Shown here piece after piece: positions 1-64,000 of a stretch of DNA of 64,000 nt. A model generated the notes under the pieces. The model saw nothing but the letters and a program-made list of their open reading frames with translations. It ran no database searches and was not told the DNA's origin. The translations under genes were made by a program, and so were the position numbers. This DNA comes from Aurantiochytrium sp. KH105 (lineage: Eukaryota; Sar; Bigyra; Thraustochytrida; Thraustochytriidae), in the NCBI GenBank assembly GCA_003116975.1, contig BGKB01000008.1, positions 1 to 64,000 on the forward strand, in the 5' to 3' direction. Numbering within the stretch: the stretch's first letter is position 1; each line of letters starts with the position of its first letter.

Positions 1-90
1 GAAAGAAAGAAAGAAAGAAAGAATGAAAGAAAGAATGAAAGAAAGAAAGAATGAAAGAAAGAATGAAAGAAAGAATGAAAGAAAGAAAAA
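1..90. repeat. GAAA/GAAT microsatellite
   Basis: The window opens inside a run of GAAA tetramers with interspersed GAAT units, ending near position 90. The left edge is cut by the window. It is a simple repeat with no coding signal. Confidence 0.95.
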
Positions 91-457
91 CTCGACTCCA
101 CGAGCCAGTTCGAGCTGAGAAGCCTGATCACAAGCCTCGATCCACGATAGTCTTGCGGTTAGCTGCTTCTTCCCGGGCCTCGCTAGCTTCAAGTCCAGCA
201 AAGTTGCAGATGGTGTAGCTCGCGACTCTCCCTCAACCTTGATGAGGGCGGCAGATGCGAAAATACTTTTCAACGCAATTGCGTACCCCCGACAGCGAGT
301 GTTCCGAAACTAAGCGATTGAAAGAGCTACCCCTTCGGACATCCTGCGGGCAAAGTCGCAGATGGCTCGCGGCGAATGCGGAAGTTCGAGTAGATTTGCG
401 TAGCCCCGAGTGCTCCGACACTCACATGTCAGTCATTTGAGATCTGGTTTCCCTTGC

Positions 458-468
458 CGAGCGAGGGA
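458..468 (+). promoter_or_regulatory. CGAGCGAGGGA motif, first copy upstream of receptor gene 1
   Basis: Exact 11-mer. The second copy (640-650) lies about 300 bp before the start codon at 952. The same 11-mer occurs at 12820-12830 and 20314-20324 upstream of the two other membrane-receptor genes. A regulatory role is inferred from recurrence only. Confidence 0.35.
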
Positions 469-639
469 TGGAAGATGAAAAGTACTAACCCGTCTGGACA
501 TCTAGTGACACTGCCGCGCGTGCCACACGATACACCTTACTCTTGCGAGAAGTGCGGGAAATTGCGTGTGCGCCTGCTTTGTGCCAAGGAATGCGAAGCA
601 AAGCAGCTTGACGGTCACTTGAGATCTAATTTTCTTTGC

Positions 640-650
640 CGAGCGAGGGA
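640..650 (+). promoter_or_regulatory. CGAGCGAGGGA motif, second copy upstream of receptor gene 1
   Basis: This copy arises from the 182-bp duplication and sits 312 nt before the chosen ATG. The LRR gene's copy sits at the same distance from its ATG (20314 to 20626). Function is unproven. Confidence 0.35.
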
Positions 651-951
651 TGGAAGATGGAAAGTATTAACACGCCCGGACATCCTACAGTGACACGGCC
701 GCGCGTGCCACGCGATACACCTTACTCTTGCGAGAAATGCGGGAAACTGCGCGCGCGCCTGCTTTCGCGCAAAGGAGTACAGAGCTCAAAGCAGCCTTAG
801 CTCCAGGCTGGGCCTTCCAGGCATATGCGGCCTACGCAGAGGCCTAGGCCCAGAACGAACGAATGAGCTCAATTCGAAATATTGCCAATAGATGCAGCAG
901 CCGGCTGCTACAAATCGCAATCACCACCAAGGACCAAGAATAGAGGACACA

Positions 952-3900
952 ATGAGAGAGATGTTTGCATTCGCGCTATGGGCTCTCGTCGCCAGTCTTC
1001 TTGGCGTCGTCAGCACGCATGGACTCAAGATCCAGACAGTCGCCAATCGTCAAGCTATAATCAACAAGTTTCCTGGATGTGTTATTCTAGGGACGCCGAG
1101 CTGGCCAAGCAATACTGTCATGAATATGACCAAAGCATCAAGCGCAGGTCAATGTCGCGACAAGTGCATGGATGGCTGGAAAGCTTCAAAGCGTCGAGGT
1201 ATTGAGCTCTGGGACAACGATGGTTGGAATGCTGCCTTTCGCCATGAAGGCTGCTACTTGGAATATCCACAATTCGGAGACTCGGGAGAGTCTTGTGCTC
1301 GTAGAAGAACCGGCGACTTAAACCAGTTCGAACATGACTCGACAGAAGGTTGGAAAGCATGGCCGTGCTACAAAGGCACTTTGCACAGTGGCGACGCCTC
1401 TACGGATCCTCTTACCACCATAGCCACATTTGGATACAGTGATTCCATTCAAAACAAGAACCTCGGTGAGAAGAGTACCGGCTCTGCGGACAAGCTCAAC
1501 GTTCACATCAAGAACTCGCCATACATTTGCAATTGGTCCAGAAACAATAAGGGGTGGGGCGCGACTGGAGATCACTATCCTTGTTTGTCCTGGACGTACA
1601 GAGGGGACAAAAGTATTTGCGAGTTGCATCTCGAGAAACCTTTGCTTGATGGATACTTTACAGCGGTAGGGTCTTTTATCAATGATACAAGATTCACTGG
1701 TGACATGTATTGCGAAAACGACTTCAACAAGGAAAACATTGCCCGGGATGTGGCCAATCTTTACCAAGCACCTGGGTGCATGAAACACCACTACAACTGG
1801 CCAGGTGCTGATCTGTATGGTCTAGACGGCGTTTCTGACCCCCACGAATGCCGTCGCCGGTGCCAAAAGAATTCAGATTGTGTCATTTTCGTCTACGCCC
1901 GGGAACGCAAGCGATGCTTTTTCAAAACTGCCCAAGCCTACGACAATGAATATGAAACGCCCAACGAAGACGTTTACGCAGGAATGAAAGATTGCCACAC
2001 TTGCCTTCCCGGCTACTACATCAGCGACACTAGACCAGCCGACGGCATCGACAGCTGCCGAATCTGTCCCAAGGGTAACTATTGCTCCGAGGGTGAAAAA
2101 ATTCCATGCGAGGCTGGGAAGTTCTGCGGCGTCGAAGGCCTTGCAGCGCCCCTGGACCCAAGCAGTGAGAATCGCTGCGACGCTGATCATAGTGGCTCTG
2201 GCTGCGAGCACCGCGTGTGCCGGGACTCCGCTCTTGGCGAAAAGCTTAGTGCGTTGGCTTTTAAGGAGCCCATAGATTTCGATTTTTCCGCGTACGCGAT
2301 TCCCACGAATGCAGAGCGTGCAGGTGGCTGGAAACTGGTTCTTTCTGCACCGCGCACGAGCTCCGAAGTCCAGACCTTAGTTTATGTCGAATCGGCCTTC
2401 ACCGAGATGATTAGATCCTCGATTGTCGAAGAGTACTATTTCATCGTCAGCAGCATCTCGTGGCCATACCCGAGTTGGATCACGTGGAAAAATTATCTCA
2501 CGGATTGCAGCTTGGCGGACGACTGGTCTCCTCGACTCGCTCTCGATGGGAACTTGGAAGTAGGTGACAATATTACAGCCTGTTTGAGGCTCAGGTACCG
2601 CGAGGTGTTCAGGCCCTTGACTTGGTTTGATCAATCCGAGATGTACCCAGATGGTTTAAAAGAGACTACACAGTCTTGCGTGACGCAAACGATCAGTCTA
2701 GTTGCTCGTGGTAAAGTTCTTGTGAACAACATCAATACCGCCTCCGGGTTACAAAACGTGGTTCTGCAGTACAAGATCGGCACAAGTGAGGAGACGTTTC
2801 AGGCCGTTACCAATGCAATTGGGGAAGTCACGCTCGATATTTCCGACGACAACGTGACATATGCTAGCGTTGACTCAAGCATCACCTTTGTGAGCGCGTC
2901 CCAGACGGGCATTGAGACCGACATCAAGCTCTGCCCAGACGATGATGATGTCGACTGCACCGTCGACAACGTACGAAGCCTTCCTGCAACATACTCTCTC
3001 ACGCACCTACAGACGCGTCAACTCCGCCTCGTCGACGTTCTCGGCCGTCACACGCTCGCGGGAAGGATCTCGCAGACTTTTGGGAGCACCGGCTCTTGCC
3101 GCGTTGGGGGTGTTCTCGTGGAAGCAATCAACGTCGCAACGGATCAAGTTGTTGCTTATACGACCTCGTCCTCAGTCGATGGCAGCTTTGCGCTCAATGT
3201 GCCCATCAACACGCAAACGCAACTTGTCCTCACCTACGGCGACCATACTTTTGATGCCGCCGACTCCGGCGACGCTGTCACTACTGCCTTGCTGAGCGGC
3301 TCGGGGCGACAGGTCGACGACAACCTTGCCAGCCTCGAGATCAGCGACACGACGCAGCGTGTTCTCCGTCTTCGAGCTGGCGCAACCGAGTGTGACTTCG
3401 GCGTGGGCACCGTAGATGTTGCAATTCAAGTCCACGCATGTCCTGGCGTCGTGCTCGCTCGAACCACCTCGAATGTCATCACCGATTGGACTTTGCCTGC
3501 TGCCAACTATACTTTGAGTCTTGACTTTCCGGACGACGAAGACGTGCAGACGAGCTTCGAGTACCAGTTCTCCACGAGTGACGCACGATTCGTGAGTCTG
3601 GATATGAAGGATGGCCTCATGGAGATGCTCCATCAGCCTATCCCTGTCATTGACTTGTCAGTGCGTGCTGGTAATCTTTTCTTCGACACCGCATCGTGCA
3701 CTGAAGTGCCCTTTGACACCATCATCGAGGGAGGTCGCACAATCCCGATTCGCATCACATCGACACAGACGTACAAGAGCGAAACGTGCGGAACTCTTCC
3801 TGGCGGGACAGTCATGAAGGTGGTCAGCAATCTGGCGCCTGAGATCGATGTGGATTGCGATCCGAATGCTCCCTGCGAGTTCGCGTTTGCAGCGGCCGAG

Positions 3901-6654
3901 GTCAACTCCGAGAGCCGATCCGTCGCGACTGCGAGCGTTGTGTGCGGAGAGCCGCAGCAACCGCTTGAAGACGGCGCTTCTCAGGGGGTTGACGAGTTCA
4001 TTCGCTCGGTAGAGTTTAGCATGCGGAACCCCAGGGTCTGGGACAATGCGACCGCTGGCCTTGAAGCGACCCTTGACGCTCTTGTTCTCGGTGACAAGAG
4101 CATTCGCGAGAGCTCGACCATTGTGTTCTCCAGTGAAGACTCTATTCCACTACACTACCTCTACGCTCCACCTGGAGGCGATGGATCGTACGCGAGCATG
4201 AGCTTTGACGGGTCGTTTACCGTGCAGAGCTCAACGCAAGCGGTTGTGGAGACAGAATCGGGAATGCATACCAGGACCACGGTCTCCGCCAGCGTAGGGT
4301 CTTCGTCCGCTTCTCTGTATGCGTCTGCTGGCCTCTTATTCGAAAGGGTCGACGCGCAAGTCGAGTCTCACGGCGATCATGTGGAAGTGAGCACCACCTC
4401 TCGCTCTTTCACGCTCACGACGTCCACCGCTGAGACGGGCAGTGCGGTGGACCAGGTCATGTTTATCGGCAGCGTGGCGCAATTCTCGGAGGCAGTGCAC
4501 CTGTCGTTTGACGAAGAGACGTGCATGGTGACCTCTGCAGACTCGATCGCCTGGGGCAATCAGGTTGCGTCATTGGTGATTCAAACGCGACGCGCGTGCG
4601 AGGACTCTTTGGACCTGATTGAACGGACCATCGAGGTCGAGGGCGACAATGCAGAGTCGGCGGATCTGGTCGCGCAGGCTAGACTTGAGCGCGAGCGTTG
4701 GCTGTCTCTGCTCCAGCATTGGGAAAACGATTACTTGGCGGCGCTCAAGAATCCGATTGATCTTGCTGGCCAGAATCTCTTCGAAGGGACGACGACTGCG
4801 GTCAATCGCATCCAGATCAGCGACGCTGACATCGACATTGTGGACAGCGTGTCTGGCCAAGTCGACTCCGTTGTCGACTACGAGTCGTTCTCCAGCTCAA
4901 ATAGTCTCGACGTATCCTTGGGCAACGCCTCGACGAGTGCTTATGTTGATCTTTGGTTGGGGTTGATCGGGGCAACGGCCGGGGTGTCGCACGAGACTTC
5001 CGTTGTGCAGACCACCTCAGTGGAGCGAGAGACGAGTGAAGGGGAGGCCATGTCGACGTCGATTTCGACGCATCTTGCGCTGGCCGGCGACGGCAATTCG
5101 ATTTGTGTGGAGCTCTTCCGGTCTCCTTTCAGCGGTACGCACGTCTACCGCGTGTGCGGCGGGCTCACCTCGTGCCCCAACGTCCCTGGCACCGGCGCTC
5201 GCGAGGTCATTGCTCTAACATACTACGACGAACCGGCCATTGAGCTGACCGAGAACACGGGCAGTTTCTCGTTCTATATCGACGCGTCCTCGATGCCTGT
5301 GAGCAGCGATTACATCACTCTTGCGATTACGGTTGACGCACAGAGCGCCACGGGCGGCATCCTGTACAGCGTCGCTGGCACAAGTCTGAACCCAAAAATT
5401 GAGGTTGATGTGCGCGCCCAAAGCCAGCAACTAGTGACCGTCTCATATGAGCGTCTGAATGAGCGCATCCGCTCCACCACCGTTATTATCGAAGTCACTT
5501 CAGTCTGCGACGACAAAGTCTCGCGTACGTTGCCGTTTGATCTCAACTGGGCCTCGACGTGTCCGACGATCAGCTGGGCGGGAACGCTCACTGATGCCAC
5601 CGCCACATGGGCGCTGACGTCGGATTTGCCGACGACTCCGATTGTATTCTCGCGCGGATCTGCTTCAGACTCGTCGGTGACCTCGACGGTGTCGCTGTGG
5701 GCGGCTCGTTACGATGGGTCTGCGACGTTTGGGGACTGGTTCGAAGTTACGAGCTTTGCGGCCGGGAGCACGGCGATGGATCTGACTGCTGCCGAGCTGC
5801 AGGCGAAGACCTCGTCGGAGGGCAGGTTCTTGTTCGAGCTCCGAGCTTCGTGCGCGGTCGAGGGCCGCAGCGTGGGCTCGACGCGGTCGGGCCAGCGACT
5901 TGGGGTTTTGGACACCATCGGGCCCGTTCTCATGGCCTGGGCGCCCGCGAGTAAGGTGCGTGTGGCGACATCCTCTTTTCCAGTGGCGAATTTTCGCTTC
6001 GATGAGCCCGTGGATTGCGGTCACGCGGATCTCGAGGCGATCATCACGGACGCTTCAGGAGAGCTCAGCGCGACAACAAGCATTTCGTGTGCTTCGCGAC
6101 TGTATGACCTCACGGTCGTGATGGAGACTGCCGACGCGGCTGCGGTGGCGCTGTGGAGCAACACGACCGTCACGATGGAGCTCCGAGGCGTGCACGACTT
6201 GCACGGAAATGTCGCAGAGGTGATCACCGCAGGAGGCCGTCGTCGTGCGCTCGCTGATGGCAGCGTGAGCAAGACTTTTGTGGTGCCTACTTTGCCAGAG
6301 CACGGCGAGGACACGGCGACATTGGCCCAGTGGGGCACGCAAACGGATTCGGAGCGGCGCGCAGCGGTGGCAGTCGCCTATGCTCGGGTTTTTCCAGGCG
6401 ATGCGGCCGTCGCCTCGTCTTACGTGGAGAGCGAGGATGACCAAGGGACCGATGGTGCCGACTCTTTGATGCTTGGCGTTGCACTTGGCGTGACTGCGGG
6501 CGTTGTTGCGGTCGTTGCTGCAGCCTTTCTCATCATTCGACGGCGCCGACGCGAGCAAGGCAAGCGCCGCAGCACTGCTTCAGATGCGGTCAGCGCGGAC
6601 ACCGAAATGCATGCCAAGGTTGAGAATAGCAATCCGATGCATGCAGAAGCGTAA
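952..6654 (+). CDS. Large type I membrane protein with PAN/Apple-like and TNFR-like Cys modules (paralogue 1)
   Basis: An uninterrupted 1,900-residue reading frame. I chose the ATG at 952 because a strong signal peptide follows at once (FAFALWALVASLLGVV); an in-frame ATG at 892 would put 20 polar residues before it. In order it has two Cys-rich PAN/Apple-like regions (about residues 25-140 and 280-345), a TNFR/ephrin-receptor-like Cys block (CHTCLPGYY, CRICPKGNYC), several beta-sandwich-like segments including a carboxypeptidase-regulatory-like repeat, and a large Thr/Ser-rich middle. A C-terminal beta domain follows, then one membrane helix (LMLGVALGVTAGVVAVVAAA), a RRRRR stop-transfer and a short tail ending SNPMHAEA. 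It is probably a cell-surface receptor, adhesin or scale-type protein. I do not recognise the family. A same-strand paralogue lies at 13373-18510. No intron is needed. Confidence 0.85.
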   Translation: MREMFAFALWALVASLLGVVSTHGLKIQTVANRQAIINKFPGCVILGTPSWPSNTVMNMTKASSAGQCRDKCMDGWKASKRRGIELWDNDGWNAAFRHEGCYLEYPQFGDSGESCARRRTGDLNQFEHDSTEGWKAWPCYKGTLHSGDASTDPLTTIATFGYSDSIQNKNLGEKSTGSADKLNVHIKNSPYICNWSRNNKGWGATGDHYPCLSWTYRGDKSICELHLEKPLLDGYFTAVGSFINDTRFTGDMYCENDFNKENIARDVANLYQAPGCMKHHYNWPGADLYGLDGVSDPHECRRRCQKNSDCVIFVYARERKRCFFKTAQAYDNEYETPNEDVYAGMKDCHTCLPGYYISDTRPADGIDSCRICPKGNYCSEGEKIPCEAGKFCGVEGLAAPLDPSSENRCDADHSGSGCEHRVCRDSALGEKLSALAFKEPIDFDFSAYAIPTNAERAGGWKLVLSAPRTSSEVQTLVYVESAFTEMIRSSIVEEYYFIVSSISWPYPSWITWKNYLTDCSLADDWSPRLALDGNLEVGDNITACLRLRYREVFRPLTWFDQSEMYPDGLKETTQSCVTQTISLVARGKVLVNNINTASGLQNVVLQYKIGTSEETFQAVTNAIGEVTLDISDDNVTYASVDSSITFVSASQTGIETDIKLCPDDDDVDCTVDNVRSLPATYSLTHLQTRQLRLVDVLGRHTLAGRISQTFGSTGSCRVGGVLVEAINVATDQVVAYTTSSSVDGSFALNVPINTQTQLVLTYGDHTFDAADSGDAVTTALLSGSGRQVDDNLASLEISDTTQRVLRLRAGATECDFGVGTVDVAIQVHACPGVVLARTTSNVITDWTLPAANYTLSLDFPDDEDVQTSFEYQFSTSDARFVSLDMKDGLMEMLHQPIPVIDLSVRAGNLFFDTASCTEVPFDTIIEGGRTIPIRITSTQTYKSETCGTLPGGTVMKVVSNLAPEIDVDCDPNAPCEFAFAAAEVNSESRSVATASVVCGEPQQPLEDGASQGVDEFIRSVEFSMRNPRVWDNATAGLEATLDALVLGDKSIRESSTIVFSSEDSIPLHYLYAPPGGDGSYASMSFDGSFTVQSSTQAVVETESGMHTRTTVSASVGSSSASLYASAGLLFERVDAQVESHGDHVEVSTTSRSFTLTTSTAETGSAVDQVMFIGSVAQFSEAVHLSFDEETCMVTSADSIAWGNQVASLVIQTRRACEDSLDLIERTIEVEGDNAESADLVAQARLERERWLSLLQHWENDYLAALKNPIDLAGQNLFEGTTTAVNRIQISDADIDIVDSVSGQVDSVVDYESFSSSNSLDVSLGNASTSAYVDLWLGLIGATAGVSHETSVVQTTSVERETSEGEAMSTSISTHLALAGDGNSICVELFRSPFSGTHVYRVCGGLTSCPNVPGTGAREVIALTYYDEPAIELTENTGSFSFYIDASSMPVSSDYITLAITVDAQSATGGILYSVAGTSLNPKIEVDVRAQSQQLVTVSYERLNERIRSTTVIIEVTSVCDDKVSRTLPFDLNWASTCPTISWAGTLTDATATWALTSDLPTTPIVFSRGSASDSSVTSTVSLWAARYDGSATFGDWFEVTSFAAGSTAMDLTAAELQAKTSSEGRFLFELRASCAVEGRSVGSTRSGQRLGVLDTIGPVLMAWAPASKVRVATSSFPVANFRFDEPVDCGHADLEAIITDASGELSATTSISCASRLYDLTVVMETADAAAVALWSNTTVTMELRGVHDLHGNVAEVITAGGRRRALADGSVSKTFVVPTLPEHGEDTATLAQWGTQTDSERRAAVAVAYARVFPGDAAVASSYVESEDDQGTDGADSLMLGVALGVTAGVVAVVAAAFLIIRRRRREQGKRRSTASDAVSADTEMHAKVENSNPMHAEA

Positions 6655-7642
6655 TCGTGACGCAAGCCATTCACTTTATACTTTTTTTCCACATTTGCTT
6701 TTATCATCTGTTTTGTTCCTCAAGGTATACTTTCTGCAAGTCTAATTTGTTCGACTTGCTTTGATCGGTGTATACGCGCACGCAGATTTGCCTTTTGTTG
6801 CCTCGAACAGACTCACTAGTGCGGTACAGCGAGACGAAGGCTTGCATAGTCATGCTATGAGTAATCTGGCTAAATGGTAGACTTTAGGCCCATCCGATCA
6901 TTCCATATCGTTCACCCTGGGTTAAAAAGCTTACACGCAGTGCCGGGCTTACCTTGTGCGTGAAGTTCAGGTGTTGAACGAGAATACTCGTCAACCCTCG
7001 TGTGAATGCTCAAGTTGCTTCGACTCGAGGCAAACCTAAAGCCCGGCACGAGGTTTCTTTTCTGCTTGTGTGTCGCACTAATTGTTCTTTCCAACATTTA
7101 TGCACAAGCTTGTCACATTGGTAGGTGCTGTACGAGGCCACAGATTTGCGAGCAATGGCGAGCGATGAAAGACGCTCTCCTTCGCTGCAAGCAAGCTGCC
7201 CATCAGCTCGGCTTTCACATACGACCGCTGCGGTTGTCCAATCCATTCCAGCTGAGAGTCCTCACGCTTATACCGAGAATTCTCGCGCCCACCCGCTCTG
7301 TGCGAATTGTGCCATGACAGCCAGGTCTTCGGGGAGATCGTTTCAATAGTAAGCCTGGGTCTGCTGAGCTGAGCTGTGCTGAGCTGAGCTAGTGTGGCCC
7401 AACGTGGCCCATGACCTCGTTCGTATCCGACCCTTCTCGCCGTCGCTGCCACCGCTGCCGCCACCACCAACTCATCCCGGCTCGAGGCGTGCAGGGCCGC
7501 CGCTAGAAGTGCGGCGCGGGGCGTGGCGTGGACGTCTGGCACCCGGGCAGCTTAGCTTGCTGCGGCCTGGGTCGGGCCGAGGTGGGTCGCGTCAGTTGGG
7601 TAGTATCATAGAAAAAGAGACAGAGACACAGCCAGAGACCGG

Positions 7643-7668
7643 CAGACTGACAGACAGACAGACAGACT

Positions 7669-7707
<39 letters not shown>

Positions 7708-7726
7708 TGACTGACTGACTGACAGA
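7643..7726. repeat. CAGA tetranucleotide array
   Basis: About 20 units of CAGA with CTGA variants. A related CTGT/CGTC array lies upstream of the sulfotransferase gene near 39765. Confidence 0.9.
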
Positions 7727-8263
7727 CCTGCATCAGCCTCGAGAGCCGCGCGCGCGAAGCGAGCGGAGACCGTGCTGCTCCCGCCTCCGCCCAGGCCGGC
7801 CACTCGCCCCCGCGCAAAGGCAAGGAAGACGCGAAGGCGCCCGCCCGCGCCCCTGCCTGCCCCGCCTGCCCCGCCTGCGCGCGCGCGGCAGGCCTGCGTC
7901 GCGTCGCGTCTCTCGTCTGTCCCCAATCGCCGCGCTCGCCTCGCGTGACCGCCGGGCGACCCGCTCTCGCCAGCGCACCTCGCGCCGCGCCGCGCCCGCC
8001 TTCTCTCGCGCGCGCGAGGAGCGAGACGCGCGAAGCTCGCGCGAGGAGCGAGACGCACGTTCGTTGGTACGTCCATACTCGTGCCCTGCATCGCCGGGAG
8101 CTAGCTCCCGTCGTCCAGGCAGGCAGGCAGTCTGTCTGTCCCTCTCCAACTCCGGCCGGCTTGGCTGCCCGTCCCTCTGCGCCCTCGAACGTGCAGACCC
8201 CGATCGAGCGGCGCGCGTTCTGACTCCCCGGCGCGGCCGCGCTCGCGCGCCCCGCGACGCGAC

Positions 8264-8330
8264 GCGAGGCGAGGCGAGGCGAGGCGAGGCGAGGCGAGGC
8301 GAGGCGAGGCGAGGCGAGGCGAGGCGAGGC
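8264..8330. repeat. GCGAG/GGCGA pentamer array
   Basis: About 13 near-perfect copies of a pentamer readable as GAGGC, about 430 bp before the MOB-family ATG. The same pentamer is arrayed at 40494-40528, upstream of the sulfotransferase gene. Confidence 0.95.
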
Positions 8331-8353
8331 CCTGCGCGGGCGAAGACTGGGGC

Positions 8354-8391
8354 GGAGAGGAGAGGAGAGGAGAGGAGAGGAGAGGAGAGAG
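8354..8391. repeat. GAGAG pentamer array
   Basis: A purine-only pentamer repeat just after the GAGGC array, so two different pentamer arrays sit side by side in the MOB-gene promoter. Confidence 0.9.
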
Positions 8392-8758
8392 GAAGTGCGC
8401 GGCGGTGCTCGGAGCGCGGCGCGGCGCAGCGCGTGCACGGCGGGCTGCACGCGCCGCGCGGGACGCGGGTCGCAGTCTGCAGCGGCAGCGGCAGCGACGC
8501 GGCGTGGGTCGGCGCGCGGCGAGGAGCGCGGCAGAGCGCGGACGCGGGGCTAGCCTAGCCGAGCCGAGCCGAGCCCAGCCGGCCGGGGCGAGCCGCAGCC
8601 GGCTCCGCGCGGAGCCGGGCCTGGCCGGCTCGGTCGCGCCGGCCGAAGCAAGCGCGCTGGCACGCGAGAGCGCGAGTGCGCGGCGCCTGGCTTGCGGCCG
8701 CAGCTGCCGCAGAAGCCCGGGCCGCTCCGGCGTGGGGCGCGAGGCGCGAAAGGAGAGC

Positions 8759-10795
8759 ATGGCCGAGGACGACGCAAAAGACGCCAACCCGCGGCTCGCT
8801 GTTGAGGCTGAGGCCAAGGACCTCGCGGCCGCAAGTTGCGTCGCCTTCGAGGAGGAAAAGGACACCTCGCTGCCTGCCAAGGCGATCGTCTTTGCGCAGT
8901 CGAGGAGTGAGCAATGCGACGCAGACGGCCCCGCCGCGAGCATAAAGTCCTCCGCGGGGGGAAAGCAAAAGCTTACCAAGGCCTCGGCGGCGACAGGGAA
9001 GACCTCCATGGCCAAAGCAAGGGCCAAGCCATCTTGGGCTGTACGCAGGAATCACATCTTGCATCACAATCGCCTGCAGGAACTTGGACTGGAGAGCGGA
9101 GACAACAATGAAGACGTTGGCGCCGCCGTCGACTGTGTCATTTGTCAAGCTGCCAAGGAGCGCCCCCATACTATCAAAGAAGATGCAGACAACGCAATGG
9201 ATCGCGTCTGTCCCACGAACGCCAACACAAAAACCTCTGCGTCCAACAATCACGAGGATAGCAGACTAGAAGATGGTGACAACGATCGAGAAGATGGCGA
9301 AGAAGAGAGTCGACAAGAAGCAATAAGGACCGCGCGTGACGGAACCCAACAAGACCCCAATGGCTCACCTGCAAGCAACTTTAGAGGCCCAGAGACGTCC
9401 CTTCGCACAAGACTCGTACCCTCTGAATCGCGTGACTCGCAATCAACGATTTCCACCGACGCGAGCTCTCTGGAGCCCGAAGTCGCAGACGAGACTGCCG
9501 AGGAGGAGCCCCTTCTTCTCGTGGGCGAGATTGGCCGACGTGAAGAAACGTACGAATGGCTGGCGACAAATCTATTTCAATTCTTCAAAGAGGTCTGTCT
9601 CATGTATGATATGTGCAGCGAAGAACTCGAGGACCGCTTTGCAAAAATTGGCCAAGGCTTTCCACCTCACTACGAGTATCGCTGGGCCGCTCCGCTGGGG
9701 GCACCGAAGCGCAAGCCCGTTCGAATGTCCGGACCAGAATACGTCCAGCACGTTTTGGGATGGGTTGAGGCCACGATGAACAACCGCCTTTATTTTCCCG
9801 TCGACGAAAACGTTCTATTTCCCGATGACTTTCTCGACATTGTGCAAAAGGTTTACACGCGCATTTTCCGCGTGTACGCAATTCTGTTCCACCACTGCTT
9901 GCAAATTCTCCGTGCGCAGGATGCCGAGGACTTTCTGCACAAGTCCTTTCGACACTTTATGTTCCTCGTGCTCGAGTACAACCTCGTGAGGGATCGCGAA
10001 TTCAAGGCCATGCGCGCTGCAGTCGACCAAGTCAAAGAGGCCTACGAGGCAAGTCTTCAACGTCCATCTGCACATCTCATCGATCTTGGGCACGTCATCA
10101 CAGCGCCCATCGACCCTCAGGTTGTTGCGATACTCGCCTCCGTCACCGCCTCCGTCTCTGCGTCGTTGGTAGATTCCACGGGGAGCGCAGCTCATGAAGC
10201 GCGGGGAAATACCGCGAACAACACGCCGGCCTCCATGGCCAGCTCTCCCATCGCAATTCCTCCGCCAATGGCCCCAGCGGCGCCGCCACCCTCGGCGTCA
10301 AAGGCACCTTCAGCACCTTTGGTGCCGCCACCTGTACCGGCACGTGAGAAAGGTCGCATGTCAAGACTGAAGCGAACGATATCTAAGAAGAAGGATCGCA
10401 GTACTGCCGAGAGTAGTCTCAACGACGCGGGCAATTTGATTGACGGTGGTCACTTTCTCACTCGGACTGCATATCCAGCCACGGTTGTCGGCGAGGGGTC
10501 ATGTAATAGTTTGGAAACAACAAATCGACTCGAAACGGTCAAGCCTTCCTCGCGCTCGCAATTCACGCGTGCCTTATCATCTTCGTCTGCTTCGCTCGCG
10601 GATCGTTCCTCGAATCTGGTTCAACTTTCCAAAAAAACGCACTCTGCTTCAGCCATTGGCGACGCTCCCCCGGGGCGACACACGAGACTCGGCGAGGACG
10701 GCGAGCCTGGGCCCGGCACGAGGGCTGCGCGCGGACCCGTTTCCGGCACAACAAGTACGAGCAGCTCTGTCTGGCGTTGGCTATTGCACCGCTGA
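8759..10795 (+). CDS. MOB-family protein (Mob1/phocein fold) with degenerate zinc site
   Basis: A 678-residue protein from the ATG at 8759; the frame is open further upstream but has no ATG there and runs through repeat sequence. The MOB domain spans about residues 262-430. It has the family landmarks EWLATNLFQFFKE, YEYRW, a LYFPVDEN-like loop, RIFRVYA and FRHFMFLVLEYNLV. MOB proteins bind and activate NDR/LATS kinases or act in STRIPAK. Canonical MOB1 holds zinc with two Cys before the YEYxW motif and two His after RVYA. Here the segment before YEYRW does not align as CxxxxC, and the second half reads RVYAILFHHC, so most ligands are changed. The N-terminal about 260 residues are acidic and low in complexity. 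The C-terminal about 250 are Pro-rich and basic (PPPMAPAAPPPS, KRTISKKKDR), which suggests docking. It is a MOB-like adaptor, not a standard MOB1. Confidence 0.85.
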   Translation: MAEDDAKDANPRLAVEAEAKDLAAASCVAFEEEKDTSLPAKAIVFAQSRSEQCDADGPAASIKSSAGGKQKLTKASAATGKTSMAKARAKPSWAVRRNHILHHNRLQELGLESGDNNEDVGAAVDCVICQAAKERPHTIKEDADNAMDRVCPTNANTKTSASNNHEDSRLEDGDNDREDGEEESRQEAIRTARDGTQQDPNGSPASNFRGPETSLRTRLVPSESRDSQSTISTDASSLEPEVADETAEEEPLLLVGEIGRREETYEWLATNLFQFFKEVCLMYDMCSEELEDRFAKIGQGFPPHYEYRWAAPLGAPKRKPVRMSGPEYVQHVLGWVEATMNNRLYFPVDENVLFPDDFLDIVQKVYTRIFRVYAILFHHCLQILRAQDAEDFLHKSFRHFMFLVLEYNLVRDREFKAMRAAVDQVKEAYEASLQRPSAHLIDLGHVITAPIDPQVVAILASVTASVSASLVDSTGSAAHEARGNTANNTPASMASSPIAIPPPMAPAAPPPSASKAPSAPLVPPPVPAREKGRMSRLKRTISKKKDRSTAESSLNDAGNLIDGGHFLTRTAYPATVVGEGSCNSLETTNRLETVKPSSRSQFTRALSSSSASLADRSSNLVQLSKKTHSASAIGDAPPGRHTRLGEDGEPGPGTRAARGPVSGTTSTSSSVWRWLLHR

Positions 10796-10994
10796 AAGAC
10801 AGGTCATGACCCTCCTTCTCCATATAGTCTAATCTGACAGCCGTGCGAGCGATCAGGTCGCTGTCATTCTAATTTTCCTTCACATCTTCTACATGCGATG
10901 GCAAAACAACGTAGGCCAAGTCCCTGTAAAATACTCATAATATATCATCATTGTATCGTCAAATTGCGCCACCAAAAGATGTTTGCATCCCCGG
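10796..10994. other. Convergent 3' ends
   Basis: About 200 bp between the MOB-family stop and the deaminase stop on the opposite strand. It is AT-richer and holds presumed poly(A) signals for both genes. No gene is seen. Confidence 0.5.
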
Positions 10995-11839
10995 TCACGG
11001 GATTTCTTCTTCGTCTGGTACATCAGTAATGCGACGCTTCTTTCTTGGCACTAACTTTTCAAGGTCGATGCGCTCCTCCACTGCGGTTTCCCGTGGCGCG
11101 AGCGTCCTTGTGTTGACAGCAATCTGCTTGTACGAGGGACGCTCGATATCTTCGAAAAGTTCGCATTTTGAGTCGATGAGAAGCTGGCGTGCCCATTGCT
11201 CATTGTGTTTCCCAATGTACTTGGTCAAGGGATCGCTATGAAAAATACGGACAATGCCAGCGCCAAGAATGAGAGGCAGACATCTTGCGCAGGGTGCCGA
11301 CGTGATGTAGATGGCCTTTCCTTCCAAGGGAATGCCTCGCCGGGCTGCTTGAGTGATGCAATCTGCCTCAGCGTGGAGGTCAATCGCGCCGCTTTGTGCA
11401 TCGCGACGCATACTTCTCGCAAAGCCCCAGACGAGGACTTGGCCTTGGTTATCGAGGACAACAGCCCCCCTGTTGCGCGCACAGCGCTGGCTCGTTCGTC
11501 AGCCCGGACTCGTCCCCTGCCTCAAAAATTAGCAAGTAAGCCAAACCTAAGAAGAGCGCACAGCACGCGTGTACGTGCGTGGTGTCTAGGCCAGCACATG
11601 GCTCGCCCGAGCTCGCACGCGCGCGGTGCCTCTCTCGCAAGCAAACCTCGTCGCCACGACATCGCCCTCCAAATCCACCCAACCCACCTCGCCAGCCGCA
11701 CCACCAACCCAGCCACCTACATGTCGTTGCCAGCCTTGGGCGCACACGTGCCCAGTGTGCGCGCCTCGACGGCGAGCTCCAAGCCGCGCTGGTCCTGCGC
11801 GGGCAGGGCTGAGAGCGCCGTCGCCGCAGCCCTGGCCAT
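10995..11839 (-). CDS. Cytidine/deoxycytidylate-type zinc deaminase, two exons
   Basis: My model joins exon 1 (11721-11839) and exon 2 (10995-11469) across a 251-bp intron (11470-11720) with donor GTAGGT and acceptor AACAG, giving 197 residues. The join makes the sequence read NDMGAVVLDNQGQVLVWG, the usual start of a CDA-fold core, whereas exon 2 alone would begin inside the domain. Zinc and catalytic motifs are complete: HAEADC (zinc His and general-base Glu) and PCARC (two zinc Cys). These belong to the CMP/dCMP deaminase superfamily, which hydrolytically deaminates cytosine-type bases or nucleotides. The C-terminal 40 residues are Lys/Arg-rich then acidic (PRKKRRITDVPDEEE), which could be a nuclear signal. 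The substrate (dCMP, cytidine, or a riboflavin or tRNA intermediate) cannot be told from the motifs. Confidence 0.75.
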
Positions 11840-12819
11840 CCTCTCCTGTCGCCTTAGCCAATCGGCTGAAAGGCGACGATTTGGGACTACATTTTTATAT
11901 GTGTATACCGCTCGGTGTACCGACGCCGTATTGACCTTTAGGCCTACCTACGATCAGGGCCATGCTGGGCGATTATATGTCACACTCGAAGCCTCTCCGA
12001 GTTGCACTGTCCCTGGCAATAATAGCATAGCAACCTTGATCGAGCATTGACCTCAGCGATCGCGAAAGACGACTTGCCGGGAATGGTCTGGCTGGCCAAG
12101 CCTATCTCGCTTTTACTTTGAGCACAGGCGAGGCGACTTTTACAGAACGAAATGTCTGATTTATGATTCCTGGCACTAATGACAGATGCTCGCCTTCGAA
12201 ATCTCTCCTACTAGTCTATGCGGTCGATTTCCGTCGAGCCGTTTCTTCGTTTTGCTAAGCATACACCATTTGTCCGGTGACTGACTGACGGCTTCGCCGC
12301 CGCCGCCTAACGCTCGCCTAGGCCTCGGCTGAATGTTTACTACCGCCTGGAAAGCCTGGTCAGTCAGTCGTGACTGACTCACGATTGTGCCCGATTGGCA
12401 GCTGGCTCGGTCAACAGCCACGGCAGGCCGCAGCGGCTGGCCGCTGCTGCTGCTGCTGCTGCTGCTACAGGCTACTGGCCGCTCGTATTAGTCTGCGTGG
12501 GTAGGTGCAAGCAGCGACGGCCTGCCTGCTTGCCAGCCAGCTCAGCCAGCACGCGCTGTCCCACACAATCATGGAGTAATCTGTGGTCTGCCAATCAATC
12601 GGAGCTGCACCTGCACTGCAAACTTCGCCGCGCCTGCCTGCGCTGACAGAGCGACGCCAGGCACGCGCTGTCGATGTGCATTCGGCACCCGGACGGCTTC
12701 TGACGGAGAGGAGCAATGTTCGCCGTCCAGACCCCCGGCCGGGCGAGGGATTTTCCTTTTCTTTCATCCAACTTCTTCCTGTTAGCACTTCCTCCTCGGC
12801 TAGCAACAGCAACTTCGGT

Positions 12820-12830
12820 CGAGCGAGGGA
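12820..12830 (+). promoter_or_regulatory. CGAGCGAGGGA motif upstream of receptor paralogue 2
   Basis: Exact match to the 11-mer upstream of receptor 1 and the LRR gene. A one-mismatch version (GGGCGAGGGATTTTCC) lies 80 bp earlier at 12741; both are followed by a TTCC/TTTTC pyrimidine run. It is 543-553 nt before the ATG. Confidence 0.35.
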
Positions 12831-13140
12831 TTTCCCTTTTCTTATCAACTTATTACATGATATCAGCGCGTGCAGTGCTCTCTCGACGGGTAGGCCGAGG
12901 CTAGTGCAAAATCTAACAGCAGCAGCAAGTTCTTTTTACACTCGAGTGTCAAGCGAAGAAAAGGTACAACGGAACTTGACGCCATAGCCGGACGAGTTTT
13001 CCAGCGTGACTGCGACGGCTGATCGGTCAAAACTCGCAAGTGAGCCAAAGGCATGCGCGTGCGCTATCGCAATCACTATGTGCGTTGTTCCTCCAGCAAC
13101 CAGAAAATTGCTCGTAAGTTTCAACTGGACTCGTTCCGTT

Positions 13141-13283
13141 GCGATTGCGAATGCGTCGTGCAGGCGCGCGCCAACTTTCGCGCTCGTATTCCAACTCATT
13201 GCAAGCGATTGCGTAGCGCAGGCGCGCGCCTACTCTCGCGCTCGTACACACCCGTTGCAAGCAATTGCGTGGCGCAGAACGGA
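13141..13283. repeat. About 60-bp tandem repeat, roughly 2.4 copies
   Basis: Units begin GCGATTGCG near 13141 and 13205, with a partial third (GCAATTGCGTGGCG) near 13261. They share CAGGCGCGCGCC and CTCGCGCTCGT-like blocks. It ends about 90 bp before the start codon of the receptor gene at 13373, so it lies in the proximal promoter or 5'UTR. Confidence 0.8.
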
Positions 13284-13372
13284 CGGACGATCCTGGCAGC
13301 ATTTTTCCAGCTCGCGTGAAGCAAACCAGCATCGCCCGGCAATCTTAAATTGCCGGAGTGACAAGGCTGCAG

Positions 13373-16300
13373 ATGATGATGTTTCCTTTGCTCGTGTACG
13401 CGCTACTTGTCGGCCTTACCAGTGTTTCCTGCGCGGATGGACTCGTGATCCAAACCGTCGCAAACCGTCGCCAAAACATGGGTAATTTCTTGGGCTGTCT
13501 TAATCTCGGGCTGCACACCTGGCCAGACGGCCATTTCGTCAAGAGACTCCTGGACATCAATAGCGCCGTGGAATGCCATGAACGTTGCTTCGATCACTGG
13601 AAAAATTCAAACTACCGCGGCGTCACGCTTTGGAAAGCAGGTGATGGGTTCAGAGGACGGTTCCGTCGCGAGAATTGTTTCCTCGAGAGCACGAGCTATC
13701 AAGGCTCTGGTGAAACCTGTCTCAAAAAAGATGCCACGGGAGAAGGCAAATTTCTTCAAGATACGTTCACGAACTTTAGAACCTCGCCTTGTTACAAAGT
13801 CAGCTTCTACAATAGTGCCGGATACTCGAATCCTCTCAAAACTGCCCCCTACAGTGATTCGATGACATGGGGAACAGTTGATACACCAAACAAAATGAAG
13901 GTTGAAATGACAGACTCCCCTTACCTTTGCAAGTGGTCCAAGGCAAACCAAGATTACAGCGAAGCAACCACCGATTCAATGCCTTGCCTCTCATGGAGGT
14001 ACGACTCGAAAAGACACGAGTGCATCTTCTACGATAACAAGCCCTTGTTCTATGGAGACTTCACCTCTGCCACCGCTTCGGACCCCAAGACACTTCTTTC
14101 TGCCGTTCTCTCTTGTCCGGGCGATAGAGGAAACGAGAATGCTGGAACTCGCGCTGCTGAGCTGTACGAGCTGCCGGGGTGCATGCAACGTAACTACGAT
14201 TGGACTGGGTCAGATTCAACCATTCAAGTCATTGACGACGTGGAAAATCCTCACGATTGCCGACGCAAGTGTCAAGGGAAAGGGACGTGCATGCTTTTCG
14301 TCTTTGATGCTGACGAAATGAAGTGCAAGCTTCAAACTGTTGCGGCTTTTGAAAACGAGATTTATGATAGCACTATGGACACTTACGCAGGCACAAAGGA
14401 TTGCCATACATGCTCCCCTGGCTACTACATTACCAACACTGAGCCTGCCAATGGGGTCGACAGTTGCGAACCTTGTCAAATCGGCTACTATTGCGTCGAC
14501 GGTGAAATGAACGTGTGTCAGGGTGGAAATTACTGCGGTGAGCTTGCCACGGCTGCGCTCACGGCTCCGAGCGATGAAAAGCAATGTGCTGAGGACAGCA
14601 GCGGTACCGGGTGCGAGCACAAGGTCTGCCGGGACTCCGCGCTCGGAAACTATCTCGGGTCACTGGACTACAATCCGGACCCTGATAGCTTTAACTTCTC
14701 CAACTACGCAATCCCGACTGTTGACGACGAGGAGGGTGGCTGGGATCTGGCCCAAGAGTTGACTGATGACTCCGACTCCATTCATATCAAGGTCACATTC
14801 ACGAACATGATCGGGGTGAACATTGTGGACGGGTTCAACTTGCCCATCACACTCAACGACGCTTCTGAAGCGACCATCGTCAAATATTGGGACAATGCCA
14901 ATAAAATTGACTGCAGTGAACCAAGCGACACGTACGTGAGCGTTTCTTCGAATGATTTCTCTGTCGGCGATAACGTCACGGCTTGTCTGCGGCTGTTTTG
15001 GAAGAATGAGAAAAAGTTTTCCGAGTGGGGTGACGTTTTATCTGAATCGAGCACACCGAAAGAGATTGCGAAAAACTGCATTACGCGGACACTCAAGTTT
15101 CATGCCGGCGGCAACTTTTTCGTCTCGGACATCAGCGGTAATCCCAGAGCCGAGGGCGTGGTCATCTTTTTCAAAGTCGGCGAGGAAGGCGAGGAACAGT
15201 ACGTGGTCACCGACGCCACCAGTCGAGTCTTTGGCGACCTCTTTGACAGCTCTTTGACAGCTCTCGATGATGATTCTACCGTGACCATCATCAATGCAAG
15301 TTTGCCCGACTCAGACACCGATATCAGACTGTGCCCGGACGATGAGGGCAGCGAGTGCTCGCTGGAGACGGTCCGAGAGCTTGGCAATACGTACACGATT
15401 GAGCACCTCAAGACGCGCGAGATCCAACTCGTCGATATCATGAGCCGGGCGCTTTCCGGAACCGTTCTGCAATCCTTTAATGATGGCAGCGACTCTTGCC
15501 AGGTCTCTGGCGTGATCGTGAGAGCTTTCAATGCTGGCAGCAGTGCGAGCGCCATTGCTACCAATGTAACTTCGGACGACGGCACATTCGTCCTGAACGT
15601 GCCAACTAACACCCAGGTCAGACTGGAGTTTACCCTCGACAATCACACCTTTACTATCGTGAGTAGTGCCGGCGCAGGGCTTTTGGACGAGGCCGGCGTA
15701 GAGGTGCACGACGCCATCGAGGGCATCGAGGTTCAGGACACCACGATGCAAGACTTTAATCTTCGCGTCGCTGCCACCTTGTGCGACATTCCCGTCGGTC
15801 AAGTCTATATCACGCTTTGGGTGAAAGCGTGTCCTTCCGTCGAGCTTACCATGACCACGACGGACGTGCAGACGACGTTTTCCCTTCCTGCAGCCAACTA
15901 CTCGTTTGAGCTCGCCTTTGCAGATGACACGGACAATGTTCTGTTGCAAAGCTTTGAGTACCAGTTTGCAGCTGGAACTTCAGCCCGAGACGTGGGCCTG
16001 AGCACGGCAAGTGTAGACGTGGAAATGCTTCATCAGCCTGTTCCCGAACTTTCGATCTCTGTGGAGAGCGGCCAGCTGTACTTTGACGCGTGCGCGAACG
16101 ATGAGTTCTTTGACGTGATCATTGAGGGAGGAAGCACGATCGAGTTTGAGATCAAGTCCCAGCAGTGGTTTGACGTGGGCGACGGAAGCACGCAATTCTG
16201 CGGGACACTTCCAGACGGAACCACGGTCGAGATCACGAGCGAGCTTGCTCCCTCGCTTGACGTCGGGTGCGACGCAAACGATCCATGCGAGACGGCTTTT

Positions 16301-18510
16301 GTGATTGCCGAGATCAATGAACAAAACCGATCTGTGGTTTTCGCAAGCGTTGTTGCTGGCGAGCCGCAGGCCCCTCTGGACGACGGCGATACCCATGCGC
16401 TGAGCGACTTTTTTGTGCGCAACGTGGCGTTCCGAGTGCGCAACGAGAACCTTTGGGCCAGCACCACAGCAGGTCTGGACAGCACCCTGCGTGCGCTTGT
16501 TCTTGGAGACAAGACTCTGAGCGAGGACGCCACGATCGCCTTTGCCAGCGAGGACTCGACTCCCTTGCAGTATCTCTACTCTCCGCCGGGAGGCGTCGGC
16601 TCGTTTGCGTCGCTAGAGTTTGAAGGCTCTTACTCGGTCGAGAAGACCAACGAGGTCAGGGTTGAAAATGAGGCTGGGGTGAACGTTGGGGTCACCATTT
16701 CAGCCAGCGTTTCATCGTCATTCGGCTCTGTAGAGACGAGCGCAGGGTTTGAGACTGAGGCGATCGGGACGTTTGTCAGCTCCTATGATAACAAGGCGAC
16801 GATGACGACGGAATCGCGCGTATGGTCTCTGGAAACGTACAGCGACGCTCCGGGCCGCGACAGCGACCTTGTCATGTTTATGGGCAGCGTGGCCAAGTTT
16901 CTGGAGGCTGTGCATGTTTCGCTTGATCCGGACACCTGCAAGATCACCTCGGCAAATACCATCAACTGGGGCAACCAAGTGTCTTCTCTGGTCATTTACA
17001 CGCGCAGTTCGTGCGAGAACTCGCTCGACCAGATCGAGAAGACTATCCAGAACGTGGACGAGACGTCAGACCTGGCTATCCAGGCCCAGCTCGAGCGCTC
17101 GCGCTGGCTCTCGCTCTTGCAGCACTGGGATGACGACTACCAGGCAGCTCTCAACACGCCTGCCAGCATTCTCCAAGGCAGCAACGTTCTTTCGCTGAGC
17201 GGGGGGGCGTCGTATTCCGTCGCCGAGGCCATATCGAGCGAGGTGAGCGCCGTGACGGACTACACTTCGTATTCGGGCTCTCTTTCTCTCAGCCTGAGCA
17301 CCAGCGTCACCGCAAGTGTGTCGGCCAACCTCTGGTTCGTCTCGGTTGAGGGCTCCACGGAGGTCTCAGCGGGAGCTTCCTTCAAGACGACCGGCTCTGT
17401 NTCAGCTGGTCGGGGGCTTTGGAGGAGCCCACCGCGACGTGGGCGCTGTCGTCGGTCTCGACGACGGTGCCGATTGCCTTTTCGCGCGGACCTGCCGCGA
17501 ATGCCTTGGTGAGCTCGACAGTGACGCTGTGGGCAGTGCGGTACGACGGCAGCGCGACGGTTGGCGATTGGTTTCGCGTGGCAGTGTTTGCGTCCGGGTC
17601 GTCGTCCCTGACGTTGAGCGCGGCCCAGCTCGGCGCAGCGTCGGCGTCCAAGGGTTCGTTTCTCTTGGAGCTGCGCGCGGCGTGCGCCGAGGGCGAGCGC
17701 GCTGCTGGCTCGTCGCGATCCAGTCGGCGTCTCGGTGTCCTCGATACCACTGGACCTGCTCTCATGGCCTGGTCGCCCTCGAGCAAGGTGCGCGTGGCGG
17801 CATCCTCGTTTCCTGTGGCCAACTTTCGCTTTGACGAGCCCGTGGACTGTGGCCACGCAGACCTCGAGGCGACCGTCACCGACGCCACAGGAGAGCTCGT
17901 TGCGGAGACCAACATTACGTGCTCGTCGCGGCTCTACGATTTGACCGTGGTGATGGAGACTGCCGACGCGGCCGCGGTAGCGCTGTGGAGCAACACGACC
18001 GCCACGCTCGAGCTTCGGGGCGTGCATGACCTCTATGGCAATGTCGCAGAGGTGATTACTGCAGGTGGAGCTCGCCGTGTGCTCGCTGAAGGCAGCATGA
18101 GCAAGACGTTTGTGATCCCCGAACTTCCGGAGCACAGTGAAGACACGACAACTCTGGCCAAGTGGGGCGTTCAGAGCATGGAGGAAAGGCAGGAAGTGGC
18201 CGCGGCCGTGTACGCGCGCATCCTTCCAAGCGACCAGCCTGTTGCCTCGACGTATGTGGAGGACGACGATGAAGACACTGACGCGAGCGACGAGAGCTCG
18301 CCAATGCTCGCAATTGGACTCGGCGTGGCGGCTGGAGCGGTTGTAGTGGCAGCTGCTGCCTTCGTGGTCCTTCGCCGCCGGCGTCGCATCAGCAGCAGCA
18401 GCAGCAGCGGACGCCAGACCCCACAACGCTCCAGCGGTGATGCCACAGCAGTGGGCACCGATGTCTACGCCAGAGTCGAGGCCTCCAACCCAATTTACGC
18501 GGCAGCGTAA
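13373..18510 (+). CDS. Large type I membrane protein with PAN/Apple-like and TNFR-like Cys modules (paralogue 2, interrupted by an N)
   Basis: Paralogue of the gene at 952-6654, in the same order of parts. The start is one of the ATGs at 13373/13376/13379, followed by a signal peptide (FPLLVYALLVGLTSVSCA). It has matching Cys-rich N-terminal modules (CHTCSPGYYITNT, CEPCQIGYYC), matching beta domains, one C-terminal helix, a RRRRR stop-transfer and a tail ending SNPIYAAA. At 17401 a single N occurs and the frame changes across it. On each side the translation still matches the paralogue, but about 180 residues of the paralogue have no counterpart. The natural reading is an assembly gap collapsed to one N, not a broken gene. 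The C-terminal domain is clearly more similar to paralogue 1, even at DNA level, than the N-terminal half is. Function unknown; probable surface receptor or adhesin. Confidence 0.8.
17401..17401. other. Ambiguous base, likely collapsed assembly gap
   Basis: The only N I noticed in the window. Left of it the protein ends SFKTTGS, which aligns with paralogue position 5019. Right of it ISWSGAL aligns with paralogue position 5569. The skipped paralogue segment is about 546 bp. Confidence 0.85.
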
Positions 18511-18690
18511 AACGGGCGTTTTCTGAAGTGCGTCTTGGGCACTAATGTATTATCCGGAGGCAAATTAGTGCAGACTTTAGAAACTTGCGGTGTCTCCCGC
18601 AGGGCAGCGGATCCACGAGCGCGCAATTTAAAAGCCTTCAGAATTCCCTACGGGGCTTGAGACCCCGCAATCTGAAGTGCATTCTGGTTT
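18511..18690 (+). repeat. Dispersed repeat, copy 1 (with hairpin block)
   Basis: 18511-18600 aligns with 25697-25775 (shared GCGTTTT, TATTAT, GGA.GCAAA, GTGCAGA, TTGCGG.GTC). 18649-18690 is the reverse complement of a block at 25885-25925 that contains a GCGGGGTCT..AGCCCCGC-like stem-loop. It starts immediately after the stop codon of receptor paralogue 2. It may be a MITE-like relic or a 3'-end element; no coding capacity. Confidence 0.6.
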
Positions 18691-20313
18691 CAGAGAACAA
18701 CAAAAAAATATAAGAATTTCTCCCACCATGAATGGAGTCGCTCTTCACATGGAAACTATGCCGAAGCATACAAGTTTTAAATGCACCGAAAAAGAGACAC
18801 TTCCCTGTTTGGCAGTGGTGGTCGATTGAACGCTCATGATATCTGTGCCTTTGCTGAATGTTTTAAAGGAGCGGCTTCTGCCTCATGCTTCCGCTCAGCT
18901 CCTGATGACTGCCTTTTGGAGCAGCACGAGATCGCATGCATGGCTTAAAGTTCAGGGCTAGGTTTCTCCCCACAATTTAAGTGGCGCTTTTTGGGTCGAT
19001 TGTTCTGCTAAAATGTAGTCGACGGCCCAAGCTCCCTTCTTATTGCCTCCCATGGCCTTGAACACCAAGTTTCGTGCTACCTCAAACCCGATACTTGAGC
19101 TCTAAATACGGGCAAGCCAAGTCAGCGGCGAAGTCCCAGAATATACGCATGCACGAGCGGCGGCAGCTGAGTTCTTGCTCGAAGCAGCTTTTTCTCGAAC
19201 GGAAAATACTACTTCCACGAAATTCTCTCTTGCGTGACTTCTATGCCAGGGTTCCTTTCGAGAAAGGTTTCAGATTGCAGCTCGTACTTAAAACGCACTT
19301 CAGATCGCGGGGTATTCAGCGCGCAAATGAAACACTTGGCTGGCTTGGATCTTGGCACATGCACATCAAACAGCAGCAGCTCGCAGCGCTACAAGCTAGC
19401 ACCTGATGCTTAACTGTAAGTCATTTGAATGGCCCACAAGGAAGCCTGGCTACGCCTGCTTGGCCCGAGAGAAGGATTAAGGATCAATGCTTGCCACTGC
19501 TCTAGAGGATGAGTTCATCATCGCCGCAACCATCATAATTCTGACCCTTCGTGGAGGGAAAATTGTGCGTGTGCTCAAGTCGCGGCTGGCCTATAACGCT
19601 CTCGTCACACCAATAATGCTCTCTTTGTTGCTGCGGTCGCACTGGCCTAAAAGACAAGCTTTGACCGCCCGAGGGACACATCGCCGATTGACGGTGAGAG
19701 ACGAGGATGATGATGATCCTGTCAACTTCACATAGAATGTCTGTCATAGAGGCTTCGCCACAGCTTCCCCCCCCCAGCTTTTTTCGTCTCTTGTGCGTCG
19801 CAACAGCGAGCATACGCCCAGCAACCAGCGTAGCGTCTCAGCAACCAGCGCAGCGGCCAGTCTCCTCATCACGCGCGGCCAGCATGCAGCCGCCAGCTGT
19901 CGGCTCCGGGCTGGGTTGGTCTTGCGATAGGAGCGAGGCAACGAGCAGGAGCGGCCATCTCGCGGCGGCCTTCGGGACGGCCTTGGGTCATAAACCCGGC
20001 GCCTAAGCCCGAGCCAAGAACAGCCAGGAACGAGACCCGCACGCGCGTGCAGTGCACGATACAGCGCGATGCACGTGCCAGGCTCAGCTGGCAGCCTATA
20101 CGCACAGTCACAGTCACACACAAACGAACGAACGAGGGAGGGCTCCGACCAGCACCAGCACTGCGACCATGACGACCAGCGACACCAGCACGTAGCAGTT
20201 GCAGACGTCCTGCAAGCAGCAGCTGGCAGCTGCAGCTGGCAGCTGCGCTGCTGGACGCTTCCTTCCTCGCCCTCGCCCTCGCCCTCTCCCTCCCACTGCC
20301 ACTGATTCATTCG

Positions 20314-20324
20314 CGAGCGAGGGA
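20314..20324 (+). promoter_or_regulatory. CGAGCGAGGGA motif upstream of LRR receptor
   Basis: Exact copy of the 11-mer, 312 nt before the LRR gene ATG at 20626, the same distance as the nearer copy upstream of receptor 1. Confidence 0.35.
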
Positions 20325-20625
20325 AATTCGGCTCCAGCATAGAGGCAAGCTGGAAGAGGGGCGGCCCAGTGGTAAGTATGGGGCGCGCGCACGAAATCGT
20401 CACCCAATGTCACGTCCCAAGGGTCCAGGCCGGGCAGCCCGCGGCCCGGTCTCCGATGATTGAAAGCTACCCCCGCTTATTGACGCCAAGTCTCAGAGTC
20501 CGAGATACACCGGTAAATGAGAAGGTATGGCAGCAGACCCGCAACAGACGCACGCCCTCACTGTCGGTTCAGACGCCAACAGGAGCTCGAATTGGTCCTC
20601 TTCAAGCAAGAACGGCGTGGTCACG

Positions 20626-23600
20626 ATGATGCTTCGGCATTTGCTGCTCCTGGTGGTCCTTCTTTGTGCCTCAGCCTTGTCGAGTGGAACATCTTGCGAC
20701 TGCTACCCTGGTCCTTGTTACGGCTCGTCAACTTATGCTAACTGCGCCTCCAAACTCACCGAAGACGAGGACCGCAACACTGACGTCTTCGACCCTCCCC
20801 TTTCTTCCTTGACCTCGCTCACGTATCTGTAGGTTTTCTTCGTTGAAGAGTGCTGGCAAGTTATACTAACCAATCCGTCTATAAATGTAGCGATCTGGCG
20901 AACAACGGGCTGACGGCTATCTCTCAATCTATTGGCCAGCTGACAAGTCTTGAGAAACTGTACGTGCTTCAAGATCATCGATGTCGCGAGACCAAAGAGC
21001 TGTTACTAACACCCGCTTTTTGAATATGTTATTGCAGAAGTGTCCACGTCAACAAGCTTACCGAATTGCCTTTTTCGATTGGGCTTTTGACAAATCTGAC
21101 TGACTTGTACGTGAAAGTGGCCGAAGCTGATCACTCTCCCAGAATACTAGAAAGATGACTCTCACACTTGAACGCGAGCAAAAACAGGATTTCCTACAGC
21201 AACAAGCTCACATCTCTTCCCGAGAGCATTTCAGGACTTTCCGAACTTACCCGCCTGTGAGTCAGATGATCTCATCATATGGTTGACGAGACCTGAAAGA
21301 GTTGCTACTAACATTTGCTTTTTCAAAAATATCAGAGAAATTCAGCATAACAACCTCACGACATACCCCTCTTCGATTGGGGCTTTGATCAAGCTGAATG
21401 ATTTGTACGTGAAAGTGGCCAAGGCTGACCATTCTCCTAGAATAGTAGAAAGATGACCCTTACACTTAACCGCGCGCGAAAAAACAGAATTTCCTGGGGC
21501 AACCAGCTTACATCCCTCCCTGATAGCATTTCGGGACTTTCCGAACTTACCGGACTGTAAGTCAGATGATGTCATCGAATGTTTGACGAGACCTAAAAGA
21601 GTTGCCACTAACCCTGGCTAAATTTCGTTCGGTCTAACCGAACGAAATTTTCGGCGAAATAGTTTCCCCGATCCGGCGGCAGGCTGGGTCAGTGAGACCG
21701 AACGAAATCTCTGGCAAACACGCGAGGCATTGCATTAAATACTTCTATTCAATTTTAAATCTTGCCGATTGGCCAGATCGTTCCCACGATGCCCCCGCAC
21801 CCCTCTGCAAGTTTGCAGGCAAATTCCCCCGGTGGAAGGGTTGTTGTTCTTCTGCAAAGTTGGGTACCGTGAGGGCGAACTTGACCATGACCTAACGACC
21901 GCGCTTCATCAAGCGCTACAGCGGCTACAGCGAGCAGAAAAGCTTGGCAGCGTCGCGAGTCACGCTCTGCGATCGTACCCCTGGCATGATCGCGTCCAAT
22001 TTGTTTGCATAGCGGCCCGTTGCGCGAGTTTGAAGCTGGCAACTGCCTCGAGCGATGGCGAGGCCCATGTCGAGAGCTGGTCGAGACGCTGCAGCTCAAC
22101 GTCAGCCCAAGCACGGAGGAGGAGGAGGAGGAGCGTGCACATGAGCTCGATGAGGGCGCTCGAGATGATATTGACTGCGATCATGCCGATCTGCAAGACG
22201 AGCAAGATGATTCTTTTGGAGAATCGATCAAGCTGACAGGACGCGGTTCCTGGAGCTTTGAGTCCTTTTCACGGCGTAACGCCGCGTATCACGGTGACCT
22301 CGCGGGGGCAGTACGCCCTCTTGACTCGGTTGATTTGAAATTCAATCCGTACGGAAGTTTGGCTCTCGAGAAGCTCAAACGGGAGGCAGATGTGGTCGTG
22401 AAGCGTCTCCGCGAGCAAGCGAACAAAAGTGATGACGATGAGGGCATGCAACCCGCCGAGATCTTTCACATGATCATGCCGCCAAACTTTATTAACATCT
22501 TCGAAACATGGCTCAATGAATGTGCAACGATTTATAACGAAAGGCTCGCTCGAGGAAAGCGATGCGGACAGTCTCGAAGGATCCATGCCGGAGTGCAACC
22601 AGTTGGAGAAATATGTGTTCGCTCTGAAAATTAAGACCGCGACAGTGCGGTCTTCGGAGACGGCTCTCGATGAGCGGGTTTCTCGACAAGGTCTGTTTCG
22701 AGAATGCGACGCGGGTGCACAGGACGTCAAAGATCTTCTGCCAAATGCATCCTATTGTGCACAATGTGCACACCATGCAGCTGTTTTGGATGCACCATGC
22801 ACATTTCTAGTGTACGCAGATACGGTCGATATCCGGCAAATTGTGATCGTCAGATTTTCATCGTCACAGCGCCAGGCCTGGAGGCTCTACTTCTCATCCG
22901 TCGCCAAAGAGTACCTTGGCTTCATTTACTCTGATGCTCAGGAGCCCGTTCCAGACATTGCCGAGGACTACAGCGAGCACCTCGGTTTTGCACAAGACCA
23001 TCACACCGTAGAGATATACCTGCAGCTCTGGCGCAAGTACAGTATCGACATCATTTCCAATGGGACTCCACCGCCGGCCCGGAAACTTATCCCTATCACA
23101 GGTTCTTTCTGGAACCACATGATGGGAGGAGTGGACACTGTGCGAAAGACGTTATCAGGTCGCGCGCAGCGGACTTCGCGTTTGACTCCAAATGCGATCA
23201 TGATCTCAACATGGTTCGAATATGCGCTCTACAATTGCTTTCGTGCCTACCAGCTGACAGAAAATAGGGACTTTATACGCACGTGCAACTCTTGGGAGTC
23301 ATGGATGCCGCGCAAGAAAGGTATCTCGTTTGAGAAATTCCTGGAGAAGCTACGCATCAGCTTAAACGAGCTGGAGTCGGCGCTAAATGTGATGTTTAAA
23401 GGAACCAGAGCGGATGCGAACGAGCTCGAAGATCCGCCTGAAGAGGTTATGAATCCGAGAGGACTTGGATATCGAGCCAGGCGTCTCCCTGAGATTTTGT
23501 CAAACCGAGCACAGGACAAGCACATGCAATTGCTGCAAGATAAAGCTCGTGCGTGCACTATATGCTGCACTAAGTGCGAAAAGGGTCAAAGTTCCGACGA

Positions 23601-25375
23601 ACACGCTAGACAAGCTCGTAGGACGCAAAAATGGTGCTTGGCATGTGACACCGCCATCTGCAAGCACTGTTGGGCGCGCTTCCACGCCTCGGATGGTGCT
23701 GTCCAGGTAGCTCATGCGAATGTATGAAGCTCCTATACCTTTGCGACTATCCTGGCACGATACGTCACTCAGCAGCACCTCCTGGCATGCTCATTCGCTC
23801 ATTTAAGCAATTGTGCTCTCATTTGGAGCCCGGTAAATCTTGATCACCCGAGCGCAACGCAATTTAAAATTTGGCTAGGCGAAACTCACCTAACACAGTC
23901 TTAGTCATATTACTCCTAATTAATTTCGTTCGGTCTCACTGTATCGGTCTATTCTGGCCAAATAGGCCACTTCTCCGCCGCCTTCCCCCAAATCTAGTTT
24001 TCCCTACCCCTTGACCAAAACTGGTTCCCAAGCCTTTAAAATTTGGCACAGCAATCTACGGGCAGAGATCCTTCCCTGTGCTTAATTTCAAGGCGCGCGA
24101 GTTAATTTTGAGCGCGCTGGAAGAGATCAGGCAAATGAAATTTCGTTCGGTTTTTCGTTCGGTTTCATGTGGCTAGCCAGGGCTAACGCTCGCCTTTTGA
24201 ATTTTAACTCATTGCAGATACCTCGGCTCCAATATGCTCACGGCATTACCTGCTTCGATTGGGGCTTTGACGAAGCTGAATATTTTGTACGTGAAAGTGG
24301 CCGAAGCTGAGGGTTCCCAGAATATTAGAAAGATAACCCTTACGCCCGAACGCGAGCAAAACCAGGTCTTGCATCAGCAACCAGCTCACGTCCCTACCCG
24401 AGAGCATTTTGGGACTTTCCGAACTTGATTTCCTGTAAGTCAGACGATGTCATCGAATGGTTCACGAGACCTGAAAAAGTTGCCACTAATATTCGCTTTT
24501 CAAAAAAATACCTTATTGCAGAGATGTCCGCTCCAACAACCTCACGGCATTGCCCTCTTCGATCGGGGCTTTGCCCAAGCTGAGAGTCTTGTACGTGAAG
24601 GTGGCCGGAGCTGACCGTTCTTCTGGAATATTAGAAAGATGACCCTTACACTTGAACACGAGCAAAAACAGATATGCCCAGAGCAACCAGCTTACGTCCA
24701 TTCCCGAGAGCATTTCGGGAGCTACGGAATTTGGTTACCTGTAAGTCAAATGATGTCATCGAAATGGCGAGGCAGAAAACGATTACACGAGCGAACAGCT
24801 GGAGAGGAACTGACAATCCGATTTCTATTGTAGATACGTGAATAGCAACCCTCTTACCTCCCTTCCCGAAAGTCTGTCTGCACTCACCAAGCTCCATACA
24901 CTGTACGTTCAACGCACTCGCTCATCAGAATCAAAGATTAGGAGTACTTATAATCAGTCGAACAGGAACATCTCCGACACAGATCTCACGAAACTTCCTG
25001 AAGCGGTCAGTAGCATGACAGGTCTGACCTCCTTGTAAGTCCTTCGCGAAATATCATCGGTGCAAGAAAGCTAACACGATTTTTATGCGCAGGGACATTG
25101 ATAATGTTCCTCTCTGCGGGCCACAACCAGTTCTTCCTGCCTCCCTCACTGGGACATCCAGACCGTATGAAGGAACAGGAGAATTCCCCGCGTGTCATAC
25201 GTCGTCCTCTACGGCCAACGAGTCGTCCGCTTCGCTAGCGCTTATCGTTGGTCCCGTGACTGGTGCGTTTGTGGCCGTCTTCGTGTTTGCCGCTGTCTTC
25301 ATCCGTCGCCGCAGTCGCGCGGCCAAGACCGAGGCCGACGAGAACGCCAAAGGCGCCGTTGTTGCCAGTCCGTGA
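20626..25375 (+). CDS. LRR receptor-like type I membrane protein, 13 exons, one LRR per 69-nt exon
   Basis: Exons: 20626-20828, 20891-20959, 21038-21106, 21188-21256, 21336-21404, 21488-21556, 24218-24286, 24366-24434, 24522-24590, 24672-24740, 24834-24902, 24966-25034, 25093-25375. They join in frame to 414 residues. All introns are phase 2 with GT..AG ends, and all eleven internal exons are exactly 69 nt, each one 23-residue LRR of the form LxxxxNxLTxLPxSIxxLTxL. A signal peptide follows the ATG at 20626 (LRHLLLLVVLLCASAL); an upstream in-frame ATG at 20527 would bury it. After the LRRs come a Cys/Pro linker, one membrane helix (ALIVGPVTGAFVAVFVFAAVF), RRRSR and a short tail without a kinase. 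It is a likely surface recognition protein. Intron 6 is enlarged by the transposon at 21612-24182, which splicing should remove. Confidence 0.88.
21608..21611 (+). repeat. Left target-site duplication CTAA
   Basis: CTAA directly precedes the element's CCCTGGCTA end; the matching CTAA follows the element at 24183-24186. Confidence 0.8.
21691..21708 (+). repeat. Left subterminal inverted repeat of the piggyBac-like element
   Basis: AGTGAGACCGAACGAAAT, a perfect inverse match to 23923-23940. Possible transposase-binding site. Confidence 0.85.
22005..22634 (+). pseudogene. piggyBac-like transposase, N-terminal part
   Basis: A 209-codon frame with an acidic Glu-rich start and a PPNFINIFETWLNE-type segment that resembles the early catalytic part of DDE_Tnp_1_7 transposases. 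It overlaps, in another frame, the ORF that carries the C-terminal part, so the transposase is frame-disrupted or internally deleted. Resemblance in this half is weak; assignment rests on the partner ORF and the element's ends. Confidence 0.5.
22516..23727 (+). pseudogene. piggyBac-like transposase, C-terminal part with Cys-rich domain
   Basis: 403 codons. The later half has the family's landmark WNHMMGGVDTVRK (piggyBac-type NxxMGGVD), an aromatic helical region (WFEYALYNCFRAYQL) and a terminal Cys/His cluster (CTICCTKC, CLACDTAICKHC, RFH) like the piggyBac C-terminal zinc-binding domain. The first about 120 residues show no clear DDE core, so the catalytic middle seems lost or out of frame. 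Transcribed only as part of the LRR gene's intron. Confidence 0.7.
23923..23940 (-). repeat. Right subterminal inverted repeat of the piggyBac-like element
   Basis: ATTTCGTTCGGTCTCACT, a perfect inverse of 21691-21708. It lies about 240 bp from the right end, whereas the left copy is 79 bp from its end, an asymmetry seen in other piggyBac elements. Confidence 0.85.
24183..24186 (+). repeat. Right target-site duplication CTAA
   Basis: CTAA immediately after TAGCCAGGG. With the next base it re-forms CTAAC, the branch-site-like sequence of the sibling introns. Confidence 0.8.
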
Positions 25376-26229
25376 GCCATTCTAAGTCCAGGTCATGATT
25401 CTATCGCATGCATCAGCGGAAGGGGTGAGCTCGAAGAGATAATCAATGCTCTAAGTGTCCAAAAAGAAACTGAATGTGAAGTTTGACTTCATTTTCAATT
25501 GCAACTCCAACATCAACATTTAGTTCAAATTCTAATTCAACATCCACTTCAGCTTCAGAGTCCCGATTCAACCTTGCGCCCAGGAGCGTCAACTTGAAGT
25601 CACCGTGACAAGCCTTGTTCTATATCGGCCCTCTCCTTGAGAAAACGTGAAGAAAGCCCTCGAGAAACCTTTTTTGAAGTGCGTTGGAGCACTGGTAAAC
25701 GTGCGTTTTGAGAACTGATTTATTATTTGGACGCAAACTTGTGCAGAATTAGGACAATTGCGGCGTCGTCCCAGCGCTAGTAGTGAAACAGAACGGCGCA
25801 GGCGTTCCTGCAGATGAGTGATGGAACCTTTTGCTTTTCAAACCACCCTCCGACAAGCTCCGTTCGAGGCGAAACAAGCAAAGCAAAAATGCACTTCAGG
25901 TTGCGGGGTCTTTAGCCCCGCAGGGTGTTCTTTTGTTCTAAGGGGCTGGCCAAAAGCTTCGCACGTCAAAATAAATGGTGGTCGTATGCCCGGAACAGAT
26001 ATATGTTGTTGTCGTGAGCACTTCCCCTTCAGATAAGATAGTCGCAGGTATGCAGGGACAGTCGTCAAACTGACTGCAGGTTCACACATTTCTGGGCACG
26101 CATACTGGATGTACTCTTTCTTTTCAAGTATCCTCTCTTTCCAAAAACGAACGATCGACTTTTGGTAATCGTGGTAAGCGTAGATTCGATAAACTTTTTC
26201 GCAACTTCTTCAGAATCAATACAAAGCTA
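25376..26229. other. Intergenic region between convergent LRR receptor and CIAO1
   Basis: No gene. It includes a run of TTCAA/CAACATC-like pyrimidine repeats (about 25486-25560) and the second copy of the dispersed repeat (25697-25925). Confidence 0.55.
25697..25925 (+). repeat. Dispersed repeat, copy 2 (with hairpin block)
   Basis: 25697-25775 aligns to 18511-18600 in the same orientation. 25885-25925 (AATGCACTTCAGGTTGCGGG, then GTCTTTAGCCCCGCAGGG) aligns to the reverse complement of 18649-18690. TGAAGTGCG at 25674 and TGCACTTCA here are inverse of each other, as expected of a small inverted-repeat element. Confidence 0.6.
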
Positions 26230-27336
26230 TCACGGCAAGAAAAAGAGTTTGACAAAGCCATCATCGCCTGCTGATGCCAGAATGTGAGAATCTTGGGGGT
26301 TCCAGCGGACACAGTTGACGTCAGTATCATGAGCGGCAAGAAGCTTGCGCGTGACCGAAAAATCGCTGCCAGCGACGTCGCTCGATGCCTCAAGGACAGC
26401 AATTGCATCATCTCCAGCACCTGTTGCAATGCGGGAACCATCGCGACTCCAATCAATAGAAAAAATTGTGCGTTCGTGAATTTCGTCGAGCACCTTATCG
26501 CACGCCCATGTGCCCTTATCACTGCGGCTCCAAATTCGAACGGAGCAGTCCTGGCTGCAGGATGCAATGCGAGTGCCTGAGCTGTCGAGACAGAGGCCCC
26601 ATACAGTGTTCGTATGGCCCTGCAACACCTCGACGCAGCCCCAATCGTCCACCTGTTCTGCCCAGACGCGGATAGTATCATCATAGGAGGCTGTAAAAAG
26701 AACAGGTTCTGTTGGATGCCAGCGCAAGTGCTTGACATCTTGCGAGTGACCTGTGAGCACGGAGATGCACTCACACTCAATGTCTTCCTCAGGGAGGCGC
26801 GCCTGAGGAGTAGTCGCCGGTGGCGCCTCCCAGATCCAGATACTCTTGTCCCGGCTACAGGTTGCAATCATGGAGCCATCTGCGCTCCAAGCCACCGATT
26901 TAACCTCATTCTCATGGCCTTCGAGTACGCTGACGCACTCCCACTCCTCGATGGCGCCCGAGCCATCGTCGGCCTCGCGGTGGCCGCGCTGCCAGATGAC
27001 CACTGTCGCGTCAAAGCTTGCCGCCGCCAGGTACGATCCGCAGGGCGAAAACTCGCACGAGCGGACAGTCCTGGACTGCGTATCCTCGAGCGTCGCCACG
27101 CACAGCCACTCGTCCTCCGCGGGCGAGGCGGCCGCCGCGCCGCCCGCCGCGCCGGGGGCTTTGGGGCTCTTCGCCCACACCCGAATCGACTTGTCCGCGC
27201 CGCAGCTGGCCAGCAGCTTCCCGCACGGCGACCACGCCACGTGCCACACGCGGTCGTCGTGGCCCTTCAGCGTCTGCGCCGCCGCCGCCATCGCCGCCAT
27301 CGCCGTCGCCTTCGCGTTCTGCCAGGGAGGCGCCAT
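26230..27336 (-). CDS. CIAO1: CIAO1-type WD40 protein (cytosolic Fe-S assembly)
   Basis: A 368-residue seven-bladed WD40 protein. It follows the CIAO1/Cia1 pattern closely: LKGHDDRVWHVAWSPCGKLL, VRSCEFSPCGSYLAAASFDA, LEGHENEVKSVAWSADGS, ATCSRDKSIWIWE, LTGHSQDVKHLRWHP, ASYDDTIRVW, LQGHTNTVWGLCLDSSG. CIAO1 is part of the CIA targeting complex with MMS19 and CIAO2, which delivers Fe-S clusters to cytosolic and nuclear apoproteins. The N-terminus has about 20 extra Ala-rich residues, so an internal Met is possible. It shares a 322-bp divergent promoter with the gene at 27659. Single exon. Confidence 0.95.
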   Translation of the reverse strand: MAPPWQNAKATAMAAMAAAAQTLKGHDDRVWHVAWSPCGKLLASCGADKSIRVWAKSPKAPGAAGGAAAASPAEDEWLCVATLEDTQSRTVRSCEFSPCGSYLAAASFDATVVIWQRGHREADDGSGAIEEWECVSVLEGHENEVKSVAWSADGSMIATCSRDKSIWIWEAPPATTPQARLPEEDIECECISVLTGHSQDVKHLRWHPTEPVLFTASYDDTIRVWAEQVDDWGCVEVLQGHTNTVWGLCLDSSGTRIASCSQDCSVRIWSRSDKGTWACDKVLDEIHERTIFSIDWSRDGSRIATGAGDDAIAVLEASSDVAGSDFSVTRKLLAAHDTDVNCVRWNPQDSHILASAGDDGFVKLFFLP

Positions 27337-27658
27337 TCAAATCGATCATCGATCCAGCATCGCCACTGCACGACTAATGATCGCCGGGTCCCTTCTTTTG
27401 AGGGCCCCGGCCCTCGCGGCGTTTAGGGGCCTCGCCGTGGCCTCTGCTGCTGGTTCTGCCTGTCGGAGCGCCAGACTCGCAATGGCGCCGGGACGAGACC
27501 CAAGGCTCGTCGGCGGCCGGCTTCCGGAGCGCCGCAGCTTGTGGAGAAACCTGAGCTGTGTCCGCGCGGGCCCCGCGACCTCGACCACGTCGCCGTGAGC
27601 GAGCCGACCTCGCGCTTCGTCCGAGCCGAGGGAGGCCGAAAGCAGAGCAGGGCAGAGC
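27337..27658. promoter_or_regulatory. Divergent promoter between CIAO1 and the basic two-exon gene
   Basis: 322 bp separate the two start codons on opposite strands, so both promoters and 5'UTRs must lie here. No specific motif stands out. Confidence 0.5.
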
Positions 27659-28581
27659 ATGGCTACCAACGACGGCAAAGCGCAGCAGCGGCGCAGGCCC
27701 GAGCGGCGACTAACGCGGCGCAAGAGACATCGGCCCAAAGAGACTGCAATTAACATTAGCGAGCTTGCAGATCGCGGCGCCAAAGATCCCGAGCAAGAGA
27801 CGCAGAAACTCTTACACCTCCAAGAGTTCGTGGCGGCCAGTGCGAGCGACCTCATCGTCCCCCAGCGTCCCTCATTGCGAGAAGGTATTGAGATGAGTGG
27901 AAGCTCGTTGCGATTGACAGGTACGTATGATGATGTGGTGCAAAGGCACGACGTGCAGGAGTCAGGAATATTGGTTGCTTTCAACATGAAAGAGAAGCTC
28001 ATTTCAACTAACCATGAGATGAACTCTTCGATAACCTAGCCATCGCCCTTGAGCGCGTTTTAGAAGACATGTGTGGTTTGCTTGTGGCGAGTAATGGGAC
28101 TCGGCTTCGACGTCTAACGCCACAAACTTTGTTCTGGGAAACGCTCTCCTATATTCACTACAGTGCTTCCAAGCCATGCTTAGAGAAGCGAGTTCTCTTG
28201 CATGATGCATGCCCATTAGCGGCTCGTGTAAGTGTTGTCGGGTACACTGAGCACCTTGTGCGCATCTTTGGCGCCAAGGCGCTTGACAAGCTCCCCAAGG
28301 TAACGATCCGCAGATATCTCGCTGTCGGAATGTCCCACTTTCGGCATCTCGAGATTAGTAACAACAACCAGCGCCCGATGGTAGGATCACTTCCTATGTA
28401 CCGCGATGAGAATCGCAAGGGCTATATTCCACTCGGAAACACCTGGATTGACTATGCACGTGTCAAGACCATGACTGCACGCCAGCGCGAGGCTCGCACG
28501 AAGGCTCAACTCGACGTGCGCTGGCCTCGCGACTTAGGGGACTTGACATCCGGCGCAAAGAGGCGCCGAACTTTGGCATAA
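27659..28581 (+). CDS. Unrecognised small basic protein, two exons (possible histone-fold segment)
   Basis: Exon 1 is 27659-27920 and exon 2 is 28040-28581. The 119-bp intron has donor GTACGT, an AACTAAC branch-like site and acceptor CCTAG. The join is in frame (phase 1) and gives 267 residues. The first about 40 residues are a basic tail (RRRPERRLTRRKRHRP). Residues about 65-130 read as a short helix, a long helix (ALERVLEDMCGLLVASN), a basic loop and another helix (RRLTPQTLFWETLSYI), a layout reminiscent of a histone fold. The second half (VTIRRYLAVGMSHFRHLEIS) matches nothing I know, and the C-terminus is basic (GAKRRRTLA). Nucleic-acid or chromatin association is a guess from charge and helix pattern. 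Confidence 0.65.
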
Positions 28582-28841
28582 CGGATCACCTTGATTCATT
28601 TCACCTCATTTGCTATTCACTCACAGTCAGGCTATCAGATGACTTGGAAAGCAAGCAAAGCGACAGAGGCTGTCAGTGCATTCTGGACTTTGTAAGAAAC
28701 TGAGCGTGCGATTGAGAAGAATGGCGTGCAAGAAAAACAAAAGAAGTGCCTGCCACTGAAGAAAGATGATCGAAAAAAGAAGGAAAGAAAGAAACAAAGG
28801 AACAAACAAACAAAGGTCATAACCCAACTCGCCCAAGCACC

Positions 28842-30617
28842 ATGTGGAAGCGAATACGCTCGCCCAGGTCGCCCAAGGCGGAGGAGAACAAGGTAGAGAA
28901 TGAGGCGAAGGAGGAGGTGAAAGAAAGCACGTCACCAAGCTTGCAGCAGCAGCAGCAGGAGCAGGAGCAGCGACGGGAACAAGGTGGTAGTGACCACAGC
29001 GACGAAGAACCATGCCAGACGCCGGGCAACACACTGAGCGACGCATTGGGAACAGTGAATCATGCCGAAGCAAATAGCAAAGATCGTGAGAGCGAACGCG
29101 ATCCCCCAAAAAATGAACAAGCAACAGGCGCCAGCTCATTTCAACGAACAGAGGACTTGCAACACGAAGTACAAGCCGCGACCGACCATGGCGAGAATTT
29201 TTCGCAGGTCGAATCGCCATCTACGCTAGCTTCTACAGGGAACTCAACCACCGTCGATTCAGCATCTGACCCGGTGGCTTCGACTCAGCTTAATCGCGGA
29301 CCTTCGCTGTTATCGCGCGTCACCGGTTCGCAGGCTTCGATGGCGACAAATGATCAGAAAATGGTGCACATAAAACATACGCGAACCGAGCCTGCAATTG
29401 TGGGAGCCACAGCCGCGTTGGTAGGAGAAGTTGGACCGAGCGGCAAAGAACAGATCGTATTCGATGAAGTGGCGGCGTCATCTTCAAGGCGAACGCCCGC
29501 GGACGATCCTCGAGACATGGACTCCTCACATGTAACGCCCGAAAATCTATTGTCGAAAGAGGAACAAGCCGAATGCGATGCTTTAGAATATCGACAACAC
29601 ATTGCACCTAGGCCAGAGAAGCTGCGTCGTCCAAAGCAGCGCGTAGTCTCGGACGAAAAGTACGAAAGCCCGAACAAGAGGGCAGAATCAGTGCACGAAG
29701 ATCTTGACCCGTGGTCATTGGAGCAGTTTTCGCCCCTCCAACGCGCGGCACGTCCCTCAAAGACTGAAACGCTTGCGCAGGTCCGGCTCGGAGATGTTCA
29801 GCGACGATGCGAAGAGACGGTATCGCAGTTTTCTGCCGATGTGCAAAATCTATCCATCGAACTTGCCAAGTGCAAGCAGGAGCTCGTGCGCGAGAGAGAG
29901 CGTAAGCGGGGTCTGGAGCGGGTCCGGTCTCAGTATGAAAAGGATATAAATGCACTGTCGCGTGAGCTGCGGACAATGACCGTAGACATGCGCGAGGACG
30001 CTCAGCGACGACAGCAGATGGAGGAACGCGAGGGGGTCTTGCGCTCGCTGCTGTCAGAACTTGGCTTAAAGCAGGTTGCTGGGATCCGCATGCTTTTTCG
30101 TTCCCAGCGCGATCGCATCGCCGAGCTCGAAGGATCAATGCACGCTCTTGTTCAAGACCTCGAATGGTCGAAGCAATCGCACCGACACGTGCAAGAGCAG
30201 TGTCATGCTATGGAGAGGGAACTCCAAGAGGCGCGCAAAGCACGCTGGGAAGCTGACAGCAAGCGTATGAAGGTAGACGAAGAGCGCGAAAAGGAAGCTC
30301 TGGCGCACCGTCGGAGCAAGCTTTTGTGCTCACAGCTTCGTGCGCAGGTTGCACATCTTGGCGCGCAGCTTCAGTTGGGGGCTATTCCACCCCGAATGGC
30401 TGGTCCAAGTGGACTTGTCTCACCTACGTCCCCGCAGTCAAAGTTCGCTGGCGGGCCACAGCTGACACGTGGCGGATCGGGATCACCAGGTGGTGGTTTA
30501 GCAGGTGCTGTGCCTCGCGTCCCTCAGTTGCAGCATGTCATTGGTGCCAAGACTCCTGCAAGCGCGCACCGCCCACCTTACGGAGGCGCTCGCAAGACGA
30601 CCTTTCGATTTTCATGA
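28842..30617 (+). CDS. Coiled-coil protein of unknown function
   Basis: 591 residues from an ATG in good context (AGCACCATGTGG). The N-terminal half is polar, acidic and probably disordered, with a short polyQ (SLQQQQQEQEQ). Residues about 310-525 are a long heptad-rich coiled coil (ELAKCKQELVRERERKR, LERVRSQYEKDINALSREL). The last 70 residues are Gly/Pro/Ser-rich and end TTFRFS. The layout is common in centrosomal, basal-body or cytoskeletal scaffolds, but no domain fixes the role. Confidence 0.75.
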   Translation: MWKRIRSPRSPKAEENKVENEAKEEVKESTSPSLQQQQQEQEQRREQGGSDHSDEEPCQTPGNTLSDALGTVNHAEANSKDRESERDPPKNEQATGASSFQRTEDLQHEVQAATDHGENFSQVESPSTLASTGNSTTVDSASDPVASTQLNRGPSLLSRVTGSQASMATNDQKMVHIKHTRTEPAIVGATAALVGEVGPSGKEQIVFDEVAASSSRRTPADDPRDMDSSHVTPENLLSKEEQAECDALEYRQHIAPRPEKLRRPKQRVVSDEKYESPNKRAESVHEDLDPWSLEQFSPLQRAARPSKTETLAQVRLGDVQRRCEETVSQFSADVQNLSIELAKCKQELVRERERKRGLERVRSQYEKDINALSRELRTMTVDMREDAQRRQQMEEREGVLRSLLSELGLKQVAGIRMLFRSQRDRIAELEGSMHALVQDLEWSKQSHRHVQEQCHAMERELQEARKARWEADSKRMKVDEEREKEALAHRRSKLLCSQLRAQVAHLGAQLQLGAIPPRMAGPSGLVSPTSPQSKFAGGPQLTRGGSGSPGGGLAGAVPRVPQLQHVIGAKTPASAHRPPYGGARKTTFRFS

Positions 30618-31127
30618 GTCTGTATTGATTATATCCTTGTTTGTTGTCCCAAACGAGTTGTCCACTATTTAGCCTTGAAGCACTCAGCTATCTTCACGCA
30701 TCAATAGAACTTTTCGACATTCTTGTAATGTGAAAATTTGCTTTACAGTTAATAGGCCTACAAGCAAAAAAAGCGAAACCTTTTTTGGGCCAGAATGTGC
30801 ACTCTGATTTGAATCTTCATAGTCCATGTCTGGCTTCATTTGAATCCTCATTTGTGGTGTGGACTACCAGGGCTCAGATTTACTGTTCGTCAAGTTCATG
30901 TCAGTCGGCAGAAATACCGTTGCCATCGGCAGAGAGAATAGACGTCGTTTGACATGGCTGCGATCGCAAAAGGGTTTGGCCGATCGAATGGGCGAGCGCA
31001 TTCAAAATAAATATTATGACAGAAAATGACAGATTTCGCTTTCCCTTGCAGGCTCTGGGCCCTGGGCCTAGACTCCGTTTTACTGTTAGCTTCTCTTTTT
31101 GTCTTTCTCGCTCTTCGTCTTTCATGG
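30618..31127. other. Convergent intergenic region
   Basis: 510 bp between the stop of the coiled-coil gene and the stop of the EsV-1-7-like gene on the opposite strand. It is AT-richer than the genes; nothing recognisable. Confidence 0.5.
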
Positions 31128-32373
31128 TCAGGCGTAAAAATTATCGTCATAAGAAAGCGGGTTTGACTGACTGTGAGTCACTTGCTGCGGCTGACGATGC
31201 TCGTCAAAAGAAAGTCGGCGCTCGTGCTTGCTCTCCTGTTCGTCCAAGGATGCACTTGTTGAATGCCGAGCTTCGTTCGTGTCGTCCAGATTCGCAGTGT
31301 CCGGCAAAGGGTTCGCGTGAATGCCTCCATCATCGGCCGACCCATGTGGCGCAGCAGTAGTCGCAACGCTGACTGCGGCGGTAGCCGCGCCTTGCGCCAC
31401 TGCAGCGCCAAGAGAAGCGTTCAAGGTGGAAGACGCATTCGACATGGCCACGATCCCGGAGGTGGTTTCGGTCACAGACATGTGTGAGGCATCGCTGTAG
31501 TCTGGCGCGGCAAGGGGACGATTCACGCAACGCCGTTCTCTGCGATCAAAATGACGGAGGACCTCTGGGTCACAGACTGCCCGAAGCCGTTTCAGACGCG
31601 ATCGCAAGAGGTTATTCTCGGACTCTACATAAGCAAGTTGTTCTTGCAGCTCAACAATGTTTTTTTGCCCGCGTGCTTTGAGTTCACGGCAGTCTTCGGG
31701 AGCATGAGTGGTGCAAAATTTTCGGCGCGTCGACGCGTGTACGAGGGCTGCCCGGTTGTTACACGAGAGCACCGAACAGGTACGTTTGCTAAGATTAACT
31801 GCGCCATCTTCTTTGTGTTGGCTACACCATTGCCTTCGCTTGCCTGGGTGGCCAAAGGTTGCCTGCTTGCTGCAAGAGTGGACTTCGCACAGTGACGCGC
31901 CTTTGATAAAGGCACCAGGGGGTTTGTGCGAGGCACACCAGCGCTTCTTGGCGCCATCCACCGTATACGAAGCATGCTTGCTGCATGCCGGTTCCTCGCA
32001 AAACTGGGACTGGAATGAGTGCGAACCGGGCAGTCGATGCTGTGCGCACCACCGATACTTTTTCATGTCGTCTCCGAAGGAGGCGCGCTTGCTGCAACCA
32101 GGAAGTTCGCAGATTGCACCTTTACGCGCAGGTCGTTGTCGCTTACGGCGTCGAACCTGCTCCTCGTTTCCGTCTTGCCTCTGCAGTGGGCCTCGCCCTT
32201 GTTGCGCCCGCTGGTCTTCTTGTTCTTCCCCCTCATTGATGGCTTCTTCGTGTCTGGTCTGCGAATCGTGTTGTCGTTCGATACTGTTTTCGTGGTCGTC
32301 CTCAAGGTCTTCTCCAAGCTGGCTGCCGTGTGGTTGCAGGTCGAGCTCGTCATGCACATGCTGTTGTTGTTGC

Positions 32374-32405
<32 letters not shown>

Positions 32406-32912
32406 TTGCTGTTGCTGCTGTCCCTGCTGCATTATTCTGGGCGCGCAGGGTACGTGCGCGTGACCGAGGACGGGGCCCGCGGCCTGCGCCTGCGTCAGCG
32501 CGACCTTCCCTGTGGCTTGGTCAAGCTGTGACTGCTCGTCGCTGCCGGGGTCCACCACTGTTGGTGACCGAGGGCCATCTCGGCTTTTGGCGGTCTGCCG
32601 TGAACGCGACGCACCCACGTCGAGGCCACCTCTTTGCCTTTTGATCAGTGTAGAGCAGGCCGGCGGGCGACCATGAGCCCCCGAAGAGCCACGTTCTCTG
32701 CTTCTCGCCTGGGTGCGTGGCAAAGCTGCAAGGCGCCCAGGTAGACTCTTGGCCAATGCTAGGCAGCTTGGGACCCTCGCGACGAACAATGCTTGGGACC
32801 CTCGCGACGAACAATGCGAGCGTCAGTGATCAGAATCCATTTCCCGAGCGCGAGCTGCCGCTGACAGACAACGAGGCTTACCGACTCGAAGAGTCTCCTT
32901 TGCCGTCGCCAT
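31128..32912 (-). CDS. EsV-1-7-type Cys/His repeat protein with polyQ and coiled coil, two exons
   Basis: My model is exon 1 (32882-32912, MATAKETLRV), a 123-bp intron (32759-32881, donor GTAAGC, acceptor CCTAG) and exon 2 (31128-32758), in frame, 553 residues. Without exon 1 the long frame has no ATG before 32432. A polyQ tract of just over 20 residues comes first. Then there is a basic patch (RRRKRQRPARKG) and four tandem Cys/His units, C-x4-C-x15-C-x2-H: CELPGC..WCAQH, CEEPAC..WCASH, CEVHSC..WCSQH, CSVLSC..FCTTH. This spacing and the PGCSKxASF style match EsV-1-7 repeats, a probable zinc motif known from brown-algal developmental regulators such as IMMEDIATE UPRIGHT and their relatives. 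A leucine-zipper-like helix follows (IVELQEQLAYVESENNLL). It is a likely regulator; its target is unknown. Confidence 0.75.
32362..32432 (-). repeat. CAG/CTG array coding polyglutamine
   Basis: Trinucleotide repeat with mixed CAG/CAA codons inside the EsV-1-7-like gene; likely length-variable. Confidence 0.95.
32767..32816. repeat. 25-bp perfect tandem duplication in an intron
   Basis: Two identical back-to-back 25-bp units, CTTGGGACCCTCGCGACGAA followed by CAATG, inside the proposed intron of the EsV-1-7-like gene next to its acceptor. Perfect identity suggests a recent event. Confidence 0.9.
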
Positions 32913-33621
32913 GACAGCAAGCTCGAGGCTTGAGGCCCTTGCCAGCCACCATGGCCAGTCAGCCATCCAGTCCGCCAGACGTGGTATCGTAATAAGATGA
33001 GCCCCGTGGCGAAACGCTCCTCGCGAATCGGTTCGGTTTGGCTTGACTGCCGATTTTTGAACACAGAATCGGCGAGTGAAGGAGAGTCCGCGTAGCGCGG
33101 GAAATATCTTCTACGGTGGCCGGAAATCGTCGAGGGTTGCAGCGGCCGTATAGTGCGGCCAGCAGCAGCTCTTTTGGAGCTCGTTGTCGTTTCAGTCATG
33201 AACTCTCCTACTTTCCTAAAGCCGCTTCCACACTCTGCTTCGCTCCATTGACCGCGCGCACACTCGAAATAATTTATTGCGTAGTTGCGCCTGTTCCAAC
33301 TTGGTCGTAATCTCGCGCACGCGCTCGGACATTATCAGGCAGGCCAGCTTGACCAAAACAGGCAGGCCAGCTTGACCCCTGCTGAATATCCAACGGGTAT
33401 ATATGATGTGCGCAAGCTCCAGCAGTTCTACCACAATTCTACCCGCTGTCCACAGACACGCAGCCGGGCTGCTTGGTTGGTTCCTCTAGTTAACTAGCCG
33501 CTGCCGATATTACCGTTTCGCCACGAACTGCGCCGCTTCTGCGTGTCCATCGCAAGCTTGCAGCCACCTTCGACCGCTTCCTCAATGACGTGCCTGCTGA
33601 CGGTCCCCGACGCCACTCGCC
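32913..33621. other. Intergenic region
   Basis: Promoter side of the EsV-1-7-like gene and the flank of the MULE. It holds an 18-bp near-direct duplication (GGCAGGCCAGCTTGACC at 33339 and 33361). No gene found. Confidence 0.5.
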
Positions 33622-33644
33622 TGGAGTTTTAGCCAACCAAACGC
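33622..33644 (+). repeat. MULE left terminal inverted repeat
   Basis: Core GTTTTAGCCAACCAAACGC at 33626-33644, about 210 bp beyond the transposase stop. Confidence 0.75.
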
Positions 33645-33851
33645 AATAATTCCGGTATTTTTAGGTATCTACGAACCACCCGGGTGGATTACCACCCACC
33701 AGATAAATGACAGCCCAGGTGCGGTGATTGCGGGGCTAAGATGCGGGATCTTGATTCAACAATATATGAGGCCTTATGTTGGGTGTGGGCGAGAGTGTGG
33801 TAAAGGAGTTAGTATGCATGCGGGGAGGTGTGGAGCACGGGCGGCTGAAAA

Positions 33852-36800
33852 TCACCAAGTATTTTGGCCCCCTTGGTGCACCCTTGGAGAGGCTGAATCA
33901 GGACGCCAGGGCTGGCCCCCATCGGCCGGAGGGGCTTGAGAGGAATGCGAGGCGCTTAGATAGACTTTTCTGAACCATACATTTGCGTAAGCGTCGCGTT
34001 CTGCATTGTAAATTGACTTGAAATGGTCGTAGTCGCGAATGACCGTCTCATTGATTTTGAACAAGGTCATGCCATGAGGAACCCGAGCCATGTTGCATTT
34101 CCGATACTGATGACGATGGACCTTCGTTTTGTCTAGTTGGAGATCGTTTTTGATGCACGCATAAAGATCCGGCATGTGCTCCCGATAAGGCCCATTGAGA
34201 AGGTAGCGCTCACCCGGTGGAAGCCGAGAGCGCTCTTGTTCCTCAATTCCCGCGAGAGTCTCATCCGCAAGGCCGCGTTGAGACGACATGTAAATGCTGA
34301 AAGGTAGACCACGGTGATGGCGATCTCTCTGCTCCCGGGCAGAGGCAACAAGACGCTCCCGCATAGTTTGATCGCGGATGAGAGGCTTCAATGACGTGAT
34401 CTTGTTTTTCCATGCGTGAAAGTCGTCCGCGGCTGCTGTTACCTCGTGATCCGGAGATGACGCTGACGTGCTCACATCAGTAGTTTCTCTAGATGCGGTT
34501 CCTCGCCGCCGTTTCCTTGGCTGTCGCTCCCGACGACTGGTTTCGTCGCGTGGAAGGCGTCGGATGTCTTCAGCCGGATTCATACTGTCGGGATCTAAGT
34601 AGCCCTTCTCCTCGATTGTCACCATGGACGCAAGCTCCTCAAAGATGTAATCTATTCGAGCTGCGGCCCGCCGCAATTCGAGCAAAAGCTTACGCCTGGC
34701 CGGGGCTTCTTCTGGGTGATACCTATGGTGCACGAGGCTCTTCAGGCCCTGAACATTCCTGCACAGCGGACCCAGTACATTTGAGCGGAAGCACTCACTC
34801 TCATGAGCTGCATTGTTCGCAGCTTCGAGCGTTCGAAAAACTCCTTGCATGCTTGCCCGCGAGGGTGCAGGCGTCGCGTCTTGATGAGGACTGGTCGCAT
34901 GATCAGGGGCCGCACTTTCCATGGGGTCACTCTCGCCACCATTGTCCCAATCGTCTCCTCGAATAGAATCCAAGTCCGCCATGCTTGTGCTCTGGCGCAG
35001 GCTCTGGTCAGGTAGACCATCCCGAAGGTCGCGAACGTCTCTCACCGTCATGATTGTCGGTTGGTCCTTGCTGATCTGCCACATGCAAGGAGGTGCTTTT
35101 TCAAGCCCGGCCGTTTCACGGCTTGCACGCAGCAAGCGCTCCCTCGCACGGTCCTCCAGAGTCCTGAGGAGTGTCGATAGCCGGCGATTACGACGATTGC
35201 GAAAGTAAACAGTCTTGAGAACAGAGTGCCACGCCTCGCAAATCATGTTGGTCATCCGCATGCGCCCCGTGGCATCAAGGTTGCCTCGCCGATGGGCTGC
35301 GCTCCAAAGAACCTTTTCCTCATCAGCAAAGTAGTTCTCTACGAAGAATTTAAGCGCCCCTTCGTCCGTGCCACGAAGGAGACCTTTCACCGCTTCAATT
35401 GACTTGTTCAGAATCAAGGTAGAGTGCGTCGTGACTGCCTCCTGGAGGAGTAACCAGATCTTCTGCTTACGATCGCGGAATGCTCTCGCGTCAATGGAGC
35501 CTCTCTTCAGCTTGTCCAGCCTTCCGCGAAACGCACGGAGGACGTGCCACGTACAGTACTGAACCGAGACACCCTGCCACATGCGATGCATGGCAGTGAT
35601 CGGCCCTTTGGCCATGTCACACATGACGCACTGAGGTTTGTAGTCAGGGTTATTGTGGAGGTTGGCGAGGACTGCAAAGACTCGCTCGCAAACGGCGACA
35701 GTCTCATGATTGATCACGACGTAGAGTAGCTCAACGCCTGCGCCCATGTCATCGATGCCGAATATTGAAAAGAGCTTGAAGCCCCTTGCGGTGGTCACGT
35801 TGTGCGTAGCATCAAAGAGCAGGTAGTTGCCGTACTTCTGCAGATCCTGAATCATCTTATCACTTGCCATGGCAATGAAGACGTGCTCGGGATCATCTAG
35901 ACTCTCCAGATAATCGCCGCGCGGACGCTTCAAAAGGTTCAGACCGTGGGCATGATTGGATGGGGCTTCCCAAGATTCCCCATATGGTTTGTAGACGCGA
36001 TAGAAGTTCCCAACTTCATCCCGCTTGACGGTGAGGTCGGCGTCGTCCTCGTCTCGTTCAGCAAGGCGCCCATCAAGACCATACTTCTTACGAACGTTGC
36101 GCACATCATCCAAGCTGATGAGATAACGTCGCGGGACCTGTACACCTGGGTTCTGGGCTTGAAAGTTTGAGTGCTCTTTGCTGAAGTGTCGAGCGATGAT
36201 GCGGACGTCCACGCCCATCTCAAGTCGTTCATAGATGTAGTCCTCTGCCTCTGCAGGAATGCGTTGACGGTCGAGGTCTGACGCGATTCCGCAGTGATGC
36301 CCAAAGGAACCAGCCTCACCATTCGCGTGCGAAATCTCCAGGACGACCTTTTGCGAGTTGTTAAACCTCTTCACTATGAGAGTAAAGTCACAACCTCTCG
36401 AGGGCGTATGGCTAGTCTTCGACGGCCTACTTCTCAACCTTAGATTGCTCGTCTCCGGGACCGCCAGCGAAAGACGGCTCGCCCATGCAACAGCGGTCTC
36501 GTGGAGTTCTTCGAGAGCACGGAGACCAAGGTCGACGGAGTCTTTGTCGAAAGATTCCGCCTTGTTCTGTACACCACCTACACGGTTGTCCACGAAGCAT
36601 CGAATATGCTCGATCGCATCAAATGCGTGGTCGATGGCCACCTTACTGAGACCGGCCTCGATTTGCAGATGAGACTGGTACAGTGCCTTCACAAAGAGAA
36701 GTCGCAAAGCATTGCCGTTTTTATCGGCCCAGGCGCTCGTCCACCGAGTGCTGGGCTCTGCTTTGATCTTCTGGAGGAGCTTGCAGAGCACGTCCAGGTC

Positions 36801-37847
36801 ATGGATCTGATTCACAGCAATCTTGTGATGCCTTGCCTCCATGGACGCAGTCTTGGATTCTGCCAAGCGCTTGTGGCTTTTCACACGCGACTTGGACCGG
36901 CATTCATAGGTCTGGACCGCCGTGCATGGCGTGCATTGGCTCATTTGATGGGTCTTCGCCACGCGCTCTGCTAAATCACGCTTTCTCTTCGACGTCGTCG
37001 GGAGTTCCACGGCACCTTCGGCCACAGACTGCATCCATCCGCCATTCAGAAGCAAAACCTGCTCAGATTTGCTAAATGCAGCGAATTTGAAGTCCTCGTT
37101 TAAGCACACGATTTTGTCGGAGAAGAGAGCTGATTCGAACCTGGAAATTTGAGGCGCAGTTTGGAAACGCGCATGCCAGATAGGGCGTCCAGCTTCCTTC
37201 GATTCTTTCAAAGACAACTTGTTTCCCTGAGGATCGAAACGAGCTGGATCGTATTCGAAATTTTGTTCGTCTAGGGCAACCTTAAGGGACTTAAGAGCTG
37301 TATCGAAGCCCACCCTCGGATTGGAATGAAGGCGCGCTAGAGCAGTAAAATAGCCCTCCTTCACGATTCTGGAGCCTCGTGGTTTGATCATAGAAGCATC
37401 GCAGCCCAGGTGGCTCAAGGCCAACTGGGCGATGGCGTCATCCTGATAAATGAATACGAGCTTGGTTGACGAGCCCTTCCCCTTGACGGAGAACCTCAAA
37501 ATAGCATTGTCGTGGACGTCCCGTATGGCCTTGGGGTCGCAGAGAAAGCTAAGCTGCGTCGATATGAACTCCTCATGCTCATCTGCGTTGACATCGGACG
37601 TGGGTTCGTCGTTGTCGACGTCGACGACGTCGTCGTTGTCATCATTCTTGGCAGAGGCGTCCCCCGCGACGCTCGCGCGACAGGTAGCCCACTCGCGTGC
37701 ATGGTGGCAGTTGGATGGCAGAGCAAACGCAGCGTCCTCTATGTTGGTGCTTCCCAGCGCTCTCTCGGCAGCGTCAGTATACGCGACGGGCGCGAGAGCC
37801 TGCGACGCGACCGTGTAGCCGTCCGCCGTGATGCTGTCATCACTCAT
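33852..37847 (-). CDS. MULE transposase
   Basis: 1,331 residues from the first true ATG (37847); the frame stays open upstream but without an ATG. The N-terminal 120 residues are acidic. The middle carries the MULE/RNase-H-like catalytic region: YLLFDATHNVTT (first Asp, about residue 678), QCVMCDMAKGPITAMHRMW (second Asp, about 742), CTWHVLRAFRGRL, and MTNMICEAWHSVL with a candidate catalytic Glu (about 870). The C-terminal part is basic with an RKRRRG stretch and a helical region that I do not recognise. The frame has no stops, and it sits alone between inverted repeats. It is either a live or recently live autonomous element, or a domesticated gene; the preserved TIRs favour the former. Confidence 0.88.
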   Translation of the reverse strand: MSDDSITADGYTVASQALAPVAYTDAAERALGSTNIEDAAFALPSNCHHAREWATCRASVAGDASAKNDDNDDVVDVDNDEPTSDVNADEHEEFISTQLSFLCDPKAIRDVHDNAILRFSVKGKGSSTKLVFIYQDDAIAQLALSHLGCDASMIKPRGSRIVKEGYFTALARLHSNPRVGFDTALKSLKVALDEQNFEYDPARFDPQGNKLSLKESKEAGRPIWHARFQTAPQISRFESALFSDKIVCLNEDFKFAAFSKSEQVLLLNGGWMQSVAEGAVELPTTSKRKRDLAERVAKTHQMSQCTPCTAVQTYECRSKSRVKSHKRLAESKTASMEARHHKIAVNQIHDLDVLCKLLQKIKAEPSTRWTSAWADKNGNALRLLFVKALYQSHLQIEAGLSKVAIDHAFDAIEHIRCFVDNRVGGVQNKAESFDKDSVDLGLRALEELHETAVAWASRLSLAVPETSNLRLRSRPSKTSHTPSRGCDFTLIVKRFNNSQKVVLEISHANGEAGSFGHHCGIASDLDRQRIPAEAEDYIYERLEMGVDVRIIARHFSKEHSNFQAQNPGVQVPRRYLISLDDVRNVRKKYGLDGRLAERDEDDADLTVKRDEVGNFYRVYKPYGESWEAPSNHAHGLNLLKRPRGDYLESLDDPEHVFIAMASDKMIQDLQKYGNYLLFDATHNVTTARGFKLFSIFGIDDMGAGVELLYVVINHETVAVCERVFAVLANLHNNPDYKPQCVMCDMAKGPITAMHRMWQGVSVQYCTWHVLRAFRGRLDKLKRGSIDARAFRDRKQKIWLLLQEAVTTHSTLILNKSIEAVKGLLRGTDEGALKFFVENYFADEEKVLWSAAHRRGNLDATGRMRMTNMICEAWHSVLKTVYFRNRRNRRLSTLLRTLEDRARERLLRASRETAGLEKAPPCMWQISKDQPTIMTVRDVRDLRDGLPDQSLRQSTSMADLDSIRGDDWDNGGESDPMESAAPDHATSPHQDATPAPSRASMQGVFRTLEAANNAAHESECFRSNVLGPLCRNVQGLKSLVHHRYHPEEAPARRKLLLELRRAAARIDYIFEELASMVTIEEKGYLDPDSMNPAEDIRRLPRDETSRRERQPRKRRRGTASRETTDVSTSASSPDHEVTAAADDFHAWKNKITSLKPLIRDQTMRERLVASAREQRDRHHRGLPFSIYMSSQRGLADETLAGIEEQERSRLPPGERYLLNGPYREHMPDLYACIKNDLQLDKTKVHRHQYRKCNMARVPHGMTLFKINETVIRDYDHFKSIYNAERDAYANVWFRKVYLSASHSSQAPPADGGQPWRPDSASPRVHQGGQNTW

Positions 37848-38196
37848 GCTCTTGAGGACGGGGGGCACCTGCGACGGCCACACGGCCAGCGCGTATCGGG
37901 GAGGGGCAAGGAGCGGCCGAGAGCCAAGCGTATGCGTCGTCTCGTTTCCACGCTCGCGTCTCCTGCGCGTGCGTGTAGACGTGGACTGACACGGCGGCAG
38001 AGATCGAATGGCGGTCTGGTGCCGTTGCCTCGCGTTTTTTCCCGTCCCTGCTTGAGCCCTATGAATGCAGCTTAGCACCAGCAAGCCCCTATCCACCCCG
38101 AGTTTACGCCCCGCCAGCGGCCCCGCAGATCCCCACAGCACGCCACGGGTGACACCGGTCTCGTAAATTGAATGTTGGCGCCCGGGAGCTTCCAGC

Positions 38197-38219
38197 GCGT
38201 TAGGTTGGCTAAAACGCCA
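38197..38219 (-). repeat. MULE right terminal inverted repeat
   Basis: GCGTTAGGTTGGCTAAAACG and the next three bases; inverse of 33622-33644 with two mismatches, about 350 bp upstream of the transposase ATG. Confidence 0.75.
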
Positions 38220-38733
38220 ACCTTCACCCGACGCCCCAAAGTCAGGTCAGGTTCGGCCGTTTCAGACAGCAGGCCGTGATCGGGCCAAGACCTATTTATT
38301 CTTCACAGTCACAGTCAATACAACGCGCGTGCGCGCGCGCCTGTGTTTGTGAGTTTGTCGTGTCCGTTGGGCTTTATTAGAGGCCCCGCAGGCAACATGA
38401 TGCGGCTGGAACTTTAGGTCCCCAGTCCCAGCGCCTGCCCGACCGACTTCGGAAGGCTCCGATAGCGAGAGCGACCAAAATGGCGACAGCGAGCCACTGC
38501 TCGTCCATCTGTCTCAATGCTGCTGCTGCGGCCATTGCGGCTCGCAGTTTCCATAGCTTGTAAGAGCCACAGGGTCCAAGTCACGTCGCCGGCGGGGCAC
38601 ACGACGCACAGAGTGCCGCGACCGTACGCATACTTTCGCACGGGCCGGCACGGGATCGCGCGCTCTCTGGACCGCTCGCTCGCAGGCTGGCTGGATCAGG
38701 GCACGTGCGCGTGCTGCGCCTGGACACCACTCG

Positions 38734-38734
38734 G

Positions 38735-38826
<92 letters not shown>
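38734..38826. repeat. TCAA/AATC microsatellite
   Basis: About 23 perfect tetranucleotide units, the longest pure microsatellite in the window and so likely polymorphic. Confidence 0.97.
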
Positions 38827-38829
<3 letters not shown>

Positions 38830-39749
38830 TAATCCATTTCCCCCTACAGATCAGTGGTGGCAGGCAAAGTCTGTATCGTCGTCGCGAGTGCGAGCTGGCT
38901 AGATCCTCGGCTGGTGCCTGCTGCGGCCAGCGAGCGTGCAGTGTTCTTTCTTGATCGCTCCGCTGGCAGCGACCAATGGAGAATGAATGCCATTTCGCGC
39001 TCTTGCAAAGATTGTCATGATGGTTGTTGGTTGCAATAATAAACCGACCCGCCATGATGCAAGACCCGCAGCAGCCGCCGCTGCGACTGAACGAGCCGAG
39101 AGGGGGAGTGGCACGTGTATGGGGATCCTTATGGGAGTCCCGTCGCGCATGCGCACTAGGACTTTATATGTTTTACAGTAGCCATGAGGTGTCTTCGTCG
39201 GGACGCGTTTTTTCGCTCCCCTCGGCTCTCCTCCGTTTCCACTGCGCAATTTTTCCAACACTGCGGGTGTGTGCTAGTTAAGAAGTACGCGTAAGTACCC
39301 GCGACGCTCAGGGCGCTTTCGAAGTTCCGTGATTCCTTTCGCGACCACAATGCCGCACTGTCAGCCACCGCAGCCACTAACCTGTAAGTCGCCGCAACAC
39401 GCGCCCGCGCGACTGCCTCCTCTTCCCTCTCCAGCAACCACTGGCCAGCCCACCATCCAGCCTGTGCAGGCCTGCTGGACGCTCAGCCTGTAAGCAGCGG
39501 AAAGAAAAAAATGGACACTAAAAATTGCTGGATGCCCTCCCTCCTCAAACCCGCTGGGTAAGGACGATGAGAAAGGGAAAAAGTGGGGGGGGGGGCAGCG
39601 GCCACCGGGAAATCCCGGGTGGGGAGTGGGAGAATCACGGTGGCCGAAGAAGGAGGGGGGGCGGCCGGTAGGGGAGAGGGAAGGAGGGCCCTTGCGAAAC
39701 CAGCCACCCACGCAGGCGGGCAGCTGGAGCTGGCTGGCTGGTCAGACTG

Positions 39750-39815
39750 TCGGTCTGTCCGTCCGTTCGTCCGTCCGTCTGTCTGTCTGTCTGACTGTCT
39801 GTCTGCGTGTCGATC
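39750..39815. repeat. CTGT/CGTC tetranucleotide array
   Basis: Imperfect array of CTGT and CGTC units, complementary in type to the CAGA array upstream of the MOB-family gene. Confidence 0.85.
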
Positions 39816-40493
39816 TGCCTGTCGCAGTCGCGCGACCGGCCCGGCCTGCCCTTGCCTTCCGGCCGCGGCGCGCAGCGGAGGCCTCGAAATCGAGGCTCGC
39901 GACCTGTCGTCTCACGGCCGAGGAAGGAAGTTTGAAAGAAACTTTGAAAGAAATTTTGAAAGAAGTCTGGACATGGAGGGAAAGCAAGAAGGCCCCGTGT
40001 GCCGCAGAACTTCGGACGCTGCTGCTGCTGCTGAGTGCTGCGACGCCGGCAGCCAGACGCTTTACTGCCGCGGGCGAAGGGAGGGGCTGTGAGCGGGTGG
40101 TGAACGGGCCGCCCGAGCGGTGGACCGTGCGGCCAGTGGCGGGCGGGCGAGTGGTGCATCAATCGGTCGATCAATCGATCGGCCAGGAAGTGCGCGACCG
40201 GCGCCGGCTTGATTTGCAATTTCGAAAGTGCGTTTGTCAAAATAGTGAATTTGAACTTGAATTTGAATTTGAAACCAGCCGCCGGCCTCTGCCTGCCAGA
40301 CCGACGACCAGAGAAGCAAAGCTCGAAGAGCACGTGGGAGAGCGCGCTTCAGAGACGCAGCGGCGGCGGCAGCGGCGGTAGCGGTAGCGGCAGCGGCGTC
40401 GCGCGCGGGGCTCGGGGCTAGAGAGGAAGTCGGCGTGGGGAACAGCCAGACGCGCCGGTCATTCTGCAGGCCTTGATCCACCCATCCAACCAG

Positions 40494-40528
40494 AGGCGAG
40501 GCAAGGCGAGGCGAGGCGAGGCGAGGCT
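40494..40528. repeat. GGCGA pentamer array
   Basis: About six to seven units with one AAGGC variant, about 260 bp before the sulfotransferase ATG. Same pentamer as 8264-8330. Confidence 0.9.
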
Positions 40529-40788
40529 TGCTTGCCTTGGTGTCCGTCGTTCGCCCGTGCAGCCTTGGTGTTCGCCCGTTCGTACGCTCGTCCGCTCGTC
40601 TGCTCGTCCTCTTGGCGGGCGAGCGAGCGAGCGAGCGCTGCGCAGTGACGCGAAGCGCCCCGCCCCCCCCCCCTTCCCCCGCTCCGTGACCCACGTAAAA
40701 GGAAAAGTCGAAAAAGGCCAGGCGAGGCCAGGGCAGGCCAGGCCAGACCAGCCAAGACCCAGTCCAGTTGAGACGCAGCTACACCAAC

Positions 40789-42201
40789 ATGAAACAGCGA
40801 CGTGCGCGCGACGAAGAAGAAAAGGCAAGGGCGCAGGTCACGGCGCGCACATTATGGTGCGTGCTCGGCGCCGTCCTCGCGACAGCCTTCATCACTCTCG
40901 TGGCAAGCGTGGAGAGCAACCGAAAAGGAGTTTTGGGCAGCGGTCTTGCCGATGGAAATGTTCTCGTCGTCGCCATGGAGCGCCGTGAGATCGAAAACAG
41001 TTTTGATAGCGAGGAAATCGCAGAACGCAAATACAGAGATGAACTCAAGGAGGAGGTACTCGAAGTGGCCGGCGAGGAGGCAGCTGCGGACCTCGACAGT
41101 TATGAACAGGAGAGCTCCATTGCGGAGCTCGAGGAGGACGCCTTGGAAAACTACAACCGCCTTGTCGGTGAGGGCCCGCAAGAAGAACCGCCACTCTTTA
41201 CCTCACCAGAGGAGGCTCGCCTGCGCAAGCTGGCGCTCGAAGAGCTCTTGGCAGCGGGGGCTCGGAGCACCTTTTCGCTTTTTCAATCCGAGGTTCCGCC
41301 ACCAAAACTCATCTTCTCCAAGCTCCACAAGGTCGGAGGCACTAGTCTAGCGCTCGCTCTGCACAATGTCACACAATTCTACAATCTCAAGGGCGGACCC
41401 ACACGCGGCTTCTTTGTAAGCTACAAGCCGGGCAGGTGCCGCCACAGAAGTTTTGACCTCTTTTATCAGCACGCCTGGCGCGCTAAATGGATGACAGACT
41501 GCCTTCCTGGCGCTGCAATGGTCACCATCGTGCGCGAGCCCGTGAGCCGCTACATTTCCCACGGCACCTGGTACGACAATCGCCGCTACTTCATCGAGTA
41601 CCCCGACGAGCAGTGCGACTACACTCGATCCGACCACCGCAAACCCATTGGGGGCAGAAAGTATGTTTGCCATGACGACGCCCTTCGTAAGAACGTCACC
41701 TTTGCTACGCTGCTTAGGCGTATCAGCGAAAAGCCGAACAGGCCCAAGGCCTGTGGCGAGTCCTGCACTTGGCTCACCAAGCCTCGCAGCGCGGACCCAG
41801 CGGATGCCATTCGCGCTCTCGACCAAGACTATCACCTCTTCACCACGACAGAGCACCTCGATGACTTTATGGTCATGCTGGCGCTTCGCTTTGGTTGGTC
41901 ACTCGACACGATGCTCTACGAAAAGTGCAAGGATCAGGGCAAGGTCAAAATCTCGCAACGTGATCTCGTGGGTGAACACCAGTGGGCTTTGGACAAGATC
42001 AATCTCATCACCACAGAGGAGCGCAAGGTCTACGAGTTTGCCAAGCAAAGGTTTGAGGGCTTTCTGGCCGAGCTGGGCCCCGGCTTCAAGGGCATTGTTA
42101 AGATTTTCAAGGACAAGCTCGCAGCATTTCACGCGATGAAAAAGGCGGAGAGAAATGGCAGCCCACGCTGGCTTCCTCACCCCTCCGTGATGATGTGCTA
42201 A
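40789..42201 (+). CDS. Golgi-type membrane sulfotransferase
   Basis: 470 residues from the ATG at 40789. It is a type II layout: a short Arg-rich cytoplasmic start, one signal-anchor helix (WCVLGAVLATAFITLVA, about residues 24-42), an acidic stem to about 165, then a sulfotransferase domain. The PAPS-binding motifs are visible: the 5'-phosphosulfate loop KLHKVGGTSLA (about 178) and the 3'-phosphate motif VREPVSRYIS (about 247-256). Such enzymes transfer sulfate from PAPS to sugars of glycoproteins or polysaccharides in the Golgi lumen; the HKVGGTS and REPVSRY forms fit the Sulfotransfer_2 / carbohydrate class. Acceptor unknown. Thraustochytrids and relatives make sulfated wall or scale galactans, a plausible but inferred role. 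Confidence 0.85.
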   Translation: MKQRRARDEEEKARAQVTARTLWCVLGAVLATAFITLVASVESNRKGVLGSGLADGNVLVVAMERREIENSFDSEEIAERKYRDELKEEVLEVAGEEAAADLDSYEQESSIAELEEDALENYNRLVGEGPQEEPPLFTSPEEARLRKLALEELLAAGARSTFSLFQSEVPPPKLIFSKLHKVGGTSLALALHNVTQFYNLKGGPTRGFFVSYKPGRCRHRSFDLFYQHAWRAKWMTDCLPGAAMVTIVREPVSRYISHGTWYDNRRYFIEYPDEQCDYTRSDHRKPIGGRKYVCHDDALRKNVTFATLLRRISEKPNRPKACGESCTWLTKPRSADPADAIRALDQDYHLFTTTEHLDDFMVMLALRFGWSLDTMLYEKCKDQGKVKISQRDLVGEHQWALDKINLITTEERKVYEFAKQRFEGFLAELGPGFKGIVKIFKDKLAAFHAMKKAERNGSPRWLPHPSVMMC

Positions 42202-42764
42202 CGTCCACATGCTTTTGCGCGTATCATTTATTTCATGTGACTTGGGTCCTTTCGTGCAAGGCCCCTCGCAAGTCAATACATGCACGCCCCTTCATTCTCT
42301 TTCCTTTTCTTTCACAACACAGAGACCATCAAAGTTAGCCCGAGCAATTTTCCACCAAAAACCAGTCAAGCAATCAGGCAATTTAAATTTTCTCTTCTTT
42401 ATTCTTTTAAAAATCTTGGCGTCACCCTGCCCGCCTCTCGGTTAACTTTGCATGCAATACATTTCTTTCTCAATCCCATAAATAAGAATGCGGTATCCCC
42501 GGCGTGCAGTCATCGGCTCATCCCGCTGCGCGGCTGCCTCAGCGGCAAACTCAATAATGGAGGGTCTCGCCACAAACTTGAGGTCACATGACTTTCAGAC
42601 GCCTGCTTCGATGTGATACTGTACTTGTACAAGGTCCACTCTCCTCTGCACCGCCGTCTCTCGTGACCATCACCACCGCTGCTTCTACGACAACCCGTAA
42701 TTTGGTTTCCAAGAAGATCTGTAAGACAAGATCGAGAAGCGGCTCTGCATGAGCTGATTATCCA
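42202..42764. other. Convergent intergenic region
   Basis: 563 bp between the sulfotransferase stop and the phosphatase stop. AT-richer; presumed 3'UTRs. No gene. Confidence 0.5.
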
Positions 42765-45700
42765 TCATGGTTGAAGTGGTGCGAGTTGTGAGTCACTTTG
42801 CGCACGCGCAACGATGATTGGAGGGCCCACGGAATCCTCTGCGCCAGGAGGCTCCGCTTTTGAAGTCCCAACTGCATCGCAGCCGCCTTCAGCTTCGGCT
42901 TCGACATCGACGTCATCGGCATCTTGAGCAAGTTTCTCGTCGACGCTCTTCGAATTGTCATTTTCATTTTCGTTGACCTGGGCTTCGCTCCTGCCTCTGC
43001 TTCCGCCTGCGCTATCCTCCTTGTCGCCATCGCCGCTGTTGCTGTCGCTCTTGCTGAAAGATTTGGGGCCACGTTCGTTTTTGGATTTCCTGTCAGAGAT
43101 GAGAGAAGATAAGGAGCTCCTTGCTGCGCGTGCATCGCGGAGAGACCCTTGGGCGTCGTCAAGGGAAGTATTGATCATGAGTTCCACAAGAGAACCTTGG
43201 CGCTTTGAGGGACTTGAAGTTTTATGCGTACCACTGGCTTTGTGTTTCGCCATCAAATCCGAGGCCTCGAGGGTTGCAGCCGCGGGAAACTCGTGCGCTT
43301 CCGACGGCATGCTCGCAAGACCTTCATCGCGGCATGTCTGGTCATAGCGAAGAAAATATGCCCGCCAAAGTTGAAGATTTTTGGTGCCAAAGGCTGGACG
43401 CAAGGTTGCGCTCGCTGTTTGGGAGTCAGCCTGGTACGCGGGGTTCTCGAATCGCCCTGGGTCCTGCAACAGGTCATCCCACGCGCAATATGAGGTGAGA
43501 GGGAGCTGATGATCAAGGGCTTCCTTGCGTGTGTTCACTAGAAAATTGCCAAATTGAGCCGAGTACACACGATCCAAAATCGTCACGAGCAGGCCCTCGC
43601 TGAACTCGAACGCGGCAGGAAACTGGTGCAGGAGCTGCGACACGCAGTCCATAAATTGTACAAAGACCGGGGCTACGTGTGAGGAAGAAGCTTCGATAAC
43701 CTCCCGGGTGGAATTGGGTCCAGGAGGGGCTCCTGTGCCGTATCGCGTGCGAAACGCATGCCCCACCGAAAGCCAGTCCTTTTCCACAAGGGAAACGAAG
43801 CCACGAAGCGTGCGGTAATAGCCATCCATGCAGAGGACGGCGAGCGAGACGATTTGAGCTGTGCGATCCCAGCCGTCGGAGCAATGCACGAGGACAGACT
43901 TGCGCTCATCTTTCACAATCTGGACCACTCTGCAAGAAGCGCGGAGAATGTATGAGAGAAGGTGCATCCAGCGCGAGTCCGCCAGCTTGGTCAGCCATTG
44001 GATTTCAAACTCTACCGCCTCCTCGTCGTCGAGCTCAAAGGCCCCTGGGTGCATGTGCGCATCAGCCAAAACAAACTTGCCATGAGGGCCAAGCACGAAT
44101 TTTCGCTGCTGCTTGAGACGATGACCCACGAGGCGCTTGAGCTTGTTCATGCTTGCGCGCACAGTCTTGGTATTCTCCAGGTTCATAAATTCAATGGAGA
44201 CCGGGCTTTGGCCCGTGTGACTGTTATAGTTGGCAATGTCCTCAAAGCCGCCGCCAGCCTTGATACGGTTGGCGCTTGCGTTTGATGGCGGACGCGCATC
44301 TACAATGACGAGGCCCGACTTGGCTGTCAATGCTATTTCCCGAATCAGCTTCTCGTCAGCGATTGAACGCCGGTACCATGGTCCTGACTTGGGCTGACTG
44401 CAGCGGCAAATCGAAACGTGGTGCTCTGGGTCAATCCATGAGAGAATCGGGATGCGACGACGGATGCGAAAATCTGCCACGAGACGAAGCTCTGTATCGC
44501 TCACTTTAGTGGGCACGCCAAGGAAACGTGGGTACGAAGCGCAAAGGGCAAATGACTGATTCACGGTCGAGACGCGCCAATTCGGGTTGTCCCCCACGAG
44601 CCGCTCAAGCTCGGCATGATCGTCTACATGGCAGTCAAGACAGCACCCTGAGAATGAAAGCAAATCGTTCCCACGGGGCGGGGGATCCACGATCGAGTAT
44701 TTGAGAACGCAGGCAAATGCTTCGTGATGCTTAAAAGACGTAGCGGTTGGGAAGCTCAGCCGCACGAGCGCATGCTCGAGCTCATGAAATGTAGAGAAGC
44801 GCTGCTCCGAAACCATTCCAAGCACGACGAGGCGTACGAACCGTAGGTTTTTACAATAAATGTTCAAAATGCCCGCCTCGCATACGTCGTTGAGCAGAAT
44901 TTCGATGCGCTCGATGGACATGAGCGGGATGCACGCTACGGCGCGCGCGGGTGACTCGGGGCTGAAGATGATCAATTGAAATGTTGTCAGCACAACGCTG
45001 GCCTGCGGCTCATTTTCAAACCAGATCCGCTCAAAATGACCCACAAGCTTCTCGCCCGGGAGCATCCACGAAGAGGCCGACGAGCCGGGCATCGCAGGGC
45101 CTGACGCCGAGCCAGAGGCCGTCACGGAAGCGGTGCTGGCAGGATCGCCTTTGCGCGACGCGCGCGTGGCTCCCGTGACCGCGTTCATGGGCGCTGGTCC
45201 ATTCTGAGGCCCTTTCTTGGCCTCCAATTCCTGGAAGCAGCTCTTGCAAATACGGACTGGTGCGGAGTCAGGCTCAAGAACAGCGCGGAACTGCGAGCAC
45301 GCATTGCAGAAAACCATTCCGCATTTGCGGCAGTGGTGCTTTGTCCAATTTGGTGCCATCCACCAGAACTTTGTCTTGCACCCATAACACTCGGGAGCGA
45401 AATTTTTGGGAAGCCACGAGGTGGCTGAATCGCTAAAGTGCTGAAGCCGCCGCCGGTCCGAGGTTCTCGCTGATGACTTGGCCCCGGGCTGGTCGACTCG
45501 CTTGGGTGGATCAAAGGGCGACTGGTGCGGCTTGCTTGGTGATGCAGGCGCAGGATAAGACCCAGTCAATGACACTTTTCGTTGATGGACTGACGGCTTG
45601 CGCTCTCGCGAGGACGTCTTGGGATGCCGCAGGTTTCCAATACCAAATTTGCCCGAGGTTTGCCGTATCACACTCGACCCAAATTTTGCAGAGGCCCCAC

Positions 45701-46256
45701 GTCCAGCATCGTCATCTCGGCTCCTGCTGGTGCTTGTGCTGGGGTACGCCCAGCTCATCGGTCTCTTCCGAGGGTCACCGGGATCGGGCGCGGATCGAGG
45801 GGAGTCCGCGGAGGGGTCACCTGAGAAACCCTCTAGCGTGCCAAGATCCCCACTCGAGGCGCGCATACTTGCCACGGCTTCATCCTCTGCACTTTCAAGG
45901 CTCGCGGCCGGGACCGTCGCGGCTACTGTCGCTAGCGACTGCCCTGGGGCTGTGATATGTCGCTTGCTCAGCCTTCGCGCTAGCGACGACTTCGACTTGG
46001 CCCGCAGCGATTCCAGGCCCGTCGAGCCCGCCCGCTGCTGCCGCGGGTCGAGGCCCACCTCGAGCGCCGGCGTCACCTCGAGAACGGCGCCTAGGAGCAT
46101 TTCTTCGGCGTCCGAGGCGGACTCTGCGGCCGAGCCTGCGAACCCGTCCGAGTCGGCCTCCGTGCCCGCGTCGTCGTCGTCGTCCTCCTCCTCCTCCTCC
46201 TCGCCGTCCATCCACGCCGTGTGGAGCGGGGCAGCCGTGCGGAGCGAGGCCGCCAT
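42765..46256 (-). CDS. FYVE-GRAM-myotubularin phosphoinositide 3-phosphatase
   Basis: 1,163 residues from the ATG at 46256 (MAASLRTAAPL); the frame is open for 142 codons upstream but is low-complexity and Arg-rich. In order: an acidic and Ser-rich N-terminus; a FYVE-type zinc finger (about 295-350, TKHHCRKCGMVFC, VRICKSC) whose WxxD box reads WMAP, so it lacks the Asp; a GRAM/PH-like domain (about 400-510); and the myotubularin phosphatase with NPNWRVSTVN, FRIRRRIPILSW and an intact CX5R loop, VHCSDGWDRT (about 790). The C-terminus has a polar, acidic low-complexity tail. Active myotubularins remove the 3-phosphate from PI3P and PI(3,5)P2 on endosomes, and the loop predicts an active enzyme. 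The FYVE is N-terminal, not C-terminal as in human MTMR3/4. Single exon. Confidence 0.93.
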   Translation of the reverse strand: MAASLRTAAPLHTAWMDGEEEEEEDDDDDAGTEADSDGFAGSAAESASDAEEMLLGAVLEVTPALEVGLDPRQQRAGSTGLESLRAKSKSSLARRLSKRHITAPGQSLATVAATVPAASLESAEDEAVASMRASSGDLGTLEGFSGDPSADSPRSAPDPGDPRKRPMSWAYPSTSTSRSRDDDAGRGASAKFGSSVIRQTSGKFGIGNLRHPKTSSRERKPSVHQRKVSLTGSYPAPASPSKPHQSPFDPPKRVDQPGAKSSARTSDRRRLQHFSDSATSWLPKNFAPECYGCKTKFWWMAPNWTKHHCRKCGMVFCNACSQFRAVLEPDSAPVRICKSCFQELEAKKGPQNGPAPMNAVTGATRASRKGDPASTASVTASGSASGPAMPGSSASSWMLPGEKLVGHFERIWFENEPQASVVLTTFQLIIFSPESPARAVACIPLMSIERIEILLNDVCEAGILNIYCKNLRFVRLVVLGMVSEQRFSTFHELEHALVRLSFPTATSFKHHEAFACVLKYSIVDPPPRGNDLLSFSGCCLDCHVDDHAELERLVGDNPNWRVSTVNQSFALCASYPRFLGVPTKVSDTELRLVADFRIRRRIPILSWIDPEHHVSICRCSQPKSGPWYRRSIADEKLIREIALTAKSGLVIVDARPPSNASANRIKAGGGFEDIANYNSHTGQSPVSIEFMNLENTKTVRASMNKLKRLVGHRLKQQRKFVLGPHGKFVLADAHMHPGAFELDDEEAVEFEIQWLTKLADSRWMHLLSYILRASCRVVQIVKDERKSVLVHCSDGWDRTAQIVSLAVLCMDGYYRTLRGFVSLVEKDWLSVGHAFRTRYGTGAPPGPNSTREVIEASSSHVAPVFVQFMDCVSQLLHQFPAAFEFSEGLLVTILDRVYSAQFGNFLVNTRKEALDHQLPLTSYCAWDDLLQDPGRFENPAYQADSQTASATLRPAFGTKNLQLWRAYFLRYDQTCRDEGLASMPSEAHEFPAAATLEASDLMAKHKASGTHKTSSPSKRQGSLVELMINTSLDDAQGSLRDARAARSSLSSLISDRKSKNERGPKSFSKSDSNSGDGDKEDSAGGSRGRSEAQVNENENDNSKSVDEKLAQDADDVDVEAEAEGGCDAVGTSKAEPPGAEDSVGPPIIVARAQSDSQLAPLQP

Positions 46257-47237
46257 CTCGCGCAGCCGCTGCCGCGGCAGCTGCGAACTCCCCTCACTCC
46301 CTCTCTCCGTGCGCGCGCGCCCTCCTCCTTTCCTTTCCTTCCCTCTCCTTTCCTTTCCTTTCCTTCGCGCGTGCCCGTCCGCGCGGCGGCGTCCTTGGTG
46401 GTCTGCCTTGCGGTAAATCACGCCCGAGGTCGTTGCCCAAGATCTATTCCTTCTTCTTCGGAGTCGCAACTCATGAGCTAGTATCCTTCTCCTTCTCCCT
46501 CTCCTTCTCCTTCTTCTCCCTTGCCATTGCACTGTCGCGGAGCGGCCGCTCCAGAAAGGAGGGAAAAGAGAAAAAAAGAAAACGAAGCACATGCACACAC
46601 CTGGAGTGCGCGCGTGGACACTCTGGTGTACACACCTCCTTGGCACAAACTTCGACGGCGGGGGCAAGCTGAGCTGCCGCAAAAACCCTCCTTCCCTCCC
46701 TCCTTGCTGCCTTTCTGGCTGCCTGCCTGCCTGCAGCTGCCTGCCTGCCTACCTGCAGCTGTCTGCGCTGCGCAGCGGGGTCAGCGCAGAGCGCGAGCAA
46801 CTGCAACCAACGCGCGCGGTGGCCAGCTGCGCTGGCTGCAGCTGCGTGGACACCTCGGGCTATCCTAGACCTCAGCCTAGGACCTAGGCCTAGCTGCTAG
46901 CGTGATACAGACAGGGTTTGGTCTGCGGAGACCAGGACTGAAGGCGGCGTAATCCATAGAAAACGGCTACGAGGTCCTAACCCGCGCTTGCACGTGCCGC
47001 GCCAGCTGCAGCTGCTGATAAGGCTCGGCGAGGAGCAGTGTCACGAAAGCGACAATCGAGTCACACCGCTGCGCGGGCTCGCGGCGACCGTGGACAGAAC
47101 CCGAACTTGACATAGGAAAACTGCAGCGCGGGCGGCAGAGCGGAGGCGCGTACATTTGCCGCCCTCAGCAGCCGAGCGAGCGAGCGGAGTACAAGCGAAC
47201 GAACGAACGAACGAAAGTACGAACGCGCACGTTAAAC
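46257..47237. promoter_or_regulatory. Divergent promoter region between phosphatase and TIR-like gene
   Basis: 981 bp between opposite start codons. It holds CTTTCC repeats (about 46322-46370), a CTTCTC run (46482-46520), GCCTG repeats (46725-46760), and GAGC and GAAC tetramers (47168-47212) just before the + strand gene. No gene supported. Confidence 0.5.
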
Positions 47238-48686
47238 ATGGGCGCCACGTGCTGCGGCGGCCCTGCGCGGGCCCAGCGCCTAGGTAAGCAAGGGGGACTT
47301 GCCAGCAACATGAGGTCCCGAAGGTGGGGTAGGGGCGCTCGAATCCATAGTGCCCGACCGCGCACCCAAGGGGGGCCTCATGCGACCGGCATTGACTTCG
47401 GGGACCAGGAGGAGGAGGAGGATGAGAAGCTGGACCTATCTGAAGGAGGGGATGCTCTCGTCGTGCACAGCTTCTCTACGAATCGAATCTGCAAAAAGGT
47501 CCACGATGCCCTTAGCGAGCTCCACCTCACAACCCGAAGTTCGGCCGCAGCCAATAGCGATGACGACGACGACGACGACGACGAGGACCTCGAAGTGCCC
47601 AACACCATCACTGTTGTCGTCGTCACACCGTCTCTCCTTCACGACGCGAATGCCTTGCGCTACCTTTGCGCAGCAGTGGAAAATGAAGAGTCCACAAAGA
47701 TTGTTGTGCGCGTCAATGGGGTCGGAGATGATATCTTCAGCGAAGCGGTGGATGTGCAACACATGGCCAGCCAGGTCCAGACCGACATTCTCGGCATGCT
47801 CGACCGTCTTGGTGTCTCTGTAAGCGAGCTACAGAAGGCATTCAAGCACCTTGCCGAGTGCGATCACGTCGTGTGCTGTGTCGAAAATGGAAAGCCCAGT
47901 TACTTCGAAGCGAGACTGCTTCGCGTTTACACAAGAAGGGCTCTAAATTTGGTCCAGGATGGATCGCGGCTGACCAGTGGCATGACTTCGGGCGTGGGCG
48001 ACGTCAACGATCATAGCCAAGAGCACATGGAAGAGCGCGACCCTGACGTCATCCTTTTCCACGCTGAACGATCGAACCTTGAACGTGGCATTGTTGCACT
48101 TCTCGATGATCATCTGCCAAATAATTTTGCGTGCAGCTGGCTGGCTGAAGAAGAAGAAGAAGATTCTGACGATGACGATGACGAGGAAGATGACATTGAT
48201 GAAGATGACATTGACGAGAACATCGGCAGAAATGTCCCGGTTATTGATAGTCAACTGGCGACTGCCAACGAGTTCAACCCTGCGTCACACCCAGGCGCAG
48301 CTCATGCAAGGGAAGATCGTCATGCTCCAGTCATATTGTCAATGCTCACGCCTGCATTTTTCAACGATGAGGGTGCTCAGAGGGCTCTTTTCAACTACCT
48401 CAAAGAAGGCAAGGACATAACAAGGAAGATCATACTCTTGCGAACGTCCGAGGAGGGCCCCACTCTCAGCAGTCTCGAGAACTTGTTTGATGAGCTGGAA
48501 GGCGGTTCCCGGAGCGAACTACTTCGAGACGCCTCTACGTTTTCACTTGATCTCAGACTTATTGGAAACGAGCGAGAAGAACAGATCAAAGACTTGGCTG
48601 CGCTCGTCGAGCAGGTGTTCACACCTCGCCGATCAACGTGGCATCGCGCAAAGAGCGTATTCAGAAGGAGTTCTTCCGTGAGATAA
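47238..48686 (+). CDS. Lipid-anchored protein with two tandem TIR-like modules (tentative)
   Basis: 482 residues. The start MGATCCGG is a dual-acylation type N-terminus (Gly2, Cys5, Cys6). Two similarly built halves follow. Module 1 has a beta strand and helix (ALVVHSFSTNRICKKVHDAL, from residue 73), an Asp run (108-115), then a hydrophobic strand and helix (ITVVVVTPSLLHDANALRYL, from 124) and IVVRV. Module 2 has DVILFHAERSNLERGIVALL (270), an Asp/Glu run (304-327), then APVILSMLTPAFFNDEGAQR (363) and KIILL. This order resembles TIR domains (betaA, alphaA, later betaC/D with a Tx-S/A-x-F/L turn), with acidic inserts where the BB-loop region would be. No clear NADase Glu can be assigned. Similarity is by eye; it could be another flavodoxin-like fold. 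Function unknown; membrane signalling is inferred. Confidence 0.6.
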   Translation: MGATCCGGPARAQRLGKQGGLASNMRSRRWGRGARIHSARPRTQGGPHATGIDFGDQEEEEDEKLDLSEGGDALVVHSFSTNRICKKVHDALSELHLTTRSSAAANSDDDDDDDDEDLEVPNTITVVVVTPSLLHDANALRYLCAAVENEESTKIVVRVNGVGDDIFSEAVDVQHMASQVQTDILGMLDRLGVSVSELQKAFKHLAECDHVVCCVENGKPSYFEARLLRVYTRRALNLVQDGSRLTSGMTSGVGDVNDHSQEHMEERDPDVILFHAERSNLERGIVALLDDHLPNNFACSWLAEEEEEDSDDDDDEEDDIDEDDIDENIGRNVPVIDSQLATANEFNPASHPGAAHAREDRHAPVILSMLTPAFFNDEGAQRALFNYLKEGKDITRKIILLRTSEEGPTLSSLENLFDELEGGSRSELLRDASTFSLDLRLIGNEREEQIKDLAALVEQVFTPRRSTWHRAKSVFRRSSSVR

Positions 48687-49067
48687 TTGGAATTGCTGGC
48701 TGACCACTGCATTCTTCTCTCTCGCCTAGTCCACTTAGCCTTTTCTGACAACCAGGTATACACTCGAAAACTGAACCATAATTTTTCTCCTTTCAGATTT
48801 CTTTCTCGTGTGAAATCTTCGGCACTTCAGAATCTTTTGCGGCGCAAAGGCCAGTCATGATGGTTCTCCCTCCCAGAAAGAGCGACATCCTTGTTAAACG
48901 CCGAGGTATCAAGGCGGCTGCCTTGGGGAAAAAACGTCTCGGCAGGTCTGGATGCGCCCCCCCTCCCCTCCTTGCTCCCCTAAAAACCCTTCTGCGCCAT
49001 GCTGAGAGAATCCACATGCAGCAAGCGAGCAAGACTAATTCTCCTCTGCTGACCGTCGCAAGCAATC
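48687..49067. other. Convergent intergenic region
   Basis: 381 bp between the stops of the TIR-like gene and the FAD oxidoreductase. Nothing recognisable. Confidence 0.5.
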
Positions 49068-51000
49068 TTAAGCAGAAGTGGAGCTGCAGTTGTCACGCCT
49101 GGGCCAGTGTATCACACTTCCTTGACGAAGAAGTGAACGCTGCAGAAGCGCAGTTGGTACATCTCCTACAGCGACTTCCTCAGCATGATTTGAAAGCTGA
49201 AGTGCGTGAGCAATGATCGTTCCTGCTGCCTGCCCAAGCTGCCAGAGAGTTGGTTCCTCGCGGACTGCGGAAAAGACCACGTGTGACGCTGCTGCACAAG
49301 TTGTGACGAGAAGATTAGATAACTCATCATGCTTGGGTTCAATTAGCGACCGTGGAAGCTCAAAGAATCCAGCACCTCCCCAAGCATCTGTCTGGCCCTC
49401 ATTGCGAGTTCGGTATTTCATTCGAGAACCCGCATTCGGAATTTTCTCGGCGTATCTGCGAATGATGTGAACATCATATCCCCAACCGCCAATTCCGATG
49501 TTGTCGTCGCGACATGGGATATTGTAAGGTTTGGCACCGATGCTTCTTTGGCTGAGTCTCCTTGTAAACCTTTCGCTCGCTCTTTCTGGCCATCTTTCTC
49601 GCGTCTTAGCAGCGACAAGGGGTTGAGACCCTGCGTCGCAGTCGTGTTGCGCAAAAACATTGTCACTCACAAGTCGGAGGCCTTCTCGGACATAGAGACT
49701 GGGCCAATGGTCACTTTCAAGCCACTCGTCTTTGCAAAGGCCCAGTTGTTTTGTCCGCACTTGAATCTTTTTCGGCACGGAAGGATCCGTCTGAAGAAAC
49801 CAAAACATACCTGCCACGTATTCCTGATGCTTCTGGGCGATCCGCACTCGCTCAGCGTACGAGCCTAATGGGTATTCAACGCCCCAACCTGCAGCGTCGG
49901 TTGAAATAGGCGCTCTCTGGTCGCTGCGGGTAAGTGATCAAGTGTGGACGCATAAAACGCACGTGCGTATCTATCTATCTACGTACCTGTCCATTGTCGC
50001 AAACATCAAACTTGTCCCTTTCGGGGTATGACACGTAGGGGTACGCCAAATAAGGTGTGGCTTTGCCACCCGCTCGATAGTATCGCGCGAGGAGCTCATA
50101 TGTGCGTGCGCTGTATTCCGGTGGACGTGAAAACGGCACTCGCTTTTGCAGATTTGTGGTGACGCATACTCGCATGCTATAACCCATCAGACCTTTGTCA
50201 GAAGAGCCTAGATCTCCACTCGGGCCAAAGCCATTCACGAAGGGGAGAAGTTCATCGTTCACTCCGATCGGGTCCACATCCACATCAAAGTCGCCCAACG
50301 AAGACATGGTTACCCCAGCTCTTGACTCGTTGTAGGTAGAATTTGCTTCGCGTCCGAGCGTATACGAGGCGCCCGAAAAGCGTAAGAGATCGCCCTCATA
50401 GGAGGCGTCAACAAAGTACTTTGCCGTCCACCAGCGCGATTGCGAAGAATCTTGGCAATATGTCTTGACTGCGGCGATGAGCCGACGATTGTGCGGCGTC
50501 TTCCGAATGGCAGAAAACTTCTGTTCAAGTCTAGTATTCAAATGAACTTGGATCCCTCGGGAGCCAAGAAGTGTCTTGAAACTGGCCTCGCCAACAAAGT
50601 TATCTGGCTGCCACACAGGGTACGTGACATTGTAAAATTGTGCGTTCAAAATGCCCCATTCTCGCATGGTACTGCGCATGAGCTCTACGTACTTGAAATC
50701 CCTGAGACCGATCCCCTGCGTTGCCATTCCTCCAATCGAGTTCGTCGGCTCCAGAATAGCAACGCGGGCATTACCCCATGTGTCCATTACAGCGAGCGCC
50801 GCGGCGATGCCACTGGGCGTTGCGCCATAAATGACGACATCAAGGCTCATCGTTTGGTCCTCATTCGCGAGCCACTGAAAGAGGTAAAGGAGCACCGCTG
50901 CGACTGCAGCGGCGGCGAAACGCCTCGCTCCCTTTGACAGCGAGTCGCGCGGGCCCGCCAGCTCCGGCGGTCCTCTCCGAGCGCGACAATCGGACGACAT
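49068..51000 (-). CDS. FAD-dependent oxidoreductase, membrane-anchored, two exons
   Basis: Exon 1 is 49987-51000 and exon 2 is 49068-49916; a 70-bp intron (49917-49986) has donor GTACGT and acceptor ACCAG, phase 0. The joined protein is 620 residues. The join reads DNGQRAPISTDAAGWG, which continues the FAD_oxidored (PF12831-like) pattern, whereas the unspliced frame ends within five codons. N-terminus: a signal-anchor helix (FAAAAVAAVLLYLFQWL, about 29-45), then the dinucleotide-binding start DVVIYGATPSGIAAALA, ILEPTNSIGGMATQG and FVDASYEGDLL, typical of this family. Exon 2 has YAERVRIAQKHQEYVAGMFWFLQTDPSVP-type family sequence and ends VPTALLQRSLLRQGSVIHWP. Members are flavoproteins often annotated as xanthan-lyase-like; the substrate is unknown. 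The 301-bp divergent promoter is shared with the DGK at 51302. Confidence 0.85.
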
Positions 51001-51301
51001 TTCCTCGTTTGTTGCAAGTTCATTTTATTTATTTATTTTTTACCAATACCGTGCACGATGAGACTGATGCCGTTCCAGCAGCCAGCATGCGGCACGCGCT
51101 GATGAGATTAGACGTGAAGTAAAGCCAAAATCAGCGCGACGATTGGACAAGGGCGACCAGCAAGGCAGGCGGGCGGGACGTCGAGCTCGCGAAAAGAAGC
51201 CATTCGCCCAGCTTGGAGGCAGCCTGGGTTGCGTTTGCGACAAGTGAGGGCATCCCTCTTCGCTCGCGTAGCAAGCGAGCGCATCATCCTTTTCAAACAC
51301 C
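51001..51301. promoter_or_regulatory. Divergent promoter, FAD oxidoreductase / DGK-1
   Basis: 301 bp between opposite start codons. It includes a TTTATTTATTTATTTTTTA stretch right above the FAD gene's ATG. Confidence 0.5.
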
Positions 51302-52747
51302 ATGGGATGCGTGAACTCGTCCACGGCAGGCGCCGACCGTGTCACGGAGCCCGTCGCGGCCAAGGCCTTAGCAGGCCAGGTCTTTGTGATGGTCAACGGG
51401 TCTTCGGGCGGCAACGCGGCCAGAGCACTCCTCGAGCTCGGACAAAACACGCTCGACTTTGAAGATAACCAAGGGAGACCGTGTCGCGCATGGTTTTTTG
51501 ACTTTAAGGACGCCGACTCCCACAAGCGTGGAATGGAGAGGGTCACGGCCGAGAGTACCGCCAGGCGCAAGAATCTGCGCGTCGTGGCTGCTGGAGGAGA
51601 TGGAACGGTCAAGTGGGTTCTCTCGGAGCTCATTCGATGCGGGCTCGAACACCTGCCTATCGGCGTCATTCCGTTTGGAACAGGAAATGACTTTTCCCGT
51701 GCGATGGGCTTTGGCGCCTCGGCGCCCGTACCACTGGTCGGGGCTCACATGCTAGCCCTTAAAAAGCTGATGATAGCGACGCTTGAAGCGCAAGAAGCAA
51801 GTCTTGATGTGTGGAAGGTCCGTATTGCCAAAGGCCCGAACGGCAAATTCTTTGAGGTTCGCAACGGTGCCATTACAGAGGCTCACGAGAGCGAGGACGT
51901 AATAGAAGAGGAGATGATCAATTACTTCTCGCTGGGCGCTGACGCGCAAATTGTTTTTGAGTTCGAGCAGCAACGCACAGCTTCACAACTGGGCAACAAG
52001 CTGGTGTATGTTGAACGTGGAACCCACCAACTCATGAAGAGGCCTACACGTCTACGGCAAATGATTGAGAAATTAGAGACAAAAGAGGGCGACTCGATTC
52101 TGTTTCGAAAATCTGATCGAATTCTTGCATTTCTCAATATTCCCTCCTATAGCGCCGGAGCAAATGTGTGGAGCCCCTCGAAACGGACGGGTCGATTTGG
52201 GCCTCAATACGTAGGAGATGGCCGCCTTGAGGCCTGTACGATTCATGGCACGGCAAATGTGGCAATGCACATTGGAACGGGCTCAAAGCTTGGAATCAAG
52301 CGCACGGCGCAGCTCGGCGCGTACAACATCAGCTTTTGCGAAAATGCTGATGTTTATCTGCAAATTGACGGCGAAGCGGTTCATGCACAGAACCCAGCCT
52401 CAGTCTCGATCGAACACGGCTACACGATTCAGGTTTTGAGGGCCGCGCACGCGTTGGCGCGCTCCTCTGCAGCGGACGTTCGCAAGGCTTCATTCGTCTC
52501 GCTCCCAGACTCGAAGCGGATCCGCTCGCTCGTCTCCGGGGAACAGGCGCCTGTTCACGTCGGTTTTGTCACTTCTGATTTTCAGGAGGGCGACGAAGAC
52601 GCAGACAACGAAGATGATGAGGACAGCAACATTGTACGTGACTCCAAGGAGCAGGCTGGAGACGGGATGGACGATCCTGCGTCAGTATCTTCCGGTGTTG
52701 TCGCGATCCCCATGCCTTCCAAAGCGGAGAGATTTTCATCACACTAG
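51302..52747 (+). CDS. Diacylglycerol kinase-like lipid kinase, acylated N-terminus (copy 1)
   Basis: 481 residues. MGCVNSS is an N-myristoylation plus palmitoylation context. The DAGK catalytic domain starts at VFVMVNGSSGGNAA and contains the ATP-site motif [17 protein letters not shown] and [18 protein letters not shown]. The accessory domain follows (YFSLGADAQIVFEFEQQR, LAFLNIPSYSAGANVW, IEHGYTIQVL). There are no C1 domains, so membrane recruitment probably depends on the lipid anchor. DGKs phosphorylate diacylglycerol to phosphatidic acid. The C-terminal 70 residues are acidic. A paralogue on the other strand lies at 54792-56507. One substitution is visible: the usual NPxSGG reads NGSSGG. 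Confidence 0.9.
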   Translation: MGCVNSSTAGADRVTEPVAAKALAGQVFVMVNGSSGGNAARALLELGQNTLDFEDNQGRPCRAWFFDFKDADSHKRGMERVTAESTARRKNLRVVAAGGDGTVKWVLSELIRCGLEHLPIGVIPFGTGNDFSRAMGFGASAPVPLVGAHMLALKKLMIATLEAQEASLDVWKVRIAKGPNGKFFEVRNGAITEAHESEDVIEEEMINYFSLGADAQIVFEFEQQRTASQLGNKLVYVERGTHQLMKRPTRLRQMIEKLETKEGDSILFRKSDRILAFLNIPSYSAGANVWSPSKRTGRFGPQYVGDGRLEACTIHGTANVAMHIGTGSKLGIKRTAQLGAYNISFCENADVYLQIDGEAVHAQNPASVSIEHGYTIQVLRAAHALARSSAADVRKASFVSLPDSKRIRSLVSGEQAPVHVGFVTSDFQEGDEDADNEDDEDSNIVRDSKEQAGDGMDDPASVSSGVVAIPMPSKAERFSSH

Positions 52748-53634
52748 CAACATCGAAAAGGAGGGTTAACTGGTATCGACTCGTACACCATGGTGCAATC
52801 GTCGACGAAAAATGCAAAGCTTCGAATTCAGGCGAGCCTTTAGCTATAGACTCGCTCTTGGTTCTGCCCCCCGGGGATGCAATGCAAACTTTGGATTCTG
52901 TAAAATCTGCGCTCTGATTTCATAGCTGGCCACCGGGTAGGCCTGATAGGGTCATTGGGAGGATACCTATTTTCTCTAAAAGACTCGCACTTTCGAATCT
53001 CACTTCGAGCTTTGCAGGTCACACGAAAACAATTACTTTGCAGCAGTAGAAGCAATGACTGATGCATAAGCCTTTCACAGTATGGCGTGCTACAACGAAA
53101 GATTTATTTTTGAATGAAATTCGAAAAAGCAGTCGCAAACAGGTGCGTGCTCGTATGCGTATCCTACGTACCGTGCGCTTATCATTGGATAAGCCTATGT
53201 TGCAGAGCCAAAGCTTAGGAATTGAACTTGTGCCAATCGTTGGTTCTCATAAAGACACCCCTGGCCCCCTTTCTCGAGCAGTCAAACAAGAAGTCAGGAC
53301 CACTCAAAATAGAGAAAGAGCTCTCGAAAGAAAAAAAAAGCCGCCCCCTTCCCATGCTTGCTTGATTCAGCCGAAGCGTTATTGAACCCGCGAGTCACGG
53401 TCAGAAAACAGATGATTTGAATCAACCAAACCAGGATCTTTTTCCTCTCCGCCCCGACCGCAAATCTTCGCGCAGACCTCGGACTCGTCGTGACCCACTT
53501 GAGCGTACTCGGCTTGGCGTGTCTTGATACCAAGCCTTGGTCAAAGCTTGGGGGTCTATATCTGGTGGTGGTGCCTCGGCTCAAGTTCTGCGGCGGCGAC
53601 GGAGTGTTGTGGACATCCATCAAGCAAGCAAAAG
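52748..53634. other. Intergenic region
   Basis: 887 bp between DGK-1 and the Pro/His-rich gene. No supported gene; there is an A-rich stretch near 53320-53340. Confidence 0.5.
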
Positions 53635-54396
53635 ATGTCGTCGGAGCAAAGGTTTCGCGGGACTTGGACGCCGGCGATCCCGTCACCAACGGCGCAGGCG
53701 AGCAGCGGGCGTGGGGTACCGCCTCCAGCGCCACGTCAGCCAGCCGCAACAGTGCCCTCTGCAAGCCACGCGAGCACTGATGCCGTCAAGAAGCTGGATC
53801 CGTCAAGGGTGGCCGAGCTCGAGACGCTTGGCAAGACCATGTTCAAGGATGCGTACAAGGAAACGCCTTCAATGTACCCGACAAACGTCCCAGCACCCTC
53901 AGCGCCCCCAGGTCCGCAAGCATATGCTTATTCACGCCCATCAATTCCTCCTCAGCCGGCAAGACCGCAACCGCCGCCAGTCCCACCATCACCGAGCCAG
54001 TCAAAGTTTGCGATGGTACCACCGCCTTCTCCTGGGCCGATGCAGGCGCATCCTCCTTATCCACCACAACCCGCTCACAACGTGTATGCTCCGCAGTATC
54101 ACTCGACGCATGTTGAGCAGTACTCGAACACGATGAACCATCGCTCAGCTCATGTCCATCATCATCATCACCACCAGCAACAGCCTCCTCCACCCCCGGC
54201 GGCAGCGTATGGACCGCCGCCGCCACCACCACCCGCACAACCAGTCTATGTGCAGCAGCATTCCCAGCACTCTCATAGCATGTATCTGCCTCCGACGCAT
54301 TCGCACACGACGGTGACGTACATCAAACAGAAGAAGCCAAAACACCACAAGCACAAAACTCACAAGCTCTTCAAGTTCAAGTTCAAGTTCAAGTGA
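53635..54396 (+). CDS. Pro/His/Gln-rich low-complexity protein
   Basis: 253 residues from the ATG at 53635; the frame is open upstream but has no ATG. A short helical segment (VAELETLGKTMFKDAYKE) near the N-terminus is the only ordered-looking part. The rest is PPPxP-rich with HHHHHH and QQQ runs and Tyr-Pro motifs. It ends in a basic tail (KQKKPKHHKHKTHKL) and alternating KFKFKFK from a TTCAAG hexamer repeat. The similar codon usage and intact frame support a real gene, perhaps an SH3/WW-binding or condensate-forming protein. Function unknown. Confidence 0.6.
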   Translation: MSSEQRFRGTWTPAIPSPTAQASSGRGVPPPAPRQPAATVPSASHASTDAVKKLDPSRVAELETLGKTMFKDAYKETPSMYPTNVPAPSAPPGPQAYAYSRPSIPPQPARPQPPPVPPSPSQSKFAMVPPPSPGPMQAHPPYPPQPAHNVYAPQYHSTHVEQYSNTMNHRSAHVHHHHHHQQQPPPPPAAAYGPPPPPPPAQPVYVQQHSQHSHSMYLPPTHSHTTVTYIKQKKPKHHKHKTHKLFKFKFKFK

Positions 54397-54791
54397 ACAT
54401 AACGAAGGACGTGCACGTCCATTTCTCCCCTCACGATCTCACTGACATTTGAGGAAAAAGAAGAGTGTTCACGTAGCCTCATGCGGACGTTGCATGCCAA
54501 TGACTGGGAACGCTAAGATGACTTTCGCTCAGCATTGCAAGAAAACATTAATTCGATATTGCACAAGAGCATCGACACAATCAACGACAAGATCGGTCGA
54601 AGGAAGCTAGGCAATTTCTATTTTCAAGATGAAGATCGAATTCGTTGGGTTTACATTGTCCCTTGTCGTTCCCCTCATCACAGGATTGTCGGCAAACGCT
54701 GGCGATTACGAGATTTGAACTCAAAAGGGTAGAAGTTTTCATTTCAAAAGTTCGACTGAATTTTTCGCCCTTTGTGTATATTCTCGAGGTC
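54397..54791. other. Convergent intergenic region
   Basis: 395 bp. It includes a T-arm-like tRNA resemblance on the - strand (54699-54768) that I rejected. No gene. Confidence 0.5.
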
Positions 54792-56507
54792 TTAGCTCAT
54801 GGCCACCTTTGTCTCTGGCTCGGGAATCGTATCTTCGGCTTTGTCATCATCATCTTCGTTCAAAGTTGCCTCGCTGCGAACGGTCTCGATGTCACCTTCA
54901 TCATCGTTATCGTCATTCTCATCTGCGGCATTAGCAGCACCAGCAGCACCACTACCAGTGACGGCATCAGCATCTTCATTATCGACGCGGCGATTCTCCC
55001 TGGTTACAAATAAGTTGGCGTCTTTTTCTTCGACTTTAGCGGTGGCGTCTGCATCGTCTTTTGCAGCGGCATCGCTCTCGTCAATCACGCCGGCATCCCG
55101 GAGCTCTTTCGCCTCTTGTTCTAGTTTGTCCTCAGCCTCGGCGTCAGCGAGACGTACGGCATCTTCATCAAGACTCTCCATTGGTTCGGGCGCAGTTGCG
55201 TGTTCTTGCGCTTGAGCCTCTTTGGCGTCTGCCTCCTCGTATGGAAAAGGTATGCTCTCGGGCACATGGCCAGCTGGAAAGGCAACAGCCTTGGCATTCG
55301 ATGAACGCAAAAGACGAACCTGGTAGCCGTGTATGACAGATACGGAGTCTGCGTGACATGCGCGAAGCGCCTCTCCGTCGATTTGGAAGTGGACATCAGA
55401 TCCGGGCCGGAACTTGATAAAAAATTCGGAGTTCTGCTTGAGACGATGCAGTCCAAGGGTTGATCCAGTCGTCAGCGAGAGTGCGATATCGGAGGTGCGA
55501 TTGACGGTCATCACCTCCACCTCGCGGTCGCCAACGAATTGCGGGTGAAATCTGCCTTTACTTTCTGCGTCTTTGCTTCGTCGCCAAGGATCAGCTCCTG
55601 CGCCGTAGCTTGGAATGTTCAAAAAGAGCAGCATGCGGTCCTTGGCATTGAACTCGAGCTGTTGCGGCACTGGGTTGGGACCAGGAGGAGCCTCTGCGAT
55701 AAGCGCGCCTGGGCCGTACGTGGCGGACTCAATGAATTTCCCAAGACGCGGCGGGGGCACGATGGCTTGACCCATCCCCTTGCGGGCGTAAACTCTTTTG
55801 TTTGCGAATTGAGTTTTGCCGCGATTTTGTTCAAAAGCGAACATGAGCTCCCCATCGGCTCCAATCGAAAAGTAATTGATCATGACCTCTTCCAACTCGC
55901 GCTTACCACTGTGCGCCTTGACAATTTTCTTGTCCTTGACTTCTTCAAAGTAAGCCTCGGCCCCTGCGCCCAAACGGACCTTGATGAGCCACACGTCCAG
56001 AGGGATCTCCTCTGCCGCATGAATCATGCGAATGCGGTCCGTGAGCGCTTTCATGCCTGTTCCGATGAGAGGTTTCGGTGGACTGGAGCCCCAGCCTAGT
56101 GTGCGCGCGAGGTCGTTGCCAGTTCCAAAGGGGATGATGGCGATGGGGATATTGAGCGCGTGCGCGTTGGCGAGGCACGAAATGACCCATTTGACAGTGC
56201 CATCTCCCCCGCATGCCACGATGCGGACGTCGTAACGTTCTGTGTCGCGAGCAAGTCTGGCCATTTCCTTGAAATGCGCTTCTCGCGCATCGTTATCCTT
56301 GAGACTGAAGATGCTTACCATGCACTTTTGCCCGTTTCCTAGCTCCATCTCGAAGCGCGGCACCTTCATGTCAATGAGCTGTTTGGCTACCAGGCCTCCG
56401 GACCCAGGATTTACCGCCATGAAAACTTCGACTTCGACCGCCTTGCCGGCCTGCACGGGAGTCGCGTCCCTCGCGCGCTCCAATTGCGCAGATGAAGTGC
56501 ATCCCAT
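54792..56507 (-). CDS. Diacylglycerol kinase-like lipid kinase, acylated N-terminus (copy 2)
   Basis: 571 residues, paralogue of the gene at 51302. It begins MGCTSSAQ, again a myristoylation/palmitoylation start. Catalytic motifs: [29 protein letters not shown] and [19 protein letters not shown]. The accessory domain is conserved ([43 protein letters not shown]). It keeps the canonical NPGSGG, unlike copy 1. The C-terminal 130 residues are a very acidic Asp/Glu/Ala tail. No C1 domains. Same predicted reaction: DAG to phosphatidic acid. Confidence 0.9.
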
Positions 56508-57165
56508 CTTGTCCTGGAAAGTCTATCTTTCGGCGATTTGCACAAAATGACGCTCGCGAGTGGCGAGCAGCTGGTACTGCCGGTGCTGCTGGTGCTTCTG
56601 TCGCTGTCCCGAACAACGTACTTGCGTGGGGGGAGGGGCGAGGCGAGCTGTCGGAGATGGTGGAGTCGATTCACCTCGTCCAAATCTGGACCCCGCCCAC
56701 CCGCTCGCTCGTCCGAGGCTGAGAGTGTCAACAACGCCGAGCGCGAGGCGCCACGGTCGCGCGGGGGGCGTGACCAAAGGGGTGGTTGAGCTCGGGCCGT
56801 AGACAGGGAGAGACACTTTGCGAGAGAAAAGATGCGCTCACGCGCCTCGCCGACGTTTTTCCTTTTCGGGTCTGCCTCGGCGGCGGCCATGGACATAGTC
56901 TAGTACTAACGAAACAAGAAACTCGGACGAATTCTGCCACGAGACCTTGCTACCAGCGGATGGCCGCTGTCCGGATCAGGACAAAGCGAGGATGTCACGG
57001 CACGTGCTAGCATGTCCGCTTCGTCGAAGTCTGGCCCGAATACTGATCCCAGGCCGCGCCGGTCCGTGGCTGACCGACCGGGCGACCCTTGCAAGCAACT
57101 TGAGTTCGCTTGAAATCCATCCATCCAAAAGCCGTCCTGAAGCAAAACTTGAAAGCCGCTCGAAC
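56508..57165. promoter_or_regulatory. Divergent promoter, DGK-2 / RRP8
   Basis: 658 bp between the chosen start codons. If RRP8 starts at the in-frame ATG at 56992, the shared promoter is 484 bp. No clear motif. Confidence 0.45.
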
Positions 57166-58218
57166 ATGGACAGGCCCAAGATCGCCCGCGCGGGCGGTGG
57201 CGGCGGGAAGTCGCGGCGGGCGCTGCGACGGCAGCGTGCGGCGACGGGCGCCGGTGCTGGGCCCGCGCCAGGCGCTGGTGGTGGTAGTGATGGTGGTCGC
57301 GCCGCTGATGGAGGGCCCCGCCGCCACCCAAAGCGCGCGCGGGAGGCGTCAGCTGACGGAGGCTCGCGGGAGAAGAGGCGCCGGCACGAGAGCACGACGG
57401 GCGTGGGAGCCCGCGCAGGAACACGCCGTGACGGCAAGAAGAGCCAAGCCAAGGGCGTCGGCGCAACATCGGCGCTGCAGTCCAAATTCAAGGCCAAGCT
57501 TGAGAGCGGGCAATTTCGCTGGCTCAACGAGCAGCTGTACACCACCTCGAGCGAGGAGGCGGTGCGGCTCTTTAAACGCAAGCCAGAGCTTTACGAGGTC
57601 TACCACCGCGGGTTCGAAAGTCAGGTCCAGCGCTGGCCCGAGAACCCCGCGGCGATGATCGCGCGAGAGGTGGGCGACATGCCAGAGGGTACGATCGTCG
57701 GCGACTTTGGATGCGGGAATGCTCTCATCGCCCGCACGGTGCCTCATACGGTACATTCTTTTGACCTCTGCGAAACCAACGAGCATGTCACTGTTGCGAG
57801 CAGCGCAGACGTTCCTCTGGAGGACGCCAGTCTCGATGTTGCTGTGTTTTCTTTGTCGCTGATGGGAACCGACTATCAGCGGTTCCTCCTCGAAGCGCGG
57901 CGAACACTCAAGGTTGGCGGCACTCTTATTGTGGCGGAAGTGAAGAGCCGATTTTGCAGCGCGGCAAAAGGTGCGGCGGACTCTGCGCGAGACATGGAGC
58001 GGGGCATTGCTTCCTTTAAACGCGTTTTGAAAAAGATGGGTTTTCGTTTGATTAACGAGGAGATCGACAATCGCATGTTCGTGCTCTTTCGATTCCGCAA
58101 GGCAGCCATGCTGGGTGGAAGTGCGCAGGAGGCGGAGTTGGCAAGGCGTATCAAGGCGCGCGGCTTTCTTGAGGAAAACGAAGGCGTGCTCAAGTCGTGT
58201 GTATATAAGAAACGCTAG
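57166..58218 (+). CDS. RRP8: RRP8-type nucleolar rRNA methyltransferase
   Basis: 350 residues from MDRPKIARAGGG (57166); an in-frame ATG at 56992 would add 58. The N-terminal third is Arg/Lys/Gly-rich, as in RRP8 proteins (nucleolar targeting). The conserved domain starts KFKAKLESGQFRWLNEQLYT and continues with LYEVYHRGFESQVQRWPENP, the SAM-binding motif VGDFGCGNALIA and HSFDLCETNEHVTVASSADV. Next come VAVFSLSLMGTDY, GTLIVAEVKSRF and FKRVLKKMGFRL. RRP8 methylates N1 of a conserved adenosine of the large-subunit rRNA and aids early pre-rRNA processing. The domain looks complete; no intron is seen. It converges with PSMA4 (204 bp between stops). Confidence 0.95.
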   Translation: MDRPKIARAGGGGGKSRRALRRQRAATGAGAGPAPGAGGGSDGGRAADGGPRRHPKRAREASADGGSREKRRRHESTTGVGARAGTRRDGKKSQAKGVGATSALQSKFKAKLESGQFRWLNEQLYTTSSEEAVRLFKRKPELYEVYHRGFESQVQRWPENPAAMIAREVGDMPEGTIVGDFGCGNALIARTVPHTVHSFDLCETNEHVTVASSADVPLEDASLDVAVFSLSLMGTDYQRFLLEARRTLKVGGTLIVAEVKSRFCSAAKGAADSARDMERGIASFKRVLKKMGFRLINEEIDNRMFVLFRFRKAAMLGGSAQEAELARRIKARGFLEENEGVLKSCVYKKR

Positions 58219-58422
58219 TTATAGGCCTGGCTTCTTCTTTTGGTGTTCGAGGAGAAAACAAAGAAGGGGTCAAGATTGCGGTGTGTCCTCAGTGTGGACG
58301 AACGTGCTACACCACTCCCTGATCCTCACTGGTTTGTGCGTGCGTGTATGTATGCGCTTGCTATATGAGCGTCTCGATGAACAACGATCGATCAGTAAAC
58401 GATAATTTTCTTTGATTCTTAC

Positions 58423-59196
58423 TTAGGCTGCCTTTGCCTCGGCATTGGCCTCGGCTTCTTTCTCCTCAGCGATGATTTTGTCCAAGAGCTCCTGGACCTC
58501 GTCATCGTGCATGACGTGCTGTACGAGCTTGCCCGTATCCTTGTCCATTCTGAGAACAGAAAACTCCATTTTGTCAGCGCTTGGCGTGACCGAATCCATG
58601 GTTTTGTTGAGGACCTTGACTGCAAGCTCGAGCGCCTCTTCGATCGAACAGTCATCCTTGTACTCCTTCTTCAAGAGGGAAGTTGCTGCCTGGTTGTTGG
58701 CGCCGATCGCGGTCGCCTTCCAGCCACCATAGTTTCCGGACGGGTTCGACTGATACAGCTGGAAGCCGTAATGACGATCCCAGCCCGCGTAGAGAAAGGA
58801 GACACCAAAGGGCCTCTGGCCACCAAACTGCGTGTAGCCCTGTTTAAGATCGCAGACACGCATGATGAGCTGCTCGAGAGGCTGCGGCTCCTGGTACTGA
58901 AGCTTGTAGTTTTGCGCGACACGTCGAAGGTAACTGATAAGAACATTGGCATCGGAAGTGAGGCCGGCGACGGCACACGCAACGTGGTCGTCGATCATAT
59001 AGAGCTTTTCGCTCGTCTTACTCGGAGCGAGCAGCTTGCTCGTGGCCTTTTTTTCGGCGGCAATCACCACACCGTCGCCGGCGAGCAGACCGACGCAAGC
59101 ACCAGCGTTGTCGATCGCCTGCATCGCATACTCGACCTGGAAGAGCCGGCCTTCGGGTGAGAACACCGTCGTGCGCGAGTCATAGCGGGAGCCCAT
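58423..59196 (-). CDS. PSMA4: 20S proteasome alpha subunit, PSMA4/alpha3 type
   Basis: 257 residues, full family length. The proteasome alpha-type signature is at the N-terminus ([20 protein letters not shown]). [69 protein letters not shown] and [11 protein letters not shown] identify the PSMA4 (yeast Pre9) orthologue rather than another alpha. It is a structural subunit of the outer ring that gates the chamber. Acidic/Ala C-terminus ([14 protein letters not shown]). Single exon. Confidence 0.96.
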
Positions 59197-60483
59197 TTTG
59201 CTGTTTCCTCGCTACCTAGCTTGCGCGCGCGCGCGTGCACAGACGCGGCTTTGCCCTCCTGACGTTGAGAAGATAGACGGATAGAAATCGACTGCGCGCT
59301 CAAACCGCCGTCGCGCTTGCGCAGGCCACCTATACGTGGAGGCCGTCCTTCACCGCGCCGAAAAGGCACGCCCAAGGAGCGACGCCTGGCTCGCGCGCGA
59401 CTCCGTCTCCTCTTCCTGCCGTGTCGCGCCGCTGCCGGAGCCCACGTCGTGCGGACTGTCGCGAGCTTTTCGCTTTGCCTGCCTCCTCCTTCGTTGCTGC
59501 TTCCTCCGGGTTCGCTCGCCCCCTTTGGAACGCCACCGTCTAAAATCAATCAGCGCGGGTTGCGTCCACAAAAGAACGAATGGAACGAAAATTGGCACAA
59601 ATCGGGAACCATTGAGGAACCTAAGCCTCGCCTGATGGATTTATACGGGTGCACTGTGCCTGCATGCCGAGGCCTATAGGCCTAGTACCACTGACAGGGC
59701 ATAGGCTAATCGCGTGCGTCTTATTGCTATACCATTGGGAACTTCTGCCATATACCATTTTTTCTTTCCCTTTCTATACGTCGAGAGCTCGGACTTGCTG
59801 TCTCAATTGGCGGTGGTGCGGTGCCTCCGTTCGCCGCATTCCCAATGCCATGGGTACTTAACAGTATACGGACATCGCCGCAATGCAATCGCTTATATTT
59901 GCGCCAGGCGCAGGTGATGTCCGTGCGGGCCTTGCCGCTTACATAATTTCGCTGCCGCGCCCACTGCACAACAATGTCGTCTCCATCATGGCACGACTGA
60001 TCTTGACCAACAACTCACCAGACCTTGGTCTCCTCGATCCCGCTGGCAATAAATGCATGCATGCGTGGACGCTTGCGCCACGACGCTTGCGCCACGCTCG
60101 TAGTCAGATCCAGCGACAAATCCAAGAATCCAACATGGAGTCGTGCAACATGAGGCGGCGCCGCCACTATCACGGCCTCCGAAAGCACGAACTCTTCTTG
60201 ATTTTTGACACACCTGGGACAACGTTTCAACAAAAGCAGAACGTGGAAATCTCCTCGTGCCGGCAGGGCAGGCAGGGCCGAGCCCGCTGAGCGCGCGGCA
60301 GGCAGAAGCGCTTCGCCTCGGCGCCGCGCGGCGCGTCGCGCAGAGCAGAGCAGCTCGAGAAGGAGCTCGGGCGCGCGTGGAAGGGACGCCCAAGGGACGC
60401 CCAAGGGAGCGCGCGCGCGCGCGAGCGAGCGAGCGAGCGAGCAGAGAACTTCCCTCGTTCCGAGGCCGGCCGGCCGTCCGTCC
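59197..60483. promoter_or_regulatory. Divergent promoter region, PSMA4 / RBR-RCR E3 ligase
   Basis: 1,287 bp between start codons. A GC dinucleotide run is at 59220-59236 and a GCGC/GCGA run at 60408-60442. ORFs of over 300 codons on the - strand (59986-61056 area) are antisense shadows of the ligase gene and its GC-rich leader. Confidence 0.5.
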
Positions 60484-62298
60484 ATGGGCGCCGAGGCCAG
60501 CCGCAGCGCCGGCGCCGAGGCGGCGGCGCGGCAGGCCGCGCTGGCGGCGCAGGCGGCCGTGCAGGCCGTGCAGGCAGCGGCAGGACTTGGAGCCATCGTG
60601 GCTCTGCGCCCTGCTGCCGAGGGTCTGCTTGTCCGCGAGGCCGCGGTAGGCGAAGACTGGGTACTTGTCGCCCGAGGTGCCGGCGGCAGAGCTCCCGGTG
60701 CCACTGCCCGCGAGCGCCAAGCGGAGGCGCGAGATGTCAACGTCGCAGCGGCCGCAGCTCTGGCGGACGAGCTCAGTGGCTCGCAGTGCGTCGAGATGTC
60801 GGCGGAATTGATTCGACTCGCTCGCCAGGCACCCCTGCGCGGCGAAGACATCCGCCGCACCATGGAAAACTTGAGCGAGGCCATGGCGCTGCTCGCGCAA
60901 CGTCGCAGCGAGGCCGAGCATCGCGCTCTCGTGGAGCTCAAACGGGCTCAGCGTACCTGCTGCAAATGCGACGTGACCGCAGAGGATACTTATGCAGATC
61001 TCGTCGAGCTCTCCAATTGCGGCCATTGCATGTGCACCGACTGTTTTCGCGGGCACGTGCTCGCAGCAGCACCGCGGCCTTGTTGCACCTTTCCCTTTTG
61101 CGAATGCGCCATCGCGGAGCTGGATGTGCGCGCAACACTGCGCCCCGAGGAACTCGAGGCTTATATATCAGCTGGGGTTCGCAACATCGCCGACCAAATT
61201 TGCCAGTGCCCGAAATGCCAGAGCGTAATTGCGTTGGATCGCGACAAGCATGACGCTCGCAACGCGGGTCGTGTGCGTTGCGTGTGCCAGGAGACATTTT
61301 GCGCCGACTGCCGCGCCTCGCCGTTTCACGAAGGCATGACGTGTGAGGAGATGCGAAGCACGCGCCCGTGTCAATTTTGCAAGACCCGGGTCATCTGCGC
61401 TTTGGCTGCAAGTCCCGGCGATATTGTCGTCTGTGCGTCACAGGCATGCCAGCAAGAGTCTCGCGCGGTCTGCGGTAAAGTTCGGCAGGACTGTGGTCAT
61501 CCTTGCGGCGGCCTCGCGGAAGAATCGTCTTGCCCCGCTGAGTGCTTTGCATGTTTGGGGTCAGAAAGGAGCTGCGGCATTTGCCTCTTTCCGCTCGAGG
61601 AGGGAGCCAGCATGGTGCTTTCGTGCGGCCACGCCATGCATGTTAATTGCGTTCGTGAGCGTTTCGAAGCCGAAAAATCTGCCGAGCGCGCTTCGCTTAC
61701 GTTTTCGCGCTGTCCCGTGTGCAAGACTGACATGGCGCACCCCGAGGCTCTAGAAAGTGAATTTCTCGCCGTCAACGAGCTGCGCTCCAGCATTCAGGGC
61801 GTGCTCGATGAGGCAAGAGGCCGGGCCAGCCAGGAGGAAGCGCTTTTGGAGGATGACGCGTACACCTTGTTCTACTGCGAGCGTTGCCGTCGTCCTTATT
61901 TTGGCGGCATGCGGCAATGTGAGGAAGCTGGTGGAGCAGCACATCACGATGCAGAAGACCACCAACACCACTACTGTGCCTCGTGCACATGTGCGCTGCA
62001 GCAAGTGCCCGTCTGCCCAGAGCACGGGCCAGATAGCATGCAATTCAAGTGTTCCTTTTGCTGTACACCGGCAAGCTTCTTTTGCTGGGGCACAACGCAT
62101 TTTTGTATTGACTGCCACGCCCGACAGATGGCAGGTGAAAGGCTCAATCGACTGCCGCTTTCTGAATTGCCTCAGTGTAGCGGCGCACAGGTTTGCCCCC
62201 TGGGTCTCAACCATCCGCCCAACGGTACCCCTCCGTCGCAGAGCGCGCCAATTGTTCTTGGCTGCTCCATGTGCCAAGCTCGCCGCGCTCTTATGTAA
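60484..62298 (+). CDS. E3 ubiquitin ligase: RBR-like N-terminal half plus MYCBP2-type RING-Cys-relay module
   Basis: 604 residues from MGAEASRSAG (60484), a plausible N-myristoylation start; the open frame upstream has an ATG at 60205 only in repeat-rich leader. After an Ala-rich helical region comes a RING1-like zinc cluster (CCKCDVTAEDTYADL, CGHCMCTDCF, about 159-195), then an IBR-like cluster (QCPKCQSVI, RVRCVCQETFCADCR, about 240-290). A CGHPCGG Cys-rich linker (about 334) follows, then a second RING (CGICLFPLEEGASMVLSCGH..CPVCK, about 364-425). The rest matches the tandem-cysteine domain of MYCBP2/PHR1: YCERCRRPYFGGMRQCEEAG, CPEHGPDSMQFKCSFCC, FFCWGTTHFCIDCHARQ, CPLGLNHPPNGT. MYCBP2 passes ubiquitin along two Cys and esterifies Ser/Thr. 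Cys at the matching CxxC and THFCxxC places are present. Relay chemistry is thus predicted, not shown. Confidence 0.88.
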   Translation: MGAEASRSAGAEAAARQAALAAQAAVQAVQAAAGLGAIVALRPAAEGLLVREAAVGEDWVLVARGAGGRAPGATARERQAEARDVNVAAAAALADELSGSQCVEMSAELIRLARQAPLRGEDIRRTMENLSEAMALLAQRRSEAEHRALVELKRAQRTCCKCDVTAEDTYADLVELSNCGHCMCTDCFRGHVLAAAPRPCCTFPFCECAIAELDVRATLRPEELEAYISAGVRNIADQICQCPKCQSVIALDRDKHDARNAGRVRCVCQETFCADCRASPFHEGMTCEEMRSTRPCQFCKTRVICALAASPGDIVVCASQACQQESRAVCGKVRQDCGHPCGGLAEESSCPAECFACLGSERSCGICLFPLEEGASMVLSCGHAMHVNCVRERFEAEKSAERASLTFSRCPVCKTDMAHPEALESEFLAVNELRSSIQGVLDEARGRASQEEALLEDDAYTLFYCERCRRPYFGGMRQCEEAGGAAHHDAEDHQHHYCASCTCALQQVPVCPEHGPDSMQFKCSFCCTPASFFCWGTTHFCIDCHARQMAGERLNRLPLSELPQCSGAQVCPLGLNHPPNGTPPSQSAPIVLGCSMCQARRALM

Positions 62299-62648
62299 AT
62301 ACATACACTCATCTTATCGCATACCTCACTACACCTTATTTCTATGCTATATCAAGCATGCGCCAAACTTCCTAAGTCTGGGCAGTAAGTTTTTCAAGAG
62401 CTAACATCAAGCACAACTACTTTCGTCAACATTTGCAACTTATTTCTGTAGCCTACGGTGTGAAAAGAGGAAATGGGGGCAGTCTTTAAAGTTTTTGTGT
62501 GAGGGTTCGCACCGGGCTCGCAGGCAGCAATAGAGAGAAATGTAAGGAAGCCGGCTCAATTCGTGCGAGTGAAAGAAGATGAAGTCATCGAACCGTCCCC
62601 TTGCCGTGTTGGTTCTCAGATAAGCGGCCCGTGATATTTTGCTCCTCT
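62299..62648. other. Convergent intergenic region
   Basis: 350 bp of AT-richer sequence between the stops of the E3 ligase and the CS-domain gene. No gene. Confidence 0.5.
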
Positions 62649-63251
62649 TTATTTCTTGACCAGCTGGTACCACGACACCTCTGTAACTTTGCGAATCGTG
62701 ACCACTACAGAGTCCGATTTACATTTATGCGAGGCGTTGCTAATTTCGCTGTGAAGCACTGGAAGGCACAGCTCGTAGTCCTTGCCGTTCATGTCTTTGA
62801 GCTGAAGCGTAAGCGAGGTCTCCGTCCATTCCAGCTCGACGTTGTCGTCGGTCGGCTCTTGACTCGGTAGCAAGTCCTCCGTCGGAACGTAAATCTTCAC
62901 AGTCTTCTTTCCGTCGGCCCAGCTGTAGCGCTTGACAACGTTTTTGATCTTCTTTCGGGGAAGGTCGGCATCTTCGGCTTCGGAAGGGTCGATGCGCGGT
63001 GGTTCTCCACCATAGTTCTTTACTGTTTCACGCGAAGACGCGTGCGCATAATAGTACGCATTCTTGCCCTTGCGCCTGATATTCTCTTGGAGCGCGTTTT
63101 GAGCCTCGCCGTTGTCGACCGCGGCGGTCTCGCCTGCTTCGCTCGTTTGGTTGTTGTCGTCGGTTTGCGAGCTGTCTTTGCAGTCCTTCGCGCTGCCCAG
63201 GTCTAGCTCGGACATTCCGGACTCCACGGACTCGCCCTCGACGTCTGCCAT
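62649..63251 (-). CDS. CS-domain protein, CacyBP/SIP-like
   Basis: 200 residues. The N-terminal 55 are acidic and polar. RRKGKNAYYYAHASSRE (about 59-75) is the KGKNxYYYAH-type motif shared with CacyBP/SIP relatives of plants and protists. The CS (p23-like) domain spans about 105-195: VVKRYSWADGKKTVKIYVP, LEWTETSLTLQLKDMNGKDY, LPVLHSEI, VVVTIRKV, WYQLVKK. CS proteins are HSP90/SKP1-type co-factors; CacyBP/SIP bridges Siah-type ligase complexes in animals. It lies next to an E3 ligase gene, convergently, which may be chance. No SGS tail is visible. Confidence 0.85.
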   Translation of the reverse strand: MADVEGESVESGMSELDLGSAKDCKDSSQTDDNNQTSEAGETAAVDNGEAQNALQENIRRKGKNAYYYAHASSRETVKNYGGEPPRIDPSEAEDADLPRKKIKNVVKRYSWADGKKTVKIYVPTEDLLPSQEPTDDNVELEWTETSLTLQLKDMNGKDYELCLPVLHSEISNASHKCKSDSVVVTIRKVTEVSWYQLVKK

Positions 63252-64000
63252 CGTAAGCCCGCGGCCTGCTTGCGTCGCTTGCTACCCGTCACACCTCTCG
63301 CGATCGTAGTCGAGGAGGCGTCGCTCCGCAAAAATTGTCTGCTTTTCGAGAAACTCGACTAAAATTTATACCATTCATGGTCGCAATTCCTTCCGAAAGT
63401 CGAGTACGAGAAAGAGCTGCGCAGACAACTTGAAGAACTATCGAGCTAGCAGGTGGGATCTTCGTCTAGCTGACGAGCCTATCGAATTGCGAGTGCCAGA
63501 TTGTTTTGTCCATGCTGCGTAATGCGGATACTTCGTCTTTTTATTTGCTCTCAACTTGAACAAGAGGTCTCTCTCAAAACTTCGCTACATGTCAACGTCA
63601 CCACCTTCGGCAAACGGCGATAGGAGACCAATAATGGCTATGTTCACCATGTACCTCGAGCACCTAATCCGAGGGAACACAACGATCGTGACTACACGTA
63701 GCGCAGATGTTCGTTGTTATTTGTTGAACTTGCTTATCACACTGTCGATCGCCGGTTGGAGAGAAAAAGATAACAAAAGAGGAATGGCATCGTTCTCCTG
63801 ACAGAGTCAGCCAGTTTCAACCGGGTCATTCGCCTCGATTTCCACCACGCCGGTCACTCATCGCGATACTAGCTGCAGCTCGTCGTTGCGCTGCATTGGT
63901 CGGCGGCACTTTAGAACAAATGAAAACAAGGTTTGTTTTCAACGACCGGTCTTCAAAAAGAATTTCCTTCATGCGTATACAGAACCAAACACGCGCGCCG
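63252..64000. other. Right-edge intergenic region
   Basis: Presumed promoter of the CS-domain gene, then sequence with no recognisable gene, repeat or RNA. An 81-codon + strand frame at 63556-63801 has no supportive feature. Confidence 0.5.

Follow-up and report, generated by a model that had tools for sequence, protein, structure and literature searches.

A transposon with piggyBac-like ends in an LRR gene intron of Aurantiochytrium sp. KH105: insertion into the presumed branch motif and its preservation by a 4-bp target duplication

The window, a stretch of 64,000 nucleotides from contig BGKB01000008.1 of Aurantiochytrium sp. KH105, contains an intron-rich gene for an LRR membrane-type protein. 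Intron 6 of this gene harbours a DNA transposon, and the following parts of the gene are considered here:

20626..25375, + strand, gene for an LRR membrane-type protein, with 13 exons, 12 introns and a product of 414 amino acids
21488..21556, + strand, exon 6, 69 nt
21557..24217, + strand, intron 6, 86 nt when the element and the extra CTAA are left out, 2661 nt with both
24218..24286, + strand, exon 7, 69 nt, phase 2-2, frame kept if skipped

The introns of the LRR gene were predicted from the reading frame, the GT and AG ends and the comparison to sibling introns. The ATG at 20626 was taken as the start codon, and a further in-frame ATG is present at 20527. The predicted spliced reading frame is uninterrupted from start to end, and no frame-breaking change was identified in it. 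All 11 internal exons have a length of exactly 69 nt, and the introns are in phase 2. For the predicted product, matches to the Pfam families LRR_14 (E 6e-33), LRR_4 and LRR_8 were obtained.

The element within intron 6 has the following parts:

21612..24182, + strand, non-autonomous DNA transposon, 2571 bp, with relatives L009 and L010 having the same ends
21612..21620, + strand, 5' terminal inverted repeat CCCTGGCTA, by direct reading
21990..22634, + strand, N-terminal transposase remnant, 214 codons from stop to stop
22474..23727, + strand, C-terminal transposase remnant, 417 codons from stop to stop
22543..22545, + strand, internal deletion junction at which the middle of the transposase was removed, by comparison to L024, L028 and L027
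24174..24182, + strand, 3' terminal inverted repeat TAGCCAGGG, by direct reading

The element begins with CCCTGGCTAAATTTC and finishes with TGTGGCTAGCCAGGG, and the same ends, with small variants, were identified for the other 14 two-ended copies of the family. The full-length relatives L009 and L010 are 98.7% and 97.7% identical to it. The N-terminal remnant shares 88% protein identity over 165 residues with the longer copy in L024, and the C-terminal remnant 92% with L028; both of these longer copies hold transposase parts which are absent from the window copy. At element position 932-934, L024 departs from the sequence of the window element, while L028 and L027 join it.

The left flank ends with ...GTTGCCACTAA and the right flank opens with CTAACGCTCGCC..., giving the following arrangement at the insertion site:

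21601..21612, + strand, GTTGCCACTAAC, 5' copy of the motif of the sibling introns, with its final C from the element
21608..21611, + strand, CTAA, left copy of the target-site duplication, by direct reading
24183..24186, + strand, CTAA, right copy of the target-site duplication, by direct reading
24183..24187, + strand, CTAAC at the native acceptor distance, presumed branch site in use, by comparison to the siblings

An initial annotation had placed the element between CTAA and CTAAC with a duplication of CTAA, and the direct reading agrees: the CTAA copies at 21608-21611 and 24183-24186 are perfect duplicates, and the presumed branch motif is split by the element. The 3' CTAAC had further been placed about 30 nt before the acceptor, which also holds, with the presumed branch A of this copy at 24186, 31 nt from the end of intron 6. 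This is the native distance, as in the joined empty site. While it was correctly noted that the 3' copy gives CTAAC, this is not restricted to that copy, since the element starts with C and the 5' copy GTTGCCACTAAC therefore still contains CTAAC as well. YAG triplets are found inside the element 51, 71 and 81 nt beyond the 5' CTAAC (at 21662, 21682 and 21692), and this copy together with the YAG triplets behind it could pull mis-splicing into the element.

The branch site of spliceosomal introns is a conserved motif of the YTNAY type, located shortly before the acceptor. The joined intron 6 (86 nt) was aligned over the full length with 15 of its sibling introns, with 63-73 identical positions in 86-109 columns. 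In these 15 siblings ACTAA is identical, a result which is partly circular, because they had been picked for CTAAY. For a fairer recount, siblings were found by the donor half alone, giving 21 introns including intron 6. Here, CTAAY was counted automatically in 17 of the 21, one of them (L060, 1398) being an upstream CTAAT, and by reading of the printed rows ACTAAY is present at the homologous place in 16. The remaining five contain ACTGAC (two introns), ACTTAC, ACTCAC and ATTAAC, and YTNAY fits all 21. Among the 12 introns of the LRR gene, six have CTAAY within the last 45 nt, compared to 1.2 on average when the letters were shuffled (six was reached in 1 of 2000 shuffles); these six are not independent, since four of them are siblings. 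CTRAY was found in seven of the 12 (shuffle mean 1.7; 2 of 2000 reached seven).

The longer motif GTTGCYACTAAY had been noted before the acceptor in the sibling introns. It reflects shared descent; in introns 1 and 12, which are less related, the part of it also present is CTAAC. An alternative branch site in intron 6, TTTTAAC, which is closer to the acceptor, was weighed and rejected, being poorly conserved in the aligned siblings. The CTAAC of intron 6 agrees with the YTNAY-type motif and is presumed to hold the branch point. The insertion of the element exactly in this conserved CTAAC, with a 4-base duplication leaving the motif intact, is real.

It is doubtful whether the insertion has been kept because its duplication restored the branch site. 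The prevalence of ACTAAY in the donor-half siblings, the position of the motif at its native distance and the intact frame of the LRR gene are consistent with this explanation. However, preservation of the motif is automatic for a CTAA duplication at that point and was thus not picked by selection, and an insertion at the upstream CTAA of intron 6 would equally keep branch motif and acceptor together. In addition, five of the 21 siblings are without CTAAY at the homologous place, and the tolerance can be explained otherwise. One such explanation, which we consider a tentative possibility, is that the damage is mild, exon 7 being a single symmetric LRR exon in a member of a large gene family. 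With the uniform exon length and intron phase described above, skipping of exon 7 would stay in frame, and at least 139 matches were obtained when the 3' half of the LRR gene was used as a DNA query. The frame, however, fits normal splicing just as well, and retention of intron 6 would lead to an immediate stop. It was also considered that the insertion is recent, with a harmful effect on splicing and the purge still pending. This would be in agreement with the perfect duplication, with the identity of 98.7% to the nearest full-length copy and with the search using the 3' half of the gene, in which no second, empty allele of the intron 6 site was found and the best long matches at other places were 77-79% identical. 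The lack of frame-breaking changes in the LRR gene speaks against it, although a recent insertion would show none yet, and this last explanation is judged to be unlikely.

For the target preference of the family, 45 rows (35 + 10) were tallied, six of which were not counted as sites of their own, leaving 39 sites. Excluded were L030 and L042-L045, with damaged or foreign ends, while L046 and L047, with near-identical flanks, were counted once. In a pairwise comparison of the left flanks of 42 copies, mutual resemblance was found only among L042-L045. L029, with GACT on the left, was counted by its right flank GTAT, and L022, with a damaged right end, by its left flank. Relatives with about 66-71% identity make up 14 of the 39 sites (L035-L037, L048, L061-L070).

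Identical 4-bp flanks were present in 13 of the 15 two-ended copies, all of them TA-centred and one being TTAA. NTAN was found on at least one usable side at 34 of the 39 sites, those without it beside the end being L031 (CGAA), L033 (CTGG/TGAA), L066 (GTCG), L067 (TCAA) and L069 (GCTA). The duplication of this family is a 4-bp NTAN, and TTAA is not the rule. A preference for TTAA and CTAA targets had been proposed, of which the CTAA part is upheld: counting all ends, TTAA accounts for 2 of the 34 NTAN sites, whereas CTAA is the commonest target with 9 of 34, compared to 1.4 expected (p = 7e-6). CTAA was found at 5 of 23 sites in the closer copies alone (p = 0.002) and at 4 of 11 in the distant copies (p = 0.0008). 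Read along the element, CTAA occurs nine times and TTAG never (p = 0.004, one among several pairs examined); in the closer copies alone the ratio is 5:0 (p = 0.06). The CTAA preference thus seems to be oriented relative to the element.

A preference of this kind had been suggested to lead such elements into branch sites more generally. Such targeting of branch sites, or of introns in themselves, would fit with the rank of CTAA as the commonest target and with its apparent orientation. However, of 30 loci whose reading frames were inspected (both flanks in 18; details for 11), only the window copy lies in a demonstrated intron, in a check which introns of untranslated regions may escape. The proposed survey for copies inserted at CTAAC in introns gave none in a demonstrated intron besides the window copy among the 30 loci. 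CTAA flanks five of the two-ended copies, and C comes next in two, the window copy and L026. L026 was considered as a second branch-site case and rejected because it is intergenic in spite of its CTAAC, lying between two complete DOMON-domain genes. Targeting of branch sites or introns is hence regarded as extremely improbable.

In the 12 introns of the LRR gene, 56 NTAN sites were counted, 6 of them branch CTAAY, a share which rises to 29% when weighted by the observed preferences and to 39% within intron 6, the weights including the window insertion itself and a pseudocount. At 29%, the exact hit requires no special cause. Outside the LRR gene, no excess of GTRNGT...CTAAY...YAG signals was found in a partly overlapping sample (3, with 9.9 as the mean of Markov resamples). 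Introns with CTAAY may therefore be scarce there, and a chance hit less likely than the within-gene figures imply. The 22 candidates which an ORF-based intron finder produced over 294 kb were of poor quality, and the finder was discarded as a source of branch-site statistics.

The insertion looks like a chance event, its odds raised by the CTAA preference of the element. In the proposed course of events, an internally deleted, non-autonomous cut-and-paste transposon would have been mobilised by a transposase from elsewhere and would have entered the intron-rich LRR gene, where several TA-centred tetramers were suitable; the one taken by chance would have been the CTAA in the presumed branch motif. 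A 4-bp staggered cut would have duplicated CTAA, so that CTAAC was automatically kept at the usual acceptor distance, and splicing from exon 6 to exon 7 probably continues over the 2.66-kb intron. The coincidence with the branch site would then be due to the CTAA preference of the family and the share of CTAA among the TA tetramers in these introns, not to targeting of a splice signal. This account as a whole, an NTAN insertion which happened on the branch CTAA and kept the motif, with no targeting, is considered highly probable. The observation of the initial annotation is thereby confirmed and its interpretation partly supported.

The element had been described as piggyBac-like. Like members of the piggyBac superfamily such as Trichoplusia ni piggyBac and Daphnia Pokey, it has a 4-bp duplication with central TA, CCC...GGG ends and a size of about 2.5 kb. 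The terminal inverted repeats CCCTGGCTA/TAGCCAGGG start with CCC, as do three of four 5'-end motifs given in PMC10813416. The duplication, however, is NTAN instead of TTAA, and no match at E up to 1 was obtained in Pfam with either transposase remnant of the window copy. The longer ORFs of L024 and L028 gave chance-level Pfam matches only, without DDE_Tnp_1_7, and a PDB sequence search gave nothing for the C-terminal remnant and chance-level matches for the L024 ORF. A distant protein connection is provided by an ORF of contig C65 (one open frame, 1244 codons), which shares 26% identity with the C-terminal part of the family (E 1e-10) and weakly matches Pfam DDE_Tnp_1_7 (E 0.003; 22.6 bits with neighbours). 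Contigs C152 and C40 also carry long related frames. In a phmmer search against the ORFs of eight of the nine PF13843-bearing loci in the genome, some of them cut by locus ends, no significant similarity to the present family was found, the best whole-sequence E being 0.18. The designation piggyBac-like is only indirectly supported, leaving membership of piggyBac proper putative.

In Pokey, TTAA makes up 88% of the sites, unlike the 2 of 34 in the present family, and the remainder consists of TTAT, ATAA and CTAA; the central T and A are termed the sole essential nucleotides there (PMC3849761). That a piggyBac-like lineage no longer requires the outer two bases (T and A) of TTAA and has acquired a CTAA preference with orientation is regarded as quite improbable. 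If true, the branch sites of a host with an ACTAAY branch motif would be easy to hit, with the element invariably in sense orientation, and every such insertion would by design leave two CTAAC, the first still preceded by its original sequence and the second at the native acceptor distance, so that splicing would hardly be harmed by the element. The window insertion alone is a neat case of a duplication sparing a splice signal, and nothing beyond. Of greater use is what emerged alongside it, a family of transposons whose ends are piggyBac-like while their duplications are NTAN. The TTAA specificity in published structures involves contacts including a hydrogen bond from the outer T to the outer A (PMC7351741), and a relative accepting C, A or G at the outer positions would be a natural test of the TTAA model, if its transposase proves to have that fold.

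No earlier report of a transposon inserted into a branch site, with a duplication that preserves the site, was found in the literature searched, which covered few subscription journals. Introners are likewise DNA transposons with target duplications involved in splice signals, and these duplications can provide 5' or 3' splice sites (PMC9860276). Unlike Introners, which create new introns and reach 5 to >2,000 copies per genome, the window element entered an existing intron, the siblings of which are without the element, and provides no required splice site; in place of many new introns in coding sequence, one intronic locus in 30 was found. Human PGBD3, located in CSB intron 5, is similarly a piggyBac element within the intron of a functional gene (PMC3459987). 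For PGBD3, the transposase is spliced alternatively onto CSB exons, in which it differs from the window element as known from its sequence.

The element in the window was delimited as follows:

21612-24182: element of 2,571 bp with the ends CCCTGGCTA and TAGCCAGGG and a copy of CTAA on either side.

A search of the genome (76 Mb in 367 contigs) revealed full-length copies at loci L009 and L010, with 98.7% and 97.7% identity to the window element. Since these copies have the same first and last bases in different surroundings, the element boundaries are fixed independently of inverted repeats. N letters and contig ends were identified within the copies at L010, L011, L012, L024, L027 and L028, which suggests assembly breaks or joins within the element repeat, so some copies may be misassembled. 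At four loci with near-identical flanks (L042-L045), foreign sequence is followed by only a ~113 bp subterminal piece of the element, which looks as though a different repeat had captured it.

The element is located in intron 6 of an LRR gene. Removal of 12 introns, inferred from the frame, the GT/AG ends and sibling introns, from 20626-25375 (forward strand) leaves a single open frame; the encoded LRR protein has a hydrophobic start, a second hydrophobic stretch close to its end (judged by eye) and Pfam matches to LRR_14, LRR_4 and LRR_8. The 11 internal exons are all exactly 69 nt long, corresponding to one 23-residue repeat. The LRR introns (window 20829-25092; loci L058 and L059) largely alternate between two sequence types, with either CTAAY or TTGAAC or similar before the acceptor. 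In the paralogues the branch motif recurs at about 306 bp, so two exons together with two introns appear to have been duplicated as a unit.

With its two parts joined at the CTAA duplication, intron 6 measures 86 nt, and a full-length alignment was obtained with 15 siblings in the window gene and two paralogous loci, all selected for containing CTAAY. In a recount, siblings were found by the donor half alone (n=21 including intron 6; three paralogous loci were covered besides the window gene). Here, CTAAY was present within the searched stretch in 17/21 introns and ACTAAY at the homologous place in 16/21; the remaining siblings have ACTGAC (2), ACTTAC, ACTCAC or ATTAAC there, and YTNAY fits all 21. 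CTAAC is also present 21 and 18 nt from the end of introns 1 and 12, neither of them a close sibling, and six of the 12 introns of the gene have CTAAY in the last 45 nt, versus 1.2 in shuffles. On these grounds, CTAAY is very probably the branch site of the LRR introns, with YTNAY as a looser rule.

The initial annotation had placed a piggyBac-like element within this motif, rebuilt by the CTAA duplication, and direct reading together with the siblings confirmed the insertion point and the duplication. The motif is split after CTAA, and the right copy gives CTAAC again, with its A 31 nt from the intron end. The left copy still reads GTTGCCACTAAC in full, because the first element base is C, and intron 6 therefore now contains two such motifs. 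The 5' CTAAC is followed by YAG triplets that might serve as splice acceptors. In the inferred spliced frame, skipping of exon 7 would be in frame and retention of intron 6 would lead to an immediate stop. A 4-bp CTAA duplication at a CTAAC branch site must keep the motif; its preservation is thus a matter of geometry, not of adaptation. Branch CTAAY accounts for 6 of the 56 NTAN sites (NTAN being the 4-bp, TA-centred target-site duplication of the family) in the 12 introns, a share of 29% when weighted by the observed target preferences, and within intron 6 by itself the branch site accounts for 39% of the preference weight. Given an insertion already within such an intron, the exact hit is therefore unremarkable.

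It had also been proposed that such elements are led into branch sites more generally, and this was not supported by the other copies. The sole other two-ended copy at CTAAC, L026, lies between two complete DOMON genes. Reading frames were inspected around 30 loci including the window (both flanks for 18), and a single frame was scored as crossing an insertion; it is weak, spans 106 codons and belongs to L010, a locus some 120 bp downstream of a CTP synthase gene. Some of the loci may lie in introns of untranslated regions. The copy at L020 is separated by 5 bp from an open frame encoding an FMN-oxidoreductase domain, measured to the stop-to-stop beginning of the frame and not necessarily to its true start. 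A coding-like frame is found within 210 bp of the element at 6 of the 11 loci measured, and at least 443 bp away at the other five. Three copies (L014, L015 and L021) are each placed in a short gap where two open frames converge, with 17-366 bp separating the element from either frame.

Identical 4-bp flanks were identified for 13 of the 15 copies with both ends intact (exceptions L029 and L033), comprising CTAA (5), ATAG (4), CTAG (2), TTAA (1) and GTAT (1). With one-ended copies and more distant relatives added, NTAN was present at 34/39 sites. Of the suggested preference for TTAA/CTAA targets, the CTAA part held, with 9 observed versus 1.4 expected from the NTAN content of the flanks (p = 7e-6; closer copies 5/23, p = 0.002; distant copies 4/11, p = 0.0008); TTAA makes up only 2/34 NTAN sites. 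The reverse tetramer, TTAG, is absent: the ratio of CTAA to TTAG is 9:0 (p = 0.004; several such pairs were compared) and, in the closer copies alone, 5:0 (p = 0.06). The relaxed NTAN target of the family is a more useful lead than the branch-site insertion.

The window copy contains two transposase remnants of 214 and 417 codons in different frames. Longer copies depart from it and rejoin at element position 932-934 (L024 on contig C344, L028 on C310, L027 on C309), which implies that the window copy and relatives with the same junction are deletion derivatives requiring the enzyme from elsewhere. The frames of L024 (730 codons, one N inside) and L028 (630 codons) both run to the contig end; contigs C152 and C40 contain frames of 1,307 and 1,317 codons with 38-43% identity. 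Two ~1,545-codon frames (L049 and L050; G000 C193:25715-26917 and C261:24287-25489) have full-length DDE_Tnp_1_7 matches and no detectable similarity to the element family; they are possibly domesticated piggyBac genes. Direct Pfam searches with both window remnants and the longer ORFs, and PDB sequence searches with the C-terminal remnant and the L024 ORF, gave no match beyond chance level. The protein link of the family to piggyBac is provided by an ORF on contig C65, which matches both the element family and, weakly, DDE_Tnp_1_7. The C-terminal remnant of the window copy contains the string MGGVD, which may resemble a piggyBac motif.
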